Assembly (NCBI RefSeq): GCF_001990485.1
Contig: NZ_LBFC01000022.1
Span: 1-64,000, forward strand
DNA: 64,000 bases
From: Thermosipho affectus
GTDB taxonomy: Bacteria > Thermotogota > Thermotogae > Thermotogales > Fervidobacteriaceae
Reading direction: 5' to 3'
Made by a program: the position numbers and the translations under genes. Of the stretch, positions 1 to 64,000 are shown piece after piece (position 1 is the stretch's first letter; each line of letters opens with the position of its first letter). The notes below the pieces were generated by a model. It had not been told where the DNA came from. It saw only the letters and a list, made by a program, of their open reading frames with translations, and searched no databases.

Positions 1-36
1 GATGAATTAATCGAAAATATTTCTAAACTTAACTAA
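1..36 (+). CDS. C-terminal end of an upstream gene (partial)
   Basis: Frame 1 is open from the window edge and ends with residues DELIENISKLN and a TAA at 34-36. It lies just ahead of the strong ribosome binding site of the ferritin gene with no terminator between, so it is probably the tail of a gene in the same operon. Only eleven residues are visible, so no function can be given and the reading could be chance. Confidence 0.4.
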   Translation, partial: DELIENISKLN

Positions 37-51
37 AAAAGGGGGGGTATT

Positions 52-561
52 ATGTTAAACGAAAAAATGGTTCAGGCTTTGAATAATCAAGTAAATGAGG
101 AATTTTATTCGGCGTATTTATACCTTTCTATGGCAGCATATTTTGAAAATATTGGATTAAAGGGGTTTGCAAATTGGATGAGGATTCAAGCAATGGAAGA
201 AAGGGATCATGCTATGAAAATATTTGAGTATCTTGCAAGACAGGGTGCAAAAATTAAATTGGTGACAATAAATGAGCCACCACAAGATTTTGGAGGTATA
301 AAGGAAATTTTTGAAGAAGTTCTTAAACATGAACAACATATTACTTCTAAAATAAATGAATTGGTTGATTTAGCAGAAAGTTTGAAAGATAGGGCTACTT
401 TTAATTTTTTGCAATGGTTTGTTGATGAGCAAGTAGAAGAGGAAGAAAATGCAAATGATATTCTAAGCCAATTAGAATTAATTGGTGATAATAAAAACGC
501 ACTTTTCATGCTTGACAAGGAACTTGCTCAAAGGGTTTACACACCAATTGTTGCGGAGTGA
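52..561 (+). CDS. ftn: Ferritin (non-haem iron storage protein)
   Basis: This 169-residue protein has the normal length of bacterial ferritin (Ftn type). It should oxidise Fe(II) and store the mineral inside a 24-subunit cytoplasmic shell. Ferroxidase ligands are in canonical places: Glu17, Tyr24, Glu50 and His53, with the motif EERDHA in helix B and a Gln/Glu-rich helix D (FVDEQVEEEE). The ATG at 52 follows a run of seven G (41-47), a strong ribosome binding site. The next two genes follow at once (start 566, then an ATGA overlap), so ferritin, a small winged-helix protein and superoxide reductase form one transcript for iron and oxygen defence. Confidence 0.95.
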   Translation: MLNEKMVQALNNQVNEEFYSAYLYLSMAAYFENIGLKGFANWMRIQAMEERDHAMKIFEYLARQGAKIKLVTINEPPQDFGGIKEIFEEVLKHEQHITSKINELVDLAESLKDRATFNFLQWFVDEQVEEEENANDILSQLELIGDNKNALFMLDKELAQRVYTPIVAE

Positions 562-565
562 TATT

Positions 566-751
566 ATGAACAAAGAGAAGATAATTGAAGTATTAAAATA
601 TGAAGGAAGACCTATGAAAACTGGAGAAATTGCCGAAAAATTAGGAGTAGATACCAAACTTGTAAGTAAATTAATTAAAGATTTGAAAAACGAAGGTAAG
701 GTGGAAAGTCCAAAGAGGTGTTATTATTCAATTAAGGAGGGAGAATCATGA
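566..751 (+). CDS. Small winged-helix DNA-binding protein
   Basis: The likely start is the ATG at 566, directly after the ferritin stop, giving 61 residues; a longer reading from 482 would overlap ferritin and has no ribosome binding site. The protein is one helix-turn-helix with the shape of a winged helix: [21 protein letters not shown] is the helix-turn-helix, followed by LKNEGKVES, then RCYYSI as the wing. The stop overlaps the start of the superoxide reductase gene (ATGA). It has no sensing domain. It may regulate this operon, but that is inferred from position only. Confidence 0.75.
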
Positions 752-1128
752 CAAAAAGAGGGCAAATATACAAATGTGAAAAATGTGGAAATATTGTTGA
801 AGTTTTACACGAGGGTGCTGGAACACTTGTTTGCTGTGGAGAACCAATGAAACTTTTAGAGGAGAAGACGGCAGATTCTACTCAAGAAAAACATGTTCCG
901 TTTATTGAAGAAATCGAAGATGGTTATAAGGTTAGAGTTGGAGAAAATGCAATGCATCCTATGGAAGAAAAACACTATATAGAATGGATAGAACTAACAG
1001 TGGATGGAGTTGTTTACAAAAAATTTTTGAAACCTGGTGATAAACCTGAAGCAATTTTTGAGGTGAAGAAGGGAAGTAAGGTTTCAGCAAGAGAGTATTG
1101 TAATATACATGGACTTTGGAGAAAGTAA
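748..1128 (+). CDS. dfx: Superoxide reductase (desulfoferrodoxin, two-iron type)
   Basis: This 126-residue protein has both domains of class I superoxide reductase. Residues 1-36 form the desulforedoxin domain with Cys10, Cys13, Cys29 and Cys30 for the FeCys4 centre. Residues 40-126 form the neelaredoxin domain, with His49, His70, His76, Cys118 and His121 for the catalytic FeHis4Cys centre and the Glu47-Lys48 pair beside it. It reduces superoxide to hydrogen peroxide without making oxygen, which suits an anaerobe. It is translationally coupled to the upstream winged-helix gene and is followed by a bidirectional terminator. Confidence 0.96.
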
Positions 1129-1152
1129 CCCGGGGATAAACCCCGGGTTATT
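1127..1152. terminator. Bidirectional terminator between dfx and the HD-GYP gene
   Basis: Perfect stem AACCCGGGG/CCCCGGGTT (1127-1149) with a short ATAAA loop, lying between two converging genes. The left arm includes the end of the dfx stop codon and the right arm nearly touches the stop of the minus-strand gene. Confidence 0.85.
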
Positions 1153-2807
1153 TAATTGTTCTCATTTAAATTATCCCATAATTCTTTGATTTCTCTTTCA
1201 TATTTTTTGAAGAGCTCTAATATTTTTGGGTTAAAATCATCAGGTGATGTTCTCCCATCACCTTTTATTATTATTTCTAATGCTTTTTCGTGTGAAAGAG
1301 CAGCTTTATATGGTCGTTTAGAACGTAGTGCGTCATAGACATCTATTATGTTAACTATTTGTGCTTCTATTGGTATTTCATCTCCCTTTAAGCCATATGG
1401 ATAACCCTTTCCGTTGTATTTTTCATGATGATATAGTGCAATTTTTTTTGCTGTCTCAAGTCTTGGATCGCCATTTAATATCTCTGCACCCCATATTGTG
1501 TGTTTCTTCATTATTTCCCATTCTTCTTTTGAAAGAGGGCCAGGTTTTGATAGTATTTTTGGGGGGACTTTTATTTTACCTATATCATGCAATGGTGAAT
1601 AAAGGTAAACTTTTCTAACAAGGGTTTTTGGCAATTGCAATTTTTTTGCTAGAAATTCAGATAGTATTTGTACTCTTTTTATATGATTTCCTGTAGTTTC
1701 GTCAAATCCTTCTACTATGTTTGACATTTTTTCTATAAATAATTCATAGGTTGATTCAAGTTCACCAGAATATCTTTCAATTTCACTGTATGCATCAAGC
1801 AGTTCTTCGTTTGTTGATTTAAGTTCTTGAAAATTTGCTTCAATAATGGAAATCATATCTGCTACTTCATTGATTAGAAAATCTATTTCTTTTATATTTG
1901 ATGAAATTTTTGAAGAGTTAAATGTTTGGTTTGTAAGATAATTTTTAGTTTCATTTACTAGGTTTTTAATAGGTGTTGCTATTGATTCTTTAAGTTCTCT
2001 TTCAATATTTTTATGGACGGTCTTTGCAAGTAAAAAGATGAGAAGTATACTAAATATAGAAGTAAAATAATATGGCAAAAGTTCTAAAAATAAATTTTTA
2101 TAACTGACAAAATATACATCACCGCGAGCTTCTTTGGATACTATTAGATAATTTTTATAAATGTAATTACCCTTTTTTATGGCAAAATCAAATTTCTTTC
2201 CAATATTTTCTGGAGTTCCATAAAGAATTGTGTTGTCATTTTTTGAGATTAACAGTGCGTTCTTGCTTAAAGTTTTTAAAAATTTTGGATTTAAATCTAT
2301 TCCAATTACACCTGAAATGTTTTTTCCTTCCACGTATTTTGAAACGGTAATTACAATTTCTTTTGTAATTTTGTCAACATAAGGTTCAGTAATTTGAACT
2401 TTATCTTTTTTATTTATTGCAGATACGAACCAAGGTCTGTTTTTTGGATTTTCATTTTCTATCGAAGAGTTATGTGGATATATAATAAGATTTTTCTGAT
2501 CAGTTGAGAAGTATATATATGAAATTTCTTTTGAAAATTTTTTGTATATATTTTTTAAAGCATTTTCTAATTTCTTTTGATCATCTACAAGTTGTGGGTC
2601 AAGAGAAATAAATTGTAGAATGTTTTCAAGGTTAAAAAATAAGTTGTTCCATCTTTCTGTGGATCTTTCAAGCTGAATGAATGCTTCTATTGATATAGAA
2701 CGAAATCCCAAAAAAACAAAGAATATTCCAGAGACTATTGCAATAACGATGAATGGAATGATGAGATGTTTGTTAATTTTTCTTTTAAAAAAGTCATTTA
2801 AATTCAA
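1152..2807 (-). CDS. Membrane sensor with Cache domain and HD-GYP phosphodiesterase domain
   Basis: The 551-residue protein starts at a TTG (2807) after the site GGGGTGAT. It has an N-terminal membrane segment (about 16-36), an extracytoplasmic Cache-like sensor region (about 40-235; note the NRPWF motif typical of such sensors), a second membrane segment (about 240-262), a linker with coiled-coil character and a C-terminal HD-GYP domain (about 365-545). The HD-GYP part shows LHDIGKIKVP, YHHEKYNGKGYP and the DVYDAL motif, all metal-binding sites of cyclic-di-GMP phosphodiesterases. It probably senses a small ligand outside and lowers cyclic-di-GMP inside. The ligand cannot be told from sequence. 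Confidence 0.88.
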   Translation of the reverse strand: MNLNDFFKRKINKHLIIPFIVIAIVSGIFFVFLGFRSISIEAFIQLERSTERWNNLFFNLENILQFISLDPQLVDDQKKLENALKNIYKKFSKEISYIYFSTDQKNLIIYPHNSSIENENPKNRPWFVSAINKKDKVQITEPYVDKITKEIVITVSKYVEGKNISGVIGIDLNPKFLKTLSKNALLISKNDNTILYGTPENIGKKFDFAIKKGNYIYKNYLIVSKEARGDVYFVSYKNLFLELLPYYFTSIFSILLIFLLAKTVHKNIERELKESIATPIKNLVNETKNYLTNQTFNSSKISSNIKEIDFLINEVADMISIIEANFQELKSTNEELLDAYSEIERYSGELESTYELFIEKMSNIVEGFDETTGNHIKRVQILSEFLAKKLQLPKTLVRKVYLYSPLHDIGKIKVPPKILSKPGPLSKEEWEIMKKHTIWGAEILNGDPRLETAKKIALYHHEKYNGKGYPYGLKGDEIPIEAQIVNIIDVYDALRSKRPYKAALSHEKALEIIIKGDGRTSPDDFNPKILELFKKYEREIKELWDNLNENN

Positions 2808-2837
2808 ATTATCACCCCATTACTCTTTTACATTAGT

Positions 2838-2846
2838 ATTTTAACA
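2838..2846 (-). promoter_or_regulatory. Extended -10 promoter for the HD-GYP gene
   Basis: On the minus strand the sequence reads TGT-TAAAAT, an extended -10, about 30 bases ahead of the TTG start. No good -35 is seen. Confidence 0.5.
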
Positions 2847-2876
2847 TGATTTTGTGAATTTTATAAGTGAAAAGAA

Positions 2877-2885
2877 TGGTATAAT
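2877..2885 (+). promoter_or_regulatory. Extended -10 promoter for the PadR gene
   Basis: TGG-TATAAT, 31 bases ahead of the GTG start at 2917. It fits the extended -10 pattern used across the window. Confidence 0.6.
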
Positions 2886-2916
2886 TAAAATAGTAAAAGT
2901 GTGCGGAGGTGAATTT

Positions 2917-3279
2917 GTGCCAAGAAGACTTGGAAGAAGAGGAAGAGGATTTGTGTTAGGTGATTTTTTAACGGCAAGTTTGCTTTTATTGTTGAAAGAG
3001 AAACCTTCTCATGGTTATGAACTTGTACAAAGACTTTTTGAATCTAAATTTTATAATTTCAGGCATGATCCAGGTGTCATATATAATATATTGAGGAAAT
3101 TGGAAATAAATGGGTTTATAACATATGATTTAGAAGAAGGAGATGGTCCATTTAGAAAGGTGTATAAGATTACAAAAGAAGGAGAAAAGTATCTAATGTT
3201 GATTAAAAGTGAAATAGAGAGCCTGAGCGAACAATTGGAAAATTTTTTGGATGAATTTTACAAAATGGAAGAAAGTTAA
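2917..3279 (+). CDS. PadR-family transcriptional regulator
   Basis: The start is a GTG at 2917, six bases after GCGGAGGT; an earlier in-frame ATG at 2854 has no ribosome binding site. The 120-residue protein begins with an Arg/Gly-rich stretch (PRRLGRRGRG) and then has the PadR winged helix: LLLLKEKPSHGYEL, then DPGVIYNILRKLEINGFI, then a wing with RKVYKITKEG. The C-terminal helix should form the dimer. PadR proteins usually repress transporters or stress genes. The only neighbour downstream is a stretch of decayed SHOCT genes, so the target is unknown. Confidence 0.85.
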   Translation: MPRRLGRRGRGFVLGDFLTASLLLLLKEKPSHGYELVQRLFESKFYNFRHDPGVIYNILRKLEINGFITYDLEEGDGPFRKVYKITKEGEKYLMLIKSEIESLSEQLENFLDEFYKMEES

Positions 3280-3549
3280 TCTATTAGAGAGTATAACTTT
3301 ACTTAATGAAAACTTTAAAGGATAGATAATTAGACAAAAAATGAAAAAAACAAACGAGTTTTTAGGAAATTTTAATAATTAGGTGTTATACTATTGTTAC
3401 CCAACTAGTAATAGGAAAGGTCAGAGAAAATGTACATATGAAGTATGCGGTATTAAAAGAAACTTATTTTTATCGATGTAGTTATATATGAAAAATATGT
3501 AAAAACAGTTGTTATTGTATTAGGAAATTTTTTTTATTTGAAAGTAGAA
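3280..3549 (+). other. Degraded intergenic stretch with an orphan promoter-like site
   Basis: No intact gene can be read in these 270 bases on either strand. A good extended -10 (TGT-TATACT, 3384-3392) is present but leads into broken frames. Together with the two SHOCT remnants downstream this looks like a decaying gene region. Confidence 0.5.
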
Positions 3550-3711
3550 ATGTTTATAATGTACAATTGGCGTTGGTATGGAATAGAACTATAATGAAAT
3601 AAAAATTCTAAAGAAAACGAGTTTTTTAAAATACTGAATGAAAAATTAGCAAAGGGTGAAACAAGAAAAAGGCAATATTCAAGAAAGAGAAGACTTATTT
3701 TAATGAATTAA
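3550..3711 (+). pseudogene. Remnant of a SHOCT-domain small protein (copy 1)
   Basis: One frame runs MFIMYNWRWYGIEL, then two stops (TAA TGA at 3592-3597), then NKNSKENEFFKILNEKLAKG and GETRKRQYSRKRRLILMN before a stop at 3709-3711. The second half is clearly a SHOCT motif (ILNEKxxxGEx...RKRRLI) and aligns with the copy just downstream. The aromatic, Met-rich start is typical of small SHOCT membrane proteins. The membrane segment expected between the two halves is missing, so the copy is dead. Confidence 0.6.
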
Positions 3712-3725
3712 AGGAAAGTTGAAAT

Positions 3726-3929
3726 ATGATGTTAATATGATTGTTATTGCTAGGAGTTTTAATTTGGTGTTTTATAAAAAATTCCGATGTGTTGAAAGAA
3801 TTAGATAATTTTCAAAATAATAGTGGTGGTGCAAAGAAAAAGGCTTTAGAAATATTAAATGAAAAATTTATTAGTGGAGAAATCACAGAAAAATATCTTA
3901 GAAAGAAAAAACTTATCGAAAAAAATTGA
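3726..3929 (+). pseudogene. SHOCT-domain small membrane protein with an early in-frame stop (copy 2)
   Basis: From the ATG at 3726 the frame reads MMLI, a TGA at 3738-3740, then LLLGVLIWCFIKN (membrane helix), a linker and the SHOCT motif ALEILNEKFISGEITEKYLRKKKLIEK. The TGA stands where a tryptophan (TGG) would complete the membrane helix, so a single base change may have broken the gene. A TTG at 3741 could restart a 62-residue product, but it has no ribosome binding site of its own. SHOCT domains are short C-terminal motifs of unclear, probably oligomerising, role. Confidence 0.6.
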
Positions 3930-3983
3930 AAATAAGATTTGTTATATATATGAAAATGTATTATTAAAAAATTTCAATGTATT

Positions 3984-4017
3984 AAATCCCTTCTTTTTTT
4001 AAAGAAGGGATTTTGTT
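3984..4017 (+). terminator. Intrinsic terminator after the SHOCT remnant
   Basis: Stem AAATCCCTTCTTT (3984-3996) with AAAGAAGGGATTT (4001-4013), loop TTTA, followed by TTTTGTT. The thymidine kinase promoter starts two bases later. Confidence 0.85.
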
Positions 4018-4018
4018 G

Positions 4019-4027
4019 TGATATAAT
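4019..4027 (+). promoter_or_regulatory. Extended -10 promoter for tdk
   Basis: TGA-TATAAT, directly after the T-tract of the upstream terminator and 34 bases ahead of the tdk ATG. Confidence 0.7.
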
Positions 4028-4061
4028 ATATCTAGAATTACATTATTTTGGAGGGAATGAA

Positions 4062-4616
4062 ATGCCTGGTAAGATAACAGTAATTACTGGACCTATGTAT
4101 TCTGGTAAAACAACGGAACTTTTGTCCTTTGTTGAGATTTATAATATTGGGAGAAAAAAGACAAAGGTTTTTAAACCAGCTATTGATAATAGATATGGAG
4201 AAGATATAGTATCAACTCATACGGGTTTTAAAGTTAAAGCATTTAAAGTTGATAAGTCCAAAGAAATATACAAATATATTGATGAGACGGTAAGTGCAAT
4301 TTTCATTGATGAGGTGCAGTTTTTTGATATTGAATTAATTGATCTTGTAAAAGATTTGGTTTTTAAAGGTATAGATGTTTATTGTGCAGGATTAGACATT
4401 TCTTATCTTGAAAATCCATTTGAAGTTACAGCAAAGCTTTTAGCTATTGCAGATGAGGTTATAAAGAAAAAGGCAGTGTGCGAGAAATGTGGAGAACATA
4501 GAGCCACATATTCATACAAAATAGTTCCAGATGGTGGAGAAATAGATATTGGTGGTAAGGAAAAATACATAGCAATTTGTAGAGAATGTTTGCATAAGTT
4601 AAAAAATGGGAGGTGA
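4062..4616 (+). CDS. tdk: Thymidine kinase (type II)
   Basis: The 184-residue cytosolic enzyme phosphorylates thymidine with ATP for salvage of DNA precursors. It has the P-loop GPMYSGKTTE near residue 10, the Walker B-like IFIDEVQFF near residue 85, and a structural zinc site built from two CxxC pairs (CEKCG and CREC). The tail closes with the substrate lasso region YKIVPDGGEIDIGG. Length is normal for the family. The start follows GGAGGGAATGAA. The next gene's ribosome binding site lies inside the end of this one, so both are translated from the same message. Confidence 0.95.
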   Translation: MPGKITVITGPMYSGKTTELLSFVEIYNIGRKKTKVFKPAIDNRYGEDIVSTHTGFKVKAFKVDKSKEIYKYIDETVSAIFIDEVQFFDIELIDLVKDLVFKGIDVYCAGLDISYLENPFEVTAKLLAIADEVIKKKAVCEKCGEHRATYSYKIVPDGGEIDIGGKEKYIAICRECLHKLKNGR

Positions 4617-4620
4617 TGGT

Positions 4621-6411
4621 GTGAGGAAGATTTTTGTTTTATTTTTGTTTGTTTTTATGGTTTTAAGTTTTTCAGTTCAGTTGGTTATTTTACATACCAG
4701 TGATTTGCATGGAAACATTTTACCAATTAGTTATGCTACAAACAAGCCTTCTGATGTGGGACTTGCAAAAATTGCAACTCTAGTAAAGCAAATGAGAAAG
4801 GAATGTGGGAATGTTATTTTGATCGATTCTGGAGATTTAATACAAGGTACTCCATTGGAATACTATCATGCAAGAATTGACAACAAACCTATTGATCCTA
4901 TGATTTTAGTCATGAACAAATTGGGATACTCTGCATGGACATTGGGAAATCATGAATTTAACTATGGATTGAATATTTTGAACAAGGCGGTTTCAGAGGC
5001 ACAATTTCCGGCATTGAGTGCAAATATATTAGATGAAAATGGAAATCCCGTGTTTAAGCCTTATCATATAGTTAATGTAGGTGGAATAAAAGTTGGAATT
5101 TTAGGTTTGACTACAAAATTTATCCCGAATTGGGAGGATCCAAAGAATATAAAAGGATTAAAATTTGAAGATCCTGTGAAAGTTGCAAAGAAGTATGTAA
5201 AAGAATTAAGGGATAAAGTGGATGTTATTGTCGTAGCATACCACGGAGGATTAGAAAGAGATCCAGAAACAGGAAACCCAACTGAGGAATTGACAGGTGA
5301 AAATCAAGGGTATCAACTTTTACAAGAAGTAAATGGGATTGATGTGTTATTGCTTGGACACCAACACAGAACAATTGCTACAAAAATAAATGGTGTACCA
5401 GTATCAATGCCATCAAAATGGGGAAAATACCTTGGAAAGATTGTTTTAAATTTAGAAAAAGTTAATGGAAAGTGGAAGATTATTGATAGTTCTGTGGAAG
5501 AAATACCTGTAAAAGGCGTTGAAGCTGATAATGAAGTTGTTGCTATGGCAAAGCCATATGAAGAAAAAGTTCAAGCATGGCTCGATCAACCTGTAGGTTA
5601 CGCTAAAGGAGATTTTTGGATTTATGATCCATTATTTGCAAGACTACAGGATAATAGTTTAATTGAATTCGTTAATAAAGTTCAAATGTACTACAGTAAG
5701 GCTAAAATTTCTTCGACAGCTTTGTTCAATAACGACATAAAAGGTTGGAAAAGTGGACCAATAACATTAAGGGATATAAATGCCGTATACATTTATCCTA
5801 ATACATTAAAGGTTATAAAAGTTACAGGAAAAGATATAAAGGAAGCTTTGGAAAAAAGTGCGGATTATTTTGCTTTTAATAATTTTAAAGTTTCTGTTAA
5901 TAAAACTTGGGTTGAGCCAAAACCAAGACATTACAACTATGATATGTGGGAAGGTATAAGTTATAAGATAGTGCTAAATAATCCTTCAGGAAATAGAATA
6001 ATTGATTTAATGTTTGAAGGGGAACCTATCGAAATGGACAAAGAATATGAAATTGTGTTAAACAATTATAGAGCTGGTGGTGGCGGGGGATATACAATGT
6101 TTAAAGGAAAACCAGTTGTCAGAGAGGTAATGATGGAAGTATCAGAATTAATGGCAGATTACGTCCTTAATAGAAAAGAAATAAAAGCGACAACCGATAA
6201 TAACTGGGAAGCAGTTGTTAAATTTGAATATATAGTAAAACCAGGTGACAATCTTTGGAATATTGCAAAGAGATTTGGAATTTCGATAAAAGATTTAATA
6301 AGATGGAATAATATTAAGAATCCTTCAATATTAAGAGTAGGAGAAAAATTACTATACTATAAAAACTATATCGAAACTTTGCCACCTATAAAGGAAGTTT
6401 CAGGTTTTTAA
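4621..6411 (+). CDS. Secreted 5'-nucleotidase / 2',3'-cyclic phosphodiesterase with C-terminal LysM
   Basis: The GTG at 4621 follows GGGAGGTGATG and gives 596 residues beginning with a clean signal peptide (VRKIFVLFLFVFMVLSFS). The metallophosphatase domain (about 20-290) shows LHTSDLHGN, DSGDLIQG, GNHEFNYG and LLGHQHR, the metal-binding motifs of the UshA/CpdB family. The 5'-nucleotidase C-terminal domain follows (about 320-500; FNNDIKGWKSGPITLRD, YRAGGGGGYTMFKG). The last 50 residues are one LysM domain (VKPGDNLWNIAKRFGIS), which should hold the enzyme to peptidoglycan. Coupling with tdk suggests nucleotide scavenging: dephosphorylation outside, thymidine rescue inside. Confidence 0.93.
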   Translation: MRKIFVLFLFVFMVLSFSVQLVILHTSDLHGNILPISYATNKPSDVGLAKIATLVKQMRKECGNVILIDSGDLIQGTPLEYYHARIDNKPIDPMILVMNKLGYSAWTLGNHEFNYGLNILNKAVSEAQFPALSANILDENGNPVFKPYHIVNVGGIKVGILGLTTKFIPNWEDPKNIKGLKFEDPVKVAKKYVKELRDKVDVIVVAYHGGLERDPETGNPTEELTGENQGYQLLQEVNGIDVLLLGHQHRTIATKINGVPVSMPSKWGKYLGKIVLNLEKVNGKWKIIDSSVEEIPVKGVEADNEVVAMAKPYEEKVQAWLDQPVGYAKGDFWIYDPLFARLQDNSLIEFVNKVQMYYSKAKISSTALFNNDIKGWKSGPITLRDINAVYIYPNTLKVIKVTGKDIKEALEKSADYFAFNNFKVSVNKTWVEPKPRHYNYDMWEGISYKIVLNNPSGNRIIDLMFEGEPIEMDKEYEIVLNNYRAGGGGGYTMFKGKPVVREVMMEVSELMADYVLNRKEIKATTDNNWEAVVKFEYIVKPGDNLWNIAKRFGISIKDLIRWNNIKNPSILRVGEKLLYYKNYIETLPPIKEVSGF

Positions 6412-6440
6412 AATCCAAGGGGATTTCCCCTTGGATTTTT
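6411..6440. terminator. Bidirectional terminator between the nucleotidase and the LUD gene
   Basis: Stem AATCCAAGGGG/CCCCTTGGATT with an ATTT loop and TTTTTTA after it on the plus strand. It lies between two converging genes and the left arm touches the nucleotidase stop codon. Confidence 0.88.
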
Positions 6441-7081
6441 TATAAACCCAATTCTTCCAAAACAAGGATAACTTTAATCCTTCCAGGATGTCTGTGGCCA
6501 GATTCTATGATTGTGTAGTAATTACATATTCTTTGAGCCGAGGCACAATTAATGCAATATCCTGTTTGTGTGCAAGGTGTATTTAAGTCTAGACGTTTGC
6601 TATTCATTGGGGATATGTATCTTATTCTTTCCCTTGCTTCTAACAGATTTGGGACAATTTTATTTACACTAGTTACCAAAATTACATTTTTTGGTCCGTA
6701 TATTACAGCTGCTACTCTATTTCCATTTCCATCTAAAAGTGCTATTTCACCGTTTTCAGTTATTGCATTTGCACTACAAATGTAATAATCTGCAAAAAAA
6801 GCTTTTCTTTCTAATTCGTATTTTTCTTCTTTTGATTTAGCACTATATCTGTCATAAAAAATGTAATTCCCATTTCTTAGTGCATCTAATAGTTTGATTT
6901 GATTTAACGTTAGAGAGCCACCTGTGGCAACAGAAGAATTTTCTGGAATAAGTTCCAATACTTTTTTGAGTGCTTCATTTGTATCTTTGACTATGTATGC
7001 ATCGTGACCTTTTTTATTCAAATTATCTGCAACTTTTCTTGCAAGTGAAAAGTATTTCCAAAGATAAAGATCCCTTCTCAT
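6440..7081 (-). CDS. LUD-domain protein (LutC/YkgG-like, DUF162)
   Basis: The ATG at 7081 is preferred (213 residues) because the ribosome binding site AAGGTGA overlaps the earlier GTG at 7090. The sequence has LUD landmarks: ATGGSLTLNQ, then ICSANAITENGEIALLDGNGNRVA, then VTSVNKIV. The tail carries NTPCTQTGYCINCASAQRICNYY, a Cys-rich segment that may hold an iron-sulfur cluster. LUD proteins work in lactate oxidation (LutC) or in related redox systems, but no LutA/LutB is nearby and the exact role is unknown. It lies four bases downstream of rex on the same strand, so it is probably in the Rex operon and redox-controlled. Confidence 0.85.
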   Translation of the reverse strand: MRRDLYLWKYFSLARKVADNLNKKGHDAYIVKDTNEALKKVLELIPENSSVATGGSLTLNQIKLLDALRNGNYIFYDRYSAKSKEEKYELERKAFFADYYICSANAITENGEIALLDGNGNRVAAVIYGPKNVILVTSVNKIVPNLLEARERIRYISPMNSKRLDLNTPCTQTGYCINCASAQRICNYYTIIESGHRHPGRIKVILVLEELGL

Positions 7082-7094
7082 TACTTTCACCTTC

Positions 7095-7718
7095 TTATTT
7101 TAAACTTCTTTCAATTTTAAAAGATAGCGCTTTAAAAGATAAAGTGATATCCACATCTTCCACGGGAAGTTTTGTTCTTAATTTTATTGGTGCAAAATTT
7201 ATTAATCCTTTTACACCTAATTCTTCGAGCTTTTCAACCACTAATTGAGCGGCATTTTCGGGAACGGCAATCACAGCAATTTCTACGATATTTTTTTTGA
7301 AAAATTCTTCGATTTCAGAAATGTGTTTGATTTGAAGTTTTCCAATCTTTTTTCCAACCTTTGATCTGTCAGCATCAAATATTCCAATTATATTGAATTT
7401 TTCTTTTTTTAAACCTTCATAACTTACAAGTGCACTTCCTATATTTCCTGCTCCTATTACAACTACATTCCAAATTTTATTAACACCTATTATTTTTTCA
7501 AGACTATTCATCAGTTCGTATGTGTTATATCCCACACCTCTTTTTCCAAACTCTCCAAAGTATGAAAGATCTTTCCTTACTTGACTTGATTTAATTCCTA
7601 GTCTTTCCGCAATGTCTTTTGATGCGACAAACTCAATGCCTTCTTCGTATAGCCTGTTTAAACATCTATAGTAAAGGCCTAGTCTTTTTACAACTGGTTT
7701 TGGTATTTTCTTTTCCAT
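7095..7718 (-). CDS. rex: Redox-sensing transcriptional repressor Rex
   Basis: This 207-residue protein is a full-length Rex. Residues 1-80 are a winged helix (ERLGIKSSQVRKDLSYFGEFGKRGVGY is the diagnostic DNA-recognition region). Residues 85-207 form a Rossmann fold with GAGNIGSAL for NAD(H). Rex leaves DNA when NADH rises, so it links fermentation and electron-sink genes to the NADH/NAD+ ratio. A perfect Rex operator lies 20 bases ahead of its start, so it represses itself. A second likely operator sits in front of the flavin disulfide reductase gene at 24151. Confidence 0.96.
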   Translation of the reverse strand: MEKKIPKPVVKRLGLYYRCLNRLYEEGIEFVASKDIAERLGIKSSQVRKDLSYFGEFGKRGVGYNTYELMNSLEKIIGVNKIWNVVVIGAGNIGSALVSYEGLKKEKFNIIGIFDADRSKVGKKIGKLQIKHISEIEEFFKKNIVEIAVIAVPENAAQLVVEKLEELGVKGLINFAPIKLRTKLPVEDVDITLSFKALSFKIERSLK

Positions 7719-7737
7719 CTTTTTCCTCCTTTCAATT

Positions 7738-7755
7738 TTGTGAAGATAGTCACAA
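7738..7755 (-). promoter_or_regulatory. Rex operator in front of rex
   Basis: TTGTGA-AGATAG-TCACAA is a perfect inverted repeat with the spacing of the known Rex consensus (TTGTGA-N6-TCACAA). It lies just downstream of the -10 of rex, across the likely transcription start, where a repressor would block initiation. Confidence 0.92.
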
Positions 7756-7758
7756 TAA

Positions 7759-7764
7759 ATTATA
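7759..7764 (-). promoter_or_regulatory. -10 box of the rex promoter
   Basis: TATAAT on the minus strand, four bases upstream of the Rex operator. A TTGAAT 18 bases further upstream may serve as -35. Confidence 0.65.
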
Positions 7765-7911
7765 CTATATTTTTCACAAATAATTCAAGGGGGGATTGAT
7801 AGAAATAATACTGGAAATTTTCGTTTTGTTTGTTTTTTTGATATTTGGAAATATTGTTTAAAAATAAAAAAAATTTATCTATATAGAATAATTTGAATCT
7901 ATTTTTGTGAT

Positions 7912-7939
7912 TTGAATAATTTCAATTTTATGTTAAAAT
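7912..7939 (+). promoter_or_regulatory. Promoter of the mbx operon with an overlapping palindrome
   Basis: TTGAAT (7912-7917), 16 bases, TAAAAT (7934-7939) with TGT before the -10. A short inverted repeat TTGAA-TAAT-TTCAA (7912-7925) covers the -35 and could bind a regulator; it does not match Rex. The rest of the 300-base spacer between rex and mbxA is AT-rich and shows no gene. Confidence 0.6.
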
Positions 7940-8018
7940 ACACTTAGAAAGTGGACATTATAACTCGGGATTTAATAACGAATTCAAATTTATTATTCTT
8001 TATAAAGGAGGGAACGTT

Positions 8019-8501
8019 ATGAGCTTGTCGACCTTTTTTGTGACCTATTTCACATGGATATTACTAACAGGTTATAGTAATGTTTCAGAACTTATTGTCG
8101 GTTTTTTTGTATCGCTTGTTATTTCCATGATATTTAAAAAGTATTATGGAATAAAATTTGACAAGTTATTTTTAGTAAGATTTGTGAAATTTGTGTTAAT
8201 ATATCTTCCTGTTTTTATATGGGAGATGATAAAGGCGAATTTTGATGTAGCTGTACGTGTTTTAAATCCTAAACTTCCTATTAATCCCGGATTTGTTAAG
8301 CTTAACACAAATTTAACAAAAGATAGTTCAAAGTTTGCGCTTGCAAACTCTATAACTTTAACTCCAGGTACTTTAACATTAGATGTTAAAGAAGATGTCC
8401 TCTATGTTCATTGGATTGACGTTAAAACTACAGAAGAAGGAGAAAAGAAAAAATACATTTCGGAAAAATTTGAAAAAATTCTAAAGGGGGTATTTGAATG
8501 A
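8019..8501 (+). CDS. mbxA: Mbx-type complex, antiporter subunit A (MrpE/MnhE-like)
   Basis: A 160-residue membrane protein of the MrpE/MnhE family with two N-terminal hydrophobic segments, then a cytoplasmic domain containing NSITLTPGTLTLDV, the family signature. It is the first gene of a 14-gene run with overlapping or nearly overlapping ends. The order of the first thirteen matches archaeal mbxABCDFGHH'MJKLN (membrane-bound sulfane reductase or Mbx of Pyrococcus). The start follows AAGGAGGGAAC. The subunit belongs to the sodium/proton antiporter-like half of the complex. Confidence 0.88.
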   Translation: MSLSTFFVTYFTWILLTGYSNVSELIVGFFVSLVISMIFKKYYGIKFDKLFLVRFVKFVLIYLPVFIWEMIKANFDVAVRVLNPKLPINPGFVKLNTNLTKDSSKFALANSITLTPGTLTLDVKEDVLYVHWIDVKTTEEGEKKKYISEKFEKILKGVFE

Positions 8502-8755
8502 TTTTCTTACAATACATTTATTTTGTGCTTGTGGGTTTTGGAGCCTTATTATCTTTTTTAAGAATCTTATTTGGACCTACAAGTGCAGACAGAGTTGCCG
8601 CCCTTGATACTTTAAACGTAGTTTTAACTGGAACAATAGTTTTTTTGGCATTGATTTTTAACAATGGATTGTATCTTGACATAGCACTGGTTTATGGCTT
8701 GTTATCTTTTGTTGAAACTGTAGTTATTGCACGATATTTGGAGGGGAAAAAATGA
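8498..8755 (+). CDS. mbxB: Mbx-type complex, antiporter subunit B (MrpF/MnhF-like)
   Basis: This 85-residue protein has three predicted membrane helices and the MrpF signature FGPTSADRVAALDTLN with the conserved Asp in helix 2. The start overlaps the end of the previous gene (TGATG-type coupling). Length is normal for MrpF. It acts as a small structural subunit of the ion-translocating arm. Confidence 0.88.
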   Translation: MIFLQYIYFVLVGFGALLSFLRILFGPTSADRVAALDTLNVVLTGTIVFLALIFNNGLYLDIALVYGLLSFVETVVIARYLEGKK

Positions 8756-9072
8756 TTATAGTGGGATATATACTGATTGTAATTGGTGCGTTTTTTTATT
8801 TTTTGGGAGGACTTGGGATTTTTAGGATGCCTGATGTTTACAATAGGCTTCAAGCTGGTACCAAAGCTACTACTTTGGGTTCGTTTTCTGTTGTATTAGG
8901 TGTGGGGCTTGTTGATATTGATTATTTACCAAAAGCTTTATTGATAATAGCATTTATTGCTTTGACTAACCCTGTCGGGAGTTCAGTTTTAGCTAGAGCA
9001 GCGTATTTGAAAGGGATTAAACCTACGGAAAAAACTATAGTTGATGAATACAAAGGTGGTGGAGAAGAATGA
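8752..9072 (+). CDS. mbxC: Mbx-type complex, antiporter subunit C (MrpG/MnhG-like)
   Basis: A 106-residue, three-helix protein with the MrpG motif GLGIFRMPDVYNRLQAGTKA followed by the TLG...GVGL segment. It overlaps the previous gene by four bases (ATGA). Its role is as for MrpG: part of the ion-transfer module. Confidence 0.88.
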   Translation: MIIVGYILIVIGAFFYFLGGLGIFRMPDVYNRLQAGTKATTLGSFSVVLGVGLVDIDYLPKALLIIAFIALTNPVGSSVLARAAYLKGIKPTEKTIVDEYKGGGEE

Positions 9073-9308
9073 CAATCATCACTATTTTTGTAGGGGTCTT
9101 GATGATTATGTCAGGAATTTATGCAGTAGAGGCAAAAAAAATACTTGATTCTTTTATAGCACTTTCGCTTTTGAGCTTGTTGTCTGTGTTTTTGTTTGTA
9201 ATTATGAAAGCTCCAGATGTTGCTATTACAGAAGCATCGGTGGGGGCCGGCTTGACAACAGCAGTATTAATTTTAGCTTTGAGAAGAATAGGTGGTGAGA
9301 AAAAATGA
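9069..9308 (+). CDS. mbxD: Mbx-type complex, subunit D (DUF4040, MrpA C-terminal-like)
   Basis: This 79-residue three-helix protein carries MKAPDVAITEASVGAGL, the DUF4040 signature that in MrpA lies near the C-terminal part. Here it is a separate protein, as in archaeal Mbh and Mbx. It overlaps both neighbours by four bases. Confidence 0.86.
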   Translation: MTIITIFVGVLMIMSGIYAVEAKKILDSFIALSLLSLLSVFLFVIMKAPDVAITEASVGAGLTTAVLILALRRIGGEKK

Positions 9309-10024
9309 GAAGATTTTTTTCCGTTTTAATAGTATTAGGTTTGATTTTGTTCTTATCAAATTCTTTATCTATTCTTCCAAAATATGGACAGGCAAAAATT
9401 TCTAAAGTTTCGGATGCTTATATAAATAAAAGTGTGAATAGTGAAAAAAGAGAGGTTAAGTTTGGTGAAACTAAGGATTTGGAAGATGGTGCCGCAAATG
9501 TTGTAACTTCAATAGTGGTTGATTACAGATCTTTTGATACTTTAGGTGAAGTTACGGTACTTTTCACTTCGGCATTAGGTGTGGGTTTTGTTTTACATGG
9601 GATTAGAAGAAAAAAATATGGAAGAATGCCCAATTTTGTTTTGAGGGTATCTGTGGGGATTTTATTACCACTAATACTTTTGTTTGGAACTTATGTATTT
9701 ATTCACGGTCATCTTACACCTGGTGGAGGATTTCCAGGTGGAACGATAATAGCTGTGGGAATACTTTTATTGTATTTATCAAACGAAGAATTTTCTCTTT
9801 CAAAAACATCCAAATTTGTCGAAGGCTTTGCGGGAAGTCTATACGTAATTTTGGGATTAATTGGATTGGCCGTAGGAGGAGTGTTTCTTGTTAATTTCCT
9901 TCCAACAGGAGTAATAGGTACTTTGTTTAGTGCTGGTATTATACCAATTGTATATATTTTAATTGGATTTAAGGTTGGAGCGGAATTATCTGGAGTAATT
10001 TCCGATATGTACAGGGAGGGATGA
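9305..10024 (+). CDS. mbxF: Mbx-type complex, subunit F (MbhE/MrpA-tail fused to MrpB/MnhB)
   Basis: The 239-residue protein joins two modules. Residues 1-100 have an N-terminal helix, a soluble segment and the motif VDYRSFDTLGEVTVLF found in MbhE and the MrpA tail. Residues 110-239 are MnhB-like, with GTYVFIHGHLTPGGGFPGG, its signature. In Pyrococcus Mbh these are two proteins (E and F); in Mbx they are joined, which supports an Mbx rather than an Mbh type. Overlaps both neighbours by four bases. Confidence 0.86.
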   Translation: MRRFFSVLIVLGLILFLSNSLSILPKYGQAKISKVSDAYINKSVNSEKREVKFGETKDLEDGAANVVTSIVVDYRSFDTLGEVTVLFTSALGVGFVLHGIRRKKYGRMPNFVLRVSVGILLPLILLFGTYVFIHGHLTPGGGFPGGTIIAVGILLLYLSNEEFSLSKTSKFVEGFAGSLYVILGLIGLAVGGVFLVNFLPTGVIGTLFSAGIIPIVYILIGFKVGAELSGVISDMYREG

Positions 10025-10368
10025 TAATGGTCTATTATATTGCTTTTGTTTTAATAGGAATAGGTATATACGGAATCTTAACTCAAAAAAATTTGTTTAA
10101 ATTTTTAGTATCTTTAACGATTATAGATACCGCGATAAATATATTTATAATTTCTCTTGGATATATTGAAGGAAAAGATGTACCAATATATTCTCAATAT
10201 ACCCCTGTTGCCAATTTTGTAGATCCATTACCACAAGCATTGGTACTTACAGCAATTGTAATTGGTGTTGGAACCCTTGCGCTTGGTGCATCTTTATTGA
10301 TAAAAGTTTACGAAAAATATGAAACTTTAGAAGTTGAAGAAATCGCCACAAAGGAGGCGAAAGAATGA
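10021..10368 (+). CDS. mbxG: Mbx-type complex, subunit G (MrpC/NuoK-like)
   Basis: A 115-residue three-helix membrane protein related to MrpC and NuoK. It has the expected Gly-rich first helix (LIGIGIYGILTQKNLFK) and, late in the chain, DPLPQALVLTAIVIGVG, which is the MrpC signature. It sits at the junction of the antiporter-like and quinone-like halves in related structures. Confidence 0.88.
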   Translation: MIMVYYIAFVLIGIGIYGILTQKNLFKFLVSLTIIDTAINIFIISLGYIEGKDVPIYSQYTPVANFVDPLPQALVLTAIVIGVGTLALGASLLIKVYEKYETLEVEEIATKEAKE

Positions 10369-11714
10369 CGGCGTTGCTTGTTGTTGTACCTTTACTTTCT
10401 GCATTTTTGTTTGTACCTTTTAAGGAAAAGGCAAAATATGTCCTGCCATTTATAGTTATTATTAACCTTTTTTTATTGATGAATTTTCCTGTTAATTCCA
10501 CGGTGCAAATGGGAGGATGGAAGGCACCATTTGGAATTGTTTTAGTTTTAGATTCTGCAAGTTTTAACACACTTTTGGTTGTTAACATAATATTTTTAAT
10601 TGTTTCGTTGATACCTCAAATTGCCAATGGTTTATCGATAGTAGTGTTGATTTTACTTTCTTCATTGAATGGAATAATTTTAACCGGTGATATTTTCAAC
10701 TCATTTGTTTTCTTAGAAATAACAGCGGCTGGAGCTTACATTATTGCATCTTCAAAGAAAAATTATTATGGTGCGTATAAATATCTTATTGTTGGAAGTG
10801 TTGCAGGTGGATTTTATCTTTTAGGTGTTATATATGCATATATAGGAACAGGTTCTTTGAATTTTGCAGATATTTCGCTTAACATGAAAAGTTCATTTTT
10901 GCCTTATGTTACCCTTATGTTGTTTATAGGTTTGGCGGTTGAAAGCAAAATTTTACCATTAGCAGGTTGGATTCCAGACGTTTATGCTTCTGGATCTGCA
11001 ATAACACCAACTATTTTGGCTACAAGTGTAACTTTCTCAATGTTTTACCTTTTAAGTAGGATATTTATCACAATCTTCAACGGTTATTTTTTGGATGTTT
11101 TGTATGTTTTTGGATTGATTACTTTGGTATTAGCTGAAATTGCCGCATTTAGACAGGAAAATCTTCTAAAAGCGCTTGCGTTTTCCTCTATAGCACAAGC
11201 GGGTTTAGTATTAAGTGTGCTTTCTCTCAATACATCTAACGCATTAACTGCTGCTTATTTTCATTTGTTGAATGATGCAACGTCAAAAATAATTTTGTTT
11301 GTTATTGGTGCAACCTTAATAGGAAGTTTTATGAATAACAAAACTGCAGGTATTTCCTTTAGTATTGCATCGTTTTCGTTAATTGGCTTTCCACTTTTTG
11401 CAGGATTTAGAAGTAAATTGTTAATTTTGCAAAGTGCATTTGAAAAAGGGGATTATTTGTTACCTGCGCTTTTGTTGTTTTCAACTATAATAGAAGCTGC
11501 ATATTTGTTGAGGTGGAATATAAAGCTTTGGTATGGTAAGTATAAAAAAGATTCTAATATTTCATGGAATATTTTGTTAATTGCTTTGGTGTTATCTCTA
11601 CTTTTAATCTATATAGGTATATGCCCTGAAATGTATCTAAAGATATCTGAAAACATATCACAAGGTATAATGAGCTCTCAGACGTATATTAATAACGTTT
11701 TAGGAGGGATGTAA
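10365..11714 (+). CDS. mbxH: Mbx-type complex, ion-pump subunit H (MrpD/NuoN-like)
   Basis: This 449-residue protein has about 14 predicted membrane helices. It shows proton-pump landmarks: FLEITAAGAYIIAS with the Glu of helix 5, ESKILPLAGWIPDVYASG with the Lys and Pro of the broken helix 7, and FSSIAQAGLVL. It is one of two antiporter-like channels in this operon, the usual Mbx arrangement (H and H'). Confidence 0.9.
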   Translation: MTALLVVVPLLSAFLFVPFKEKAKYVLPFIVIINLFLLMNFPVNSTVQMGGWKAPFGIVLVLDSASFNTLLVVNIIFLIVSLIPQIANGLSIVVLILLSSLNGIILTGDIFNSFVFLEITAAGAYIIASSKKNYYGAYKYLIVGSVAGGFYLLGVIYAYIGTGSLNFADISLNMKSSFLPYVTLMLFIGLAVESKILPLAGWIPDVYASGSAITPTILATSVTFSMFYLLSRIFITIFNGYFLDVLYVFGLITLVLAEIAAFRQENLLKALAFSSIAQAGLVLSVLSLNTSNALTAAYFHLLNDATSKIILFVIGATLIGSFMNNKTAGISFSIASFSLIGFPLFAGFRSKLLILQSAFEKGDYLLPALLLFSTIIEAAYLLRWNIKLWYGKYKKDSNISWNILLIALVLSLLLIYIGICPEMYLKISENISQGIMSSQTYINNVLGGM

Positions 11715-13556
11715 ATGATATCCTTAACTAATTTAATTTTGGTTTTTCTTTTTGGTTCAGTTGTAAGTTATCTGTTGACAAAATCTAACAGAGTTTTAGG
11801 TTCAATATTTAACTTTTTACTCACCGCGTATGCACTTTATGAAATTTGGAATTTAAATATAAATTATAGTGAAAAACTTTTTGGACTTTTTAACAATTTA
11901 GAAAGTACATTTAAAGTTACATATTTAGGGAAGTATTTTGCTTTAGTAAGTATGATTATAATTTCTTTTGTGGCATTTTTTATAATTGAATGGATTAAGA
12001 AAAAGGGTATTAAACCTGCCGCTTTTAACGCTTTTATGTTGATTATGATTTCTGGAGTTTTAGGGGTATTTTTTGCAAATGACTTGTTAACTCTTTACAT
12101 TTTTTGGGAATTAGCCGTTTTGGGTTCATTTTTGATAGTTCCCATGGGAAAAGAAGATTCAAAAAAAGCAGCTGTAATTTATGCTGTGACAAGTGCCATT
12201 GGAAGTTACATGTACCTTTATGCAACCTTTGCAATTTTTAAGAGGTATGGTGTGCTTTCGTTTGAACAGGTATCTCAGCAATTAGTTAATGATTCGTCGT
12301 TGTTTAAATGGTTTATAATTTTATTTATTGCAAGTGCTGGTATAGCAAAAAGTGGAATTTTTCCACTCCATACTTGGCTTAGAATTACCCACGGTAACGC
12401 TCCAGATGCGTTTAGTGCAGTCTTATCTGGGCAATTGGTAAAAATGGGATCTTATGTTTTGGCAATTGCAATATCTGTTTTTCCAACTGTTCAAATGTTT
12501 TCTTCATTTTATCATGGGATCCCACTACTTAATTACCTTTTAATTTGGCTTGGTAATATTTCAATATTAATTGGTACGTTTATGGCAATTAGGCAAAATG
12601 ATATGAAACAACTAATTGCATTTTCATCTATTGCAAATGGTGGATACATCCTCGTGGGATTGGGAACTATGAATTCAATAGGTTATGCAGGTGGATTGTT
12701 TCATGTATTTAACCATGCAATAGCTGCTGCTATGATTTTCTTATCTTTTGCAGCAGTTGTGTATAGGACGGGAACTACGAAGATTGATGAAATGGGTGGA
12801 TTAATTTGGAGAATGCCATGGACATTTGTTACATATCTTGTTGGAATAATTTCACTTGCGGGGATACCACCTACAAGCGGATTTATATCAAAGTGGATGA
12901 TTTTTAGTGCGCTTGTCAACAAGGGTATGTTTATCACGTTGGCAATTACATTTATTGGAAGTGTCGGATCTTTTCTTTATGTTTTTAGACCATTAGCAGG
13001 TGTATTTTTGGGGCAGCTAAAGAGAAAACATGCGGATGTAAAAGAAGTCCCAGGTATTATGTTAATACCTATGTTGTTGTTTGTTGTTCTGGTACTTTTT
13101 ATTGGAGTTTATCCAAAGCCAGTTTTAGATTATATAAGTTCAATAGAGAAAGTTCTTGGAATAAAACCTATTTCATACAGTGGATTTGAGATAGTAACTC
13201 CGTTGGGTAAGTGGAATACTTTAACAGTTTTTACAATGTTTGCAGTAGGTTTTATAATCGCAACAGTTTTGTATTTGATATTCCCAAGGGGAAAGAGGGT
13301 TGAATTAACTGATCAATATACTGGTGGGGATTACTTATACAATTATGACTTGTACCACTATGCGACAGGATTTTATAGGTTTATTGAACGATTGTACGAT
13401 AGACATCCATCTTTTGAAAAATTGTATGGTATGTTAGCTGTGTTCTTTAGATCAATTGGTGATATTGTAACTGATTTGATTTATAAACCAAGTCCGAGTG
13501 GATACGTTTTTTGGATTTCTGTTGTAATCCTCATAATATATTGGGTGAGGTGGTAA
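11715..13556 (+). CDS. mbxH': Mbx-type complex, second ion-pump subunit H' (MrpD/NuoL/M-like)
   Basis: A 613-residue protein, longer than H, again with pump landmarks: IFWELAVLGSFLIVP, AKSGIFPLHTWLRITHGNAPDAFSA, FSSIANGGYILVG, GIPPTSGFISKW. After the core of about 14 helices (to residue ~500) there is a hydrophilic extension and a final membrane helix (residues ~590-610), as in NuoL-like lateral-helix subunits. The ATG follows GGAGGGATGTAA, with the stop of H inside the ribosome binding region. Confidence 0.9.
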   Translation: MISLTNLILVFLFGSVVSYLLTKSNRVLGSIFNFLLTAYALYEIWNLNINYSEKLFGLFNNLESTFKVTYLGKYFALVSMIIISFVAFFIIEWIKKKGIKPAAFNAFMLIMISGVLGVFFANDLLTLYIFWELAVLGSFLIVPMGKEDSKKAAVIYAVTSAIGSYMYLYATFAIFKRYGVLSFEQVSQQLVNDSSLFKWFIILFIASAGIAKSGIFPLHTWLRITHGNAPDAFSAVLSGQLVKMGSYVLAIAISVFPTVQMFSSFYHGIPLLNYLLIWLGNISILIGTFMAIRQNDMKQLIAFSSIANGGYILVGLGTMNSIGYAGGLFHVFNHAIAAAMIFLSFAAVVYRTGTTKIDEMGGLIWRMPWTFVTYLVGIISLAGIPPTSGFISKWMIFSALVNKGMFITLAITFIGSVGSFLYVFRPLAGVFLGQLKRKHADVKEVPGIMLIPMLLFVVLVLFIGVYPKPVLDYISSIEKVLGIKPISYSGFEIVTPLGKWNTLTVFTMFAVGFIIATVLYLIFPRGKRVELTDQYTGGDYLYNYDLYHYATGFYRFIERLYDRHPSFEKLYGMLAVFFRSIGDIVTDLIYKPSPSGYVFWISVVILIIYWVRW

Positions 13557-13559
13557 GAG

Positions 13560-14441
13560 ATGACAATATTAAAGGTAATTGCAGTTTTATTAACGGGATT
13601 TTTTGTTGGATTAACTCTAGAAGGAATTGCAAGGAAAATAATGGCCAGAGTACAAAGAAGGTATGGCCCGCCTTGGTATCAGAATTTTATAGATGTTTTC
13701 AAGGCTCTTTCAAAAAGAGGAATTTCTCATGGTTGGATTTTTGATTTTGGAATCTTAATGGCATTGGGAGGAGTTATTGCAACTTTAGCTTTTGTACCAT
13801 TGGGGGATTTAGTTGCATTTCCTGGACTTGACAATATTTTTATAATAGTGTATTTGTTTGCAGTTGGAGCACTTGGAATGGCAATGGGAATGGTTGGTTC
13901 TGGGAATCCTAATGCTAGTATAGGGGTTGCAAGAGCTTTAACTCAAATGCTTGGTTATGAACTACCTTATTTAATTTCTATAGCAGGTGTTTTGTATTAT
14001 TATAAAACCAGTTCTGTGTCTGGGTTGATGATGGCTCAGCAGGATACTTGGACTTTATTTAAAATGCCAATAGGTGGAATTGTTGCTTTTGTTTCGCTGC
14101 TTGGAATGCTGGGTAAAAAACCTTTTGATACACCTATTGCACCTGCTGAAATTGCGTCTGGTCCAATGGTGGAACTGTCTGCCAAATATATGGGACTTTT
14201 AATGTTAATGCATACTTTTTCGATATTCGTTGAAATAGGATTGTTTGTGGATATATTCCTTGGAGTAAGTAATTATTTTACATTTCTTTTGAAATTTACT
14301 ATAGTTTGGATAATTGCAACATTAATTTCATCGGTTTTGCCAAGATTTAGAATAGAACAAGTTGTTAAATTTTATTGGAAAGTACCGTTAAGTTTAGCGT
14401 TTGTCCAGGTTTTATTTGTATTACTTGGTTGGGTATTTTAG
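13560..14441 (+). CDS. mbxM: Mbx-type complex, membrane anchor subunit M (NuoH-like)
   Basis: This 293-residue protein has about eight predicted membrane helices and the NuoH-family cytoplasmic loops: ARVQRRYGPPWYQNFIDVFKAL near the start and GKKPFDTPIAPAEIASGPMVELSAKY in the middle, both rich in conserved charges. It links the peripheral arm (J, K, L, N) to the pump modules. Confidence 0.92.
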   Translation: MTILKVIAVLLTGFFVGLTLEGIARKIMARVQRRYGPPWYQNFIDVFKALSKRGISHGWIFDFGILMALGGVIATLAFVPLGDLVAFPGLDNIFIIVYLFAVGALGMAMGMVGSGNPNASIGVARALTQMLGYELPYLISIAGVLYYYKTSSVSGLMMAQQDTWTLFKMPIGGIVAFVSLLGMLGKKPFDTPIAPAEIASGPMVELSAKYMGLLMLMHTFSIFVEIGLFVDIFLGVSNYFTFLLKFTIVWIIATLISSVLPRFRIEQVVKFYWKVPLSLAFVQVLFVLLGWVF

Positions 14442-14453
14442 GAGGTGAAAGAA

Positions 14454-14996
14454 ATGGCCGTTGATGAAAGAAGTTTATGGGAAAAAATAGCAGATAAACT
14501 TAGAAGTAGATCATTGTGGATGCTACATTATTGTACAGGTTGTGGAGCTATGGAACTTCCTCCAACAATGACTTCAAGGTTTGATATGGAAAGATTTGGT
14601 ATGGGACCAATGGCTACTCCAAGGCAGGCGGATATTTTGTTTATAACTGGATATTTAAGTGCTAAAACACTTAGAAGGGTTATTTATACTTATGAAAAAA
14701 TGGCGGAACCTAGATATGTTATTGGATTTGGATCATGTACGTTAAACGGAGGTATATATTACGATTCATATGCTACAATAAACAGATTGGATTATTACAT
14801 TCCCGTGGATTTGTATATTGCGGGTTGTATGCCAAGACCTGAAGCATTACTTGAAGCATTTAATGAACTTATGAGGATGATAAGAAGAGGAGAAGCAAAT
14901 GGATGGAAAAAATACAAAGAAAATTATGAATGGTATAAACAGAATCAGATAAGATCCCTTGGGGAGGTGTTTGTACATGATGAATTCCATGAGTAA
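14454..14996 (+). CDS. mbxJ: Mbx-type complex, iron-sulfur subunit J (NuoB-like, [NiFe]-hydrogenase small subunit family)
   Basis: The ATG at 14454 is preferred over the in-frame GTG at 14445 because GGAGGTG overlaps the latter; this gives 180 residues. Four cysteines for the proximal 4Fe-4S cluster are visible: CTGCG, GSCTLNGG and AGCMPRPEA. The motif YCTGCGAMELPP is typical of the group 4 hydrogenase and complex I small subunits. Confidence 0.93.
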   Translation: MAVDERSLWEKIADKLRSRSLWMLHYCTGCGAMELPPTMTSRFDMERFGMGPMATPRQADILFITGYLSAKTLRRVIYTYEKMAEPRYVIGFGSCTLNGGIYYDSYATINRLDYYIPVDLYIAGCMPRPEALLEAFNELMRMIRRGEANGWKKYKENYEWYKQNQIRSLGEVFVHDEFHE

Positions 14997-15507
14997 TACA
15001 GTAGAGAAATTAAAAAGAATAGTTAATAATTTAGATATAACAAAGGTAGACGAGAGAGAAATAAAACTTGAATTACCAAATGAACAAGTTTTACCAACGC
15101 TTTTAGCTTTAAAAGAAGATGGATATTCACATTTATCTTTAATAACGGCAGTTGATTGGATAGATGAGGGAAAGTTTGAGCTTGTTTATATTCTCTATTC
15201 TTGGGACAATGGTGGAAAATTTTTGATTACAACAAAAATAAATAGGGATACTCCAAAATTTGTTACTGTAAAACACATGTGGCCTATTGCAAGATATTAC
15301 GAAAGAGAGCTCCATGAGTTTTTTGGAATAAAGTTTGAGGGAAATAATGATATGAGGCCGCTTTTCTTAGAAATGTGGGATGACATGCCACCTTTAAGAA
15401 AGGATTTTGATCCATTTGAGTATTCGAAAAGGAAATTTCCAGATAGGGAATATCAAAAGGATGTCATTCATGAAGCTAAGATAATAAGAGGTGATATAGA
15501 TGGGTGA
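14977..15507 (+). CDS. mbxK: Mbx-type complex, subunit K (NuoC-like)
   Basis: Starting at ATG 14977 (after GGGGAGGTGTTTGTAC, inside the tail of mbxJ) the protein has 176 residues. It has the NuoC signature YERELHEFFGIKFEGNNDMRPLFLE near residue 110-135 and PPLRKDF. It is a hydrophilic subunit that supports the catalytic L subunit and carries no cofactor. Confidence 0.9.
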   Translation: MMNSMSNTVEKLKRIVNNLDITKVDEREIKLELPNEQVLPTLLALKEDGYSHLSLITAVDWIDEGKFELVYILYSWDNGGKFLITTKINRDTPKFVTVKHMWPIARYYERELHEFFGIKFEGNNDMRPLFLEMWDDMPPLRKDFDPFEYSKRKFPDREYQKDVIHEAKIIRGDIDG

Positions 15508-16603
15508 AGTAAAGCTCTTTTTTGGTCCTAACCATCCGGGAATGCACGGTAATTTTAGTGTCCATATGTATGTTGAAGGGGATACTGTTGAAAAAGCAAG
15601 ACCGTTACCTGGTTTTTTGCATAGAGGTTTTGAGAAGCTAATGGAAAGAAGACTTTGGTATCAGAATCTTGCATTAATCCCAAGGATTTGTGTGCCTGAA
15701 CCAGATATTAATGAAGCATGTTATGCAATGGCTGTTGAAAAGATTGCAAAGATAGATGTTCCTGAAAGAGCCCAATGGATAAGGATGATTGTTTTAGAAT
15801 TGGCAAGGATTGCAAGTCATTTAATGAGTTTTCCGGGTATTGGCGGCACTATTGGCCTTTATACAAGTTCATTTTGGGGAGTATCGGATAGAGATCGTAT
15901 TTTAGATATTTTTGAAAGTTTAACTGGTGCAAGAGTTTATCATATGTACATAATACCCGGAGGAGTTAGAAAAGATTTAACTCCAAAGATACAAGATTTA
16001 ATCTTTAATACTTTAAATTACATTGAAGAAAGATTGGGAGAATATGAAACTTTGATTTTTAAGAATAGGATAGTTCATACGAGATTAAAAGGAATAGCTT
16101 TATTAGATAAGGAAACAGCATTAGAGCTTGGTGTTACTGGAGTTGGCCTTAGAGCGACAGGAGTGCCGTATGATATTAGAAAAGTTGATTCTTATTTGTT
16201 CTACGATAAAGTTGATTTTGAAGTTCCTACAGCTACTGAAGGAGATGCATATGCAAGGGTATATCTTAAATATCTTGAGATATACCAAAGTATAAAAATA
16301 ATTAGGCAATGTCTTGAAAAAATGCCAGAAGGAAAAATTAATGTTCCAATTAGTGAAGGTAACGCCCTTAGGTATAGAGTACCAAAAGGTCAAGCTTACG
16401 TGCATATAGAATCAACAAGAGGAGAGTATGGTTATTATATGGTTTCAGATGGAGGAGAAAAACCATATAGAGTAGCAGTACGTGGGGCTTCATATCCTCA
16501 AACATTTATAGGTATAGAAAAGTATTTGCCTGGAACAAGAATAGAAGATGTTCCAATTTGGCTTTCAACAATGGATGTTTGTGCTCCAGAGGTAGATAGA
16601 TAA
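15500..16603 (+). CDS. mbxL: Mbx-type complex, catalytic-like subunit L (NuoD / [NiFe]-hydrogenase large subunit family)
   Basis: This 367-residue protein has the large-subunit fold (FGPNHPGMHG at the start, LPGFLHRGFEKLMERR, RASYPQ-like RGASYPQTF late). Hydrogenases bind NiFe through two CxxC pairs. Here only one Cys of each pair remains: Cys64 in RICVPEPD and Cys361 in DVCAPEVDR. It is therefore not a hydrogenase. Loss of half the cysteines is what is known for Mbx/MBS L subunits of Pyrococcus. The start overlaps the end of K by eight bases. Confidence 0.9.
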   Translation: MGEVKLFFGPNHPGMHGNFSVHMYVEGDTVEKARPLPGFLHRGFEKLMERRLWYQNLALIPRICVPEPDINEACYAMAVEKIAKIDVPERAQWIRMIVLELARIASHLMSFPGIGGTIGLYTSSFWGVSDRDRILDIFESLTGARVYHMYIIPGGVRKDLTPKIQDLIFNTLNYIEERLGEYETLIFKNRIVHTRLKGIALLDKETALELGVTGVGLRATGVPYDIRKVDSYLFYDKVDFEVPTATEGDAYARVYLKYLEIYQSIKIIRQCLEKMPEGKINVPISEGNALRYRVPKGQAYVHIESTRGEYGYYMVSDGGEKPYRVAVRGASYPQTFIGIEKYLPGTRIEDVPIWLSTMDVCAPEVDR

Positions 16604-16615
16604 GGAGGGGACATA

Positions 16616-18466
16616 ATGGCAAATAAATCAATTCCTAAAAAAGAGTTTTTTGCTCCTATAAAAGCGTGGAAATATATATTTAAAAAGCCAGTTACTATAA
16701 AAGTTCCTTATGTTAAAAGAGAGGCTGCAGAAAGATATAGGGGATTTCACATAAATGATTGGAATGAGTGTATTGGATGTGGAACATGTGCAAAGATATG
16801 TCCGACAGATGCCATTAGAATGGTTGAAGTTGATGATTTGCCACACGAATACGGTAAAAAACCCCAACGTCCTGTTATAGATTATGGAAGATGTTCATTC
16901 TGTGCGATGTGTGTGGATATATGTACTACAGGTTCACTAAAGATGACGAGAGAATATGTCCATGTTTCTCCAGAACCAGAAGATTTTATATTTGCGCCTA
17001 CCGAAAAGGGAATCCATGGAATTGAGGATGTTCCTGTAGGATGGATTAGAGATGAAGGTTCTGATTTACTTGAACTTGAAAGAGTAGAAATGGAAATGAT
17101 TGAAGGTGAGGGGCGTTCAAAATCTTTTATTGAATATGTGAAAGGATACAGCAAGGAGCAAGCCATGCATGAGGCGGCACGATGTGTCGAATGTGCTTTG
17201 TGTACGGATAGATGCCCTCAACATATGCAAATTCCAGAATACATAAAGGCAATATGGAGAGATGATTTAACAGATGCACTAAAATGGCTTCTAAAGGGAA
17301 ATGAGGAAAATAATATGTTAGGTGCAAATCCATTTTCTGCAGTTTGTGGGAGAGTTTGTACGCACAAATGTGAAGAAGCTTGTTCTTTGGGAAATAGAGG
17401 AGAGGCTATAGCAATAAGATGGTTAAAGAGGTATATCGTTGATAACGTACCAGAATATGATAAAGTTTTAGAAGCTAGACCGGAAAATAAAGGTAAAAAA
17501 GTTGCAATTGTTGGTTCAGGGCCTGCAGGGCTTTCAGCTGCGTACTTTTTAGCAACTATGGGATATGATGTAGAAGTTTTCGAATCTTTATCAAGACCCG
17601 GTGGGGTAATGAGATACGGAATACCATCATACAGGTTGCCAGATGAGGCCCTTGACAAAGATATAGCTTTTATTCAAGCTTTAGGTGTAAAGATACACGT
17701 TGGTGTTTCTGTTGGAAAAGATATACCTCTACAAAAATTAAAAAACGAATTTGATGCGGTATTTGTATCAACAGGGTTTACTTTGGGACGTTCAACTGGA
17801 ATTCCAGGAACGGAACATGAAGATGTAATTCAGGCATTACCTCTTTTAAGGGAAATTAGAGATTATCTTAGAGGAGAAGGACCAAAACCCAAGATCCCTA
17901 AAAGTTTAGTAGTAATAGGTGGAGGTAATGTGGCAATGGATGTTGCAAGATCTATGGCAAGGCTCCAGATAATGGAATACGGTAAAGTTGATGTAAAGGT
18001 AACGAGTTTGGAAAGAACATATGAGGAAATGCCTGCTGATATGGATGAAATAGAAGAAGGGGCTGAAGAAGGTGTAAAATTCTATCCGGGATGGGGTCCT
18101 GTAAGGATCGTTATTAAAAACGATAAAGTTAGGGGAATAGAATTAAAGAAGTGTTTACAGGTTTTTGATGAAAATAGAAGATTTAATCCTAAATTCGATG
18201 AGAATGAAAGACAGACATTAGAAGCTGAAATGGTTGTTGAAGCTATTGGTCAAGCACCGGATTATAGTTATCTTCCTGAAGATTTAAAAGAAAAATTGGA
18301 GTTTGTCAGAGGAAGAATTTTGACAAATGAATATAGACAGACATCTGTTAAATGGTTGTTTGCGGGAGGAGATATTGTAAATGGCCCGGATATTATACAC
18401 GGTGTAGCAGATGGATATTGGGCAGCAAGGGGAATTGATGAATTTCTTACAAAGGGGGTAAAATAA
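16616..18466 (+). CDS. Mbx-type complex, subunit N fused to an NfnL/GltD-like FAD-NAD(P)H module
   Basis: The 616-residue protein is a fusion. Residues 40-115 are a NuoI-like 2[4Fe-4S] ferredoxin domain (CIGCGTCAKICPTDA and CSFCAMCVDICTTGS). Residues 165-280 resemble the N-terminal iron-sulfur part of glutamate synthase small subunit and NfnL (CVECALCTDRCPQ, CGRVCTHKCEEACSLG). Residues 295-610 are an FAD/NAD(P)H fold with GSGPAGLSAA, GGGNVAMDVARS and the FAD closing motif FAGGDIVNGP. In archaeal Mbx the N subunit is only the ferredoxin part. The extra module should let the complex pass electrons between ferredoxin and NAD(P)H. The role is inference; domain identity is clear. Confidence 0.9.
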   Translation: MANKSIPKKEFFAPIKAWKYIFKKPVTIKVPYVKREAAERYRGFHINDWNECIGCGTCAKICPTDAIRMVEVDDLPHEYGKKPQRPVIDYGRCSFCAMCVDICTTGSLKMTREYVHVSPEPEDFIFAPTEKGIHGIEDVPVGWIRDEGSDLLELERVEMEMIEGEGRSKSFIEYVKGYSKEQAMHEAARCVECALCTDRCPQHMQIPEYIKAIWRDDLTDALKWLLKGNEENNMLGANPFSAVCGRVCTHKCEEACSLGNRGEAIAIRWLKRYIVDNVPEYDKVLEARPENKGKKVAIVGSGPAGLSAAYFLATMGYDVEVFESLSRPGGVMRYGIPSYRLPDEALDKDIAFIQALGVKIHVGVSVGKDIPLQKLKNEFDAVFVSTGFTLGRSTGIPGTEHEDVIQALPLLREIRDYLRGEGPKPKIPKSLVVIGGGNVAMDVARSMARLQIMEYGKVDVKVTSLERTYEEMPADMDEIEEGAEEGVKFYPGWGPVRIVIKNDKVRGIELKKCLQVFDENRRFNPKFDENERQTLEAEMVVEAIGQAPDYSYLPEDLKEKLEFVRGRILTNEYRQTSVKWLFAGGDIVNGPDIIHGVADGYWAARGIDEFLTKGVK

Positions 18467-18969
18467 TGTCTATTGAAGATATTTTAAAGGTTGCGGAAAA
18501 TTTTGAAATAGAGGGATTTAAGTTTTACAAAGAGAAAAAAGAAGAGGTAAAAAATAAGTTGGCAAGAGAAGTGTTGGAATTTTTACAAGAAATGGAAAAA
18601 GAGCATACGGAGTATATTAGAAAGATAAGGAAAGCCTTAGAAGAAGAAGAAGAAATACCAGTTGCACCTTTAGATACGACAAAAGATTTTTTTAATGAGA
18701 GACTTAGGGGCCAAAAGATAGAAGAAACACCATCTGAAGATGATATCAAAGATTTGTCAATTTTAAGAATGGCATTGTTAATAGAAAAAGATTTTGTAAA
18801 TTATTATGATAAAGCTGCAGAAAGAGCAAAGGTAATGGAAGATAAGACGCTAGAAAGTATATTAATAAACTTAAGAGAATGGGAAAAGGGACATGTGAAT
18901 TTAGTTAAAGAGCTTATCTTACAGATATTTGAGAAAAACAGATTGGATTTGGGATTTTATCCATTTTAA
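18466..18969 (+). CDS. Rubrerythrin/ferritin-like diiron protein at the end of the mbx operon
   Basis: A 167-residue, almost fully helical protein overlapping mbxN by one base (TAATG). Two helix pairs carry iron-binding patterns: ENFEIEGFKFY with EMEKEHTEYI, then LLIEKDFVNYYDKA with REWEKGHVNLV, that is ExxxxxFY...ExxH twice. This is the ferritin-like COG1633 pattern without the rubredoxin tail. It may protect the iron-sulfur complex from oxygen or peroxide, or deliver iron; this is inferred from position. A terminator follows directly. Confidence 0.8.
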   Translation: MSIEDILKVAENFEIEGFKFYKEKKEEVKNKLAREVLEFLQEMEKEHTEYIRKIRKALEEEEEIPVAPLDTTKDFFNERLRGQKIEETPSEDDIKDLSILRMALLIEKDFVNYYDKAAERAKVMEDKTLESILINLREWEKGHVNLVKELILQIFEKNRLDLGFYPF

Positions 18970-18974
18970 ATAAA

Positions 18975-19000
18975 AAAGGCACCCATTTGGGTGCCTTTGT
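18975..19000 (+). terminator. Intrinsic terminator of the mbx operon
   Basis: Stem AAAGGCACCC/GGGTGCCTTT (18975-18998) with ATTT loop and TTTGTTT after it. It is the only clear terminator after 8019, which supports one long transcript. Confidence 0.9.
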
Positions 19001-19018
19001 TTATAGATGAAAATGCAG

Positions 19019-19024
19019 TATAAT
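19019..19024 (+). promoter_or_regulatory. -10 box for the EncFtn-like gene
   Basis: TATAAT 41 bases before the ATG at 19065; no clear -35. Confidence 0.4.
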
Positions 19025-19064
19025 AAAAGTGTACCATAACTTAATTTTTAAAGGAGTGGATAAC

Positions 19065-19376
19065 ATGCCAGAATTTTCTAATCCATTTTCAGGGTTAAAA
19101 TCTGATAGAAAATTAACTCATGATGAATTGGTTAGAGCTATTCGTTATATGATTTCAGCTGAGTATGAAGCTATACAACTTTACATGCAGTTAGCAGAAT
19201 CTACGGATAATGAACTTGCAAGGGAAGTATTAATAGATATAGCAAATGAAGAGAGAGTACATGCAGGTGAATTTTTAAGGTTATTAAAAGAACTTGAACC
19301 AGATGAAGAGAAGTATTACAACGAAGGAGCTATGGAAGTTGAAGAAGAAATAAAAAAGTTAAAGGGTAAACTTTAA
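19065..19376 (+). CDS. Encapsulin-cargo-type ferritin-like protein (EncFtn-like)
   Basis: The ATG at 19065 follows AAAGGAGTGG and gives 103 residues. The core helix pair holds AAEYEAIQLY-type sequence (SAEYEAIQLYMQLAESTDNE) and ANEERVHAGEFLRLL, so Glu and ExxH iron ligands are present. Size and sequence resemble the half-ferritins that are loaded into encapsulin shells and the N-terminal domain of the Pyrococcus encapsulin. No encapsulin shell gene is present in this window. The stop codon overlaps the stop of the converging MobA-like gene by two bases. Confidence 0.82.
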   Translation: MPEFSNPFSGLKSDRKLTHDELVRAIRYMISAEYEAIQLYMQLAESTDNELAREVLIDIANEERVHAGEFLRLLKELEPDEEKYYNEGAMEVEEEIKKLKGKL

Positions 19377-19945
19377 TCGTCTATATCTCTTAAAATTCTA
19401 TTTGTACTAAAGTTTACTTTTGTCAATAAAGAAGGATTTTTGTTTATTATTTGCTTGATACCTATGTCATTTTCAAGTTTAAAAATTTCATCGAAAAGTG
19501 ATTTGTGTACAAAAGTTGGAAAACCCTTCTTGTTGTTAAAAAATGGAGCAATAATTAAGTGTCTTCCATTACAGTATTTTTTGAGTGTCTTTATATCTTC
19601 TTTTTTTATAAACGGCATATCTGCTAGGAAAATAGCAACATATTCGGGGAGAATGTTTGTGCTTTTTATTTCTTTTATTGCTAATTTGATCGATGTACTG
19701 ATACCTTCTTTGTAATTTTTGTTTTTAAGAATAAAAAAATTGTCTGGAACCACAAAATTGTCCTTTATAAAATTCCATAAAGGATTAACAACTATGTAAT
19801 TTTTATCGAAATTGCAACTTTTTACTAGGTTTATTACCATTTGAAGCATGAATTTATCACCAATAGTATGTAGCAATTTTATGCCGTTTTTATACCTTTT
19901 TCCTTCACCTGCAGCTAAAATAATTGAATATATGCTTTTTTGCAT
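19373..19945 (-). CDS. MobA/MocA-like nucleotidyltransferase
   Basis: This 190-residue protein opens with the nucleotide-binding motif IILAAGEGKRY and has FLADMPFIKKEDI, the metal-binding DMP motif, near residue 110. This is the pattern of MobA/MocA enzymes that attach GMP or CMP to molybdopterin. The rest is more diverged (ends at 190 residues with RDIDD) and no molybdoenzyme is nearby, so another nucleotidyl transfer reaction is possible. It has its own promoter directly after the terminator of the ferredoxin/NifX/MinD operon. Confidence 0.78.
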   Translation of the reverse strand: MQKSIYSIILAAGEGKRYKNGIKLLHTIGDKFMLQMVINLVKSCNFDKNYIVVNPLWNFIKDNFVVPDNFFILKNKNYKEGISTSIKLAIKEIKSTNILPEYVAIFLADMPFIKKEDIKTLKKYCNGRHLIIAPFFNNKKGFPTFVHKSLFDEIFKLENDIGIKQIINKNPSLLTKVNFSTNRILRDIDD

Positions 19946-19962
19946 TTTTATCCCCTTTAAAT

Positions 19963-19971
19963 ATTATATCA
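19963..19971 (-). promoter_or_regulatory. Extended -10 promoter for the MobA-like gene
   Basis: TGA-TATAAT on the minus strand, 18 bases ahead of the start and next to the T-tract of the upstream terminator. Confidence 0.65.
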
Positions 19972-19972
19972 T

Positions 19973-20004
19973 ATAAAAAATCTCTCTGCAGATGCAGAGA
20001 GATT
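19973..20004 (-). terminator. Terminator of the MinD/NifX/ferredoxin operon
   Basis: Stem AATCTCTCTGCA/TGCAGAGAGATT with a two-base loop, followed on the minus strand by TTTTTTAT. It ends the five-gene operon that starts at 22679. Confidence 0.88.
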
Positions 20005-20007
20005 TGT

Positions 20008-20274
20008 TTAATATCCTCTTCCCCTTCCATGTCCTAAACCTCTTCCAAAGCCGCGATGGCCCATTCCTTTTCCCATACCTCTAAGTGAGGGGTTTTCATA
20101 GTTTGGTCGAATTGCGTTTTTGGGACATTTTTCCATACATAAGCCGCATCTTGTACAAATGTTGTTGTTTATAAAAGGATAGCCATCATCTTGGATGAAG
20201 ATAGCATTTTCCACAGGACACACATTGACACAGACCTTACATTTTACACAATCTTCTTTCTTTACCCATGGCAT
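20008..20274 (-). CDS. 2[4Fe-4S] ferredoxin with a Gly/Arg/His-rich tail
   Basis: Residues 1-55 of this 88-residue protein are a two-cluster ferredoxin: CVKCKVCVNVCPVENA and CTRCGLCMEKCPKNA. The last 30 residues (SLRGMGKGMGHRGFGRG and GLGHGRGRGY) are rich in Gly, Arg and His and look flexible, perhaps for metal or nucleic-acid contact. It is the last gene of the MinD-MinD-NifX-NifX operon. The start follows GGGGTGAT. Confidence 0.88.
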   Translation of the reverse strand: MPWVKKEDCVKCKVCVNVCPVENAIFIQDDGYPFINNNICTRCGLCMEKCPKNAIRPNYENPSLRGMGKGMGHRGFGRGLGHGRGRGY

Positions 20275-20278
20275 ATTA

Positions 20279-20602
20279 TCACCCCTGTAATTGCATTTTA
20301 ACTAATTCCAACGCTTTACTTACTTCGGGTGTATCCACTGTAATTGGTATGTATCCAAGTTCTTTAAGTCTTTTTTTGGAACTTTTTCCCATAGATATTC
20401 CTACCCATACTTTGCAATCTCCTAAAAATTCAAGAATTTCATCCACTTTTGCATGTAAGTGGGTTTCTGCATATGGATTTTTCCTTTCTTCTTTTTTTAT
20501 AAAATTTGTTCCATCAAATTCGTAAATCAAATAAGTATTAGAGTGCCCAAAATGTTCTGGGTTCATTGTTTTTCCATCTGCTGTTCCTATTGCAACCAAC
20601 AT
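20279..20602 (-). CDS. NifX/NifB-family cofactor-binding protein (dinitrogenase Fe-Mo cofactor family), copy 2
   Basis: A 107-residue protein with the small ribonuclease H-like fold of the NifX/NafY family: MLVAIGTADGKTMNPEHFGHS at the start and WVGISMGKSSKKRLKELGY in the middle. Family members carry iron-molybdenum cofactor precursors in nitrogen fixers, but many anaerobes without nitrogenase have them beside MinD-type ATPases. The substrate here is unknown. It follows its paralogue with a nine-base gap. Confidence 0.85.
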   Translation of the reverse strand: MLVAIGTADGKTMNPEHFGHSNTYLIYEFDGTNFIKKEERKNPYAETHLHAKVDEILEFLGDCKVWVGISMGKSSKKRLKELGYIPITVDTPEVSKALELVKMQLQG

Positions 20603-20611
20603 AATATCACC

Positions 20612-20956
20612 TTAATTTGTTGCGCTTTCTGTTTTTTCTAGTTTTCCATTCTTGAAATTTTCAATTGTATTTTTTACTGTGTCTTTTTGTGTTATATAAA
20701 CATCTATTTTTGCAGCTTTAAGGACATCAAAAGCGTTCTTTCCCACACTTTGGGAAATTAATACTTTAACGCCTTTGTTTACAAGCATTTGGGAGACTTT
20801 TGGACCTTTACCATGTGCTTCTGATGAGTCGTTTTCTATAACTTCTACTATTTCATCTTTTTCAGTATCGTAAATGATAATATACTCGGCCCTTGCGTAC
20901 CTATCGTTGATCATTGAATCAAGAGTTTTACCTTCAGATGGAATTGCTATTTTCAT
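20612..20956 (-). CDS. NifX/NifB-family cofactor-binding protein, copy 1
   Basis: This 114-residue protein opens MKIAIPSEGKTLDSMINDRYARAEY and has KVSQMLVNKGVKVLISQSVG, the NifX-family core. It overlaps the MinD-type ATPase upstream by four bases, so the two proteins are made together. Same family as the next gene but clearly diverged, so the pair may form a heterodimer. Confidence 0.86.
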   Translation of the reverse strand: MKIAIPSEGKTLDSMINDRYARAEYIIIYDTEKDEIVEVIENDSSEAHGKGPKVSQMLVNKGVKVLISQSVGKNAFDVLKAAKIDVYITQKDTVKNTIENFKNGKLEKTESATN

Positions 20957-21834
20957 ACTTTCTCCTCCTTTTTTATGATTTTAATTAATTTTTTGTATAT
21001 TTCCATTATTGCCTTTGCCGCTTTACTATCTTTAAATATAACTATAGGTTTACTTTCAAGGATTGCGTTTTCTACAGTTTCGTCAAATGGAATTTTTCCC
21101 AGTATTGGTATGTTTTCTTTTTGACAAAAACTTTCTATTTCTTTTGAAATTTTTTCATTAATGTCGTATTTGTTAATTACAATTGCAAAATCTCTTTTAA
21201 AATGCCTAACGGTATCTATGATCCTTTTTAAATCATGTATACCACTTGAAGTAGGTTCTGTTACAATTATGACGAAATATGTGGCGGCGATTGATGAAGT
21301 TGCTGGACAACCAATGCCAGGTGCTCCATCGATTAAAACTATTTCTTTTTTTAGACTTTTAGCCTTTTCAATTGCTAATTTTCTAACCTCTGCAACCAAT
21401 CCTCCTGAAGTTTCTTCACCTGGAGTTAAATTTCCATGGACTATATTTTTTGTTTCTGAGGTAGAATAATAAAATTTACCAGATAATGATTCTTCCAATT
21501 TAATGGCATTTTGTGGGCATGAAATTACACACGCATTACAACCTTCACAGGCATATGGATCAACTTTATATGAACCATCAAATACAATTGCTTCAAATCT
21601 GCATATTTTTTTGCATATCCCACAATTATTGCATTTTTCGTGATCAATTATTGCTTTTTTTCCTCCGTAGTATTCATGTTTTTCTAATACCTTTGAATTA
21701 AACATTAGGTTTAAATTTGCCGCATCTACGTCACAATCTGCTAGAATTGCATTGTCAAATAAAATTCCAAGTGAAGAACTTAATGTTGTTTTACCGGTTC
21801 CACCTTTACCACTAACTATTGCTATTTGTTTCAT
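20953..21834 (-). CDS. MinD-superfamily ATPase with inserted ferredoxin domain (copy 1)
   Basis: The 293-residue protein starts with the deviant Walker A SGKGGTGKTT. After about 55 residues a 2[4Fe-4S] ferredoxin domain is inserted (CNNCGICKKICRFEA and CEGCNACVISCPQNA), then the ATPase resumes with VLIDGAPGIGCPATSS and TEPTSSGIHDL. This is the MinD/ApbC-like ATPase-ferredoxin family found beside NifX-like proteins in anaerobes. ATP hydrolysis probably drives transfer of an iron-sulfur or metal cofactor. Overlaps its neighbours on both sides by four bases. Confidence 0.9.
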   Translation of the reverse strand: MKQIAIVSGKGGTGKTTLSSSLGILFDNAILADCDVDAANLNLMFNSKVLEKHEYYGGKKAIIDHEKCNNCGICKKICRFEAIVFDGSYKVDPYACEGCNACVISCPQNAIKLEESLSGKFYYSTSETKNIVHGNLTPGEETSGGLVAEVRKLAIEKAKSLKKEIVLIDGAPGIGCPATSSIAATYFVIIVTEPTSSGIHDLKRIIDTVRHFKRDFAIVINKYDINEKISKEIESFCQKENIPILGKIPFDETVENAILESKPIVIFKDSKAAKAIMEIYKKLIKIIKKEEKV

Positions 21835-22679
21835 TTTACCAGCTCCTTTATTGTTTCATAAACTGCTATGAATTTTTCTTGATAATCCGGAAAATATTCA
21901 GTAAATAATTTTCCTTCGGAGTAGATTTTGGCGATTTTCCTTTCAAAAGGAACTCTCATTAAAATTGGTATTCCTTTTTCTGCAGCAAAGTCATCAATTA
22001 TCTTTGTTTTGGAACTATCACGATTTATTATAATGCCTGAAGGAATGTTCATTTCGCTAACAAGTTCGAAAGCAAGCTTTAAATCGTGCAATCCAAAGGT
22101 AGTAGGTTCTGTAACGAGAATTGCAAAGTCAACATTTCTTAGTGTTTCAACAACTGGACATGAACTTCCAGGTTGCGAATCAATTATTACAATTTCTGCA
22201 CTGTTATCAATATGTTTTTTTAATTGTCTAATAATTTTGACACCAGAGGGCTCACCTATGTTTAACAATCCCATCCCAAATTTTAAATTTTCATTTATTT
22301 TTCCCAGCATTATTTTACCGATGCTTTTGGGATTTTCAGTTATGGCGTTTACAGGACATACCATTTTACACACTCCACAGCCATGACACAAGCTTTCAAA
22401 AACCATAGCTCCAGATTCAAAGACGGATATGGCTCCAAATTGACAGTTTTTTGAACATTCACCACATCTAATACATGTATTATTATCGACAACAGGAAGT
22501 AAAAGTTCTACATTTTCTTCGTGAGTAAATGAAATATCGAAAAAAATGTGATCATTTGGTTCTTCCACGTCTGTATCGAGTAATTGTACAGATTTTATTT
22601 TGGATAATGTCCATGCGAGGTTTGTTGAGATGGTTGTTTTACCAGTTCCACCTTTTCCGCTTAATATTGCAATCTTCAT
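21831..22679 (-). CDS. MinD-superfamily ATPase with inserted ferredoxin domain (copy 2)
   Basis: The start is the ATG at 22679 after GGAGGGTGTCGT, giving 282 residues; the longer reading to 22748 would run into the promoter. It is a paralogue of the next gene: SGKGGTGKTT, ferredoxin insert (CIRCGECSKNCQFGA and CHGCGVCKMVCPVNA), then VIIDSQPGSSCPVVETL and TEPTTFGLHDL. Both proteins keep Walker A lysine and all eight cysteines, so they may act as a heterodimer. It is the first gene of the operon and has a near-perfect promoter. Confidence 0.9.
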   Translation of the reverse strand: MKIAILSGKGGTGKTTISTNLAWTLSKIKSVQLLDTDVEEPNDHIFFDISFTHEENVELLLPVVDNNTCIRCGECSKNCQFGAISVFESGAMVFESLCHGCGVCKMVCPVNAITENPKSIGKIMLGKINENLKFGMGLLNIGEPSGVKIIRQLKKHIDNSAEIVIIDSQPGSSCPVVETLRNVDFAILVTEPTTFGLHDLKLAFELVSEMNIPSGIIINRDSSKTKIIDDFAAEKGIPILMRVPFERKIAKIYSEGKLFTEYFPDYQEKFIAVYETIKELVK

Positions 22680-22719
22680 ACGACACCCTCCTATATGCAT
22701 TTTACATATACCTACTTTC

Positions 22720-22748
22720 ATTATAATAATCAATGGTAAATGTGTCAA
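22720..22748 (-). promoter_or_regulatory. Consensus promoter of the MinD/NifX/ferredoxin operon
   Basis: On the minus strand TTGACA, 17 bases, TATAAT: a perfect match to the housekeeping consensus, 40 bases ahead of the ATG at 22679. Confidence 0.88.
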
Positions 22749-22776
22749 ATTAATTTAATTTAACATTTATATTAAA

Positions 22777-22802
22777 TAGCCCGTCTGAAAATAGACGGGC
22801 TA
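22777..22802 (-). terminator. Terminator after the flavin disulfide reductase gene
   Basis: Stem TAGCCCGTCT/AGACGGGCTA with loop of six, just after the stop at 22808. The T-tract is weak on the minus strand (TTTAATA) and stronger on the plus strand. Confidence 0.75.
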
Positions 22803-22807
22803 CTTTT

Positions 22808-24151
22808 TTATTTGGATATAAAAACATTTTGTGCGGCTTTAATTAATGGGTAAGCTGTTGGCGCCGATGTTAGAAGAGGATGTGTACCAATTTGGGAAAT
22901 GAATAATTCTGTAATACTTGTATTTTTTTGTATAGCTATTCCTATAACATTTATAAGTTCACCTGCGCTATCTCCGCCGACTACTTCTCCACCAATTATG
23001 ACATCGGATTCTTTTGATACTATCAACTTTACGATTTGTTTATTTGCATTTGGGAGAGATCCAGGATGTTTGTCGACACCTTCGAAGTATCCTGTTTTGA
23101 CATCAAAATTGTTTTTTAAGGCTTCTTCTTCGGTTAAACCTGCGGAGGCAAAAACCTTGTTTCCAATCTTTGTCGAAAAGATTCCTATGGTTCCAAGAAA
23201 ACTTCTTACAGTTGAGAGTTTATACAAATTCATTCCTGCAATTCTTGCTTCAGAAGTTGCAGTTGAAGCAAGCATTATAGAAACACTTTTTCTTGTTATA
23301 AAGTCGACCTTTTGTGCACAGTCACCAATTGCAAATATATCTGGATCACTAGTACGCATATAACTATCAACTCTAATTGCATTGTATTTATTCAATTCTA
23401 ATCCCATATTTTTTGCTAATTCAGAATTTGGGGTGTATCCTGTGGCAAAAATTACTGCATCTGCTTTTAAGATTTCATTATTTTCTAATTTTACCCCTTC
23501 AACTTTTCCTGAACCTGTAATTTCTGTGACTTTTGTGTTGGTTAATACTTTTATTCCCATACTTTCAAGTTCTTTTTGGGCTATATTTGCTATATCACTA
23601 TCGAAGGCTTTACCCAAGATATGTGGCAAAATTTCAACAAGTGTAACATCTTTTCCAATGTGTGCTAATTGGTCAGATATCTCTACACCAATAAAGCCTG
23701 CACCTATAACTACTACTTTGTTCAATCCTTTTAACGCTTCTAACATTTTATCAAGGTATTCTTTGTTTTTTGGAACGTAAAATACGTTTTCTAAATCTTT
23801 ACCTGGAATATTCGGGATAAATGGTTTTGATCCTGTTGCAAGTATTAGCTTTTCATACTCAAATTCGTTACCACTCTTTGTGAATATTTTCTTTTCCTTT
23901 CTGTCAATTTTTATTACCTCATCTTGTAAAAAGTCTATCCCTGCTTTTTCAATAGGAGCTAGTGGAATAATGTTTTTTTCCGTTGTTCCTAAAAATCCAA
24001 AAACGTATGGAATACCACATGGAACCATTGCATCTTTTTCTTTCCTAATCATTAGAAAGCTTTTGTCTGGATAACAACATTTTCCCGTTGTAGCCGCTAC
24101 AATTCCCGCTGCACTTCCGCCTATTGTTATTACATTGTATTTTTGTTTCAT
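22808..24151 (-). CDS. FAD-dependent pyridine nucleotide-disulfide oxidoreductase (CoA-disulfide reductase / NADH oxidase / NAD(P)H sulfur reductase type)
   Basis: The 447-residue protein has the FAD motif GGSAAGIVAA, the single redox cysteine in MVPCGIPY near residue 44, an NAD(P)H motif GAGFIGVEISDQL, the FAD motif IFAIGDCAQ and a C-terminal dimerisation domain. This is the CoADR/Nox family, which in anaerobes such as Pyrococcus includes the CoA-dependent NAD(P)H sulfur reductase (NSR). Substrate (CoA disulfide, sulfur or oxygen) cannot be told from sequence. It has a consensus promoter and a likely Rex operator, which fits a gene for disposal of excess NADH. Confidence 0.88.
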   Translation of the reverse strand: MKQKYNVITIGGSAAGIVAATTGKCCYPDKSFLMIRKEKDAMVPCGIPYVFGFLGTTEKNIIPLAPIEKAGIDFLQDEVIKIDRKEKKIFTKSGNEFEYEKLILATGSKPFIPNIPGKDLENVFYVPKNKEYLDKMLEALKGLNKVVVIGAGFIGVEISDQLAHIGKDVTLVEILPHILGKAFDSDIANIAQKELESMGIKVLTNTKVTEITGSGKVEGVKLENNEILKADAVIFATGYTPNSELAKNMGLELNKYNAIRVDSYMRTSDPDIFAIGDCAQKVDFITRKSVSIMLASTATSEARIAGMNLYKLSTVRSFLGTIGIFSTKIGNKVFASAGLTEEEALKNNFDVKTGYFEGVDKHPGSLPNANKQIVKLIVSKESDVIIGGEVVGGDSAGELINVIGIAIQKNTSITELFISQIGTHPLLTSAPTAYPLIKAAQNVFISK

Positions 24152-24173
24152 ATCAATCCCTCCTTAATTATCT

Positions 24174-24191
24174 AGGTGAATAAATTCACAA
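24174..24191 (-). promoter_or_regulatory. Candidate Rex operator before the flavin disulfide reductase gene
   Basis: AGGTGA-ATAAAT-TCACAA on the plus strand matches TTGTGA-N6-TCACAA at 10 of 12 positions, with one perfect half. It lies between the promoter and the ribosome binding site. Confidence 0.65.
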
Positions 24192-24235
24192 TAAAAAGCG
24201 CCAAATACTCTTATGAAGACATTTTTGTTATATAT

Positions 24236-24285
24236 ATATTGCATATATATTCGATTTTATTATAGTATGTTGCCATATATATGTC
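24236..24285 (-). promoter_or_regulatory. Direct repeats around the disulfide reductase promoter, possible PadR sites
   Basis: Two similar AT-rich elements, TTGCATATATAT (24239-24250) and TTGCCATATATAT (about 24270-24282), lie about 31 bases apart (three helix turns), flanking the -10. The gene for a PadR regulator is immediately upstream, so it is the obvious candidate binder. Confidence 0.4.
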
Positions 24286-24287
24286 AA
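24259..24287 (-). promoter_or_regulatory. Consensus promoter of the flavin disulfide reductase gene
   Basis: Minus strand TTGACA, 17 bases, TATAAT: exact consensus. It starts just after the end of the PadR gene, so the reductase can be transcribed on its own. Confidence 0.88.
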
Positions 24288-24293
24288 GAACAA

Positions 24294-24644
24294 TTATTCG
24301 AGTTCAAGCTTTGAAACTTTTGTGATGAATTTTTCTATAATATTTTTAATCTTTGTTAATTCCTTTTTATTTAATTTGAGTTGTTCAATTCCCTTGTTGG
24401 TTATATTGTAAACTTTTTTTGAAGGACCTTGAGCATTTGAATCCCATTTAGATATGATAAAACCTTCGTTTTCTAGTCTTGATAAAATTCTATATAAGTT
24501 TCCCATTTGGCCCAATCCAGCAAGTTCTATCCCGTATTCTGAGAGTCTATTTGCGATTTCATATCCATGGAGAGGAGTTTCTGCTATAATTAGCAATATA
24601 AATGGTTCTATAAAAGTTTTCCTGTATTTTCCTGCGCCTTTCAT
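24294..24644 (-). CDS. PadR-family transcriptional regulator
   Basis: The ATG at 24644 follows GGAGGT inside the end of ogt and gives 116 residues. The winged helix reads FILLIIAETPLHGYEIANRL, then GNLYRILSRLENEGFI, then the wing SKKVYNITNKG; the C-terminal helix should form the dimer. It lies between ogt and the disulfide reductase gene on the same strand and may control either. Confidence 0.87.
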   Translation of the reverse strand: MKGAGKYRKTFIEPFILLIIAETPLHGYEIANRLSEYGIELAGLGQMGNLYRILSRLENEGFIISKWDSNAQGPSKKVYNITNKGIEQLKLNKKELTKIKNIIEKFITKVSKLELE

Positions 24645-24646
24645 AA

Positions 24647-25099
24647 TTACCTCCAATTTGTATTTTTTTCCAATTCAAGAAGATATTTTTTCCATTTCAA
24701 ATCGCTATTAAATCCACCTATATTGTTTTTTCCAATTACTCTATGACATGGAATATATATTGGGAGCTGGTTTTTGTTCATAGCAAATCCTACTACTCTT
24801 GGGTTTACATCTAATTTTTTTGCAATTTCCCCATATGTCATTGTTTGACCATAGGGTATATTTTTAACAAAGTCCCAAATTTTTTTAAAAACTTTTCCTC
24901 CAGATATTTTTACATTAAAATCAAGTTTTTTTCTATTTCCATTTAGGTATTCAATTATCTGTTGAGTGAAAATATTATCCTGAGTTTCTTCTTCTTCTTC
25001 TTCTTCGATTTTGTTTGAAAGTTTGATTTTGGTTACTTTATTATCTTCAACGTATAAAATTATACTTCCAATTTCCACATTTACAAAGAATTTTTCCAA
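24647..25099 (-). CDS. ogt: Methylated-DNA-protein cysteine methyltransferase
   Basis: The 150-residue protein moves an alkyl group from O6-alkylguanine to its own Cys118 in the motif IPCHRV; PYGQTMTYGEIA and NPRVVGFAMNKN form the DNA-binding helix-turn-helix and the arginine finger. A run of seven Glu (32-38) in the N-terminal domain is unusual and comes from a simple GAA repeat. It starts with TTG after GGAGGAG. Length is a little short but typical for Ogt of thermophiles. Confidence 0.93.
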   Translation of the reverse strand: MEKFFVNVEIGSIILYVEDNKVTKIKLSNKIEEEEEEETQDNIFTQQIIEYLNGNRKKLDFNVKISGGKVFKKIWDFVKNIPYGQTMTYGEIAKKLDVNPRVVGFAMNKNQLPIYIPCHRVIGKNNIGGFNSDLKWKKYLLELEKNTNWR

Positions 25100-25125
25100 A
25101 TTTTCTCCTCCATTTCCTATTTAAT

Positions 25126-25134
25126 ATTATATCA
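25126..25134 (-). promoter_or_regulatory. Extended -10 promoter for ogt
   Basis: TGA-TATAAT on the minus strand, 27 bases ahead of the TTG start. Confidence 0.65.
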
Positions 25135-25158
25135 CTTTTTGATGTGTGGTTTTTGTTA

Positions 25159-25164
25159 TATAAT
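25159..25164 (+). promoter_or_regulatory. -10 box for the GH20-like gene
   Basis: TATAAT 35 bases before the ATG at 25199, back to back with the ogt promoter. Confidence 0.5.
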
Positions 25165-25198
25165 ATTATTATAAATGTCTTTTTAAGAGGTGATTTAT

Positions 25199-27001
25199 AT
25201 GTTGTTGGTTCCAAATCCTAAAGAATTAAAGATTAAAAATGGGTATTATGAAATAAAATCTGGTGGTTACATTTTTATTCCTACAAAATCACTTTTTGCG
25301 TCGGCAAATATGGTAAAAGAACTTCTAAATGAAAATGGTATAACCATTAATATTACGTTATACATGGGGAAAAAAGTTTTTATTTACTCGAAGATAGATA
25401 GAAATAAGATAAAAAAAAGAGATGGATATATTCTAGAAATCAATGAAGACGGAATTTTTATAGTTGCCAATAATAACGCAGGAATTCATAATGGGTTTAT
25501 GACCTTTATGCAGATTGTGAAAAACTTTGAAAATAAAATACCTTTTCTTGAAATAAAAGATTGGCCAGATATTGAGAATAGGGCATTTATGCTTGATATA
25601 AGCAGGGATAAGGTACCTAAAATGGATTTTTTCTTTGAACTTATTGACCTATTAGCACAATTGAAGTACAATCAGCTTCAACTTTATATTGAACACACTT
25701 TTGCATATCAAAATCACGAAAGGGTTTGGAAAGGATATTCGCCATTAACTGCGGATGAAATCATAATTTTAGATAAATATTGTAAAGAACGTTTTATTGA
25801 ATTAATCCCAAACCAGGCTTCTTTTGGACATATGGAAAAATGGTTGATACACAATGAGTACAGTTATATGGCTGAGACTTTTGAGTTTGACACACCCTGG
25901 GGAGAACATTATTCCAAACCTTTTACCCTTTCTCCTGCTGTAAAAGACACGATATTGTTTTTAGATTCGCTTTATAGCGAACTTTTACCTCATTTTTCTA
26001 GTAAGTATTTTAATATAAATGGAGATGAAACGTTTGATCTTTGTCAAGGAAAATCAAAAGTTTTATGTGAAAAATATGGAAAAGGTAAAGTTTATTTGGA
26101 TTTTATTCTAAAGATACATAAATTGGTTAAAAAACATGGGAAAAGAATGATGATGTGGGCGGATATATTAAAATATCATCCAGAGCTTTTTGAAGAACTT
26201 CCCAAAGATGTAATTTATTTGATTTGGGGATATGAAAAAACACATGAATTTGACAGAGAATGCGAATTATTTAAGAGGTTTGATTTTTACGTTTGTCCTG
26301 GGACTTCTAGTTGGAATTCGTTTTTAGGGCGAGTTGAAAATGCAATTTTGAACATTAAAAATGCCGTGGAAAATGGGTTAAAATATAAAGCTAAAGGGAT
26401 TATGTTAACTGATTGGGGAGATAATGGTCATTGGCAACATATTCCCATTTCATATCCCGGGATTTTTTATGCAAGTGCTTTATCTTGGGGATTCAATGAA
26501 AATAAAGATTTGGATGTTTTTGATTTTCTTAAGCTTTATTTTGGAAAGGAAACAGCAATTCTTTTGGTAGATATGGGAAATGCGTATAAATTAACAGGTG
26601 TTGATTTTCCAAATTCAACCATTTTTGCACTTGTTTATATTTATCCTGAAAAACTCAGATATGAGTTTTTAAAAGACCTTGATTTGGAAAAACTTTTAAA
26701 TACAAAGAAATTTTTAGAGGAAAAGTATGAATTTACAAAACATGTGCATGATGAATTAATAAAGAAGGAGTTAAGAAATTCTATAAAATTTTCTATTTTA
26801 TCTTTAGAAATAATAATAGCATTGAAGAAGTTAGCTATGAGAACTATAAGGGAACTTCCTAAAGTTACCAAGCAAGAATTTAAAATAAGATTGGAAAAGT
26901 TAATCAGTGAATTTAAGGAAATATGGTTATCAAGAAATAGAATAGGTGGGTTGAAATCTAGTGTGCAGAAATTAGAAAAAATAAAGAAGTTTTTTGAGTA
27001 G
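25199..27001 (+). CDS. GH20-family-like beta-N-acetylhexosaminidase
   Basis: The ATG at 25199 follows AGAGGTGAT; 600 residues, no signal peptide, so it acts in the cytoplasm. The N-terminal 110 residues look like the non-catalytic GH20b domain. The barrel begins near WPDIENRAFMLDISRDKVP. The catalytic pair is Asp276-Glu277 in FNINGDETFDL, which matches the Asp-Glu of GH20 enzymes (substrate-assisted). A helical C-terminal region (about 480-600) follows. It likely releases N-acetylhexosamines from short oligosaccharides or peptidoglycan fragments; the substrate is not certain. Confidence 0.82.
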   Translation: MLLVPNPKELKIKNGYYEIKSGGYIFIPTKSLFASANMVKELLNENGITINITLYMGKKVFIYSKIDRNKIKKRDGYILEINEDGIFIVANNNAGIHNGFMTFMQIVKNFENKIPFLEIKDWPDIENRAFMLDISRDKVPKMDFFFELIDLLAQLKYNQLQLYIEHTFAYQNHERVWKGYSPLTADEIIILDKYCKERFIELIPNQASFGHMEKWLIHNEYSYMAETFEFDTPWGEHYSKPFTLSPAVKDTILFLDSLYSELLPHFSSKYFNINGDETFDLCQGKSKVLCEKYGKGKVYLDFILKIHKLVKKHGKRMMMWADILKYHPELFEELPKDVIYLIWGYEKTHEFDRECELFKRFDFYVCPGTSSWNSFLGRVENAILNIKNAVENGLKYKAKGIMLTDWGDNGHWQHIPISYPGIFYASALSWGFNENKDLDVFDFLKLYFGKETAILLVDMGNAYKLTGVDFPNSTIFALVYIYPEKLRYEFLKDLDLEKLLNTKKFLEEKYEFTKHVHDELIKKELRNSIKFSILSLEIIIALKKLAMRTIRELPKVTKQEFKIRLEKLISEFKEIWLSRNRIGGLKSSVQKLEKIKKFFE

Positions 27002-27023
27002 CGCACCTTTAAGGAGTGGTTTG

Positions 27024-27051
27024 TTTACAAAAAAATGAAGTATGGTATAAT
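27024..27051 (+). promoter_or_regulatory. Promoter of cysE-cysK
   Basis: TTTACA, 16 bases, TATAAT, with TGG before the -10. It lies in the 90-base spacer after the GH20-like gene. Confidence 0.75.
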
Positions 27052-27090
27052 TGAATTAGTATTTTCTAAGTGGAGGTGAAGATTTATGGG

Positions 27091-27657
27091 GTGCGTAGTT
27101 TTATAAGAGATTTTATTGATACTATTAAGGCTATTGAAGAAGATAGAAAGGAGCTTTCCAAAAAAGATCCTTCCATTGAGAAAGTTTACCAAATTTTTTT
27201 GCATACCGGTTTTCAGGCATTGGTTCTTTACAGACTTTCACATCTTTTTTACAAATATGATTTAAAATTTCTTGCTTTTTTGGTTCATTATATTTCAAAA
27301 ATTTTATTTTCTGCAGATATAAGTCCTGCTGCTTATATTGAACCTGGGGTTGTAATTGATCATGCTATAGGAGTTGTAATAGGATCTACTGCAACGGTTA
27401 GAACGGGGACTTTGATATATCATGGTGTTACACTTGGAGCTAGAAATATTCAAAAAGGTAAAAGACATCCTGATATTGGAAAAAATGTTTTAATAGGTGC
27501 AGGGGCAAAAATTTTAGGACCTGTAAAAATAGGTGATGACGCAAGGATAGGAGCTAATTCTGTTGTGCTTGCGGACATTCCAAGTGGAACAACTTTTGTA
27601 GGGGTGCCCGCAAAAAATGTGTATGAAAAAATTGAAAAAATAGAATGGATTATATAA
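27091..27657 (+). CDS. cysE: Serine O-acetyltransferase
   Basis: The ribosome binding site GGAGGTGAA (27072-27080) points to the GTG at 27091, giving 188 residues; the in-frame GTG at 27070 lies in front of the site. The N-terminal helices (DPSIEKVYQIFLHTGFQALVLYRLSHL) and the left-handed beta-helix of hexapeptide repeats (ISPAAYIEPGVVIDHAIGVVIGSTA, then YHGVTLG, then IGAGAKILGPVKIGDDARIGANSVV) mark CysE. It makes O-acetylserine from serine and acetyl-CoA for the cysteine synthase encoded next. Confidence 0.92.
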   Translation: MRSFIRDFIDTIKAIEEDRKELSKKDPSIEKVYQIFLHTGFQALVLYRLSHLFYKYDLKFLAFLVHYISKILFSADISPAAYIEPGVVIDHAIGVVIGSTATVRTGTLIYHGVTLGARNIQKGKRHPDIGKNVLIGAGAKILGPVKIGDDARIGANSVVLADIPSGTTFVGVPAKNVYEKIEKIEWII

Positions 27658-27673
27658 AGGGAGGATAAAGTGT

Positions 27674-28528
27674 ATGGTGGAAAGTACACATTTGATATAT
27701 ATTGAAAAGTTAAATCTTTTTGCAAAGTTAGAGAAAAGTAATTTAGGAGGTAGTATTAAGGATAGACCCGCATTTTTTATGTTAAAAGGAGCTTTGAAAG
27801 ATGGGATAAAGACAAAATTAGTTGTTGAACCTACTAGTGGAAATACGGGAATTGCACTTGCTTGGATTGGGAAAAAATTAGGATTTGATGTAATACTTAC
27901 AATGCCGGAAACTATGACAAAGGAAAGGATAGATTTGATGAAAGCTTTTGGAGCAGACGTTGTCTTAACACCGAGTGAAAAAGGCATGAAAGGGGCAATT
28001 GAGAAGGCAAAAGAAATTGTAAATGAAAAAGGAGCATATATGCCAAATCAATTTTCAAATAAATACAATGTTTTGGCACATAAATTAACAACTGGGCCGG
28101 AGATCTTACGACAAATGAAGTTTGATGTTGACGTGTTTGTTGCGGGTGTAGGAACTGGTGGAACTATAACAGGTGTTGGTACTGTGTTGAAAAGTATTTT
28201 TGGTGATAAAGTTAAGATTGTTGCTGTTGAGCCAGAAAGTTCAGCAGTTCTTTCTGGAAGACCTGCAGGAAAACATAAAATACAAGGTATTGGTGCAGGC
28301 TTTATACCAGATATTTTAGATTTAAATGTGATAGATGAAATAGTTACAGTTTCCGATGAAGAAGTGTTTGAGATGTTTGGTTACTTGAATAAAAATTTAG
28401 GATTAAATGTAGGAATTTCTTCTGCTGCCAATGCGTTGGTTGCTACAAGATATTCAAAGCTTGGAAGAGTGGTTACAGTTTTTCCAGATGATGTTAGTAA
28501 ATATATTTCTATTTTAACTAATTTGTAA
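27674..28528 (+). CDS. cysK: Cysteine synthase (O-acetylserine sulfhydrylase)
   Basis: A 284-residue PLP enzyme that makes cysteine from O-acetylserine and sulfide. The PLP lysine is in GGSIKDRPA near residue 28; EPTSGNTGIALAW and GTGGTITGVG bind substrate and phosphate. The N-terminus lacks the first ten or so residues usual in CysK (the IGNTPL motif is reduced to STHLIYI), which makes it slightly short. The ATG follows GGGAGGATAAAGTGT and lies 16 bases after cysE, so the two form an operon. Confidence 0.93.
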   Translation: MVESTHLIYIEKLNLFAKLEKSNLGGSIKDRPAFFMLKGALKDGIKTKLVVEPTSGNTGIALAWIGKKLGFDVILTMPETMTKERIDLMKAFGADVVLTPSEKGMKGAIEKAKEIVNEKGAYMPNQFSNKYNVLAHKLTTGPEILRQMKFDVDVFVAGVGTGGTITGVGTVLKSIFGDKVKIVAVEPESSAVLSGRPAGKHKIQGIGAGFIPDILDLNVIDEIVTVSDEEVFEMFGYLNKNLGLNVGISSAANALVATRYSKLGRVVTVFPDDVSKYISILTNL

Positions 28529-28539
28529 CTTCTAAAGTG

Positions 28540-28568
28540 TTGACCTTTTGTTTTTTTCATGATATACT
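28540..28568 (+). promoter_or_regulatory. Promoter of the purine operon
   Basis: TTGACC, 17 bases, TATACT with TGA before the -10. It starts transcription about 110 bases ahead of the attenuator end. Confidence 0.85.
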
Positions 28569-28578
28569 GATAGTGTAA

Positions 28579-28609
28579 CCTTTAATTTGGTCCAGTGAGG
28601 CCAAAAAGG
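28579..28609 (+). promoter_or_regulatory. PyrR-binding RNA element in the purE leader
   Basis: The RNA folds as lower stem CCUUU/AAAGG, a 5' bulge AAU, upper stem UUGG/CCAA and the loop region UCCAGUGAGG. This matches the PyrR-binding consensus (ARUCCNGNGAGGYU) and resembles Bacillus pyr leaders. The loop arm CAGUGAGGCCA can pair with UGGCUUCUG of the terminator downstream (with a two-base bulge) to form an antiterminator, so binding of PyrR would favour termination. Confidence 0.82.
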
Positions 28610-28662
28610 AGATGAGAAAATGTCTTTAATTTTAGTTTTTTTAGGAATTAAATATGAATATT

Positions 28663-28701
28663 GGCTTCTGCCGTTCTTACGGTAGAGGCCTTTTGTTTTT
28701 T
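28663..28701 (+). terminator. Attenuator terminator in the purE leader
   Basis: Stem GGCTTCTGCCG/CGGTAGAGGCC (11 pairs, two G-U type) with loop TTCTTA and then TTTTGTTTTTT. It stands between the PyrR element and the purE start. Confidence 0.9.
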
Positions 28702-28714
28702 AGGGGGTGTTAGT

Positions 28715-29167
28715 TTGGTTGTCATTGTTGCGGGAAGTAAGAGTGATTCTTATGTGGTTGATAAGGTAGTATCTATTTTGGATGAGTTTAAAGTGGAGTA
28801 TGTGGTAAAGTATTTATCTGCTCATAGGACGCCAGAACTTTTGGATGAATTTATCAAAAAGTGTGAAAGAGATGGTGTAAAAGTTTATATTGCTATCGCA
28901 GGAGGGGCTGCGCATTTACCAGGGGTTATTGCTTCTAAAACTTTAAAGCCTGTCATAGGTGTTCCTGTGAAGTCGGAAGATTTAGGGGGATTAGATTCTT
29001 TACTTTCAGTTGTTCAAATGCCCAATGATATTCCAGTTGCAACTGTGGGGATTAACAGGGGGAAGAATGCGGCTATGCTTGCAGTTGAAATGTTAGCGTT
29101 AACCGACGAGGTTTTATCTAAAAAGTTAAAAGAATACCGCTCAAAGCTTGTGGGGAAGTATCTCTAA
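28715..29167 (+). CDS. purE: N5-carboxyaminoimidazole ribonucleotide mutase
   Basis: The start is the TTG at 28715 after GGGGGTG; upstream in-frame sequence runs through the attenuator. The 150-residue protein has the PurE core: VAGSKSDSYVVDK, SAHRTPELL with the catalytic His, and AIAGGAAHLPGVIASKT, GVPVKSEDLGGLDSLLSVVQMP. It moves the carboxyl group from N5-CAIR to CAIR in purine synthesis. No purK is adjacent, so this may instead be the CO2-using class II type; the sequence alone does not settle it. Confidence 0.94.
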   Translation: MVVIVAGSKSDSYVVDKVVSILDEFKVEYVVKYLSAHRTPELLDEFIKKCERDGVKVYIAIAGGAAHLPGVIASKTLKPVIGVPVKSEDLGGLDSLLSVVQMPNDIPVATVGINRGKNAAMLAVEMLALTDEVLSKKLKEYRSKLVGKYL

Positions 29168-29179
29168 GGGGGAAACTAT

Positions 29180-29866
29180 ATGGAGGGAAAAACAAAAATA
29201 GTTGAAAATTATGGAGATTATGTTATTTTGAACTTTAAAGATGATATTACTGCGGGGGATGGAGAAAAACATAGTATTTTAGCAGGTAAAGGATCTATTT
29301 GTGCGGAGATAACGGCAATAGCAATGAAATATTTAAATTCTAAGGGGATTTACACGCAATTTTTGGATTTTGAAAAACCTAATAGAATAAAAGCTGTGCC
29401 GTTGAAAATGTTTCCAATTGAAGTAGTTGCCAGATTAAAAAAGGCGGGATCTTTTATAAGAAGGTATGGGGGAGATGAAGGAGAAGAGATAAAAGAACCT
29501 CTTGTTGAATTTTTTATTAAGGACGATACTAAACATGATCCCATGGTGTGTGATGAACACTTGGTGCTTTTTGGATTATGTACAAAGGAGCAAGTGAAGG
29601 AAATAAAAAATATTACAAAAAAAATAGCTTTGGAATTAAAAAACTTTTTTGAAGAAATTGGATTTGATTTGTGGGATATGAAGTTTGAATATGGTCTAGA
29701 TAGAAATGGAAAGGTTTGTCTTGGAGATGAAATTTCTCCCGATACGTTAAGACTTAGGAAAACTAAAGAAATATTTGATAAAGATGTGTACAGAAAGGAT
29801 TTAGGAAATCCTCTTGAAAAATATAGGGAGGTTTTAAACGCATGCAAAAGTTTAAATTTATTGTAG
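29180..29866 (+). CDS. purC: SAICAR synthetase
   Basis: A 228-residue enzyme joining aspartate to CAIR with ATP. It opens MEGKTKIVENYGD (the usual YEGKAK motif moved to the very N-terminus, so the first helix is shorter than usual) and has FKDDITAGDGEKH, VARLKKAGSFIRRYG and LGDEISPDTLR. The ATG follows AAGGGGGAAAC. Overlaps purS by 25 bases. Confidence 0.94.
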   Translation: MEGKTKIVENYGDYVILNFKDDITAGDGEKHSILAGKGSICAEITAIAMKYLNSKGIYTQFLDFEKPNRIKAVPLKMFPIEVVARLKKAGSFIRRYGGDEGEEIKEPLVEFFIKDDTKHDPMVCDEHLVLFGLCTKEQVKEIKNITKKIALELKNFFEEIGFDLWDMKFEYGLDRNGKVCLGDEISPDTLRLRKTKEIFDKDVYRKDLGNPLEKYREVLNACKSLNLL

Positions 29867-30090
29867 ATATACAATATAAGAGTAATGTAAGGGATCCACG
29901 GGGAGAAACGATTGCAAGAGTATTGAGGGAAGAAAATAACATACCCGTTGATAGTATAAGAATAGGAAAATCTATACATGGTGAGATTGAAGCAAAGGAT
30001 AAAGAAGAAGCCAAAAGAAAGGTGATTGAAGCTTGTGAAAGACTTTTAGTAAACCCTGTGACAGAGGAGTATAGGGTGGAGATAGAATGA
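29842..30090 (+). CDS. purS: Phosphoribosylformylglycinamidine synthase, PurS subunit
   Basis: This 82-residue protein links the glutaminase PurQ and the synthase PurL. It shows VRDPRGETIARVL and IGKSIHGEIEAKD, then the C-terminal NPVTEEYRVEI, all PurS hallmarks. It starts inside the end of purC after AGGGAGG and overlaps purQ by four bases, so subunits Q, S and L are made in step. Confidence 0.94.
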   Translation: MQKFKFIVDIQYKSNVRDPRGETIARVLREENNIPVDSIRIGKSIHGEIEAKDKEEAKRKVIEACERLLVNPVTEEYRVEIE

Positions 30091-30719
30091 AGGCCGGTGT
30101 GGTAGTTTATCCGGGTTCAAATTGTGATAGAGACGCGTATTATGCTTTAAATTTGGCTGGATTTAAAACTTATTATGTTTCACCAAAAGATGATATAAAT
30201 AATCTAGATTTGGTTGTTTTGCCTGGGGGATTTTCATATGGGGATTACTTAAGACCTGGAGCAGTTTCTGCAAGAGAGTCTAGTTCTATAAAAGAATTTG
30301 TGGAAAATGGAGGTTTTGTTATTGGAATATGTAATGGATTTCAAATTTTAGTGGAAATGGGATTGTTGCCTGGAGCACTTTTACAAAATGAATCTGGAAA
30401 GTTTATTTGTAAGTTTGTAGAGCTGGAAGTTGTTGATAATACTACTCCTTTTACCTTATTCTATAAAAAAGGTGAAAAAATAAGACTACCTATAGCCCAT
30501 GGTTTTGGAAGATATGTTTCTGTAAGTAATCCAAATGTAGTGTTTAGATACACAGAAAATGTAAATGGTTCAGATGAGTTTATTGCAGGGATATATGAGA
30601 AAAATGTATTGGGGATGATGCCGCATCCTGAAAGAGCGGTAGATGAGTATTTGGGAAGTACAGATGGTTTAAAACTGTTCAGATCTGTTTTTGAATACAT
30701 TAGAGGTGGTAATATATGA
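30087..30719 (+). CDS. purQ: Phosphoribosylformylglycinamidine synthase, glutaminase subunit PurQ
   Basis: A 210-residue class I glutamine amidotransferase. The catalytic Cys is in GICNGFQILVEMGLLPGAL, and MMPHPERAV carries the His and Glu of the triad. It feeds ammonia to PurL. Overlaps purS and purL by four bases each. Confidence 0.95.
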   Translation: MKAGVVVYPGSNCDRDAYYALNLAGFKTYYVSPKDDINNLDLVVLPGGFSYGDYLRPGAVSARESSSIKEFVENGGFVIGICNGFQILVEMGLLPGALLQNESGKFICKFVELEVVDNTTPFTLFYKKGEKIRLPIAHGFGRYVSVSNPNVVFRYTENVNGSDEFIAGIYEKNVLGMMPHPERAVDEYLGSTDGLKLFRSVFEYIRGGNI

Positions 30720-32494
30720 AATATATAGATATTTTAGAGAAAAAGTTAAATCGAAAAGCAACACTTGCAGAAAAAGAGGCTTTTACTGTAATGTGGAGTG
30801 AGCATTGTGGTTACTCTCATACAAAAAAATACATAAAATCTTTACCGTTAATTAGTTTGGAATCCGGCAATGCAGGATTGGTTTCTCTAAATGAGGACTA
30901 TGTTCTTTCGTTTAAAATTGAAAGTCATAATCATCCTAGTGCTATTGAGCCATACAATGGGGCTGCAACGGGAGTGGGGGGGATTATAAGAGATATTCTT
31001 GCTATGGGGGCAAGACCTACAGCTATTTTGGATTCGTTACATATGCATAAGGTTATAGATGGCATAATAGAAGGAATAGCCGATTATGGGAATTCAATAG
31101 GGGTGCCTACAGTAGGAGGAGAACTTAGGATAAATGATGCCTATAGGTATAATCCTCTTGTTAATGTAATGGCTGTTGGAATTGTAAAACATAAAGATAT
31201 AGTTCCTTCTAAGGCAACAAGACCGGATCAGGTTATTGTAATTTTTGGAGGAGCTACAGGTAGAGATGGGATTCATGGTGCATCCTTTGCATCTGAGGAT
31301 TTAACTGGAAAGCGGGCAAATAAATTATCTATCCAAGTTGGAGATCCGTTTTCTGAAAAGATGCTTATTGAGGCGTTTTTAAAAATGTTAGAAGAGGGGT
31401 TAATAGAGGGAGCACAAGATTTAGGTGCCGGAGGAGTTTTGTCAGCTACTTCTGAATTAGTTGCTAAAGGTGGATTTGGGGCGGTAATAGACCTTGAGAA
31501 GTTACCGTTAAGAGAACCTGATATGAAGCCAATTGAGATTTTAATAAGCGAAAGTCAAGAGAGAATGGCAATAATAACTTCTCAAGAAAAAGTAAAAAAG
31601 GTTTTAAAAATTGCAGAGGAACATTTGTTATACGGTGCAGTTGTGGGAAAAGTGACAAATGATGGAATTTATCATGTAAGATATAAAGGAGAAACCATTT
31701 TAAAGGTTCCTGCTTCGTTATTATCAGAAGCGCCGGAAGAGGAAATTGTCGACTTTTCTGTTGATTCAATTCCAAAAGATATTTCTTTGAAATTTAAAAA
31801 CGTGGATGCAAGCGAAGTTTATATGCAGTATGATTATATGGTGGGAACTAATACGGTACTTCCACCTGGGTTTGGTCCTGCTGTAATGAGAGTTAAGGAG
31901 ACATCTCTTTTTTATTCGCTTTTGACCCATAGCAGAGCTGATATTGGTGAAAAAAGTCCATACTGGGGTTCATATATAGCTGTATTGGAAAGTGTTAGAA
32001 AAACTTTATCTGTAGGTGGGGAGCCACTTGGAATTACCGATTGTATAAATTACGGAGATCCAGATGTTGATCCAGTTGGATTGGCGGCTATGATGAAGGG
32101 ATTGAAAGATGCATGTGAGTTTTCCGGCATAGGTGTGGCAAGTGGAAATGCTTCATTGTATAATACAAATAATGGAATTCCCATACCAGCTACTATGGTA
32201 ATTGGAATGGTTGGAAGGGTAGAAAAAGTTATTAAGCCAAAAATGGGAGATTTATATTTAATTGGTTGGAACGATTTTGAACTTGAAAGGGAGAAAATTC
32301 TTTGGAAAGAAATTAAAAATCAAGTTTTAAAAGGAAATTTTGTAATTTCATCTACAAGATTTGATAAAATTACATATTTAAAGAATTTAAAATTGAAGCT
32401 CCCACCACTAAATCACTCGCCTATCCATCAATTGATCTTGGTTATTGGAAAAGATGTAAAGAGTAACCTTCCCTTAAAGAAACTTACTCCGTAA
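30716..32494 (+). CDS. purL: Phosphoribosylformylglycinamidine synthase, PurL subunit
   Basis: This 592-residue protein is the small, stand-alone PurL type. Markers are WSEHCGYSHTKKY, SFKIESHNHPSAIEPYNGAATGVGGIIRDI, and the second half TNTVLPPGFGPAVMRVKETS and GGEPLGITDCINYGDPD. It uses ATP and PurQ ammonia to make FGAM. It ends about ten residues shorter than many relatives, with a loose C-terminus. It is the last gene of purECSQL in this operon; a strong terminator follows. Confidence 0.95.
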   Translation: MKYIDILEKKLNRKATLAEKEAFTVMWSEHCGYSHTKKYIKSLPLISLESGNAGLVSLNEDYVLSFKIESHNHPSAIEPYNGAATGVGGIIRDILAMGARPTAILDSLHMHKVIDGIIEGIADYGNSIGVPTVGGELRINDAYRYNPLVNVMAVGIVKHKDIVPSKATRPDQVIVIFGGATGRDGIHGASFASEDLTGKRANKLSIQVGDPFSEKMLIEAFLKMLEEGLIEGAQDLGAGGVLSATSELVAKGGFGAVIDLEKLPLREPDMKPIEILISESQERMAIITSQEKVKKVLKIAEEHLLYGAVVGKVTNDGIYHVRYKGETILKVPASLLSEAPEEEIVDFSVDSIPKDISLKFKNVDASEVYMQYDYMVGTNTVLPPGFGPAVMRVKETSLFYSLLTHSRADIGEKSPYWGSYIAVLESVRKTLSVGGEPLGITDCINYGDPDVDPVGLAAMMKGLKDACEFSGIGVASGNASLYNTNNGIPIPATMVIGMVGRVEKVIKPKMGDLYLIGWNDFELEREKILWKEIKNQVLKGNFVISSTRFDKITYLKNLKLKLPPLNHSPIHQLILVIGKDVKSNLPLKKLTP

Positions 32495-32549
32495 ATATAT
32501 TTATCTTAGAAAGTGGAACAAATAAAAAACAATTTACCAATTTTTTCAC

Positions 32550-32596
32550 ACAACATGGCTTTAGTACTCAACTGGAGCCATGTTGTTTGTTTTTTT
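32550..32596 (+). terminator. Strong terminator of the purine operon
   Basis: Long stem ACAACATGGCTTTAGT/ACTGGAGCCATGTTGT (16 pairs with two G-U) and loop ACTCA, followed by TTGTTTTTTT. Confidence 0.92.
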
Positions 32597-32888
32597 AGGT
32601 ATCTCTTTTCGTTTTCGTTTAATTTTTTTGCAAGTTATCTGGGTGAAATAATATTTTCCACTCTTTAACTATCTTTTGTCTTAATATCCGTTATAGCACT
32701 TGCAAATTTTTCTATTGTCTTTTGTTTTTAAAGTTTCTTTTTTGTGATATTTTTTTGGTTTAATGAAAAAACTGGAGATATTTTTTTAATTGGAGTGTTT
32801 ATGTCCGAATATTAGAGTTTATTACATTTATCCTTTATTATATTAAACTATAATAGTTAAGTATTTGATTTTATATATATTTTTTTAC
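32597..32888 (-). other. Long AT-rich spacer, possible gene remnant on the minus strand
   Basis: Nothing intact is present. Read on the minus strand, about 32600-32780 gives a protein-like string (KTIEKFASAITDIKTKDS, stop, RVENIISPR, stop, LAKKLNENEKRYLKK) in one frame with two or three stops, which may be a decayed gene. I do not recognise it, and in such AT-rich sequence it could be chance. Confidence 0.3.
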
Positions 32889-32897
32889 TGTTATAAT
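32889..32897 (+). promoter_or_regulatory. Extended -10 promoter for pckA
   Basis: TGT-TATAAT, 24 bases ahead of the ATG at 32922. Confidence 0.65.
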
Positions 32898-32921
32898 CTT
32901 CTCTGTGAAGGGGGAGATATG

Positions 32922-34541
32922 ATGGCGACAAGAGAATATTTTAAGATTGATGAGATTTCAGTAAATAATCCTCTTTTTTCACCAATGCGAGCGACCATTG
33001 AGACTGCTTTTTATAGAAATAATGTAGAACTTGTTACTACTCCTAAAGAAGCATATAAACTTGCAAAAAATTCTCCGGGGACTATAGTGACTAGTTGGGA
33101 AGTTTACAATCCAGAAATGCTTGGACTTGAAAGAGGCACAAAAGTATTATTATTTAATGATGGTGCGGTAACGGGTAGATATGCTGCAGGTCGAAGAATA
33201 TTAGGTACAAGTGATGATAATAAATATTTGGAAATTGTCCGTGAAGCGGTTTATAATACGAGATATAAAAAAATGTACCATGGAATATCGTTTTCAGGAC
33301 TTTCAGAGGAATTTATGGTGAAAAATCATATTTTAATACCTCAAGGTCATGAAATTTTACTTTATAATTGGCTGTTAAATTTTCAATATCCTTCTCAGGA
33401 ATATGAGAGCATGTATAGAAAATCTTTTAGATATAACGAAGGAGATATATATATTTTTGTAGATCCTGATTGGAAACACCCAGATTTCCCATTAGGACTT
33501 GCAATTTTTGATTCAGAACACAATTGTGCAGCTATTCTTGGAATGAGATATTTTGGTGAGTTAAAAAAGGGGACCTTAACACTTGGATGGGGTATTGCAA
33601 ATAGGAATGGATTTGTAGCTTGTCATGGTGGAATAAAGATATTAAAAAATGAAAAAACGGATTTTGTAGCCGCATTTTTTGGATTGTCTGGATCCGGAAA
33701 GTCAACACTTACTCATACAAAACATTCAAAATACGATGTAACTGTTTTACATGATGATGCGTTTATTATATCAACTAATTCTTTGTCATCTGTTGCACTT
33801 GAACCATCTTATTTTGATAAAACAGCAGATTATCCGTCAAATTCAGAAGATAATAAGTATTTATTATCTATACAGAACTGTGGTGTTACAAAAGATGAAA
33901 ATGGTAATTTGATTCCCGTAATGGAAGATTTAAGAAATGGAAATGGAAGGGCAATAAAATCAAGGCTTTGGTCAGCTAATAGAGTTGATAAGTTTGATAG
34001 TCCTATTAGTGCGATCTTTTGGTTAATGAAGGATCCTACATTACCACCAATTGTAAAAATTGATTCTCCAAATATGGCATCGACAATGGGTGCTTTGTTA
34101 ACAACAAAAAGGACATCTGCAGAAAAGTTGGATAATGATGTTGATCCAAATGCATTGGTTTTTGAACCATATGCAAATCCATTTAGAACCTATCCGTTAA
34201 AAGAGGATTATGAAAAATTTAAATTTGTATTTGAAAAAGGAGTTCAATGTTATATTTTGAATACCGGATACTTTATAAACAAGAAAGTGCCAAAACACCT
34301 AACAATACAATTGGTTGAAGATGTAGTGGAAAATAACATTGAATGGGTAAAATGGTTTGGGACTTTTTACTTTGCAAAGATTGATGGGTTTCTTCCAAAT
34401 ATGGAGGATAGGGAATATATTGAATCGTTGAAAAAATCGTTTTTAAAAAGAAAAGATTTCATTCTTTCGAAAAAAGGTACTAGAGATGAACTTCCAGAAG
34501 AGGTTTTAGAAGCAATTGAACAAATTATAGGGCTGCTTTGA
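32922..34541 (+). CDS. pckA: Phosphoenolpyruvate carboxykinase (ATP-type)
   Basis: Starting at ATG 32922 (five bases after GGGGGAG; an adjacent ATG at 32919 is closer to the site) the protein has 539 residues. The kinase loop FGLSGSGKSTLT starts near residue 254, and LHDDAFII, PNMASTMGALLTTKRTSAE and FEPYANPFR follow, as in ATP-dependent PEP carboxykinases. It converts oxaloacetate and PEP; in a fermenter it may run in either direction. The N-terminal half is diverged from E. coli PckA. The stop codon lies in the loop of the terminator hairpin. Confidence 0.88.
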   Translation: MATREYFKIDEISVNNPLFSPMRATIETAFYRNNVELVTTPKEAYKLAKNSPGTIVTSWEVYNPEMLGLERGTKVLLFNDGAVTGRYAAGRRILGTSDDNKYLEIVREAVYNTRYKKMYHGISFSGLSEEFMVKNHILIPQGHEILLYNWLLNFQYPSQEYESMYRKSFRYNEGDIYIFVDPDWKHPDFPLGLAIFDSEHNCAAILGMRYFGELKKGTLTLGWGIANRNGFVACHGGIKILKNEKTDFVAAFFGLSGSGKSTLTHTKHSKYDVTVLHDDAFIISTNSLSSVALEPSYFDKTADYPSNSEDNKYLLSIQNCGVTKDENGNLIPVMEDLRNGNGRAIKSRLWSANRVDKFDSPISAIFWLMKDPTLPPIVKIDSPNMASTMGALLTTKRTSAEKLDNDVDPNALVFEPYANPFRTYPLKEDYEKFKFVFEKGVQCYILNTGYFINKKVPKHLTIQLVEDVVENNIEWVKWFGTFYFAKIDGFLPNMEDREYIESLKKSFLKRKDFILSKKGTRDELPEEVLEAIEQIIGLL

Positions 34542-34554
34542 GCAGCCCTTTTTT
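34530..34554 (+). terminator. Terminator overlapping the pckA stop codon
   Basis: Stem GGGCTGCT/AGCAGCCC (34530-34548) with the stop TGA in the loop and right arm, followed by TTTTTT. The next promoter begins two bases later. Confidence 0.9.
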
Positions 34555-34555
34555 G

Positions 34556-34564
34556 TGATATAAT
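34556..34564 (+). promoter_or_regulatory. Extended -10 promoter for the exported protein gene
   Basis: TGA-TATAAT right after the pckA terminator; transcription would begin about 12 bases before the GTG start. Confidence 0.7.
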
Positions 34565-34582
34565 CAGTTTGGGGGTGAAAGT

Positions 34583-35335
34583 GTGAAAAAATATTTATTT
34601 TTTTTGTTTTTGTTATGTGTATCCACTTTCTTTTCTATCAATGTAATGGTGTACAAAGTTGATGCTGTTTTTCCAGACCAGATGTTTAATTTTGTTGGTA
34701 CGAAAAGTAATATGATATATTATTTAAAATTATTTGATGATGGTTTACAAAAGGGGTATATAGTAAAGGGCTGGTATTTTATACCAAAAAAATTTATTGA
34801 AAAAACTACTTTAAAGATCAAATTAGAAGATGAAACAATGTATATGGAAATAAAAAACAAAAAAGATGGAATTTATTCCGTAATTTCTCCGTTCCTTTTA
34901 ATTTGTCCTTCAAAATCTAGAGTATATTTGGGAGATTATGAAATTGATAAGGTTGAAAAAAATACGGAGGTAGGAGCTGTTTTAATGCCAAGATTTGAAA
35001 AACAGGGAATTTATACTGGAATTGTTACTCAAAGATTTATACAGAAAGATTCGTTTAATAGTGATGATGAAATTTATGTTGTAATTTCAATGGGATTACA
35101 AAAGACAGGTGGTTATTCGCTCGTTCTTCAAGATTATACTGTTAATGAAAACAAGGTATTGATTAATTTATATTTTAAAGAGCCAGAAAAGGGAAGTATT
35201 GTTACCCAAGCATTTTCAGTTCCATCATACAGTCTAAATCTTGGAGCGTTAAAAAGCGGAGAATATACGATAAAAGTAATTGTAAAGACAAAGAAAGGAG
35301 AAATTAGTTTTTCAAAAAATATTAAAGTAAAATAG
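34583..35335 (+). CDS. Exported protein of unknown function
   Basis: A 250-residue protein starting at GTG after GGGGGTGAAA, with a clear signal peptide (MKKYLFFLFLLCVSTFFS). The mature part is rich in beta-strand pattern and aromatic residues, ending in an Ig-like stretch (YSLNLGALKSGEYTIKVIVKTKKGEISF). I do not recognise the family. It may be an envelope protein. The gene has its own promoter and is followed closely by psuG. Confidence 0.7.
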   Translation: MKKYLFFLFLLCVSTFFSINVMVYKVDAVFPDQMFNFVGTKSNMIYYLKLFDDGLQKGYIVKGWYFIPKKFIEKTTLKIKLEDETMYMEIKNKKDGIYSVISPFLLICPSKSRVYLGDYEIDKVEKNTEVGAVLMPRFEKQGIYTGIVTQRFIQKDSFNSDDEIYVVISMGLQKTGGYSLVLQDYTVNENKVLINLYFKEPEKGSIVTQAFSVPSYSLNLGALKSGEYTIKVIVKTKKGEISFSKNIKVK

Positions 35336-35340
35336 GAGGT

Positions 35341-36225
35341 GTGATTATTTTAGAAATTTCTCAAATAGTGAGTGAGGCGTTAAAAAACAACAAACCAGTG
35401 GTTGCGCTAGAAAGTACGGTTTTAGCCCATGGTCTTCCTTATCCTGAGAATCTGAAGGTTTTCAGAAGGTTGGAGGAATTGGTAAAGGATAATAACTGTG
35501 TTCCAGCAACTATTGGTGTGTTAAAAGGGAAAGTAAAAATTGGGATGTCAGAAGAGGAAGTGGTTGAACTTATTAAGGATAATCCTATAAAGGTGGGTAC
35601 TAGGGAGTTACCATATGCAGTTTCTTTGAAAAAATCTGCGGCAACTACTGTGAGCTCTACTGCAAGACTTGCAAGTTTTGCAAATATAAAGGTATTTGCC
35701 ACAGGAGGCATTGGTGGTGTTCATAGGGGAGAGTGGGATGTATCACAAGATATCATGGAACTTTCAAATACAAATATAATTGTTGTTTCGGCGGGGTGTA
35801 AATCGATATTAGATATAAGGAGGACGTTGGAATTTTTAGAAACATTTCAGGTGTTAACTTTAGGGTATAAAACAGAATATTTTCCAATTTTTTATAATGG
35901 ATTGTCTGATGAGAGGATTTACAAAGTTGAAAGCACAAAAGAAATTGCAAAAATTTTTGTGACGAAAGAAAGTCTTGGAATAAAAGGTGCAATTTTAGTA
36001 GCAAATCCTATACCTAAAGTATACGAAATAGACAACGATGAAATTGAAAGATATATAGAAATAATTGAAAAAGAAATGGAAAATGTAAAGGGGAAAGAAG
36101 TGACTCCTTATATTTTAAAACGATTGGTGGAATTATCCAATGGAAGAACTTTAGAATCAAATATAAAACTTTTAGAAAATAACGTTGAACTTGCTTGTAA
36201 AATTGCGCAAAGTTTAGAATGGTGA
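35341..36225 (+). CDS. psuG: Pseudouridine-5'-phosphate glycosidase
   Basis: The protein (up to 294 residues) splits pseudouridine 5'-phosphate into uracil and ribose 5-phosphate. Markers are ALESTVLAHGLPYPEN, PATIGVLKGKVKIGM, FATGGIGGVHRGE with the catalytic Lys/His region, DISQDIMEL-like DVSQDIMEL and VVSAGCKSILDI. The start is uncertain: GGAGGT ends at 35340, directly before the GTG at 35341, and no ATG, GTG or TTG follows at normal spacing; an ATT at 35347 fits the distance better. No PsuK kinase gene is adjacent. Confidence 0.9.
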   Translation: MIILEISQIVSEALKNNKPVVALESTVLAHGLPYPENLKVFRRLEELVKDNNCVPATIGVLKGKVKIGMSEEEVVELIKDNPIKVGTRELPYAVSLKKSAATTVSSTARLASFANIKVFATGGIGGVHRGEWDVSQDIMELSNTNIIVVSAGCKSILDIRRTLEFLETFQVLTLGYKTEYFPIFYNGLSDERIYKVESTKEIAKIFVTKESLGIKGAILVANPIPKVYEIDNDEIERYIEIIEKEMENVKGKEVTPYILKRLVELSNGRTLESNIKLLENNVELACKIAQSLEW

Positions 36226-36277
36226 AGTATTTGATTCTTAAATAATTTTAAAGACTTTTGAATAAAGTAATACAGGA

Positions 36278-36306
36278 GTGACCTTATTTTTTTGACCTGT
36301 TATATT
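36278..36306 (+). promoter_or_regulatory. Promoter for the phosphodiesterase-YigZ-aminotransferase operon
   Basis: GTGACC, 17 bases, TATATT with TGT before the -10, 18 bases ahead of the GTG at 36325. Confidence 0.55.
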
Positions 36307-36324
36307 TAAAGAAGGGGTGAAACT

Positions 36325-36876
36325 GTGAAAATTCTCGTAGTTTCTGATACACATGGTTCATTGAAAAATTGGAAAAAGATAAATATAGTACAAGAAGTAG
36401 ATGAAATATTCCATTTGGGTGATATATTATATCATGGTCCTAGAAATCCTTTGCCCGAGGGATATGATCCAAAAAATCTAGCAGAGGAACTAAAAAATCA
36501 CAAAATAAACTATATTAGAGGAAATTGTGATGCAGATGTAGATTTAAAAGTTTTGGGTGTCCAGGAAATGCCTAAGCAAAGTATAGAATATTTTGGAAAA
36601 GTACCTGTTTATTTATTTCATGGGGAAGTAATTGAAAATGATGGATTTGATTTAATTTCTTTTGCAAAGAAGCATAACGTAAAAGTAGTTTTGCATGGGC
36701 ATACACATATTCCAAAAATAGAAGAAATTGATGGAATAATCGTTGCAAATCCTGGTAGTCTTTCATTACCAAAAGGTGGTTTTCCTCCTACGTATATGGT
36801 TATCGAAAAAAATAATGAAGTTGTAATAACCATATTTGATTTAAATGGTAAAGAGGTGCTAAAGAAAAAGTTATGA
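36325..36876 (+). CDS. YfcE/MJ0936-type metallophosphodiesterase
   Basis: This 183-residue cytosolic enzyme has the calcineurin-like metal motifs VVSDTHGS, HLGDILYHG, IRGNCDAD and LHGHTHIP, then NPGSLSLPKGG. Family members split phosphodiesters in vitro; the natural substrate is unknown. It starts with GTG after AAGGGGTGA and overlaps the next gene by four bases. Confidence 0.9.
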   Translation: MKILVVSDTHGSLKNWKKINIVQEVDEIFHLGDILYHGPRNPLPEGYDPKNLAEELKNHKINYIRGNCDADVDLKVLGVQEMPKQSIEYFGKVPVYLFHGEVIENDGFDLISFAKKHNVKVVLHGHTHIPKIEEIDGIIVANPGSLSLPKGGFPPTYMVIEKNNEVVITIFDLNGKEVLKKKL

Positions 36877-37466
36877 ATAGTTATAGGACGGTCTTTGGAA
36901 GGTATGAAAAAAAGATAAATATAAAAAGATCTATTTTTATTGCAACTATTTCCCATGCTGATGATTCAGAAGAAGCAAGAGAGTTTATAAGAGAAATTTC
37001 AAGATCATACAATGATGCAACTCATAATTGTCCTGCGTATAGAGTGATAGAGCATGAGCAGATAGTGGAGTTTTCTTCAGATAACGGGGAACCTTCAGGA
37101 ACTGCAGGACGTCCTATTTTAGGAGTTTTGAGGAAATTTGATTTACTAAATGTGGTTGTAGTGGTTACTCGATATTTTGGTGGTGTAAAGCTTGGAGTTA
37201 GGGGATTAATTGATGCATATTCAAGTGTTGTGGAGAAAGCTTTGGCGGAAATAAAGATAGTAAAAATGGTTCCAATAAAGGTTTATAGGATAAAAGTTGA
37301 TTATAATAAATATGGAAAAGTAATGCAAGAGTTGCATTATTTAAATTTTGAAATAATAGGAACTGAATATTTTGGGAATTTTGCATATATTGATGTAAGA
37401 GGGAATGAAAATCTGAACGGGTATGAAATAGTAGAAGAGAAAACTATATTTGTTAAGGAGGAATGA
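36873..37466 (+). CDS. YigZ/IMPACT family protein
   Basis: A 197-residue protein with the UPF0029 signature: FIATISHADDSEEAREFI, then HNCPAYRV, SSDNGEPSGTAGRPILGVL, TRYFGGVKLGVRGLIDAYS. A C-terminal ferredoxin-like domain (DUF1949; KVDYNKYGKVMQEL) is present. IMPACT proteins are linked to translation control in eukaryotes; the bacterial role is not known. It lies between a phosphodiesterase and an aminotransferase in one operon. Confidence 0.9.
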   Translation: MNSYRTVFGRYEKKINIKRSIFIATISHADDSEEAREFIREISRSYNDATHNCPAYRVIEHEQIVEFSSDNGEPSGTAGRPILGVLRKFDLLNVVVVVTRYFGGVKLGVRGLIDAYSSVVEKALAEIKIVKMVPIKVYRIKVDYNKYGKVMQELHYLNFEIIGTEYFGNFAYIDVRGNENLNGYEIVEEKTIFVKEE

Positions 37467-37469
37467 TTT

Positions 37470-38663
37470 ATGTTGTCGAAAAGGGCAATTAGTGCTCCTG
37501 CAAGTCCGATTAGAAGGTTAGTACCATATGCAGATGATGCAAAAAAGAGAGGAATACATGTTTATCACTTAAACATTGGTCAACCGGATATTAAAACTCC
37601 AAAGCAGTGGTATGAATATATTGAAAAGTACAAAAAAGATGTGGTTTCTTATACACATTCACAAGGTATAAGAGAGCTTAGAGAAAAATTTTCTGAATAT
37701 TATAATTTATGGAACATAACTGTGCAACCTGATGAGATAATGGTGACAAATGGTGGCAGTGAGGCAATAATGTTTGCACTCGGTGTTGTTTGTGATCCAG
37801 ATGATGAAGTTATTGTTGTTGAACCTTTTTATGCAAATTATGCAGGGTTTGCCTCTTATTTAAATATAAGACTTGTGCCTGTAACTGCAAAGCCAGAGGA
37901 AGGCTATAGAATGCCTGATATAAAGGAATTTGAAAAGGTAATTTCTCCGAAAACAAAGGCAATTTTATTTTCAAATCCGTCAAATCCAACAGGTGTTGTT
38001 TATTCAAAAGAAGAATTAAAAACAATTGCAGAAGTTGCCAAAAAATACAATTTAGTGATAATTTCAGATGAGGTTTATAGGGAATTTACATTTGATGGTA
38101 CACAGGCAATTTCAATGTTTAGTTTTGAAAATATAAAGGATAGACTAATTATTGTGGATAGTTTGTCGAAGAGATATAGTGCATGTGGTGCAAGAATTGG
38201 TACATTTCTTACCAAAAACAAAGAATTTTATAGAGCAGCTTTAAAATTTGCACAAGCAAGGTTATGCCCTGCTGAAATAACACAATATGGTGCATTAGGG
38301 CTTTTAGAAGCGGATGAAGAATATATGAAAGAGGTTATAAAGGAGTATAATATAAGAAGAGATATTGCATTTGAAGAAATGAGTAAGATACCTGATATAG
38401 TTGTTCACAAACCTCAAGGTGCGTTTTATCTTGCTGCTAAACTCCCAGTTGATGATTCGGAAGAATTTATAAAATGGATGCTCTCAAATTTTGAAGTAGA
38501 TGGAAAAACTACTATGGTTGCACCTCTTTCAGGATTTTATGTAACACCAGGATTGGGAAAAAGTGAGATAAGAATAGCATATGTGTTGAGTGCAGAAAAG
38601 TTAAAAGATGCAATTAATATAATGGCAAAAGCGATAGAAGAATACAATAAAAGGTCCAAGTGA
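37470..38663 (+). CDS. PLP-dependent aminotransferase class I (aspartate aminotransferase type)
   Basis: The 397-residue enzyme has HLNIGQPDIKTP at the start, NGGSEAIMFALG for PLP phosphate, SNPSNPTGVVYS, IISDEVYREF and the Schiff-base lysine in DSLSKRYSACGARIG. It belongs to the large fold-type I family; aspartate or an aromatic or branched amino acid could be the donor. The start follows AAGGAGGAATGATT. Confidence 0.9.
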   Translation: MLSKRAISAPASPIRRLVPYADDAKKRGIHVYHLNIGQPDIKTPKQWYEYIEKYKKDVVSYTHSQGIRELREKFSEYYNLWNITVQPDEIMVTNGGSEAIMFALGVVCDPDDEVIVVEPFYANYAGFASYLNIRLVPVTAKPEEGYRMPDIKEFEKVISPKTKAILFSNPSNPTGVVYSKEELKTIAEVAKKYNLVIISDEVYREFTFDGTQAISMFSFENIKDRLIIVDSLSKRYSACGARIGTFLTKNKEFYRAALKFAQARLCPAEITQYGALGLLEADEEYMKEVIKEYNIRRDIAFEEMSKIPDIVVHKPQGAFYLAAKLPVDDSEEFIKWMLSNFEVDGKTTMVAPLSGFYVTPGLGKSEIRIAYVLSAEKLKDAINIMAKAIEEYNKRSK

Positions 38664-38680
38664 TACTTGGACCTTTTATT
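38649..38680. terminator. Bidirectional terminator overlapping two stop codons
   Basis: Stem AAAAGGTCCAAGT/ACTTGGACCTTTT (38649-38677). The aminotransferase stop TGA (38661-38663) sits at the loop, and the purB stop (38676-38678) lies at the foot of the other arm, so one hairpin serves both converging genes. Confidence 0.9.
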
Positions 38681-39953
38681 GAAATCTTTTAAAAATTTTA
38701 TTAACATTTCTTAGGTAATATTTTGGATCAAATATTTCTTTAATTTCATCTTCAGTTAGGTTAAATTTTTTCTTGACGGCATCTTTAAAAGAAGTTTTAT
38801 TTTCCCAACAATAAAGTGCTATTTCTTGAACTTTTTTGTACGCTTCTTCTCGAGTTAAGCCTTTTTCCACAAGTTTTAATAAAACCCTTTGCGAATAAAC
38901 TAACCCATTTGTAATTTCTATGTTTTTTTGTATGTTTTCCGGATAAATTACTAGGTCTTCAATTAGTTTTTGTGTTTTTATAACCATATAGTATAATGTT
39001 GTTGTTAAATCTGGAAACATATATCTTTCAACAGATGAATGGGAAATATCTCTTTCATGCCACAAAACTATATTTTCAAGTGCCGCATTAACATAACTTC
39101 TTATTATTCTGGACATACCAGTGAGTCTTTCGCATAAAATTGGGTTTTTCTTATGTGGCATGGCAGAAGAGCCTCGTTGTCCTTTTTTAAACGGTTCTTG
39201 CACTTCTAATGTTTCTGTTTTTTGTAAATGTCTGATTTCAACTGCCATTCTTTCAATAGCGCTTGCTACTAATGCAAAAACTTCAATTAAAAATGCGTGA
39301 ACGTCCCTTGGAATTACTTGAGTTGCAACTTTTGTAGGTTTTAGAGAGAGGAAAGATAGGGCTAATTTTTCAATTTCTGGATCAATATTTGCATAATTTC
39401 CCACAGCACCTGAAAGTTTACCTATAGAAATTTCTTTCATGGCAAATTCCAATCTTTTTATATTTCTTTCGATTTCTGCATGCCAAGAGAGGAATTTTAA
39501 TCCAAATGATGTAGGTTCGGCATGGACACCGTGCGTTCTACCAATAGTTGGTAGATCTTTAAAGTTTAATGCCTTAGTTAGGAGTATTTCTGACAACTTT
39601 TTAAGTTCTTCTATAATTAACTTTGTCGCTCTAACAAGTGCAAGACTGTTTGCAGTATCTACTATGTCAGAGGAAGTGAGTCCAAAATGGAAAAATTTTG
39701 CTTCTTCACCCATTTTTGACGTAGCTACTTTTATAAAGGCGATTACGTCGTGATCAACTACTTTCTCTACCTCTAAAATTTTATCAACGTTTATGTAAGC
39801 ATTTTTTTTAGCTTTTTCATACGTTCCTTTTGGTGCTATTTTCAATTCTTCATAGGCACGTATAACCGATAGTTCTACTTCTAACCATCTTTCATACTGA
39901 CTTTTTAAAGACCAAAGAGATTTTAAAGGTTCAAGAGCATATCTTTCTACCAT
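38676..39953 (-). CDS. purB: Adenylosuccinate lyase
   Basis: This 425-residue enzyme acts twice in purine synthesis, releasing fumarate from SAICAR and from adenylosuccinate. Markers are LTSSDIVDTANS, GRTHGVHAEP with the catalytic His, and the mobile loop signature KKGQRGSSAMPHKKNPILCE with the catalytic Ser. It starts at the ATG at 39953 after GGGGGGGTAACAG. It is separated from the purECSQL operon and has its own promoter. Confidence 0.96.
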   Translation of the reverse strand: MVERYALEPLKSLWSLKSQYERWLEVELSVIRAYEELKIAPKGTYEKAKKNAYINVDKILEVEKVVDHDVIAFIKVATSKMGEEAKFFHFGLTSSDIVDTANSLALVRATKLIIEELKKLSEILLTKALNFKDLPTIGRTHGVHAEPTSFGLKFLSWHAEIERNIKRLEFAMKEISIGKLSGAVGNYANIDPEIEKLALSFLSLKPTKVATQVIPRDVHAFLIEVFALVASAIERMAVEIRHLQKTETLEVQEPFKKGQRGSSAMPHKKNPILCERLTGMSRIIRSYVNAALENIVLWHERDISHSSVERYMFPDLTTTLYYMVIKTQKLIEDLVIYPENIQKNIEITNGLVYSQRVLLKLVEKGLTREEAYKKVQEIALYCWENKTSFKDAVKKKFNLTEDEIKEIFDPKYYLRNVNKIFKRFQ

Positions 39954-39986
39954 CTGTTACCCCCCCACACATTTTTTTACGTATAA

Positions 39987-39995
39987 AGTATATCA
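39987..39995 (-). promoter_or_regulatory. Extended -10 promoter for purB
   Basis: TGA-TATACT on the minus strand, 34 bases ahead of the start. No PyrR-like element is seen here. Confidence 0.6.
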
Positions 39996-40031
39996 TTAAT
40001 TAGAACTTAATATGATAATTTTAAGTAAATC

Positions 40032-40060
40032 TTTACAGAAAACATCACTTGATGTATAAT
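40032..40060 (+). promoter_or_regulatory. Promoter of the ArsR-CDF operon
   Basis: TTTACA (40032-40037), 17 bases, TATAAT (40055-40060). The operator palindrome starts two bases after the -10. Confidence 0.82.
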
Positions 40061-40061
40061 A

Positions 40062-40083
40062 TATATGAACAATTATTCATATA
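40062..40083 (+). promoter_or_regulatory. Zinc-type ArsR/CzrA/SmtB operator
   Basis: TATATGAACAATTATTCATATA is a near-perfect inverted repeat (one mismatched pair near the centre) that matches the 12-2-12 family operator with the core TGAACAnnTATTCA known for SmtB and CzrA. It covers the transcription start of the regulator's own operon. Confidence 0.82.
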
Positions 40084-40096
40084 TAGAGGTGATGAT

Positions 40097-40387
40097 ATGA
40101 TATATGAATTGTCTGAATTTTTTAAAGTGCTAAGCGATCAAACTAGGCTGAAAATTTTACTTGCACTTTCTGAAAAGGAATGTAATGTTACTGAACTTCA
40201 AAAAATAACTAATTCAACTCAATCAACTGTTTCGCATCAATTGAGAATTTTAAGGCAGACCAATCTTGTAAGGTACAAAAAGATTGGAAGAAATGTATAC
40301 TATAGGTTATATGATGAACATATTGTTGTGATTATTAAGTATGCGATAGAGCATATACAAGAGTTTGGAGGGAGTAAAAATGCATAG
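40097..40387 (+). CDS. ArsR/SmtB-family metal-responsive repressor (CzrA-like)
   Basis: The ATG at 40097 follows AGAGGTGATGAT and gives 96 residues; an upstream reading from 40049 runs through the operator. The winged helix shows ELSEFFKVLSDQTRLKILLAL, then the recognition helix STQSTVSHQLRILRQTNLV and the wing KKIGRNVYYRL. The last helix has DEHIVVIIKYAIEHIQEF, with Asp, His and His spaced as in the alpha5 zinc site of CzrA/SmtB. It should repress the cation exporter next to it until zinc or a similar ion binds. Confidence 0.9.
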   Translation: MIYELSEFFKVLSDQTRLKILLALSEKECNVTELQKITNSTQSTVSHQLRILRQTNLVRYKKIGRNVYYRLYDEHIVVIIKYAIEHIQEFGGSKNA

Positions 40388-41255
40388 ACATAGTCACGAT
40401 ATAGTAGAAAAAAAATTAGCTTTTTCTGTTGGTTTTAATTTAATTATCACAGTTTCGGAGGTAATTGGAGGTCTAATTTCAGGTAGTTTGGCACTTGTGT
40501 CAGATGCGTTGCATAATCTAAGTGATACAGGTGCGCTTTTAACGAGTTATTTTGCAAGGAAGATTTCCAAAAAGCCAAGAGATAGAAAGTATACATATGG
40601 ATATAAACGTTCAGAGTTAGTTGCATCAATTATTAATATAGTTGTTTTACTTTCCATTTCCTTTACAATTATATTAGAAGGTGTGAAAAAATTGGTATAT
40701 CCCAGTGAAATAAATACATTAGTTATGTTAGTGATAGCATATATTGGATTATTTGGTAATCTTTTTACCGCAGCTTTGTTATTTGCACATAGAAAAGAAA
40801 ATTTAAACTTGAAATCTGCGTTTTTGCATATTTTCAGTGATATGTTTTCTTCAATTGGTATTATTGTAACTGGTTATATAATGAAATATTATAATCTTTG
40901 GATACTTGATCCTATAATTACTTTTGTTATTGCAGGTTATATAATCTTTGAATCAATTCATATACTGAAAGAATCAATTCGCATAGTTATGCAGGGAATT
41001 CCTGAAGGAGTTGATTTAGATAGAGTAAAAAAATTATTGGAAGAATTCGATTTTGTCGAAAATGTACATCACTTACATATTTGGTCTTTGGATGGTCATA
41101 CCCTTTATTTGGAAACTCATGTAAAGGTAAAGGGAGAAGAATACGATAGATATCTAGGAGAAATGAAAGGGTTGTTAAAGAAGAATGGTTTTTTTCATTC
41201 TACAATTCAACTAGAATCTAAAGAGTGTAATGAAAATTGCATTGCAGATTTTTGA
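40380..41255 (+). CDS. Cation diffusion facilitator exporter (CzcD/ZitB type, probably zinc)
   Basis: The ATG at 40380 follows GGAGGG and overlaps the regulator by eight bases; 291 residues. It starts with a His-rich MHRHSHD. Six membrane helices are predicted. The transport site shows SDALHNLSDTGALL (helix 2) and HIFSDMFSSIGI (helix 5), the HxxxD pattern of zinc transporters. The cytoplasmic C-terminal domain has VHHLHIWSLDGHTLYLETHV. It should export zinc or cadmium by proton antiport under control of the ArsR protein. Confidence 0.93.
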   Translation: MHRHSHDIVEKKLAFSVGFNLIITVSEVIGGLISGSLALVSDALHNLSDTGALLTSYFARKISKKPRDRKYTYGYKRSELVASIINIVVLLSISFTIILEGVKKLVYPSEINTLVMLVIAYIGLFGNLFTAALLFAHRKENLNLKSAFLHIFSDMFSSIGIIVTGYIMKYYNLWILDPIITFVIAGYIIFESIHILKESIRIVMQGIPEGVDLDRVKKLLEEFDFVENVHHLHIWSLDGHTLYLETHVKVKGEEYDRYLGEMKGLLKKNGFFHSTIQLESKECNENCIADF

Positions 41256-41270
41256 TTGATATGTTAGAAT
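41242..41270 (+). promoter_or_regulatory. Promoter of tRNA-Pro
   Basis: TTGCAG, 17 bases, TAGAAT with TGT before the -10, ending 11 bases ahead of the tRNA. Confidence 0.75.
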
Positions 41271-41281
41271 AGTTACGGTGT

Positions 41282-41358
41282 CTGGGCGTAGTTCAGATGG
41301 CTAGAACGCCAGAATCGGGATCTGGAGGTCGTGGGTTCAAATCCCGCCGCCCAGACCA
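41282..41358 (+). tRNA. tRNA-Pro (anticodon CGG)
   Basis: A complete 77-base cloverleaf: acceptor CTGGGCG/CGCCCAG, D stem GTTC/GAAC, anticodon stem CCAGA/TCTGG with loop ATCGGGA (anticodon CGG, G37 as usual for proline), T stem GTGGG/CCCGC with TTCAAAT loop, discriminator A and encoded CCA. C1 and A73 fit tRNA-Pro. Confidence 0.97.
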
Positions 41359-41361
41359 AAT

Positions 41362-41389
41362 ATGCCTCCTTTATAAGGAGGCATTTTTT
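41362..41389 (+). terminator. Terminator after tRNA-Pro
   Basis: Stem ATGCCTCCTT/AAGGAGGCAT followed by TTTTTTG. Confidence 0.9.
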
Positions 41390-41397
41390 GTTAAAAA

Positions 41398-41406
41398 TGA
41401 TAAAAT
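41398..41406 (+). promoter_or_regulatory. Extended -10 promoter for queD
   Basis: TGA-TAAAAT just after the tRNA terminator and 19 bases ahead of the TTG start. Confidence 0.6.
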
Positions 41407-41425
41407 AAATGTTAGGGGTGATAGT

Positions 41426-41794
41426 TTGCTTCTTGTTACAAAGGAATTTACATTTGATGCTGCACATAATTTGGTAAAGTATCATGGGAAATGTGAAAGA
41501 TTGCATGGACATACGTATAAATTGATAGTTACAGTAGCTGGTGAAAAAGACGAAGAAGGAATGGTGATTGATTTTATTGAATTGAAAAACATAGTAAAAG
41601 AAAATGTATTGAACATTTTGGATCATTCATACATTAATGATATTATTGAGCAACCAAGTGCGGAGAATATTGCAGAATGGATATGGGAAAGGTTGACAGA
41701 AAAGTTAAAGACAGATAGGTATTTTTTATATGAAGTAAAACTTTATGAAACACCTACATCTTATGTAACGTTAAGGAGGAATTTAGATGTTTAA
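41426..41794 (+). CDS. queD: 6-carboxytetrahydropterin synthase (QueD / PTPS family)
   Basis: The start is a TTG at 41426 after AGGGGTGAT; a longer in-frame reading would run through the tRNA. The 122-residue protein has the zinc histidines in FDAAHNL and LHGHTYK, the catalytic Cys in GKCERLHGH, and DHSYIND with the second active-site His. QueD makes the pterin precursor of queuosine; closely similar proteins serve other pterin routes. It overlaps the next gene by eight bases. Confidence 0.88.
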   Translation: MLLVTKEFTFDAAHNLVKYHGKCERLHGHTYKLIVTVAGEKDEEGMVIDFIELKNIVKENVLNILDHSYINDIIEQPSAENIAEWIWERLTEKLKTDRYFLYEVKLYETPTSYVTLRRNLDV

Positions 41795-42905
41795 TAAGAT
41801 ACCTGATAGAAGGGGAACTAATTCATATAAATGGGATCTTAAAAGAGAAGATATAATACCTCTTTGGGTTGCAGATATGGATTTTGAAGTTTCAGAAGAA
41901 ATAAAAGAGGCTATTTTGAAAAGGGTAAAGCATGGAGTTTTCGGATATACATTTAGACCTGATAGTTATTACAATGCTGTAATAACATGGTTTAAAGAAT
42001 ATCATGATTTTGAAATAAAAAAAGATTGGATTGTTGCTGTCCCAGGCGTTGTACCAGGTATTTCATTTGCAATACAGGCTTTTACGCTTCCGGGAGAAAA
42101 GGTTATTGTCCAGCCACCGGTATATAGACCATTCTATGAAGTGGTTGTAAACTCTGGTAGAAGAATTGTGTATAATAATTTAATCGAAAGAAACGGCTAC
42201 TATGAAATGGATTTTGAGGATTTGGAGAGAAAAATAGATAAGGATGTTAGAATGTTAATATTATGCAGTCCACATAATCCCGTTGGAAGAGTTTGGAAGA
42301 AAGAAGAGTTAGAAATGTTAGGAGAAATCTGCTTGAAAAATGATATAATTGTAGTTTCTGATGAGATTCATGCAGATATTATTTTTAATAATAAACACAG
42401 GGTCTTTTTAAGTATAGATGAAAAATTCTATAATAATACAATTGTCCTTACTTCACCAAACAAAAGTTTTAATATTGCAGGACTTCAGTCTGGAAATGCG
42501 ATAATTCCAAATAAGCTTTTAAGGAATAGGTTTGAAAGGATAATTGAATTACAGCATTTAGGACATTCCAATATTTTTTCCATTGTTGCGACGGAAGTTG
42601 CTTATACAAAGGGAAGACATTGGTTGGATAAATTATTAGATTATATTTATGAAAATGCTTTATTTGTTAAAAAATTTTTTGAGAAAGAACTAAATATAGA
42701 TGTTAATTTGCCTGAAGGAACATTTTTAATGTGGATTGATTTTAGAAGAATTCAAAATCCTCACCAAAAATTATTGAATGCAGGAGTATGGTTGAACGAT
42801 GGGGTAGAATTTGGGCCAGGTGGTGAAGGATATCAACGTATGAATATTGCTACCTCCAGAGAAATTTTGAAAGAGGCGTTGAATAGGATCAAAACTATTT
42901 TTTAA
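41787..42905 (+). CDS. PatB/MalY-type PLP enzyme (probable cystathionine beta-lyase)
   Basis: This 372-residue fold-type I PLP enzyme has RRGTNSYKWD near the N-terminus and LWVADMDFEV, both typical of PatB/MalY. CSPHNPVGRVW, VVSDEIHADI and the Schiff-base lysine in TSPNKSFNIAG follow. Members split cystathionine or cysteine S-conjugates. It overlaps the converging trkH gene by 11 bases and there is no terminator hairpin between. Confidence 0.9.
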   Translation: MFNKIPDRRGTNSYKWDLKREDIIPLWVADMDFEVSEEIKEAILKRVKHGVFGYTFRPDSYYNAVITWFKEYHDFEIKKDWIVAVPGVVPGISFAIQAFTLPGEKVIVQPPVYRPFYEVVVNSGRRIVYNNLIERNGYYEMDFEDLERKIDKDVRMLILCSPHNPVGRVWKKEELEMLGEICLKNDIIVVSDEIHADIIFNNKHRVFLSIDEKFYNNTIVLTSPNKSFNIAGLQSGNAIIPNKLLRNRFERIIELQHLGHSNIFSIVATEVAYTKGRHWLDKLLDYIYENALFVKKFFEKELNIDVNLPEGTFLMWIDFRRIQNPHQKLLNAGVWLNDGVEFGPGGEGYQRMNIATSREILKEALNRIKTIF

Positions 42906-44376
42906 TGGTTTCTTTTAGATCCACGACAAGTTTTGCGATTGCGTATATGATTACTAAGAATTCTAGTCTTCCTGTAAACATTGCTATTGTTAATGTCCAC
43001 ATTGCACCAAGTGGCATTGTTGGTTTTGTTATGCCCACGGATAAACCTACACCATTCATTGCAGATGCAAATTCAAACATGGAACTTGTTAAGTCATAGC
43101 CATAAGTGGATAATATTATACTACCTATAAAAAATGTGAAAAAATACATAGAAAATACTAAAAATATTTCTTTTATATCGTCATTTGTAATGGTATTTTT
43201 ATTTTGACCTTTCCATGCAAAAATTTTAGTAACACTTTTAGAAGGTAAAAGAAATTCTTTTATAGAATGTATTACCACTTTTATAGTTACCCAAATTCTG
43301 TACTGTTTTAATCCACCGGCAGTTGAATCCATACCACCACCTGCCATCATTAGTGAGGTTAAAATAAACATTGCAAGCCCAAAGTTAATCCACGTGGGAT
43401 TAGTTAAATCGACAGTTGAAAAACCAGTACCAGTTATTGCAGATGCTGTTTGAAATATTGATTCTCTAAATCCTTCTGAAAAACTGTTAAATATTTTTCC
43501 AAATCCATTTATGCTAATTAGAGTAGAGGTTAGGAAAATTGTTGAAAGCATAAGCCAGGGCTCTCCATTTTTGATCAAGGCTTTGAAATTTCCTTTCCAT
43601 AGTACATAATGAACACCAAACCCCGTACCACCTAAAAACATTAGAATTATTATAATTATTTCTAAAGACAAATTATTATATTCACCTATACTGCCATTTC
43701 TAACAGAGAAACCACCCGTTGCAAGTGCTGTTAGAGAATGATTAAATGCGTCGAAAAGTGGCATTCCAAAGATATCTAATAGTATGGTACCTATTATAGC
43801 GTAAGAGACGTATATCAATGAAATTATTCTAGCTGATCTTTTTATATTGGGAGCGATGTTATCAACTCTTCCTTCTGCATGGTATAAACCAAACCCCTTG
43901 GGACCTATTACTGAGCCCATCATTATAAGTGCAAAGCCTGCTCCCCCTATAAATTGCATAAAGCTTCTCCAAACTAAAATCATTTTTGAAACATTTGTGA
44001 CATCTGTAAACATAGTCAATCCAGTTGTTGTAAAACCACTGGTAGATTCAAAAACAGCTTGTGAGAAGGTTAAATGTTCAATAAGCATAAATGGTATAGA
44101 ACCGATTAGTACAACTGAAAGCCATGTAAATAGAACAATTACAGCACCTTCTCTAACAGTCACAGTTTGTTGAGAAGAAATATTTGATATTTTAAAAAGA
44201 GTATAACCCAAAATAAACGAGAAGAAAGCAGGAAATACAAATCCAAAGATATTTATCATTTCATTTGGATAGAAAAGTACCAAAAAAATGGGGAAAAGAA
44301 TAATTATTGTATAGTACATTAATATTAAACCAACGTTGTATATAATGACCTTGTATTGTTCTGATTTTTTTGGCAT
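42895..44376 (-). CDS. trkH: Potassium uptake channel subunit TrkH/KtrB family
   Basis: The 493-residue membrane protein has four pseudo-repeats, each with a selectivity-filter loop: STSGFTTTGLTMF, ALATGGFSVRNGS, ASAITGTGFSTVDL and ASAMNGVGLSVGI. The length and extra N-terminal helices fit TrkH. It imports potassium using RCK subunits encoded directly upstream on the same strand. Confidence 0.94.
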   Translation of the reverse strand: MPKKSEQYKVIIYNVGLILMYYTIIILFPIFLVLFYPNEMINIFGFVFPAFFSFILGYTLFKISNISSQQTVTVREGAVIVLFTWLSVVLIGSIPFMLIEHLTFSQAVFESTSGFTTTGLTMFTDVTNVSKMILVWRSFMQFIGGAGFALIMMGSVIGPKGFGLYHAEGRVDNIAPNIKRSARIISLIYVSYAIIGTILLDIFGMPLFDAFNHSLTALATGGFSVRNGSIGEYNNLSLEIIIIILMFLGGTGFGVHYVLWKGNFKALIKNGEPWLMLSTIFLTSTLISINGFGKIFNSFSEGFRESIFQTASAITGTGFSTVDLTNPTWINFGLAMFILTSLMMAGGGMDSTAGGLKQYRIWVTIKVVIHSIKEFLLPSKSVTKIFAWKGQNKNTITNDDIKEIFLVFSMYFFTFFIGSIILSTYGYDLTSSMFEFASAMNGVGLSVGITKPTMPLGAMWTLTIAMFTGRLEFLVIIYAIAKLVVDLKETIKK

Positions 44377-44377
44377 T

Positions 44378-45037
44378 TTATTCCTCCGTTAATATATTTA
44401 ATATTTCAGTTTGAGCAGTTGGAAGACCTACAATATAGAGTCTATCATTTGCTTTTATTTGAGTGTTACCGTGTGGAATTATAACTTCTCCTTTTCTTAG
44501 AATTCCTCCCACTACACATTCGTGTGGAAGATTTAAATCTTTTAAGTATTTTCCAACAGCTTTAGAGGTTTCAGGGATATCTACTTTCAAAAATGATAGT
44601 TTTCCTTCTTCAATTGAAAGAAATTCTTCAAGTTCTTTTCCAAAAAGAAGATTTTCTACTGCCTTTTGCAGCATGGTAGTTGTACTTACAACTGCTGTGA
44701 TTCCCAATTTTTCAAAAAGTTCTATATTGTCTGGATTGTTAACTAGAGTTACTATGTTTTTTACTCCGAATATTTTTCTGGCGTATTGGGTTATTATTAG
44801 GTTTTCTTTATCTTTGTTTGTTAAAACTACGATTATATCTTCTTCTTCTATATCAAGTTGTTCTAGTAATTTCTTTTTTGTTGCATCTCCGTGTATTACT
44901 ATTGCTTTTAAATCACGTGCAAAATCCTCACATACTTTTTGGTCTTTATTTACCAAATATGTCTTATATCCTTTACTTGAAAAGGATTTTGCCATAAAGT
45001 ATGCGATTTTTTCGCCACCTATTATGACAACTTTCAT
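44378..45037 (-). CDS. trkA: TrkA-type RCK subunit with N and C domains
   Basis: A 219-residue regulator with a Rossmann TrkA-N domain (IIGGEKIAYFMAKSF, then VIHGDATKKKLLEQLDIE) and a TrkA-C domain (VGGILRKGEVIIPHGNTQI). It gates TrkH in response to nucleotides. The first glycine-rich loop is GGEKIA rather than the usual GxGxxG, so its nucleotide site may differ from its partner. Overlaps the next upstream gene by four bases. Confidence 0.92.
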   Translation of the reverse strand: MKVVIIGGEKIAYFMAKSFSSKGYKTYLVNKDQKVCEDFARDLKAIVIHGDATKKKLLEQLDIEEEDIIVVLTNKDKENLIITQYARKIFGVKNIVTLVNNPDNIELFEKLGITAVVSTTTMLQKAVENLLFGKELEEFLSIEEGKLSFLKVDIPETSKAVGKYLKDLNLPHECVVGGILRKGEVIIPHGNTQIKANDRLYIVGLPTAQTEILNILTEE

Positions 45038-45459
45038 AGCAAATCACCAACCAATATTCGCTTTAATTCACCAATTATAAGTAGAGTTGGAGAAATAATT
45101 TCAATATCGTACTCTTGAAATAAACTTACATTATCTGGATCATAGACCCTCGTAATTATTTTTTTTGCTCCAAAATAATATTTGCACATTAAAGAAATAA
45201 GAAAATTTGTATTGTCGTCGTGAGTAAGCACCAAGACATAGTCTGCTTTGTTTATTTTGGCATTTTCAAGTACGTCTTTTTCAGTGGCATCACCCACAAT
45301 AGAAAATCCCGTGAAATCTGGTGATAAATTTTCAAATGAGCTTTCTTCCTTATCAATTACAACTACACTGTGTCCCATAGAAGATGCAATACTTGACACG
45401 TTACCGCCAACTTTACCACAGCCAATTATTACAAGGTAAAGTTCGTCAATTTTTTTCAT
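45034..45459 (-). CDS. TrkA-N only RCK subunit
   Basis: The ATG at 45459 follows GAGGAGG; 141 residues. It is a lone TrkA-N domain with a standard nucleotide loop (VIIGCGKVGGNVSSI) and VVGDATEKDVL-like VGDATEKDVLENAKI. The C-terminal TrkA-C domain is absent. Together with the 219-residue protein it suggests a hetero-octameric gating ring, as described for the paired TrkA proteins of Thermotoga maritima. Overlaps the response regulator gene by 14 bases. Confidence 0.9.
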   Translation of the reverse strand: MKKIDELYLVIIGCGKVGGNVSSIASSMGHSVVVIDKEESSFENLSPDFTGFSIVGDATEKDVLENAKINKADYVLVLTHDDNTNFLISLMCKYYFGAKKIITRVYDPDNVSLFQEYDIEIISPTLLIIGELKRILVGDLL

Positions 45460-46036
45460 TGTTTTCCTCCTCATCAAGGGCTTTTGCGGCTTTTAAATGT
45501 TTTTCGGCAAGACTAATGTTTCCCCTTTTCTTTAGTAATTCGTACATCAAATAATGTGGAATAGGCGAAGAAGGAAGTATGTAAAACATTTGTTTTATCA
45601 TTTTTTCTGCTTTGTTTAATTCTCCTAATTCTAAATATTTATTTGCATTTCTTAATGCTTTATCAAATGAATCTTTTTGCTCTTCGATTAAACTTTTTAC
45701 TTTTTTTGTTAATTCATCTTTTGTAAAAGGTTTTGAAAGAAAATCTACTTTGTCATATTTAAAAATTTCAGATAATATTTCTGGTTTTACATATGCAGAT
45801 ACAACTAAAATAGGGCACTCGTATGCGTTGTTGCGTAATTCCCTAATTAATTCCAAGCCTGATTTTCCTGGAAGTTTTAAATCGGTGATAATAAGGTCGT
45901 ACTTTACTTTATTTTCCACGATCTTTTTTAAAGCTTCCTCTACACTAATGAGTGAATCAATTTCATATTCATCTAAAAATTTCTCTATAAGCAATCTTAC
46001 ATTTCTTTCATCATCAATAATGAGTATTTTTCTCAT
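45446..46036 (-). CDS. Response regulator with a TPR-like output region
   Basis: The 196-residue protein has a receiver domain (1-120): IIDDERNVR acidic pair, phosphorylation Asp in IITDLKLPGKSG near residue 52, VVSAYV and LSKPF. The last 75 residues are helical and TPR-like (KYLELGELNKAEKMIKQM, RGNISLAEKHLKAAKAL), so output is probably by protein contact, not DNA binding. It is coupled to the Trk genes, which suggests that it tunes potassium uptake or shares their stress signal. No histidine kinase is nearby. Confidence 0.87.
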   Translation of the reverse strand: MRKILIIDDERNVRLLIEKFLDEYEIDSLISVEEALKKIVENKVKYDLIITDLKLPGKSGLELIRELRNNAYECPILVVSAYVKPEILSEIFKYDKVDFLSKPFTKDELTKKVKSLIEEQKDSFDKALRNANKYLELGELNKAEKMIKQMFYILPSSPIPHYLMYELLKKRGNISLAEKHLKAAKALDEEENNEKN

Positions 46037-46050
46037 TAGGTACCCTCCTA

Positions 46051-46080
46051 AAAAAAGAAACTAGGGGGAATCCCCCTAGC
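46051..46080 (-). terminator. Terminator after tpi
   Basis: Stem CTAGGGGG/CCCCCTAG with a three-base loop (46062-46080), followed on the minus strand by TTCTTTTTTT. The response regulator starts only 15 bases beyond, so the trk genes need read-through or an internal promoter. Confidence 0.88.
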
Positions 46081-46085
46081 TTTTA

Positions 46086-46847
46086 TTATATCACTATTTT
46101 CATTATTTTGCCAAGTTCTATGAAACTTTCTTTTAGACTTGCACCACCCACTAAACCACCATCAATATCTGGTTGTATTATTAATTTAAAGAAATTATTT
46201 GGTTTAATACTTCCACCGTACAATATTCTTATCTTTTCTGAGGCTTCATCACCGTACATTTCTTTAATCAAGTTTCTTATAAATTTGTGCACTTCTTGTG
46301 CTTGATGTGGAGTTGCAACTTTACCCGTACCAATTGCCCAAACCGGCTCATAGGCGATTATTACTTTTTCGATATCCTTAACTCCTTTTAGTCCTTTTTT
46401 TATTTGTGTTTCAATAACAGCAAATGTAAGATTATTTTCCCTTTCTTCTAATTTTTCGCCCACACAGAAGATGGGATTTAAACCAACTTCTAGGGCTTTT
46501 AATATTTTTTTGTTGATTAATTCATCGGATTCTCTAAAGATATTTCTTCTTTCGCTGTGACCTAAAATAACGTATTCTACACCAGCATCTTTAAGCATTT
46601 TCCAAGAAATTTCTCCTGTAAATGCACCTTCATCTTCAGAATACATGTTCTGAGCTGCAAGTTTTATGTTTGAATCTTTTAATATTTCATATACAGCAGG
46701 AATTGATATAAATGTTGGTGCTATTATTACATCAAATCCTTTCATTTTTGCAAACCCATTTAGTAATATAGATGCAAAATGCATGGATTCAGAAGGAGTT
46801 TTATTCATTTTCCAATTACCTGCAAGAATTAATCTTCTATTTTTTTT
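46086..46847 (-). CDS. tpiA: Triosephosphate isomerase, read by -1 frameshift from pgk
   Basis: The open frame begins after a stop at 46848-46850 and has no ATG, GTG or TTG before the essential N-terminal motif [10 protein letters not shown] (Asn and Lys of the active site). The first ATG (46808) would cut these residues off. At the pgk end there is a run of ten A (46840-46849) where a -1 shift moves ribosomes from pgk into this frame. The rest is complete: [11 protein letters not shown] with the catalytic His, [11 protein letters not shown] with the catalytic Glu and YGGSIKPNN. The product should be a PGK-TIM fusion as known in Thermotoga maritima. Confidence 0.88.
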
Positions 46848-48037
46848 TTATTAGCTATAGCTGCAATACCAGGTAGTTCTTTTCCTTCTAGGAATTCAAG
46901 AGATGCGCCACCTCCAGTTGAGACATGTGAGACTTTATCTTTTAATTTAAATTTAGATATAGCTGCTGCACTATCACCACCACCAATAATTGTTGTTGCT
47001 CCTTTTTCAGTTTCATTTGCGATAGCAAGAGCTATTTCTTTTGTTCCATTTTCAAAGTCTTCAATTTCAAATACTCCCATAGGTCCATTCCATGCAATTG
47101 TTTTTGCATTTGCTATTTTTTCTTCAAAGAGGTTTATTGATTCTGGACCAATATCAAGGCCCATCCAACCTTCTGGAATGCCTTCATCAATCTTGAATAT
47201 TTTTTTCTCAACACCACTTTCTATTTTTTGTGCGCATACGGCATCTACGGGTAATATAAATTCTACTCCTTTTTCTTTTGCAGAATCGAGAATTTTTTTT
47301 GCAAGATCTAATTTGTCTTCTTCAACCAATGAGGAACCAACATCTTTTCCAAGCGCCTTTAAGAAAGTAAACATCATTGCTCCACCGATTAAAATCTTGT
47401 CGGCTTTGTTTAATAGATTGGTTATAACACCTATTTTGTCTGAAACTTTTGCACCACCGAGAATTACTACGTATGGTTTTTCTGGATTTGATGTTGCTTT
47501 GGAAAGAAACTTTATTTCTTTTTCCATTAAAAACCCTGCTACACTTGGGATGTATTGGGCAATGCCGACATTACTTGCATGTGCTCTATGTGCTGTTCCA
47601 AAGGCGTCATTTACGTGTATATCTGCAAGCTCAGCCCATTTTTTGGCAAGTTCTGGATCATTTTTTGTTTCACCTTTATCAAAACGGGTATTTTCAAGAA
47701 GAATAATATCTCCAGGGTTTGCATTTGCAATTGCTTTATTTACAGGTTCACCGTATAATTCTGGAACAAATATTACTTCTTTATCCAGTAGTTCACTGAG
47801 TCTTTGAGCAACAGGTTTAAGTGAAAATTCAGGTTTTCTTTCACCTTTTGGTCTTCCAAGATGTGACAAAAGAATAACTAATGCTCCATTTTCAATTGCA
47901 TATTTTATTGTAGGTAGTGCCTCTACAATTCTTGTATCATCTGTTATGATTCCATCTTTTAAAGGGACATTAAAATCTACTCTCATAATTAATTTTTTAC
48001 CATTTAAATCTAAATCCTTGATTGTCATTTTTTCCAT
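46829..48037 (-). CDS. pgk: Phosphoglycerate kinase (stand-alone form and N-terminal part of PGK-TIM)
   Basis: The ATG at 48037 follows GGGAGGG and gives 402 residues. Markers are [47 protein letters not shown] and [12 protein letters not shown], then [13 protein letters not shown]. It forms ATP from 1,3-bisphosphoglycerate. Normal translation ends KKKIED at 46829; a -1 shift on the A10 run continues into tpi. Both forms are known from Thermotoga maritima, where free PGK and PGK-TIM coexist. Confidence 0.95.
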
Positions 48038-48059
48038 TGATATTTCCCTCCCTTTTAAC

Positions 48060-48083
48060 AATGGGGGCAGCTTTGCCCCCATT
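48060..48083 (-). other. Stem-loop between gap and pgk
   Basis: Perfect ten-pair stem AATGGGGGCA/TGCCCCCATT with a four-base loop, 20 bases after the gap stop. No T-tract follows on the minus strand (TTGTTAAAAG), so it is more likely a message-stabilising or processing element, or a weak attenuator, than a full terminator. Confidence 0.65.
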
Positions 48084-48103
48084 GGTATTAAAAATGGAAT
48101 AGA

Positions 48104-49910
<1,807 letters not shown>

Positions 49911-49922
49911 TGTTTTTCCTCC

Positions 49923-51242
49923 TTATATTTCAATTTTAAAAAATATACTTAGTTCTAAGATGTTTTTTTGTTCATTTGAGGGGGCAAAGTATGGTAAGCC
50001 ATTTGCATCGTTTGCATCCACTTTCTTTAAAACATTAAATATCTTTCCAATTTTGGAGTTAAATCCTAAACTAATTATATCAAATTTTTTAAGGACACTG
50101 AAATGTAAAAATACACTTTTTTCAAGTTTGGATTCGTTAAGCAAATTAAAATTTGGATCAAATGTGTCTTTGTCTGTCCAAGGATTTATTGGTGATTTTG
50201 TTCCAGAGATTACCAACTCAATTGCGGTGTTTAATTTTATTTTGTCTATGTATTCTGCTTCTATCATAAAAGCAAGATTATTTTCTCCATATTTGTATCC
50301 AATGTATATATCTTGATAATCTATGGGAAAGTTGTTAAGCTCCAACGTGTTGTAATATGTATAACCATAATAAAATGCGTTACTTGATTCATCGATGCTA
50401 GATGGTTGAAATGTGTATTTTGTTGCCCCTGCATGAAAAATCTTTAATTTTATCTTTTCAAGCATTAAAGTGCTTCCAAAAGACCAGGCTATTTTGTCTA
50501 CTGTATTGTGTTCTGGATTAAAAAACCTGTTTGCGTTAAAGTCATCTATTAAAATCTGTCCGTATAAGTTATAGTACTTACTTTTATATTTTGCAAAAAA
50601 CCCCATTAAACTGTTATCATTAAATGAATTTCCATATATGTTGTTTATTCTATAGATTTGTATAAAAAAGTTTGGTAAGGGATTGGAAAAATATTCAAAA
50701 TCAAATATTCTATGAACATATACTGCTGCTTCTTCAAATCCAAATGTAAAGTTATGGATTTTTATAGCGTAATATTTTAAATTAATGCCTTTGTCAATAA
50801 AACCATTTTTGTTGTATGTTGCTAGTATATACCTTGACTCGTATAGAAAATTAGAATCTTCATATTTTATTGATGCTTCAGGTTTTGAATGGCCGAGGGA
50901 GGATATGAATAGGGAATAAGGTGAATCTATCACGTCGTAATCTTCGAAATTTCCGAATTTGATTTTTAGATTATTTTGAGTAATTACAATGCCAGCATTT
51001 TTTATTTTTATATAATAATCCCCATAAAATTGTGGATAAAATGGGAGAAATTTCCCGTCATTTGACAATTTCATAGATGCCATGAATGAAAAATTATTGT
51101 TTGTGTAGGAAAATTCAGGTATAAAGGTATTTGAAAAGTATTTTATTCCGTTGTATAGGGAATTTTCATATGTTAGAGAAAATTTTACGGCGAATAAAAA
51201 AGCGGGAAAAGAAATAATCAAAATAAACAAAAACTTTTTCAT
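49923..51242 (-). CDS. Predicted outer-envelope beta-barrel-like protein
   Basis: The 439-residue protein has a signal peptide (MKKFLFILIISFPAFLFA) and then alternating hydrophobic, aromatic-rich strands throughout (many YxF, FxY patterns), ending with LELSIFFKIEI, a C-terminal strand typical of outer-membrane barrels. No catalytic motif was found. In Thermotogae it could be a toga barrel protein. It sits between fliI and the KDG-motif protein. Confidence 0.65.
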   Translation of the reverse strand: MKKFLFILIISFPAFLFAVKFSLTYENSLYNGIKYFSNTFIPEFSYTNNNFSFMASMKLSNDGKFLPFYPQFYGDYYIKIKNAGIVITQNNLKIKFGNFEDYDVIDSPYSLFISSLGHSKPEASIKYEDSNFLYESRYILATYNKNGFIDKGINLKYYAIKIHNFTFGFEEAAVYVHRIFDFEYFSNPLPNFFIQIYRINNIYGNSFNDNSLMGFFAKYKSKYYNLYGQILIDDFNANRFFNPEHNTVDKIAWSFGSTLMLEKIKLKIFHAGATKYTFQPSSIDESSNAFYYGYTYYNTLELNNFPIDYQDIYIGYKYGENNLAFMIEAEYIDKIKLNTAIELVISGTKSPINPWTDKDTFDPNFNLLNESKLEKSVFLHFSVLKKFDIISLGFNSKIGKIFNVLKKVDANDANGLPYFAPSNEQKNILELSIFFKIEI

Positions 51243-51255
51243 TAATTTTCCTCCC

Positions 51256-52560
51256 CTAAATTTTTTTTGCGATTGAAATCAAGTATTGTACCGTGTCTTC
51301 AAAGGACATACTTTCATCGATTGATTGTTTTAGAAATTTATTTATTTCTTCTATAAGTTCAATTGATTTGTCTATTTTAGGATTGGTACCTTTTTTATAT
51401 GCACCAACATCTATTAAATCTTTTGCGTCGTAATATGTTGCAACTAAGTCTCTAAGTTTCATAGCGGCAATCTTGTGTTCTTTAGTAACAATGTCGTTCA
51501 TTAATCTGCTCACACTCATTAATATGTCAATGGCTGGATAATGGGCTGATTCTGCAAGTTTTCTTGATAGTATTATATGACCATCTACAATTCCACGTAC
51601 TGTATCAGAAATAGGTTCATTAAAATCATCTGCTTCTACAAGTACAGTGTAAATTCCCGTAATGCTTCCCTTATCTGAATTTCCCGCTCGTTCTAAAATT
51701 TTTGGAAGACCTGCAAAAACACTAGGTGGATAACCCCTAGTTGTTGGAGGTTCTCCAGTAGCAAGGCCAACTTCTCTTTGTGCCATTGCCCACCTTGTTA
51801 AAGAATCGACCATTAAAAGGACATTATATCCTTTATCTCTAAAGTATTCTGCGATAGCAGTTGCCGTTAGTAAAGCTTTAACTCTTAAAAGAGCAGGTTG
51901 ATCCGAAGTTGAAACTATAACTATTGAGCGCTTTAATCCATCTTTTTTTAGATCTTTTTCTATGAATTCTCTTACTTCTCTTCCCCTTTCACCAATTAAC
52001 GATATTACATTTATATCTGCTGAGGTGTTTCTGGCTATCATTCCAAGGAGTGTGCTTTTTCCAACACCACTCCCTGCGAATATTCCTATTCTTTGACCAT
52101 ATCCAAGGGTTAAAAAACCGTCAATTGCTCTTATTCCAACAGATATAGGTGTTGTTATTCTCTTTCTAATCAAAGGGTTTGGAGCTTCTCTTACAATGGG
52201 GATCTTTTCTTTTGAAAAGATCTTTTTACCATCCAGTGGTCTTCCAAGGGCATCTATAACTCTTCCAAGCAACTCTTCTGAAACTGGAATACTTACATGT
52301 TGTCCCGTTCTTAGTACTTGACACCCTTTTTTTAATCCAGAGATGTCTTCAAGAGGCATCAGAATGACACCACTTTCATTGAATCCAACTACCTCCGCAT
52401 ATGCCTTTCTATATTCGGTAAGTATTTTGCATAGTTCACCAAGAAAGGCATCAGGCCCTTTTGATTCAATTGTTAGTCCCACTATTTTGTTTACTGCACC
52501 TATTTTTTGATAGGGTTCAAATTCCAATAATTTCTTTTTTAAAAATTCAAATTTATCCAT
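51256..52560 (-). CDS. fliI: Flagellar export ATPase FliI
   Basis: The ATG at 52560 after GATGAGGT gives 434 residues and overlaps the fliH stop by eight bases. Walker A is GSGVGKSTLLGMIARN; LIGERGREVREF and the signature PPSVFAGLPKILERAG and VDSLTRWAMAQREV are those of FliI/type III ATPases. It drives export of flagellar parts together with FliH. No other flagellar genes are in the window. Confidence 0.95.
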   Translation of the reverse strand: MDKFEFLKKKLLEFEPYQKIGAVNKIVGLTIESKGPDAFLGELCKILTEYRKAYAEVVGFNESGVILMPLEDISGLKKGCQVLRTGQHVSIPVSEELLGRVIDALGRPLDGKKIFSKEKIPIVREAPNPLIRKRITTPISVGIRAIDGFLTLGYGQRIGIFAGSGVGKSTLLGMIARNTSADINVISLIGERGREVREFIEKDLKKDGLKRSIVIVSTSDQPALLRVKALLTATAIAEYFRDKGYNVLLMVDSLTRWAMAQREVGLATGEPPTTRGYPPSVFAGLPKILERAGNSDKGSITGIYTVLVEADDFNEPISDTVRGIVDGHIILSRKLAESAHYPAIDILMSVSRLMNDIVTKEHKIAAMKLRDLVATYYDAKDLIDVGAYKKGTNPKIDKSIELIEEINKFLKQSIDESMSFEDTVQYLISIAKKI

Positions 52561-53236
52561 TTTTAAGAACCTCATCTATAATTTCGTTGATTAATTTCAT
52601 TTGAAATTTTAGATCAGTATTGATATTTCCTATTTCGGTTTCTGCGATTACACCAAATTGTACTTTAGAATCTTCTATTATTTCAATCCCTTTATTGTTT
52701 AGTTGAGAGATAATGTTAGGATCTAATAGTTTGATATCTTCAGGATTTAAGTATAACTTTACATTTTTCATTCCAGCGATGTGAGTTAAAATTTTGTTTA
52801 ATTTTCTCTTTGTTATCTCTTCATCTATTTCTTTTTCAAGAATTTTTGAAATAATTATTTTTGTTAACTGGAACAAGTCATTTTCAAATTGTTCCACAAT
52901 TTTTAGTATGTTCTCGTCGAATTTTTGTATTAAAAAATTTATTCTTTCGTTTAATTTGCTAATACTCTCATAAGTAGCCTTTTTTTGAGAGTTAATTAGA
53001 TTTTCTTTTTCCCTTATCGATTCATCCAAAATTTTTTGTGCATCTTTTTTTGCTTTTTCAATTATCTCATTTGCCTTTTTTTGTGCTTTTTCAATTATCT
53101 CATTTGCCTTTTTTTGTGCGTTTTTAATAATATCAGCTTGTTGTTTTACCTCTTCTTTTTCTTTTTTTTCTTCTACATTTTTTTTGTTAATTACTTGAGG
53201 AGTGTCAATATACACGTATCTTTTTTTTATTATCAT
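52553..53236 (-). CDS. fliH: Flagellar assembly protein FliH
   Basis: The ATG at 53236 after TAGAGGTGTTAAAT gives 227 residues. It begins with a short RYVYIDTPQVI segment, then a long, Lys/Glu/Ala-rich coiled coil (35-120) with a 11-residue repeat KKANEIIEKAQ that is also visible as a 33-base tandem DNA repeat. The C-terminal domain (130-227) has the FliH/VATPase E-like pattern KILTHIAGMKNVKLYLNPEDI. It binds FliI, whose gene overlaps its end. Confidence 0.88.
   Translation of the reverse strand: MIIKKRYVYIDTPQVINKKNVEEKKEKEEVKQQADIIKNAQKKANEIIEKAQKKANEIIEKAKKDAQKILDESIREKENLINSQKKATYESISKLNERINFLIQKFDENILKIVEQFENDLFQLTKIIISKILEKEIDEEITKRKLNKILTHIAGMKNVKLYLNPEDIKLLDPNIISQLNNKGIEIIEDSKVQFGVIAETEIGNINTDLKFQMKLINEIIDEVLKNG
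53060..53125 (-). repeat. 33-base tandem repeat inside fliH
   Basis: The unit with CATTTGCCTTTTTTTGTGC (plus strand) occurs twice in a row, with a partial third copy, and codes for KKANEIIEKAQ. It extends the coiled coil and could vary in copy number. Confidence 0.75.
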
Positions 53237-53256
53237 ATTTAACACCTCTAATAAAG

Positions 53257-53274
53257 GGCTGGCGAATGCCAGCC
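53257..53274 (-). terminator. Possible weak terminator between ackA and fliH
   Basis: Stem GGCTGGC/GCCAGCC with GAAT loop just after the ackA stop. The minus-strand tail is CTTTATTAG, a poor T-tract, and the fliH ribosome binding site follows at once, so it may only reduce read-through. Confidence 0.5.
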
Positions 53275-53276
53275 GA

Positions 53277-54497
53277 TTAATAATCAAGTTGTTTGAGACC
53301 TTTTTCAATTATTTCTTTTGTATCCCTTGCAATCATTAATTCTTCATTAGTTGGAACTACTAAAACTTTTGTTTTGGAATCAGGAGTTGAAATTATCATT
53401 TCTTTGCCTTTTACGTTGTTTTTCTCTTTATCAATTTTTATTCCTAGAAAACTTAGATAATTTTCGCAAATTTCTTCACGAGTAATTGGTGAATTTTCTC
53501 CTACCCCAGCAGTAAATGATATAGCATCTACGCCATTCATTGCCGCTGCGTATGCTCCAATGTATTTTGCGATTCTATATTCATATATGTCGAGTACTAA
53601 TCTGCATAGTGGATCATTTTCAAGTGCTTTATCTTCTATGTCTCTCATATCAGAACTAAAGTTTTTGGACAATCCTAAAACTCCGCTTTTTTTATTTAAT
53701 ATTGTGTAGACTTCTTCGGCGGATAATCCTTCTTTCTCCATTAAGAATGTAACTATAGATGGATCAAGGTCTCCAGAACGAGTTCCCATAACTAAACCTT
53801 CAAGAGGTGTGAATCCCATTGAAGTATCGATACTTTTTCCATTCTTAACCGCGGCAATAGAAGCACCGTTACCAAGGTGAACGGTTATGATTTTGGAATT
53901 GTTATAGTCGAGTCCCAACAATTCCGCAGTCCTTTTTGAAACATATCTATGACTTGTTCCGTGGAACCCATATCTTCTAACTTTGTACTTTTCATAATAT
54001 TCATATGGTATTGCGTAGAGATAGGCTTTTTTAGGCATTTTGGCATGGAATGCGGTATCGAAAACTCCTACATTTGGGACACCGGGAAGCAATTTCATAA
54101 TAGCTTTTATGCCCATAAGATTTGGTGGATTATGTAAAGGTGCAAGGTATGAAAACTCTTCAATAGCATTTATAACTTCATCAGTTATTAATACAGAGCC
54201 AGAGAATTTTTCTCCTCCATGTACAACTCTATGACCCACTGCATCGATTTCGTTAAAGTCTTTAATTGCCCCTATTTTTTCGTCTTTTAAAATTTCTAGT
54301 ACGGCTTTGAGTGCTTCGTCGTGATTAACCATGGGTTTTTCTACAATAAATTTTTCTCCGTTTTTTTTGTGAACTATTCTACTTCCAGGAATACCAATTC
54401 TTTCGGCTATACCTTTGCAAAGTACATTTTCATCATCCATGTCAAGAAGTTGGTATTTAATTGACGAACTGCCACTGTTTACAACGAGAACAACCAT
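53277..54497 (-). CDS. ackA: Acetate kinase
   Basis: The ATG at 54497 after AAAGGGGGAATCAAG gives 406 residues. Markers are LVVNSGSSSIKYQ, VGHRVVHGG, FDTAFH, RRYGFHGTSHRYV and HLGNGASIAAV, then FTAGVGENSP. It forms ATP from acetyl phosphate in the last step of acetate fermentation. It is downstream of fba in the same direction with a 22-base gap, so energy-yielding genes are grouped. Confidence 0.96.
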   Translation of the reverse strand: MVVLVVNSGSSSIKYQLLDMDDENVLCKGIAERIGIPGSRIVHKKNGEKFIVEKPMVNHDEALKAVLEILKDEKIGAIKDFNEIDAVGHRVVHGGEKFSGSVLITDEVINAIEEFSYLAPLHNPPNLMGIKAIMKLLPGVPNVGVFDTAFHAKMPKKAYLYAIPYEYYEKYKVRRYGFHGTSHRYVSKRTAELLGLDYNNSKIITVHLGNGASIAAVKNGKSIDTSMGFTPLEGLVMGTRSGDLDPSIVTFLMEKEGLSAEEVYTILNKKSGVLGLSKNFSSDMRDIEDKALENDPLCRLVLDIYEYRIAKYIGAYAAAMNGVDAISFTAGVGENSPITREEICENYLSFLGIKIDKEKNNVKGKEMIISTPDSKTKVLVVPTNEELMIARDTKEIIEKGLKQLDY

Positions 54498-54519
54498 CTT
54501 GATTCCCCCTTTTAAAATT

Positions 54520-55455
54520 TTAAGCTTTCCCGGCTGCATTAAGGAATTCCAATCTTTCCATAACTACTTCTTTCACAAACTCCATACCTTGTTTGAAATA
54601 TTTTCGCGGATCAAATTCTTTTTCATTTTCAAGAAGATGTTTTCTAAGACCGGCAAGAAATGCTATTCTAAGGTCTGTATCTGTATTTACTTTATTTATT
54701 CCTAGTTTAACACACTCTTTAATATCTTCTTGTGGGACACCTTTTGCACCACCCAGATTTGCCCCGTATTTTTCTGCAAGTTCTACGAATTTTTTTGGTA
54801 CACTGGATGCACCGTGTAACACCAATGGAATCTTAGTTAATTCTTTAACCTTTTTAAGTCTTTCAAAATCTAATTTTGCTTCCCCTTTAAATTTGAATGC
54901 ACCGTGGCTTGTACCAATGGCGGGAGCAAGAAAATCTACGCCTGTCTTTTCTACAAATATTTTTGCTTGTTCTGGATCTACTAGAACATTTTCTTCAGCC
55001 ATAACGTTGTCTTCAATTCCAGCTAATTGTCCTAATTCCGCTTCAACGGATACACCGGATGCGTGTGCCCATTTAACTACTTCTTTTGTAATTTCTAGAT
55101 TTTTTTCGAAAACTTCGTGTGAAGCATCAATCATTACAGAAGAATACCCGGCTTTAATTGCAGCTGCAATATATTCTAAGTTTTTTCCGTGGTCAAGGTG
55201 AAGTGCAATTGGAATGTCTAGTGTTTCAGCGTAGTTTTTGACGGTTTCTACGAAAAACTTTGCTCCTCTTAAAGGATCACCATTTCCAGCGTATTTAATT
55301 GCCCCTTCACTTGTTTCTATTATTACGGGCGCCTTTTTTTCTGCAGCTCCTTGTAAAATAGCGATTAAAAACTCTAGGTTGTTAATATTAAAAGCAGGAA
55401 CTGCGTAATAATTTTTACTTGCTTTTTCCAAAATTTCCTTTGTGTTTACATACAT
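54520..55455 (-). CDS. fba: Class II fructose-bisphosphate aldolase
   Basis: The 311-residue enzyme has the zinc motifs LHLDHGKN and VEAELGQLAG, then GTSHGAFKFKGEAKLDF, LVLHGASSVP and NVNTDTDLR-like KVNTDTDLRIAF. It splits fructose 1,6-bisphosphate in glycolysis. It starts with ATG after AAGGAGGTTGAAAAA and lies 47 bases downstream of rnpB with no clear terminator between. Confidence 0.95.
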   Translation of the reverse strand: MYVNTKEILEKASKNYYAVPAFNINNLEFLIAILQGAAEKKAPVIIETSEGAIKYAGNGDPLRGAKFFVETVKNYAETLDIPIALHLDHGKNLEYIAAAIKAGYSSVMIDASHEVFEKNLEITKEVVKWAHASGVSVEAELGQLAGIEDNVMAEENVLVDPEQAKIFVEKTGVDFLAPAIGTSHGAFKFKGEAKLDFERLKKVKELTKIPLVLHGASSVPKKFVELAEKYGANLGGAKGVPQEDIKECVKLGINKVNTDTDLRIAFLAGLRKHLLENEKEFDPRKYFKQGMEFVKEVVMERLEFLNAAGKA

Positions 55456-55502
55456 TTTTTCAACCTCCTTTTATATGAAAAATAAATTGTTTTTAATATT
55501 TA

Positions 55503-55820
55503 GGAGTGGAGCGGTAAGCCGGATTCTGTTGCTGGAGGCATCTATCTTGGGAATTTGTTACCAAATTCCTCGAGCGGTCTACCCGGGCTAGTGGGCGGGC
55601 CACCCAAGCCCTGCTTGACCTTGCTCCAGGTAGGGGTTGCCAAGCGTATGGATTACTCCATACCTGGTGAGCTCTTACCTCACCGTTCCACCCTTACCAT
55701 ATAGGTGGTCTTCTTCTCTATGGCCCTGTCCAGGGATTACTCCCTCCGGACGTTATCCGGTACCTTGCCCATGGAGTCCGGACTTTCCTCGGCAAGTGCC
55801 GCGCCTCCACGCTCCACTCC
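55503..55820 (-). ncRNA. rnpB: RNase P RNA (bacterial type A)
   Basis: On the minus strand the ends pair (GGAGTGGAGCG with CGCTCCACTCC), giving helix P1. The universal core GAGGAAAGTCCGGAC lies at 55776-55790 near the 5' end, and the 3' core reads AGAATCCGGCTTACCG. It matures the 5' ends of tRNAs. Its GC content is far above the rest of the window, as expected for a structured RNA in a thermophile. Ends are set by P1 and may be off by a few bases. Confidence 0.96.
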
Positions 55821-55845
55821 AGTTTGTCATATTTTCATAATTTTA

Positions 55846-55854
55846 TGATAAAAT
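55846..55854 (+). promoter_or_regulatory. Extended -10 promoter for the ftsQ-like gene
   Basis: TGA-TAAAAT; the predicted transcription start (about 55860) coincides with the first ATG, so the message may be leaderless. It lies in the 39 bases between the diverging rnpB and ftsQ-like genes. Confidence 0.6.
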
Positions 55855-55859
55855 AGTTT

Positions 55860-56342
55860 ATGATGTTTGATAAAAAGATTATATTTTTGTGGAGCGTATT
55901 ATTCATCTTTTTTTTGTTTTTCTATTATCCAAAAAGTAATTTAAATTATGTCGAGGAGTCTAATAACGTCCCTAGGTTTATTTTACCATATGAAGATAAT
56001 TTGTGGATAGTTTCCTCAAATGGTAAAATAATTGACATAGTAGATAATTATAAAGTATTTTCTTCTTTGCCTGTGATTGTGATTCCTATAGATGAAATAG
56101 ATTATTTTAGAGGGAAGGTTAGTGAAAAATATTTGAAAAATCTATCTTTTGGTATACCTAACTTTGTGTATGAAATAAATTTTGTTGAAAATTACATGGT
56201 ATTAAACAATAATTCAAAAGTGTTTTTTAATGAGAATTTTGATTTTAAAGTTTATTTTGAAAAGTTGAAAATAGTGTATAAATATATTGAACCAAACGAG
56301 GTTTATTATTTTTCTAATGATAGGTTAATAAAGGCGAGGTGA
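55860..56342 (+). CDS. Short FtsQ/DivIB-like membrane protein
   Basis: A 160-residue protein (or 159 from the second ATG at 55863) with one N-terminal membrane helix (6-22, FLWSVLFIFFLFFYY) and a soluble domain outside the cell. LWIVSSNGKIIDIVDNY, then SSLPVIVIP and the late part VYFEKLKIVYKYIEPNE, YYFSNDRLIKAR resemble the beta domain of FtsQ (deKG, LPvi, KLekL motifs), but the POTRA domain normally before it is missing. It stands directly before ftsA and ftsZ, the standard ftsQ place. No ribosome binding site precedes it. Identity is inferred. Confidence 0.65.
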   Translation: MMFDKKIIFLWSVLFIFFLFFYYPKSNLNYVEESNNVPRFILPYEDNLWIVSSNGKIIDIVDNYKVFSSLPVIVIPIDEIDYFRGKVSEKYLKNLSFGIPNFVYEINFVENYMVLNNNSKVFFNENFDFKVYFEKLKIVYKYIEPNEVYYFSNDRLIKAR

Positions 56343-56347
56343 AATAT

Positions 56348-57613
56348 ATGGGTAAATGGGATCCTGTAACTTCTATAGATATAGGTAATCATAGTATAAA
56401 AGGAGTTGTGATTAATTATTCTAATGATGGGAAAGAAGTTATTGCATATTCAACCATTAAGTCCAAAGGAATTGAATCAGGAGAAATAAAGGATGTTGTT
56501 GCGCTTAATGAATCTATGAATGTTTTGATTGAAAATTTGGAGGAACAAATTGGAAAAAATTTAAAAGGAGATTTTTTGGTCTCTTCAAGTGTGGGGAATT
56601 TCAAGCTTCAGGAGATTAGGGAAGAATTAATACTTACCGAATCTGAAAGTTCTGTTGCCATTAATGAGAAACACGTAGAAGAGTTGAAAAGTTTGATTTT
56701 AGGAACTATACTTGGGGATAATAATAATGTTTATCATTCATATATAAAGAAATATATTTTGGATGAAAAGAAAATAGTTTTTAATCCTGTTAACATGAAT
56801 GCGAAAAAGTTAGAAGGTGTTTATTCATTTATAATTGGTGACAATATGCATAGAAGTATTGTAGATTATGCCACAAGGGATACAATAGGAGAGGCAGAAT
56901 ATTTCATATCTCCTATTTCAGCGGCAGAAGCTGTTTTGACTAGTTTTGAAAAGGATAGTGGAGTTGTACATGTGGATTTGGGACACTATTCAACTGTGGT
57001 TACCATATTCTTGAACAACGCACCTATAAAATTTGTGAGAATTCAAAAATCGATTAGGCATGTTGTATTAGACATAGCGAGGGTTTTGAAGACATCTATA
57101 AACGAAGCAGAAAGACTTTTAAAGATTTATGGAATAGCTGTTTTTGAAAATATTGAACCAAGTGTTATAGAATACAAGGCGTTGGATAACAGAACGAATT
57201 TAGAGGTAAATAGAGAACTTCTTGCAAGAATAATTTATGCAAGATTAAGGGAAATTTTCTTGAACGTTAGAAAAATTTATAGAGATGCAATGTTAGATTA
57301 TAAAGAATTTAAAGATTTGGGAATACCAGGTGGTGTGGTTTTGACTGGTGGAGGTGCTAAAATTTCTAGGATTACAGATGTGGCCTCCGATGTGTTGAAA
57401 TGTTCTGTGAGAGTTGGAAGCTTTGTAAATACAGATGAATTTATCATTGAGGAGAATGAACAAATATTGTCTGATCCGCAATTTTCAGCGGTATTTGGAA
57501 ATGTTTTGCAATTTGAAAAAGAAGAGAGTTCAGAATTTATATCCAGTAAGAATAAATCAAAAAGTTCTTTTGGATTTGGTGAATTTTTTAGAAAATTGTT
57601 TAAGGGGGAATAA
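56348..57613 (+). CDS. ftsA: Cell division protein FtsA
   Basis: The ATG at 56348 after GAGGTGAAATAT gives 421 residues. It is an actin-like ATPase that ties FtsZ to the membrane: SIDIGNHSIKGVV (phosphate 1), VVHVDLGHYSTVVTIF (phosphate 2), GGVVLTGGGAKI (adenosine), and a C-terminal amphipathic helix (FGEFFRKLFKG). Domain 1C is present (KSKGIESGEIKDV). It overlaps nothing but follows the FtsQ-like gene at once. Confidence 0.93.
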   Translation: MGKWDPVTSIDIGNHSIKGVVINYSNDGKEVIAYSTIKSKGIESGEIKDVVALNESMNVLIENLEEQIGKNLKGDFLVSSSVGNFKLQEIREELILTESESSVAINEKHVEELKSLILGTILGDNNNVYHSYIKKYILDEKKIVFNPVNMNAKKLEGVYSFIIGDNMHRSIVDYATRDTIGEAEYFISPISAAEAVLTSFEKDSGVVHVDLGHYSTVVTIFLNNAPIKFVRIQKSIRHVVLDIARVLKTSINEAERLLKIYGIAVFENIEPSVIEYKALDNRTNLEVNRELLARIIYARLREIFLNVRKIYRDAMLDYKEFKDLGIPGGVVLTGGGAKISRITDVASDVLKCSVRVGSFVNTDEFIIEENEQILSDPQFSAVFGNVLQFEKEESSEFISSKNKSKSSFGFGEFFRKLFKGE

Positions 57614-57615
57614 AT

Positions 57616-58671
57616 ATGGCATTTAATGTAAAAAAAGAAGAGAGTTTTTCAAAAATAATGCCTGTTATAAAAGTTGTTGGTGTTGGAGGAGCAGGTTGTA
57701 ATGCCGTGAATAGAATGGTTGAGTCTGGTATAGATGATGTGAAGTTTATTGCCGTTAATACAGATGCACAAGTTCTTGAAGTAAGTAAAGCGGATGAAAT
57801 TGTGCAAATTGGTGAAAAATTAACCAAAGGTTTAGGAGCTGGTGGTAATCCAAAAGTTGGTGAAGAGGCAGCACTTGAAGATAAAAAGAAGTTAGAAGAA
57901 ATATTAAGGGGAACTGATATGCTCTTTATTACAGCAGGTTTTGGAGGCGGTACTGGTACTGGTGCAGCTCCAGTTATAGCAGAAATTGCTAAAAATTTGG
58001 GGATTTTAACTGTTGCAGTTGTTACTACACCGTTTTATTTTGAAGGTGATCCAAGGTGGAAAGCGGCAATGCAGGGAATTAGAAAAATACATCAACACGT
58101 AGATACATTAATAAAGATAAGTAATAATAAGTTATTGGAGGAGTTTTCTTCAGATATAACTTTTGTTGATGCTTTCAAAAAGGCAGATGAAACATTGTAT
58201 CAAGGTATAAAAGGTATTTCCGAATTAATTACCAAAAGGGGCATTATAAATTTAGATTTTGCCGATATTGAATCTGTAATGAGAAATGCGGGAGCAGCAA
58301 TGCTTGGAATAGGTGTTGGTAAAGGTGAAAATAGAGCTACAATTGCAGCGAGAAATGCGCTTGAAAGTAAATTAGTTGAACATCCTATTGAAAATGCAAA
58401 TTCAATAATCTTAAATATAACAGCATCTAATAGTTTTAAATTACATGAGATGCAGGAAGCTGCTGTTATAATAAGACAAACATGCAGTGAGAATGCAGAT
58501 CTCAAACTTGGTATAAATGTTGATCCTGAAATGCCTGAAGATGAAGTAAGAGTGACTTTGATTGCAACAGGTCTTGAGAGAGAAGAAGACTTTTTATACA
58601 GTCAAGAAGATATTCCTGCTTTGTTTAAATTTGGGTTGGAGGTAATGGGAAATGATGGAAAAAAAGTATAA
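57616..58671 (+). CDS. ftsZ: Cell division protein FtsZ
   Basis: The 351-residue tubulin-like GTPase has KVVGVGGAGCNAVNRM, AVNTDAQ, the GTP signature FGGGTGTGAAPVIAE and the T7 loop NLDFADIESVM. The C-terminal peptide EDIPALFKFG binds FtsA. The linker before it is very short. It starts two bases after ftsA. Confidence 0.97.
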   Translation: MAFNVKKEESFSKIMPVIKVVGVGGAGCNAVNRMVESGIDDVKFIAVNTDAQVLEVSKADEIVQIGEKLTKGLGAGGNPKVGEEAALEDKKKLEEILRGTDMLFITAGFGGGTGTGAAPVIAEIAKNLGILTVAVVTTPFYFEGDPRWKAAMQGIRKIHQHVDTLIKISNNKLLEEFSSDITFVDAFKKADETLYQGIKGISELITKRGIINLDFADIESVMRNAGAAMLGIGVGKGENRATIAARNALESKLVEHPIENANSIILNITASNSFKLHEMQEAAVIIRQTCSENADLKLGINVDPEMPEDEVRVTLIATGLEREEDFLYSQEDIPALFKFGLEVMGNDGKKV

Positions 58672-60349
58672 ACGATTGGGGGATATTTTAATTGATAGGG
58701 GGATAATTACAAAAGAAGATTTGGAATATGCATTACAGGTTCAAAAAAAGACAAGAAAGCCAATTGGAGAAGTTTTAGTTGAATTGGGATTTTGTACTTG
58801 GAATCAGATAGTAAAAGCATTGTCTAAGCAGTATGAAGTACCTTATTTTGCCGAAAAGCCCAAAGTAGATCCAACATTGAATTTGAATATGAAAAGAGAA
58901 TTGATGGAGGAATTAAGGGCAGTTCCAATAAAGCTTGATGGAGATAAAATAGTAGTTGTTACAGATAACGTATATAACATTTCTTTGATAAAAAGAAGGT
59001 TGAAGTTTCTTTTTGGGAAAGAGATAGAAGTGTATCTTATAGCACCTGATATGTTTGAAGAAGTTTTAATGGAAGTTTCATCGGAAAAAAAGATGGAGTT
59101 TGAAGTTTCAGAATCATTATATGAGAATGAAGAAGGAGAAGAAGAGGAAGAAAATTTGGGTGAAATAGAAAATGAAGATACCCCCGTTGTTAGATTAGTA
59201 AACAATTTATTAACACATGCTATTGAATTAGATGCAAGCGATATTCATATAGAACCTACTGGGAAGAGAAATGTTGTTGTTAGATATAGAATTGATGGAG
59301 TTTTAAAGAAAATAACGGAATATCCAAAAAGTAGTCATGGTTCTGTTGTGGCAAGGATAAAAATTCTATCAAAACTTGATATCACTGAAAGACGAATACC
59401 ACAGGATGGCAAGTTTTTTATGAATTTAAATTCTGAACAGTATGACTTTAGGGTTTCCACGATGCCGTCTGTTAATGGAGAAAAGGTTGTCATGAGAATT
59501 TTAAAAGTTTCTCAATCAAATAAAAAATTAGAAGAATTGGGCTATAGTGATTATAATTATGAAAGAATTAAGCAATTGATAACTCATCCATATGGAATTA
59601 TATTGGTTACTGGTCCAACTGGTAGTGGAAAAAGTACTACATTGGTTGGAATAATTAATTCCCTTAACGATGAAGCTGTAAATATAGTTACAGCAGAAGA
59701 TCCAGTAGAATATACTATTGAAGGTGTCACGCAATGTCAAGTAAATCCGGAAATAGGTCTTACATTTGCAAAGTATCTAAGAGCCTTTTTAAGACAAGAT
59801 CCAGATATCATAATGGTCGGTGAAATTAGGGATAAGGAAACAGCAAATTTGGCTGTTGAGGCATCACTAACTGGGCATTTAGTTTTATCAACGTTGCATA
59901 CAAATACTGCAGCAGGTGCAATTGATAGATTGCTGAATATGGGGATTGATCCAAGTCTTATCAGTTCTTCATTGATTGGAGTAATTGGCCAAAGATTGGT
60001 GAGAAGAGTTTGTAATAATTGTGCAAGAGAGGTATCCCTTGAGGGAGAGTATGCAGAATTTGCTAGAAAGCTTTTTCCTGAGATACCTTTAAAACAAAAA
60101 GTAGCAGTGGGATGTGAAGCTTGTAATAATACTGGGTATAAAGGTAGAACCGCTATTAATGAAGTTTTAATAGTAAATGATGAATTAAAATATTTAATAA
60201 ATAATAGGGTATCACTTTCAGAGATAACAAAGGCTGCAAAGCGGGGAGGGATGCGTACTTTATTTGAGGATGGTCTTTACAAAGTTTTGAATGGAGAAAC
60301 AACTCTTGAGGAAATTATAAGGGTGACAGGTGGAATGTATGAGGAATGA
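58652..60349 (+). CDS. pilB: Type II secretion / type IV pilus assembly ATPase (GspE/PilB family)
   Basis: This 565-residue protein overlaps ftsZ by 20 bases. Residues 5-150 are the GspE N-terminal (MshEN-like) domain, then an acidic linker. The core shows DASDIHIEP, Walker A GPTGSGKSTTL, the Asp box AEDPVEYT, Walker B DIIMVGEIRDKETA, the His box LSTLHTNTAAGAIDRL and a zinc tetracysteine (CNNC and CEAC). It powers pilus or pseudopilus assembly. Placement behind ftsZ is unusual, and no other pilus genes are here. Confidence 0.92.
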   Translation: MMEKKYKRLGDILIDRGIITKEDLEYALQVQKKTRKPIGEVLVELGFCTWNQIVKALSKQYEVPYFAEKPKVDPTLNLNMKRELMEELRAVPIKLDGDKIVVVTDNVYNISLIKRRLKFLFGKEIEVYLIAPDMFEEVLMEVSSEKKMEFEVSESLYENEEGEEEEENLGEIENEDTPVVRLVNNLLTHAIELDASDIHIEPTGKRNVVVRYRIDGVLKKITEYPKSSHGSVVARIKILSKLDITERRIPQDGKFFMNLNSEQYDFRVSTMPSVNGEKVVMRILKVSQSNKKLEELGYSDYNYERIKQLITHPYGIILVTGPTGSGKSTTLVGIINSLNDEAVNIVTAEDPVEYTIEGVTQCQVNPEIGLTFAKYLRAFLRQDPDIIMVGEIRDKETANLAVEASLTGHLVLSTLHTNTAAGAIDRLLNMGIDPSLISSSLIGVIGQRLVRRVCNNCAREVSLEGEYAEFARKLFPEIPLKQKVAVGCEACNNTGYKGRTAINEVLIVNDELKYLINNRVSLSEITKAAKRGGMRTLFEDGLYKVLNGETTLEEIIRVTGGMYEE

Positions 60350-61481
60350 AGAATATAAGAAAAAATTGGAGGAAAAGGAAAAAAAACTAAAAGAAGAAAT
60401 TCAAGGTTATAGAAAAAGAAGTATTTATATACTTTTTATAAATATAGTAGTTGTTCTTGTTATTTTTTTCTTGTTCAAAAGTTTGAATGTAAAAAATCCA
60501 AATTTAGTGAATGGATTTCAGGTTATTATTAAACATAAAACTGAGTTTTTTTCCAACGAAGAGATTGATGCAAAGGTTTATCTTATAAATACAAGAAATG
60601 CTTTGCAAAGTTTTGTGATTAATAATTTCCGTTTTAAAATTTTAAAAGAAAATATCCCTATATATAATTTCTACTACAATTCAAGTGTAAATTCTAATGT
60701 TGATAAACTTTCAAGTGTCTTGGTTTTTGATCTAAAGCGAGAAGTCACTATTAAGAATTTGACTGCTGGAATTTATAAAATTGTAGTTAATTTAAACTTA
60801 AATGGAAAAGATATAGAAGTTGAAAATACTTTCAATGTCAAAGAAGAAATATTAAAAGAAATATCTATGGATCCATTTTATATAGTTGGTGAAAAAATTT
60901 ATCCACAAATTGTTATTGAAAATAAGACATCTACATCTGTGGAACTTAATGTAGAATCTTTAGAGTGGATTTTAGGAGGTAAATCATTTAAGGATATAAA
61001 TTTAGGAAAATACAAACTTTTTAGTGGTGAAAGACTTTTTTTGGAATCTTCAAAACCATTTTTAGCCGAAAAAACGGGAATATTTACTTTAAAGTGTAGC
61101 TTAGTTATTAACGGACAGCTAAATGAGATTTTAAATAAATTTTTGGTTGTAAATGAGGTAGAAAGAAATTTAGAAGATTTAAAATTAAGAATATATTCCG
61201 ATGAATATTTGAAGAAAAACTCACCTGTTAAATTTTCTTTTGAGATAAATAATCTCAAAAATAAAGAAAGGTATATTTTGATAAGAAAGGTAAATGTGTT
61301 AGTTCCAGAAGAAAATTATTCGTATGAAGTTAGTAATATGAAGGTTTTTTTAAACAAATATGGTGGGGTAACTTTATTTGAACTTCCTTTAATGTTTGAA
61401 AATAGTGGAAAGCACACGATAATTTTCAGATTAGTTTCCGACAATGAGATTTCGAAAGTTTTAACTTTAAATGTTCCGTGA
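60339..61481 (+). CDS. Membrane-anchored protein with Ig-like beta domains
   Basis: The ATG at 60339 after AGGTGG gives 380 residues, overlapping pilB by 11 bases. A charged coiled-coil start (EEYKKKLEEKEKKLKEEIQ) is followed by one membrane helix (about 27-44) and then two or three extracytoplasmic beta-rich domains resembling BsuPI/CARDB-like folds (FFSNEEIDAKVYLINTRN, PFYIVGEKIYPQIVIENKT, NSPVKFSFEINNLKNKERY). The function is unknown. Coupling with pilB suggests a role in the cell envelope or pilus system. The stop codon forms part of the next promoter. Confidence 0.75.
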   Translation: MRNEEYKKKLEEKEKKLKEEIQGYRKRSIYILFINIVVVLVIFFLFKSLNVKNPNLVNGFQVIIKHKTEFFSNEEIDAKVYLINTRNALQSFVINNFRFKILKENIPIYNFYYNSSVNSNVDKLSSVLVFDLKREVTIKNLTAGIYKIVVNLNLNGKDIEVENTFNVKEEILKEISMDPFYIVGEKIYPQIVIENKTSTSVELNVESLEWILGGKSFKDINLGKYKLFSGERLFLESSKPFLAEKTGIFTLKCSLVINGQLNEILNKFLVVNEVERNLEDLKLRIYSDEYLKKNSPVKFSFEINNLKNKERYILIRKVNVLVPEENYSYEVSNMKVFLNKYGGVTLFELPLMFENSGKHTIIFRLVSDNEISKVLTLNVP

Positions 61482-61487
61482 TATAAT
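61479..61487 (+). promoter_or_regulatory. Extended -10 promoter for frr-uppS-cdsA, overlapping a stop codon
   Basis: TGA-TATAAT, where TGA is also the stop codon of the gene before. The start of frr lies 39 bases downstream. Confidence 0.65.
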
Positions 61488-61526
61488 ACATAAAGGAAAA
61501 TAACAAATAATTTGGGAGGTGTTTTG

Positions 61527-62084
61527 ATGAAGGAACCTATTATAAAGGAAACGGAAGAAAAGATGAAAAAAAGTGTGAATTCGATTGATGAAGAATTAAA
61601 AAAATTGAGAACAGGAAGACCATCTCCTGCACTTTTAGAAGAAATAAAAGTAGATTACTATGGAGTGCCTACTCCAGTAAATCAGGTTGCAACGGTAAAT
61701 GTAACAGAAGAACGTTCGTTGATTATTAAGCCTTGGGAGAAAAATTTACTTGGAGCTATAGAAAAGGCAATTCAAAGTAGTGATTTAGGATTAAATCCAA
61801 TGAATGATGGTAATGTTGTTAGATTGGTATTTCCTACTCCAACCACAGAACAAAGACAGAAATGGGTAAAAAAAGCAAAAGACATAGTTGAACATGGGAA
61901 AATTGCCGTTAGGAATATAAGAAGAGATAGTATAAAGGTGTTAAAAGAAATGAAAAAAGATGGAGAAATTTCTGAGGATGATGAAAGAAGGTTAGAAAAG
62001 GAAATACAAAACTTAACTGACAAATATGTTGAAGAGTTGGATAAGTTATTTGAGAAGAAAGAAAAGGAGATAATGGAGTTTTAA
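61527..62084 (+). CDS. frr: Ribosome recycling factor
   Basis: The ATG at 61527 after GGGAGGTGTTTTG gives 185 residues, normal for RRF. Markers are [46 protein letters not shown] and [18 protein letters not shown]. It splits ribosomes after termination together with EF-G. uppS follows after one base. Confidence 0.96.
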
Positions 62085-62085
62085 T

Positions 62086-62763
62086 ATGTTGCGGCATATA
62101 GCTTTTATAATGGATGGAAATGGAAGATGGGCGAAAAGACAAAATAAGCCTAGAATGTATGGTCATTACAAGGGAGCGTATAAAATTGAGGAAGTAGTAA
62201 GATGGTCTGCAAAACGTGGTGTAAAGTACACCACGTTTTATGCATTTTCAACGGAAAATTGGAAAAGACCGAAAAAAGAAGTAAATTTTATCTTTGGCCT
62301 TCTGCAGAGTAAAATTGCTGAATTTTACGAAAGAATGGATAAAGAAGGAGTAAAACTAGTCTTTTCAGGACGTCTAAAAGAATTGGGTGATAAGATATAC
62401 AATATTTGTAGAGAATATGAAGAAAAGACGAAGAATAATGAGAGAATAGTTGTAAATATGGCAATAAATTACGGAGGGAGAGCAGAGATAATAGATGCTG
62501 TTAATAGAATTTTAGAGAGTGGACTACAGAAAATAGATGAAAATATTTTTAATTCGTTTCTTTATAGACCTGAAATTCCTGATCCAGATTTGATAATTAG
62601 AACTTCTGGAGAAATGAGGTTAAGTAATTTTTTAACATGGGAAGCTGCGTACAGTGAACTTTATTTTACAAATGTTTTGTGGCCAGATTTTTCAGAAAAA
62701 GATTTGCAAGAGGCGATAGATGATTATTTCAAAAGGAATAGGAGATTTGGGGGGATAAAGTGA
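62086..62763 (+). CDS. uppS: Undecaprenyl diphosphate synthase
   Basis: A 225-residue cis-prenyltransferase making the lipid carrier of cell wall precursors. FIMDGNGRWAKRQ holds the catalytic Asp, then FYAFSTENWKRPKKEV, NYGGRAEI and DLIIRTSGEMRLSNFLTWEAAYSELYF. It overlaps cdsA by four bases. Confidence 0.96.
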   Translation: MLRHIAFIMDGNGRWAKRQNKPRMYGHYKGAYKIEEVVRWSAKRGVKYTTFYAFSTENWKRPKKEVNFIFGLLQSKIAEFYERMDKEGVKLVFSGRLKELGDKIYNICREYEEKTKNNERIVVNMAINYGGRAEIIDAVNRILESGLQKIDENIFNSFLYRPEIPDPDLIIRTSGEMRLSNFLTWEAAYSELYFTNVLWPDFSEKDLQEAIDDYFKRNRRFGGIK

Positions 62764-63581
62764 AAGAAGAAACCAAAGTTAGGCTTTTTTCCGCATTAAT
62801 TGTTGCGCCGGTTGTTGTTATATGCTTTGTTTCGTATCAAAGTTTGATAGGGCTAGTTTCCGCTATTGTTTTTTTGGCAAGTTCTGAGTTATATTTTTCA
62901 ACGTTGATGAAGTACAAAAAAATGGGAGTAATTGTATTGTATATTATCATTGTTTCCGCATTTCCCGTTTTGTTTGGTTTATGGTTTATAAATTTTTCTA
63001 TGGAATTGTTTAGTGTATTATTTATAATGGGTATTTTAGTAACATTAGTTTTGGTAAAGAATAAAGATATAGTTATGGAATATTTTGGTGTTTTTTCCAT
63101 ATCTATGATTTACATTTCATTTAATCTTTCTTTTTTTATTCCACTTTATAAATATTATGGTGCATCGCTGGCTTTACTAACATTAACTCTATCCTGGGCA
63201 TATGATAGTTTTGCGTACTTTTTTGGTCTTGCTTTTGGGAAACACAAATTATCTAAAGTTTACAGTCCAAATAAAAGTTATGAAGGGCTTTTTGGAGGAA
63301 TTTTTGGTACATTTATTTATGTTTTAATTTATTTTTATGTTATGAAAACCTTTTTTCAATGCAATACTAATATTAGTTATTTGTATTCTGTGCCTTTTGC
63401 TATAATTACAGGACTATTTGATACATTGGGAGATCTTTTTGAATCTGCTATAAAGAGGGCATATGGTTTAAAGCATATAGGAAAATTTATGCCTGGACAT
63501 GGAGGAATGTTAGATAGAATAGATGGATTGTTATTTGTTGCTCCGATTATATTTATATTTTTGAAAATTTTTGTAGGTTAA
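62760..63581 (+). CDS. cdsA: Phosphatidate cytidylyltransferase
   Basis: The 273-residue membrane enzyme makes CDP-diacylglycerol. About eight membrane helices are predicted; the family signature is at the end: GDLFESAIKRAYGLKHIGKFMPGHGGMLDRIDGLLF. The middle has WAYDSFAYFFGLAFGKHKLS and SPNKSYEG, also typical. It starts with GTG inside the uppS stop. Confidence 0.95.
   Translation: MKEETKVRLFSALIVAPVVVICFVSYQSLIGLVSAIVFLASSELYFSTLMKYKKMGVIVLYIIIVSAFPVLFGLWFINFSMELFSVLFIMGILVTLVLVKNKDIVMEYFGVFSISMIYISFNLSFFIPLYKYYGASLALLTLTLSWAYDSFAYFFGLAFGKHKLSKVYSPNKSYEGLFGGIFGTFIYVLIYFYVMKTFFQCNTNISYLYSVPFAIITGLFDTLGDLFESAIKRAYGLKHIGKFMPGHGGMLDRIDGLLFVAPIIFIFLKIFVG

Positions 63582-64000
<419 letters not shown>

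Follow-up and report, generated by a model that had tools for sequence, protein, structure and literature searches.

The gene directly in front of ftsA and ftsZ in the window (the whole stretch of 64,000 nucleotides analysed here) is most probably the FtsQ of its genome, with an outer part that consists of the beta domain alone and derives from a two-domain ancestor with a POTRA and a beta domain; we put the probability of this reading at about 0.9. The window protein is a POTRA-less variant descended from FtsQ and not a canonical two-domain FtsQ, and presumably functions in cell division. Short FtsQ proteins of this kind are widespread in Thermotogota and not the oddity of one species.

An earlier sequence-only reading had described a protein of about 160 residues in the ftsQ position, with a single membrane helix, a beta-domain-like tail and no POTRA domain, and all of these points were borne out. 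The ORF encodes 160 amino acids, compared with the 240-280 residues which that reading gave for canonical FtsQ, and adjoins ftsA-ftsZ on the 5' side, which is the dcw position. Its stop codon TGA (56340-56342) shares bases with the Shine-Dalgarno stretch of ftsA. Both the AlphaFold model and the hydropathy show one hydrophobic helix at about residues 5-24 with four residues ahead of it, followed by an outer domain of ~125 residues. Canonical FtsQ/DivIB, with the domains POTRA_1 (Pfam: PF08478) and FtsQ_DivIB_C (Pfam: PF03799), has the same position before ftsA-ftsZ and, with the N-terminus of the window protein probably inside, the same topology, a single N-terminal membrane helix with a short tail inside and a large part outside. 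A search with the single sequence found a homologue in 26 of 61 genomes, its own genome included. In all 21 pairs among seven species of genera g1 and g4 the pN/pS ratio of ftsQ was below 1 (0.27-0.75, with silent sites near saturation in many of the pairs), so it is kept as a protein-coding gene. The coordinates are collected in the table below.

Table. Positions of ftsQ, its parts and its neighbours in the window
Feature	Position	Strand	Basis and remarks
POTRA-less ftsQ (DUF4894), 160 aa	55860..56342	+	ORF list, DUF4894 match, predicted fold; ATG 55860, alternative in-frame ATG 55863
Membrane helix, residues 5-22, N-terminus probably inside	55872..55925	+	AlphaFold helix; hydropathy 6-24; orientation from the preceding lysines
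FtsQ/DivIB-type beta domain, residues 36-160	55965..56339	+	VIA-align to 6h9o_A; hhalign to canonical FtsQ
Presumed extended -10 (TGATAAAAT) of the ftsQ-ftsA-ftsZ operon	55846..55854	+	TGnTAAAAT kept in genus g1
rnpB (RNase P RNA, class A)	55499..55820	-	Rfam RF00010, 280.5 bits; divergent from ftsQ, 39 nt between
ftsA	56348..57613	+	TIGR01174, E 5.3e-54; ORF listed from GTG 56339; ATG 56348 (start picked by eye) follows GAGGTG
ftsZ	57616..58671	+	TIGR00065, E 7.4e-117

Two further features of the window were recorded, a 383-aa protein at 60330-61481, two genes past ftsZ, that has one hydrophobic segment near its start and matches no family over a cut-off, and a PyrR-binding attenuator (RF00515, 64.2 bits) at 28575-28698.

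The window protein matches the Pfam family DUF4894 (Pfam: PF16235) with an E-value of 1.7e-8 and 35.3 bits, over the curated cut-off of 28, and its residues 41-158 align to positions 1-120 of the 122 profile positions. The Thermotoga maritima protein is also over the cut-off. Pfam gives no function for DUF4894, and its name was not found in the text of the literature searched; we read it as the FtsQ beta domain. The AlphaFold2 model, predicted from the window protein together with 17 Thermotogota homologues, has a pLDDT of 89.3 and a pTM of 0.73. Its comparison with the FtsQ beta domain had been set beforehand as a check, and no unrelated fold was found. Among the Foldseek matches in the PDB, ranks 1-8 are all FtsQ/DivIB, with E-values from 6.4e-3 to 0.25 and none below 0.001. 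VIA-align gave the eight FtsQ/DivIB rows Z-scores of 5.1-8.7, against 3.1 for the first unrelated row. The alignment to 6h9o_A (Z 8.7, 3.5 Å, 113 aligned residues) places model residues 34-160 on residues 124-256 of the FtsQ chain, so that the likeness extends over the whole length of the beta domain, and the final strands of the window FtsQ are predicted at 148-152 and 155-158.

Comparison of profiles with hhalign points to the same family. The 18 proteins of the window family matched 22 canonical FtsQ proteins of other phyla with a probability of 85.8 and an E-value of 5.3e-6, and window residues 32-147 were aligned onto the end of the POTRA and the beta domain. Within this canonical set, POTRA_1 matches 19 of the 22 proteins and FtsQ_DivIB_C 14. 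When 66 short proteins from five families were pooled, the match to canonical FtsQ reached 94.7 (E 6.3e-8), with 0.2 for the reversed profile and at most 0.3 in 20 column shuffles; the controls of 14 separate groups stayed at or below 1.8. Single families match weakly: f2 with 12% (E 0.0025), f8 with 4% (E 0.011) and f9, whose members without a DUF4894 match were assigned from position, length and helix only, with 1.4-2.7% (E 0.017-0.038), and the scores of f8 and part of f9 barely exceed those of their own shuffles. The direct profile match between the window family and families f5 and f7 is also weak (19%, E 0.0012). Even at E 1, FtsQ_DivIB_C does not match the window protein, so the Pfam FtsQ models miss it; a PDB search with the single window protein gave one chance match, and when 94 proteins were searched as a profile, FtsQ was not matched at E<=10. 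The link to FtsQ is therefore visible only by profile-profile and fold comparison.

The bridge between the short proteins and canonical FtsQ is found in the basal family f7, where POTRA_1 and DUF4894 match one and the same frame in two genomes. In G048 POTRA_1 scores 24.1 bits (over the cut-off of 23) and DUF4894 25.9 (under the cut-off of 28); in G054 both are under their cut-offs. The f5/f7 proteins align to canonical FtsQ across both domains (98.5, E 1.5e-15). That a different small bitopic envelope protein took the ftsQ position, with a beta domain resembling FtsQ by convergence, is highly improbable: the eight best structural rows are FtsQ/DivIB and lie far over the rest, the profile-profile match has clean controls, the basal relatives carry both matches in one protein, and the synteny with gyrB described below is common to the POTRA-bearing f5 and to POTRA-less families, which together outweigh the missing direct Pfam FtsQ match, the Foldseek E-values above 0.001 and the 22 genomes among 101 of the class that have no DUF4894 match at E<=0.001.

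In the window protein, POTRA_1 has no match at E<=1, and the segment between helix and beta domain gives no signal against canonical POTRA. About 12-15 residues join the two in the AlphaFold model, so there is no room for a POTRA. The sequence-only reading would have been contradicted by a full-length ftsQ elsewhere in the genome, and none was detected, with no FtsQ_DivIB_C match at E<=1 in the whole window genome. This also speaks against a split of the FtsQ function over two genes, in which another protein would supply the POTRA. In favour of a split, POTRA domains also occur in Omp85-type proteins. The gene bamA is reported in Thermotogae (available text of PMC8871954). The sole POTRA_1 match of the window genome lies in a 497-aa frame on contig C15, but at E 0.22 it is below the cut-off and spans 35 of 69 positions. 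Mutations in the E. coli POTRA affect septal localisation, probably through FtsK (available text of PMC3152878), and FtsK/SpoIIIE (Pfam: PF01580) was found in 0 of 61 Thermotogota genomes at E<=1e-5, while the control matched in 8 of 14 known genomes; the task itself would have lost its partner here, and we regard the split as very unlikely. For the beta-domain-only FtsQ, the absence of FtsK may have freed the POTRA, but it does not alone explain the loss, because the searched genomes of f5, f6, f7 and f10 are also without FtsK.

Of 101 genomes of the class, sampled from a larger group, 79 have a DUF4894 match. An ORF ends beside the ftsA start in 91 of the 100 genomes with retrieved loci; three of these, all from f5 and alike, were dropped, one of them having been tested and identified as dTMP kinase, which leaves 88 of 100 with an ftsQ-like ORF before ftsA. 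In f5 the DUF4894 gene is found apart from ftsA but directly behind gyrB, for all seven f5 proteins. Overall, gyrB is the immediate upstream neighbour of ftsQ for 75 of the 95 Thermotogota proteins examined, in some cases overlapping it (e.g. L102:3159-5069), and in every family except f1 (0/18), which is the family of the window and includes records titled Thermosipho and Fervidobacterium, and f7 (0/2). The gene before ftsQ was at first taken for RNase J from its last residues; this was rejected and the gene identified as gyrB. All nine loci of genera g1, g4 and g5 have rnpB upstream of ftsQ in divergent orientation, compared with 0 of 5 other scanned loci. As ftsQ directly follows gyrB in most other families, the rnpB-ftsQ arrangement of the window is probably derived.

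The POTRA domain is clear in f5 and f7, where the segment matches canonical POTRA with 93.4% and 96.5%, and probably present in f6 and f10, judged from full-length sequence matches, although the segment alone is weak there, within or near the shuffle scores. No POTRA was detected in f1, f2, f3, f8, f9 and f11. Family f4 has ~80 residues between helix and beta domain, which match neither canonical POTRA nor f5/f7 nor f6+f10 significantly. In f11 (the Kosmotogaceae records) about 50-60 residues lie between the two, with no POTRA match. A second AlphaFold model, of one of these f11 proteins with the longer linker, has a pLDDT of 80, with the linker mostly below 60 and without a helix. FtsQ is its best match (Z 8.0), and seven of the eight FtsQ/DivIB rows cover only the beta domain of the known structure; the eighth (8hhf_Q) spans model residues 2-212 at 7.3 Å.

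A tree of FtsA, with other phyla as the root, places f7 at the base and f4 with f6 and f10 (96/88); f1, f2, f3, f8, f9 and f11 come together in a single clade (86/90, a branch without a star). Basal f5 and f7 have a clear POTRA together with the same beta domain, so the POTRA was lost within the phylum, once in the clade of f1, f2, f3, f8, f9 and f11 and perhaps a second time in f4. The AU test against a single clade of all POTRA-negative rows gave p 0.04.

The two contacts of FtsQ known from E. coli were also considered from the side of the partners. In FtsQ/DivIB, FtsB is bound by the last beta strand, which meets the FtsB segment 64-87. In E. coli, a second hot spot, around R75 of the POTRA, faces FtsL, and FtsB residues 64-87 are the only part of FtsB that binds FtsQ (available text of PMC6134095). 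The window protein, having no POTRA, is without the domain of the R75 hot spot. We took as FtsL-position protein the product of the gene between rsmH and the penicillin-binding protein gene; in the window genome it has no division-related Pfam match. A strand-like C-terminal tail motif G..[FY] is present in all seven genomes of f5, f6, f7 and f10 and in 0 of 43 genomes of the remaining families, a POTRA-negative set that includes three f4 rows and G035 (probably the wrong ORF), none of which was dropped. The motif was picked after inspecting the sequences, and the difference in length, 57-73 residues after the helix in f5, f6, f7 and f10 compared with 34-56 elsewhere, is independent of it. The pattern recurs in E. 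coli FtsB (GETFYRL, residues 81-87), within its FtsQ-binding segment. By family, the motif is found in the four with a clear or probable POTRA and lacking in the six without POTRA and in f4. An agreement between POTRA and FtsL tail in 11 of 11 families had been considered and was dropped after closer tests left f4 undecided. With f4 counted as POTRA-less, the FtsA tree gives two changes and two independent pairs, and with f4 counted as POTRA-bearing a single loss. As these are one or two independent events only, we make no statistical claim of a correlation, and since the tail trait was set per family by our own reading, the count of changes in the same way is not an independent result.

For FtsB, DivIC (Pfam: PF04977) was over the cut-off in 0 of 41 genomes (control: 7/14), and most DivIC matches in general fall on coiled coils within large proteins. 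For this reason the candidates were chosen by their synteny with a methyltransferase gene, their topology and their partial matches to DivIC. Among the 50 loci, ten had no ORF within the limits, one had a methyltransferase frame that is not whole, two f7 loci gave another gene and G039 gave a long frame merely ending in such a protein. The candidates share with FtsB/DivIC a helix and a short coiled coil, and none matches the FtsQ-binding segment of E. coli FtsB. That of G004 covers positions 3-52 of the 80 of the DivIC profile, just under the cut-off, whereas residues 11-89 of E. coli FtsB fill positions 1-79. The candidate of the window genome has 80 residues, ends after a presumed coiled coil, has no DivIC match at E<=10 and lies beside minD-minE-like and methyltransferase genes. 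This locus (L235, G000:C22), outside the window, contains minD (end only), a minE-like gene under the cut-off, a gene for a 228-aa protein without NCBIfam match, then the FtsB-like gene, a methyltransferase-like gene and ftsY. Among the other divisome genes of the genome are two FtsW/RodA/SpoVE genes and a transpeptidase (Pfam: PF00905, E 6.6e-33) two genes past rsmH.

The sequence-only reading had proposed that the short protein could show a minimal contact set for FtsQ. In that wording the proposal finds no support: the POTRA with the FtsL hot spot is gone and the best FtsB candidate of the genome is without the FtsQ-binding segment. Both partners seem to have lost their side of the known contacts, instead of keeping a core of them. 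We propose that the two-domain FtsQ kept in basal Thermotogota represents the ancestor and that, after the POTRA was lost in the lineage to f1, f2, f3, f8, f9 and f11, the short protein most likely remained the FtsQ subunit, linking FtsL/FtsB with FtsW/FtsI while its beta domain is kept near the membrane. Its partners were apparently shortened to match, the FtsL-position protein lacking the C-terminal strand motif and the FtsB candidate the FtsQ-binding segment, so FtsQ would need contacts other than the two known from E. coli. From one or two independent events only, we infer a concerted reduction of FtsQLB, with altered contacts between FtsQ and its partners. More tentatively, and with the odds somewhat against it, FtsQLB might be cut down on all sides in most sampled Thermotogota families, with POTRA, FtsL strand, FtsB segment and FtsK gone, the beta domain deprived of its known ligand and working by an undescribed contact at the membrane surface, the divisome having a lower ceiling and the basal families keeping the step before.

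There is no ribosome-binding site at ftsQ, as the sequence-only reading had said. The anti-SD duplex has -2.2 kcal/mol at either ATG, and for the best start within 75 nt the value is -2.4, the weakest of 58 window ORFs (frames of at least 150 aa, overlaps removed), followed by -4.3. Two details of that reading had to be corrected: position 55846, given as the gene start, instead opens the presumed extended -10, and the distance from the end of TAAAAT is five bases to ATG 55860 and eight to ATG 55863, not six. All four species of genus g1, which represent three distinct intergenes with one sequence shared by two species, have 39-42 nt between rnpB and ftsQ and TGnTAAAAT 7-8 nt ahead of an in-frame ATG. 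Shuffles of these three intergenes reproduce motif and spacing at 0.0008-0.0013 each. The longest frame of G001 and G002 contains the motif; translation in these two probably starts only at codon 7, an ATG. A sigma-70 two-hexamer scan reported no plus-strand promoter at ftsQ, and the conserved TGnTAAAAT is therefore the sole ground for presuming one. Leaderless transcription, which the sequence-only reading had called probable, is likewise the likeliest reading here. Given the 39 nt between the divergent genes rnpB and ftsQ (55820-55860), the presumed promoters of the two must overlap, and the two transcription units, RNase P RNA and division operon, may compete for polymerase.

A precedent for an FtsQ homologue without POTRA is the chlamydial Ct764, reported to have no identifiable POTRA, an absence which its authors inferred from unconserved POTRA residues and BLAST; in the window FtsQ, the stretch itself, between helix and beta domain, is absent altogether. 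Chlamydia is without FtsZ, whereas the window genome has FtsA and FtsZ (for Chlamydia, available text of PMC4643143). In the available part of PMC8871954, ftsQ and ftsL are described as assigned partly by position and poorly conserved, and Thermotogae are omitted from the tree. Our search of titles and abstract starts found no description of a POTRA-less Thermotogota FtsQ.

These results propose a function for a Pfam family without one, DUF4894, and for the gene before ftsA in Thermotogota, which had no assignment. The phylum offers a natural deletion series of FtsQ, from two-domain through intermediate to beta domain only, and as proteins of thermophiles the members of this series should suit structure work. 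Of most interest is that FtsL and FtsB were apparently trimmed in parallel. If this is true, the question becomes what the FtsQ beta domain does without the known FtsB contact, which would bear on the control of FtsWI by FtsQLB.
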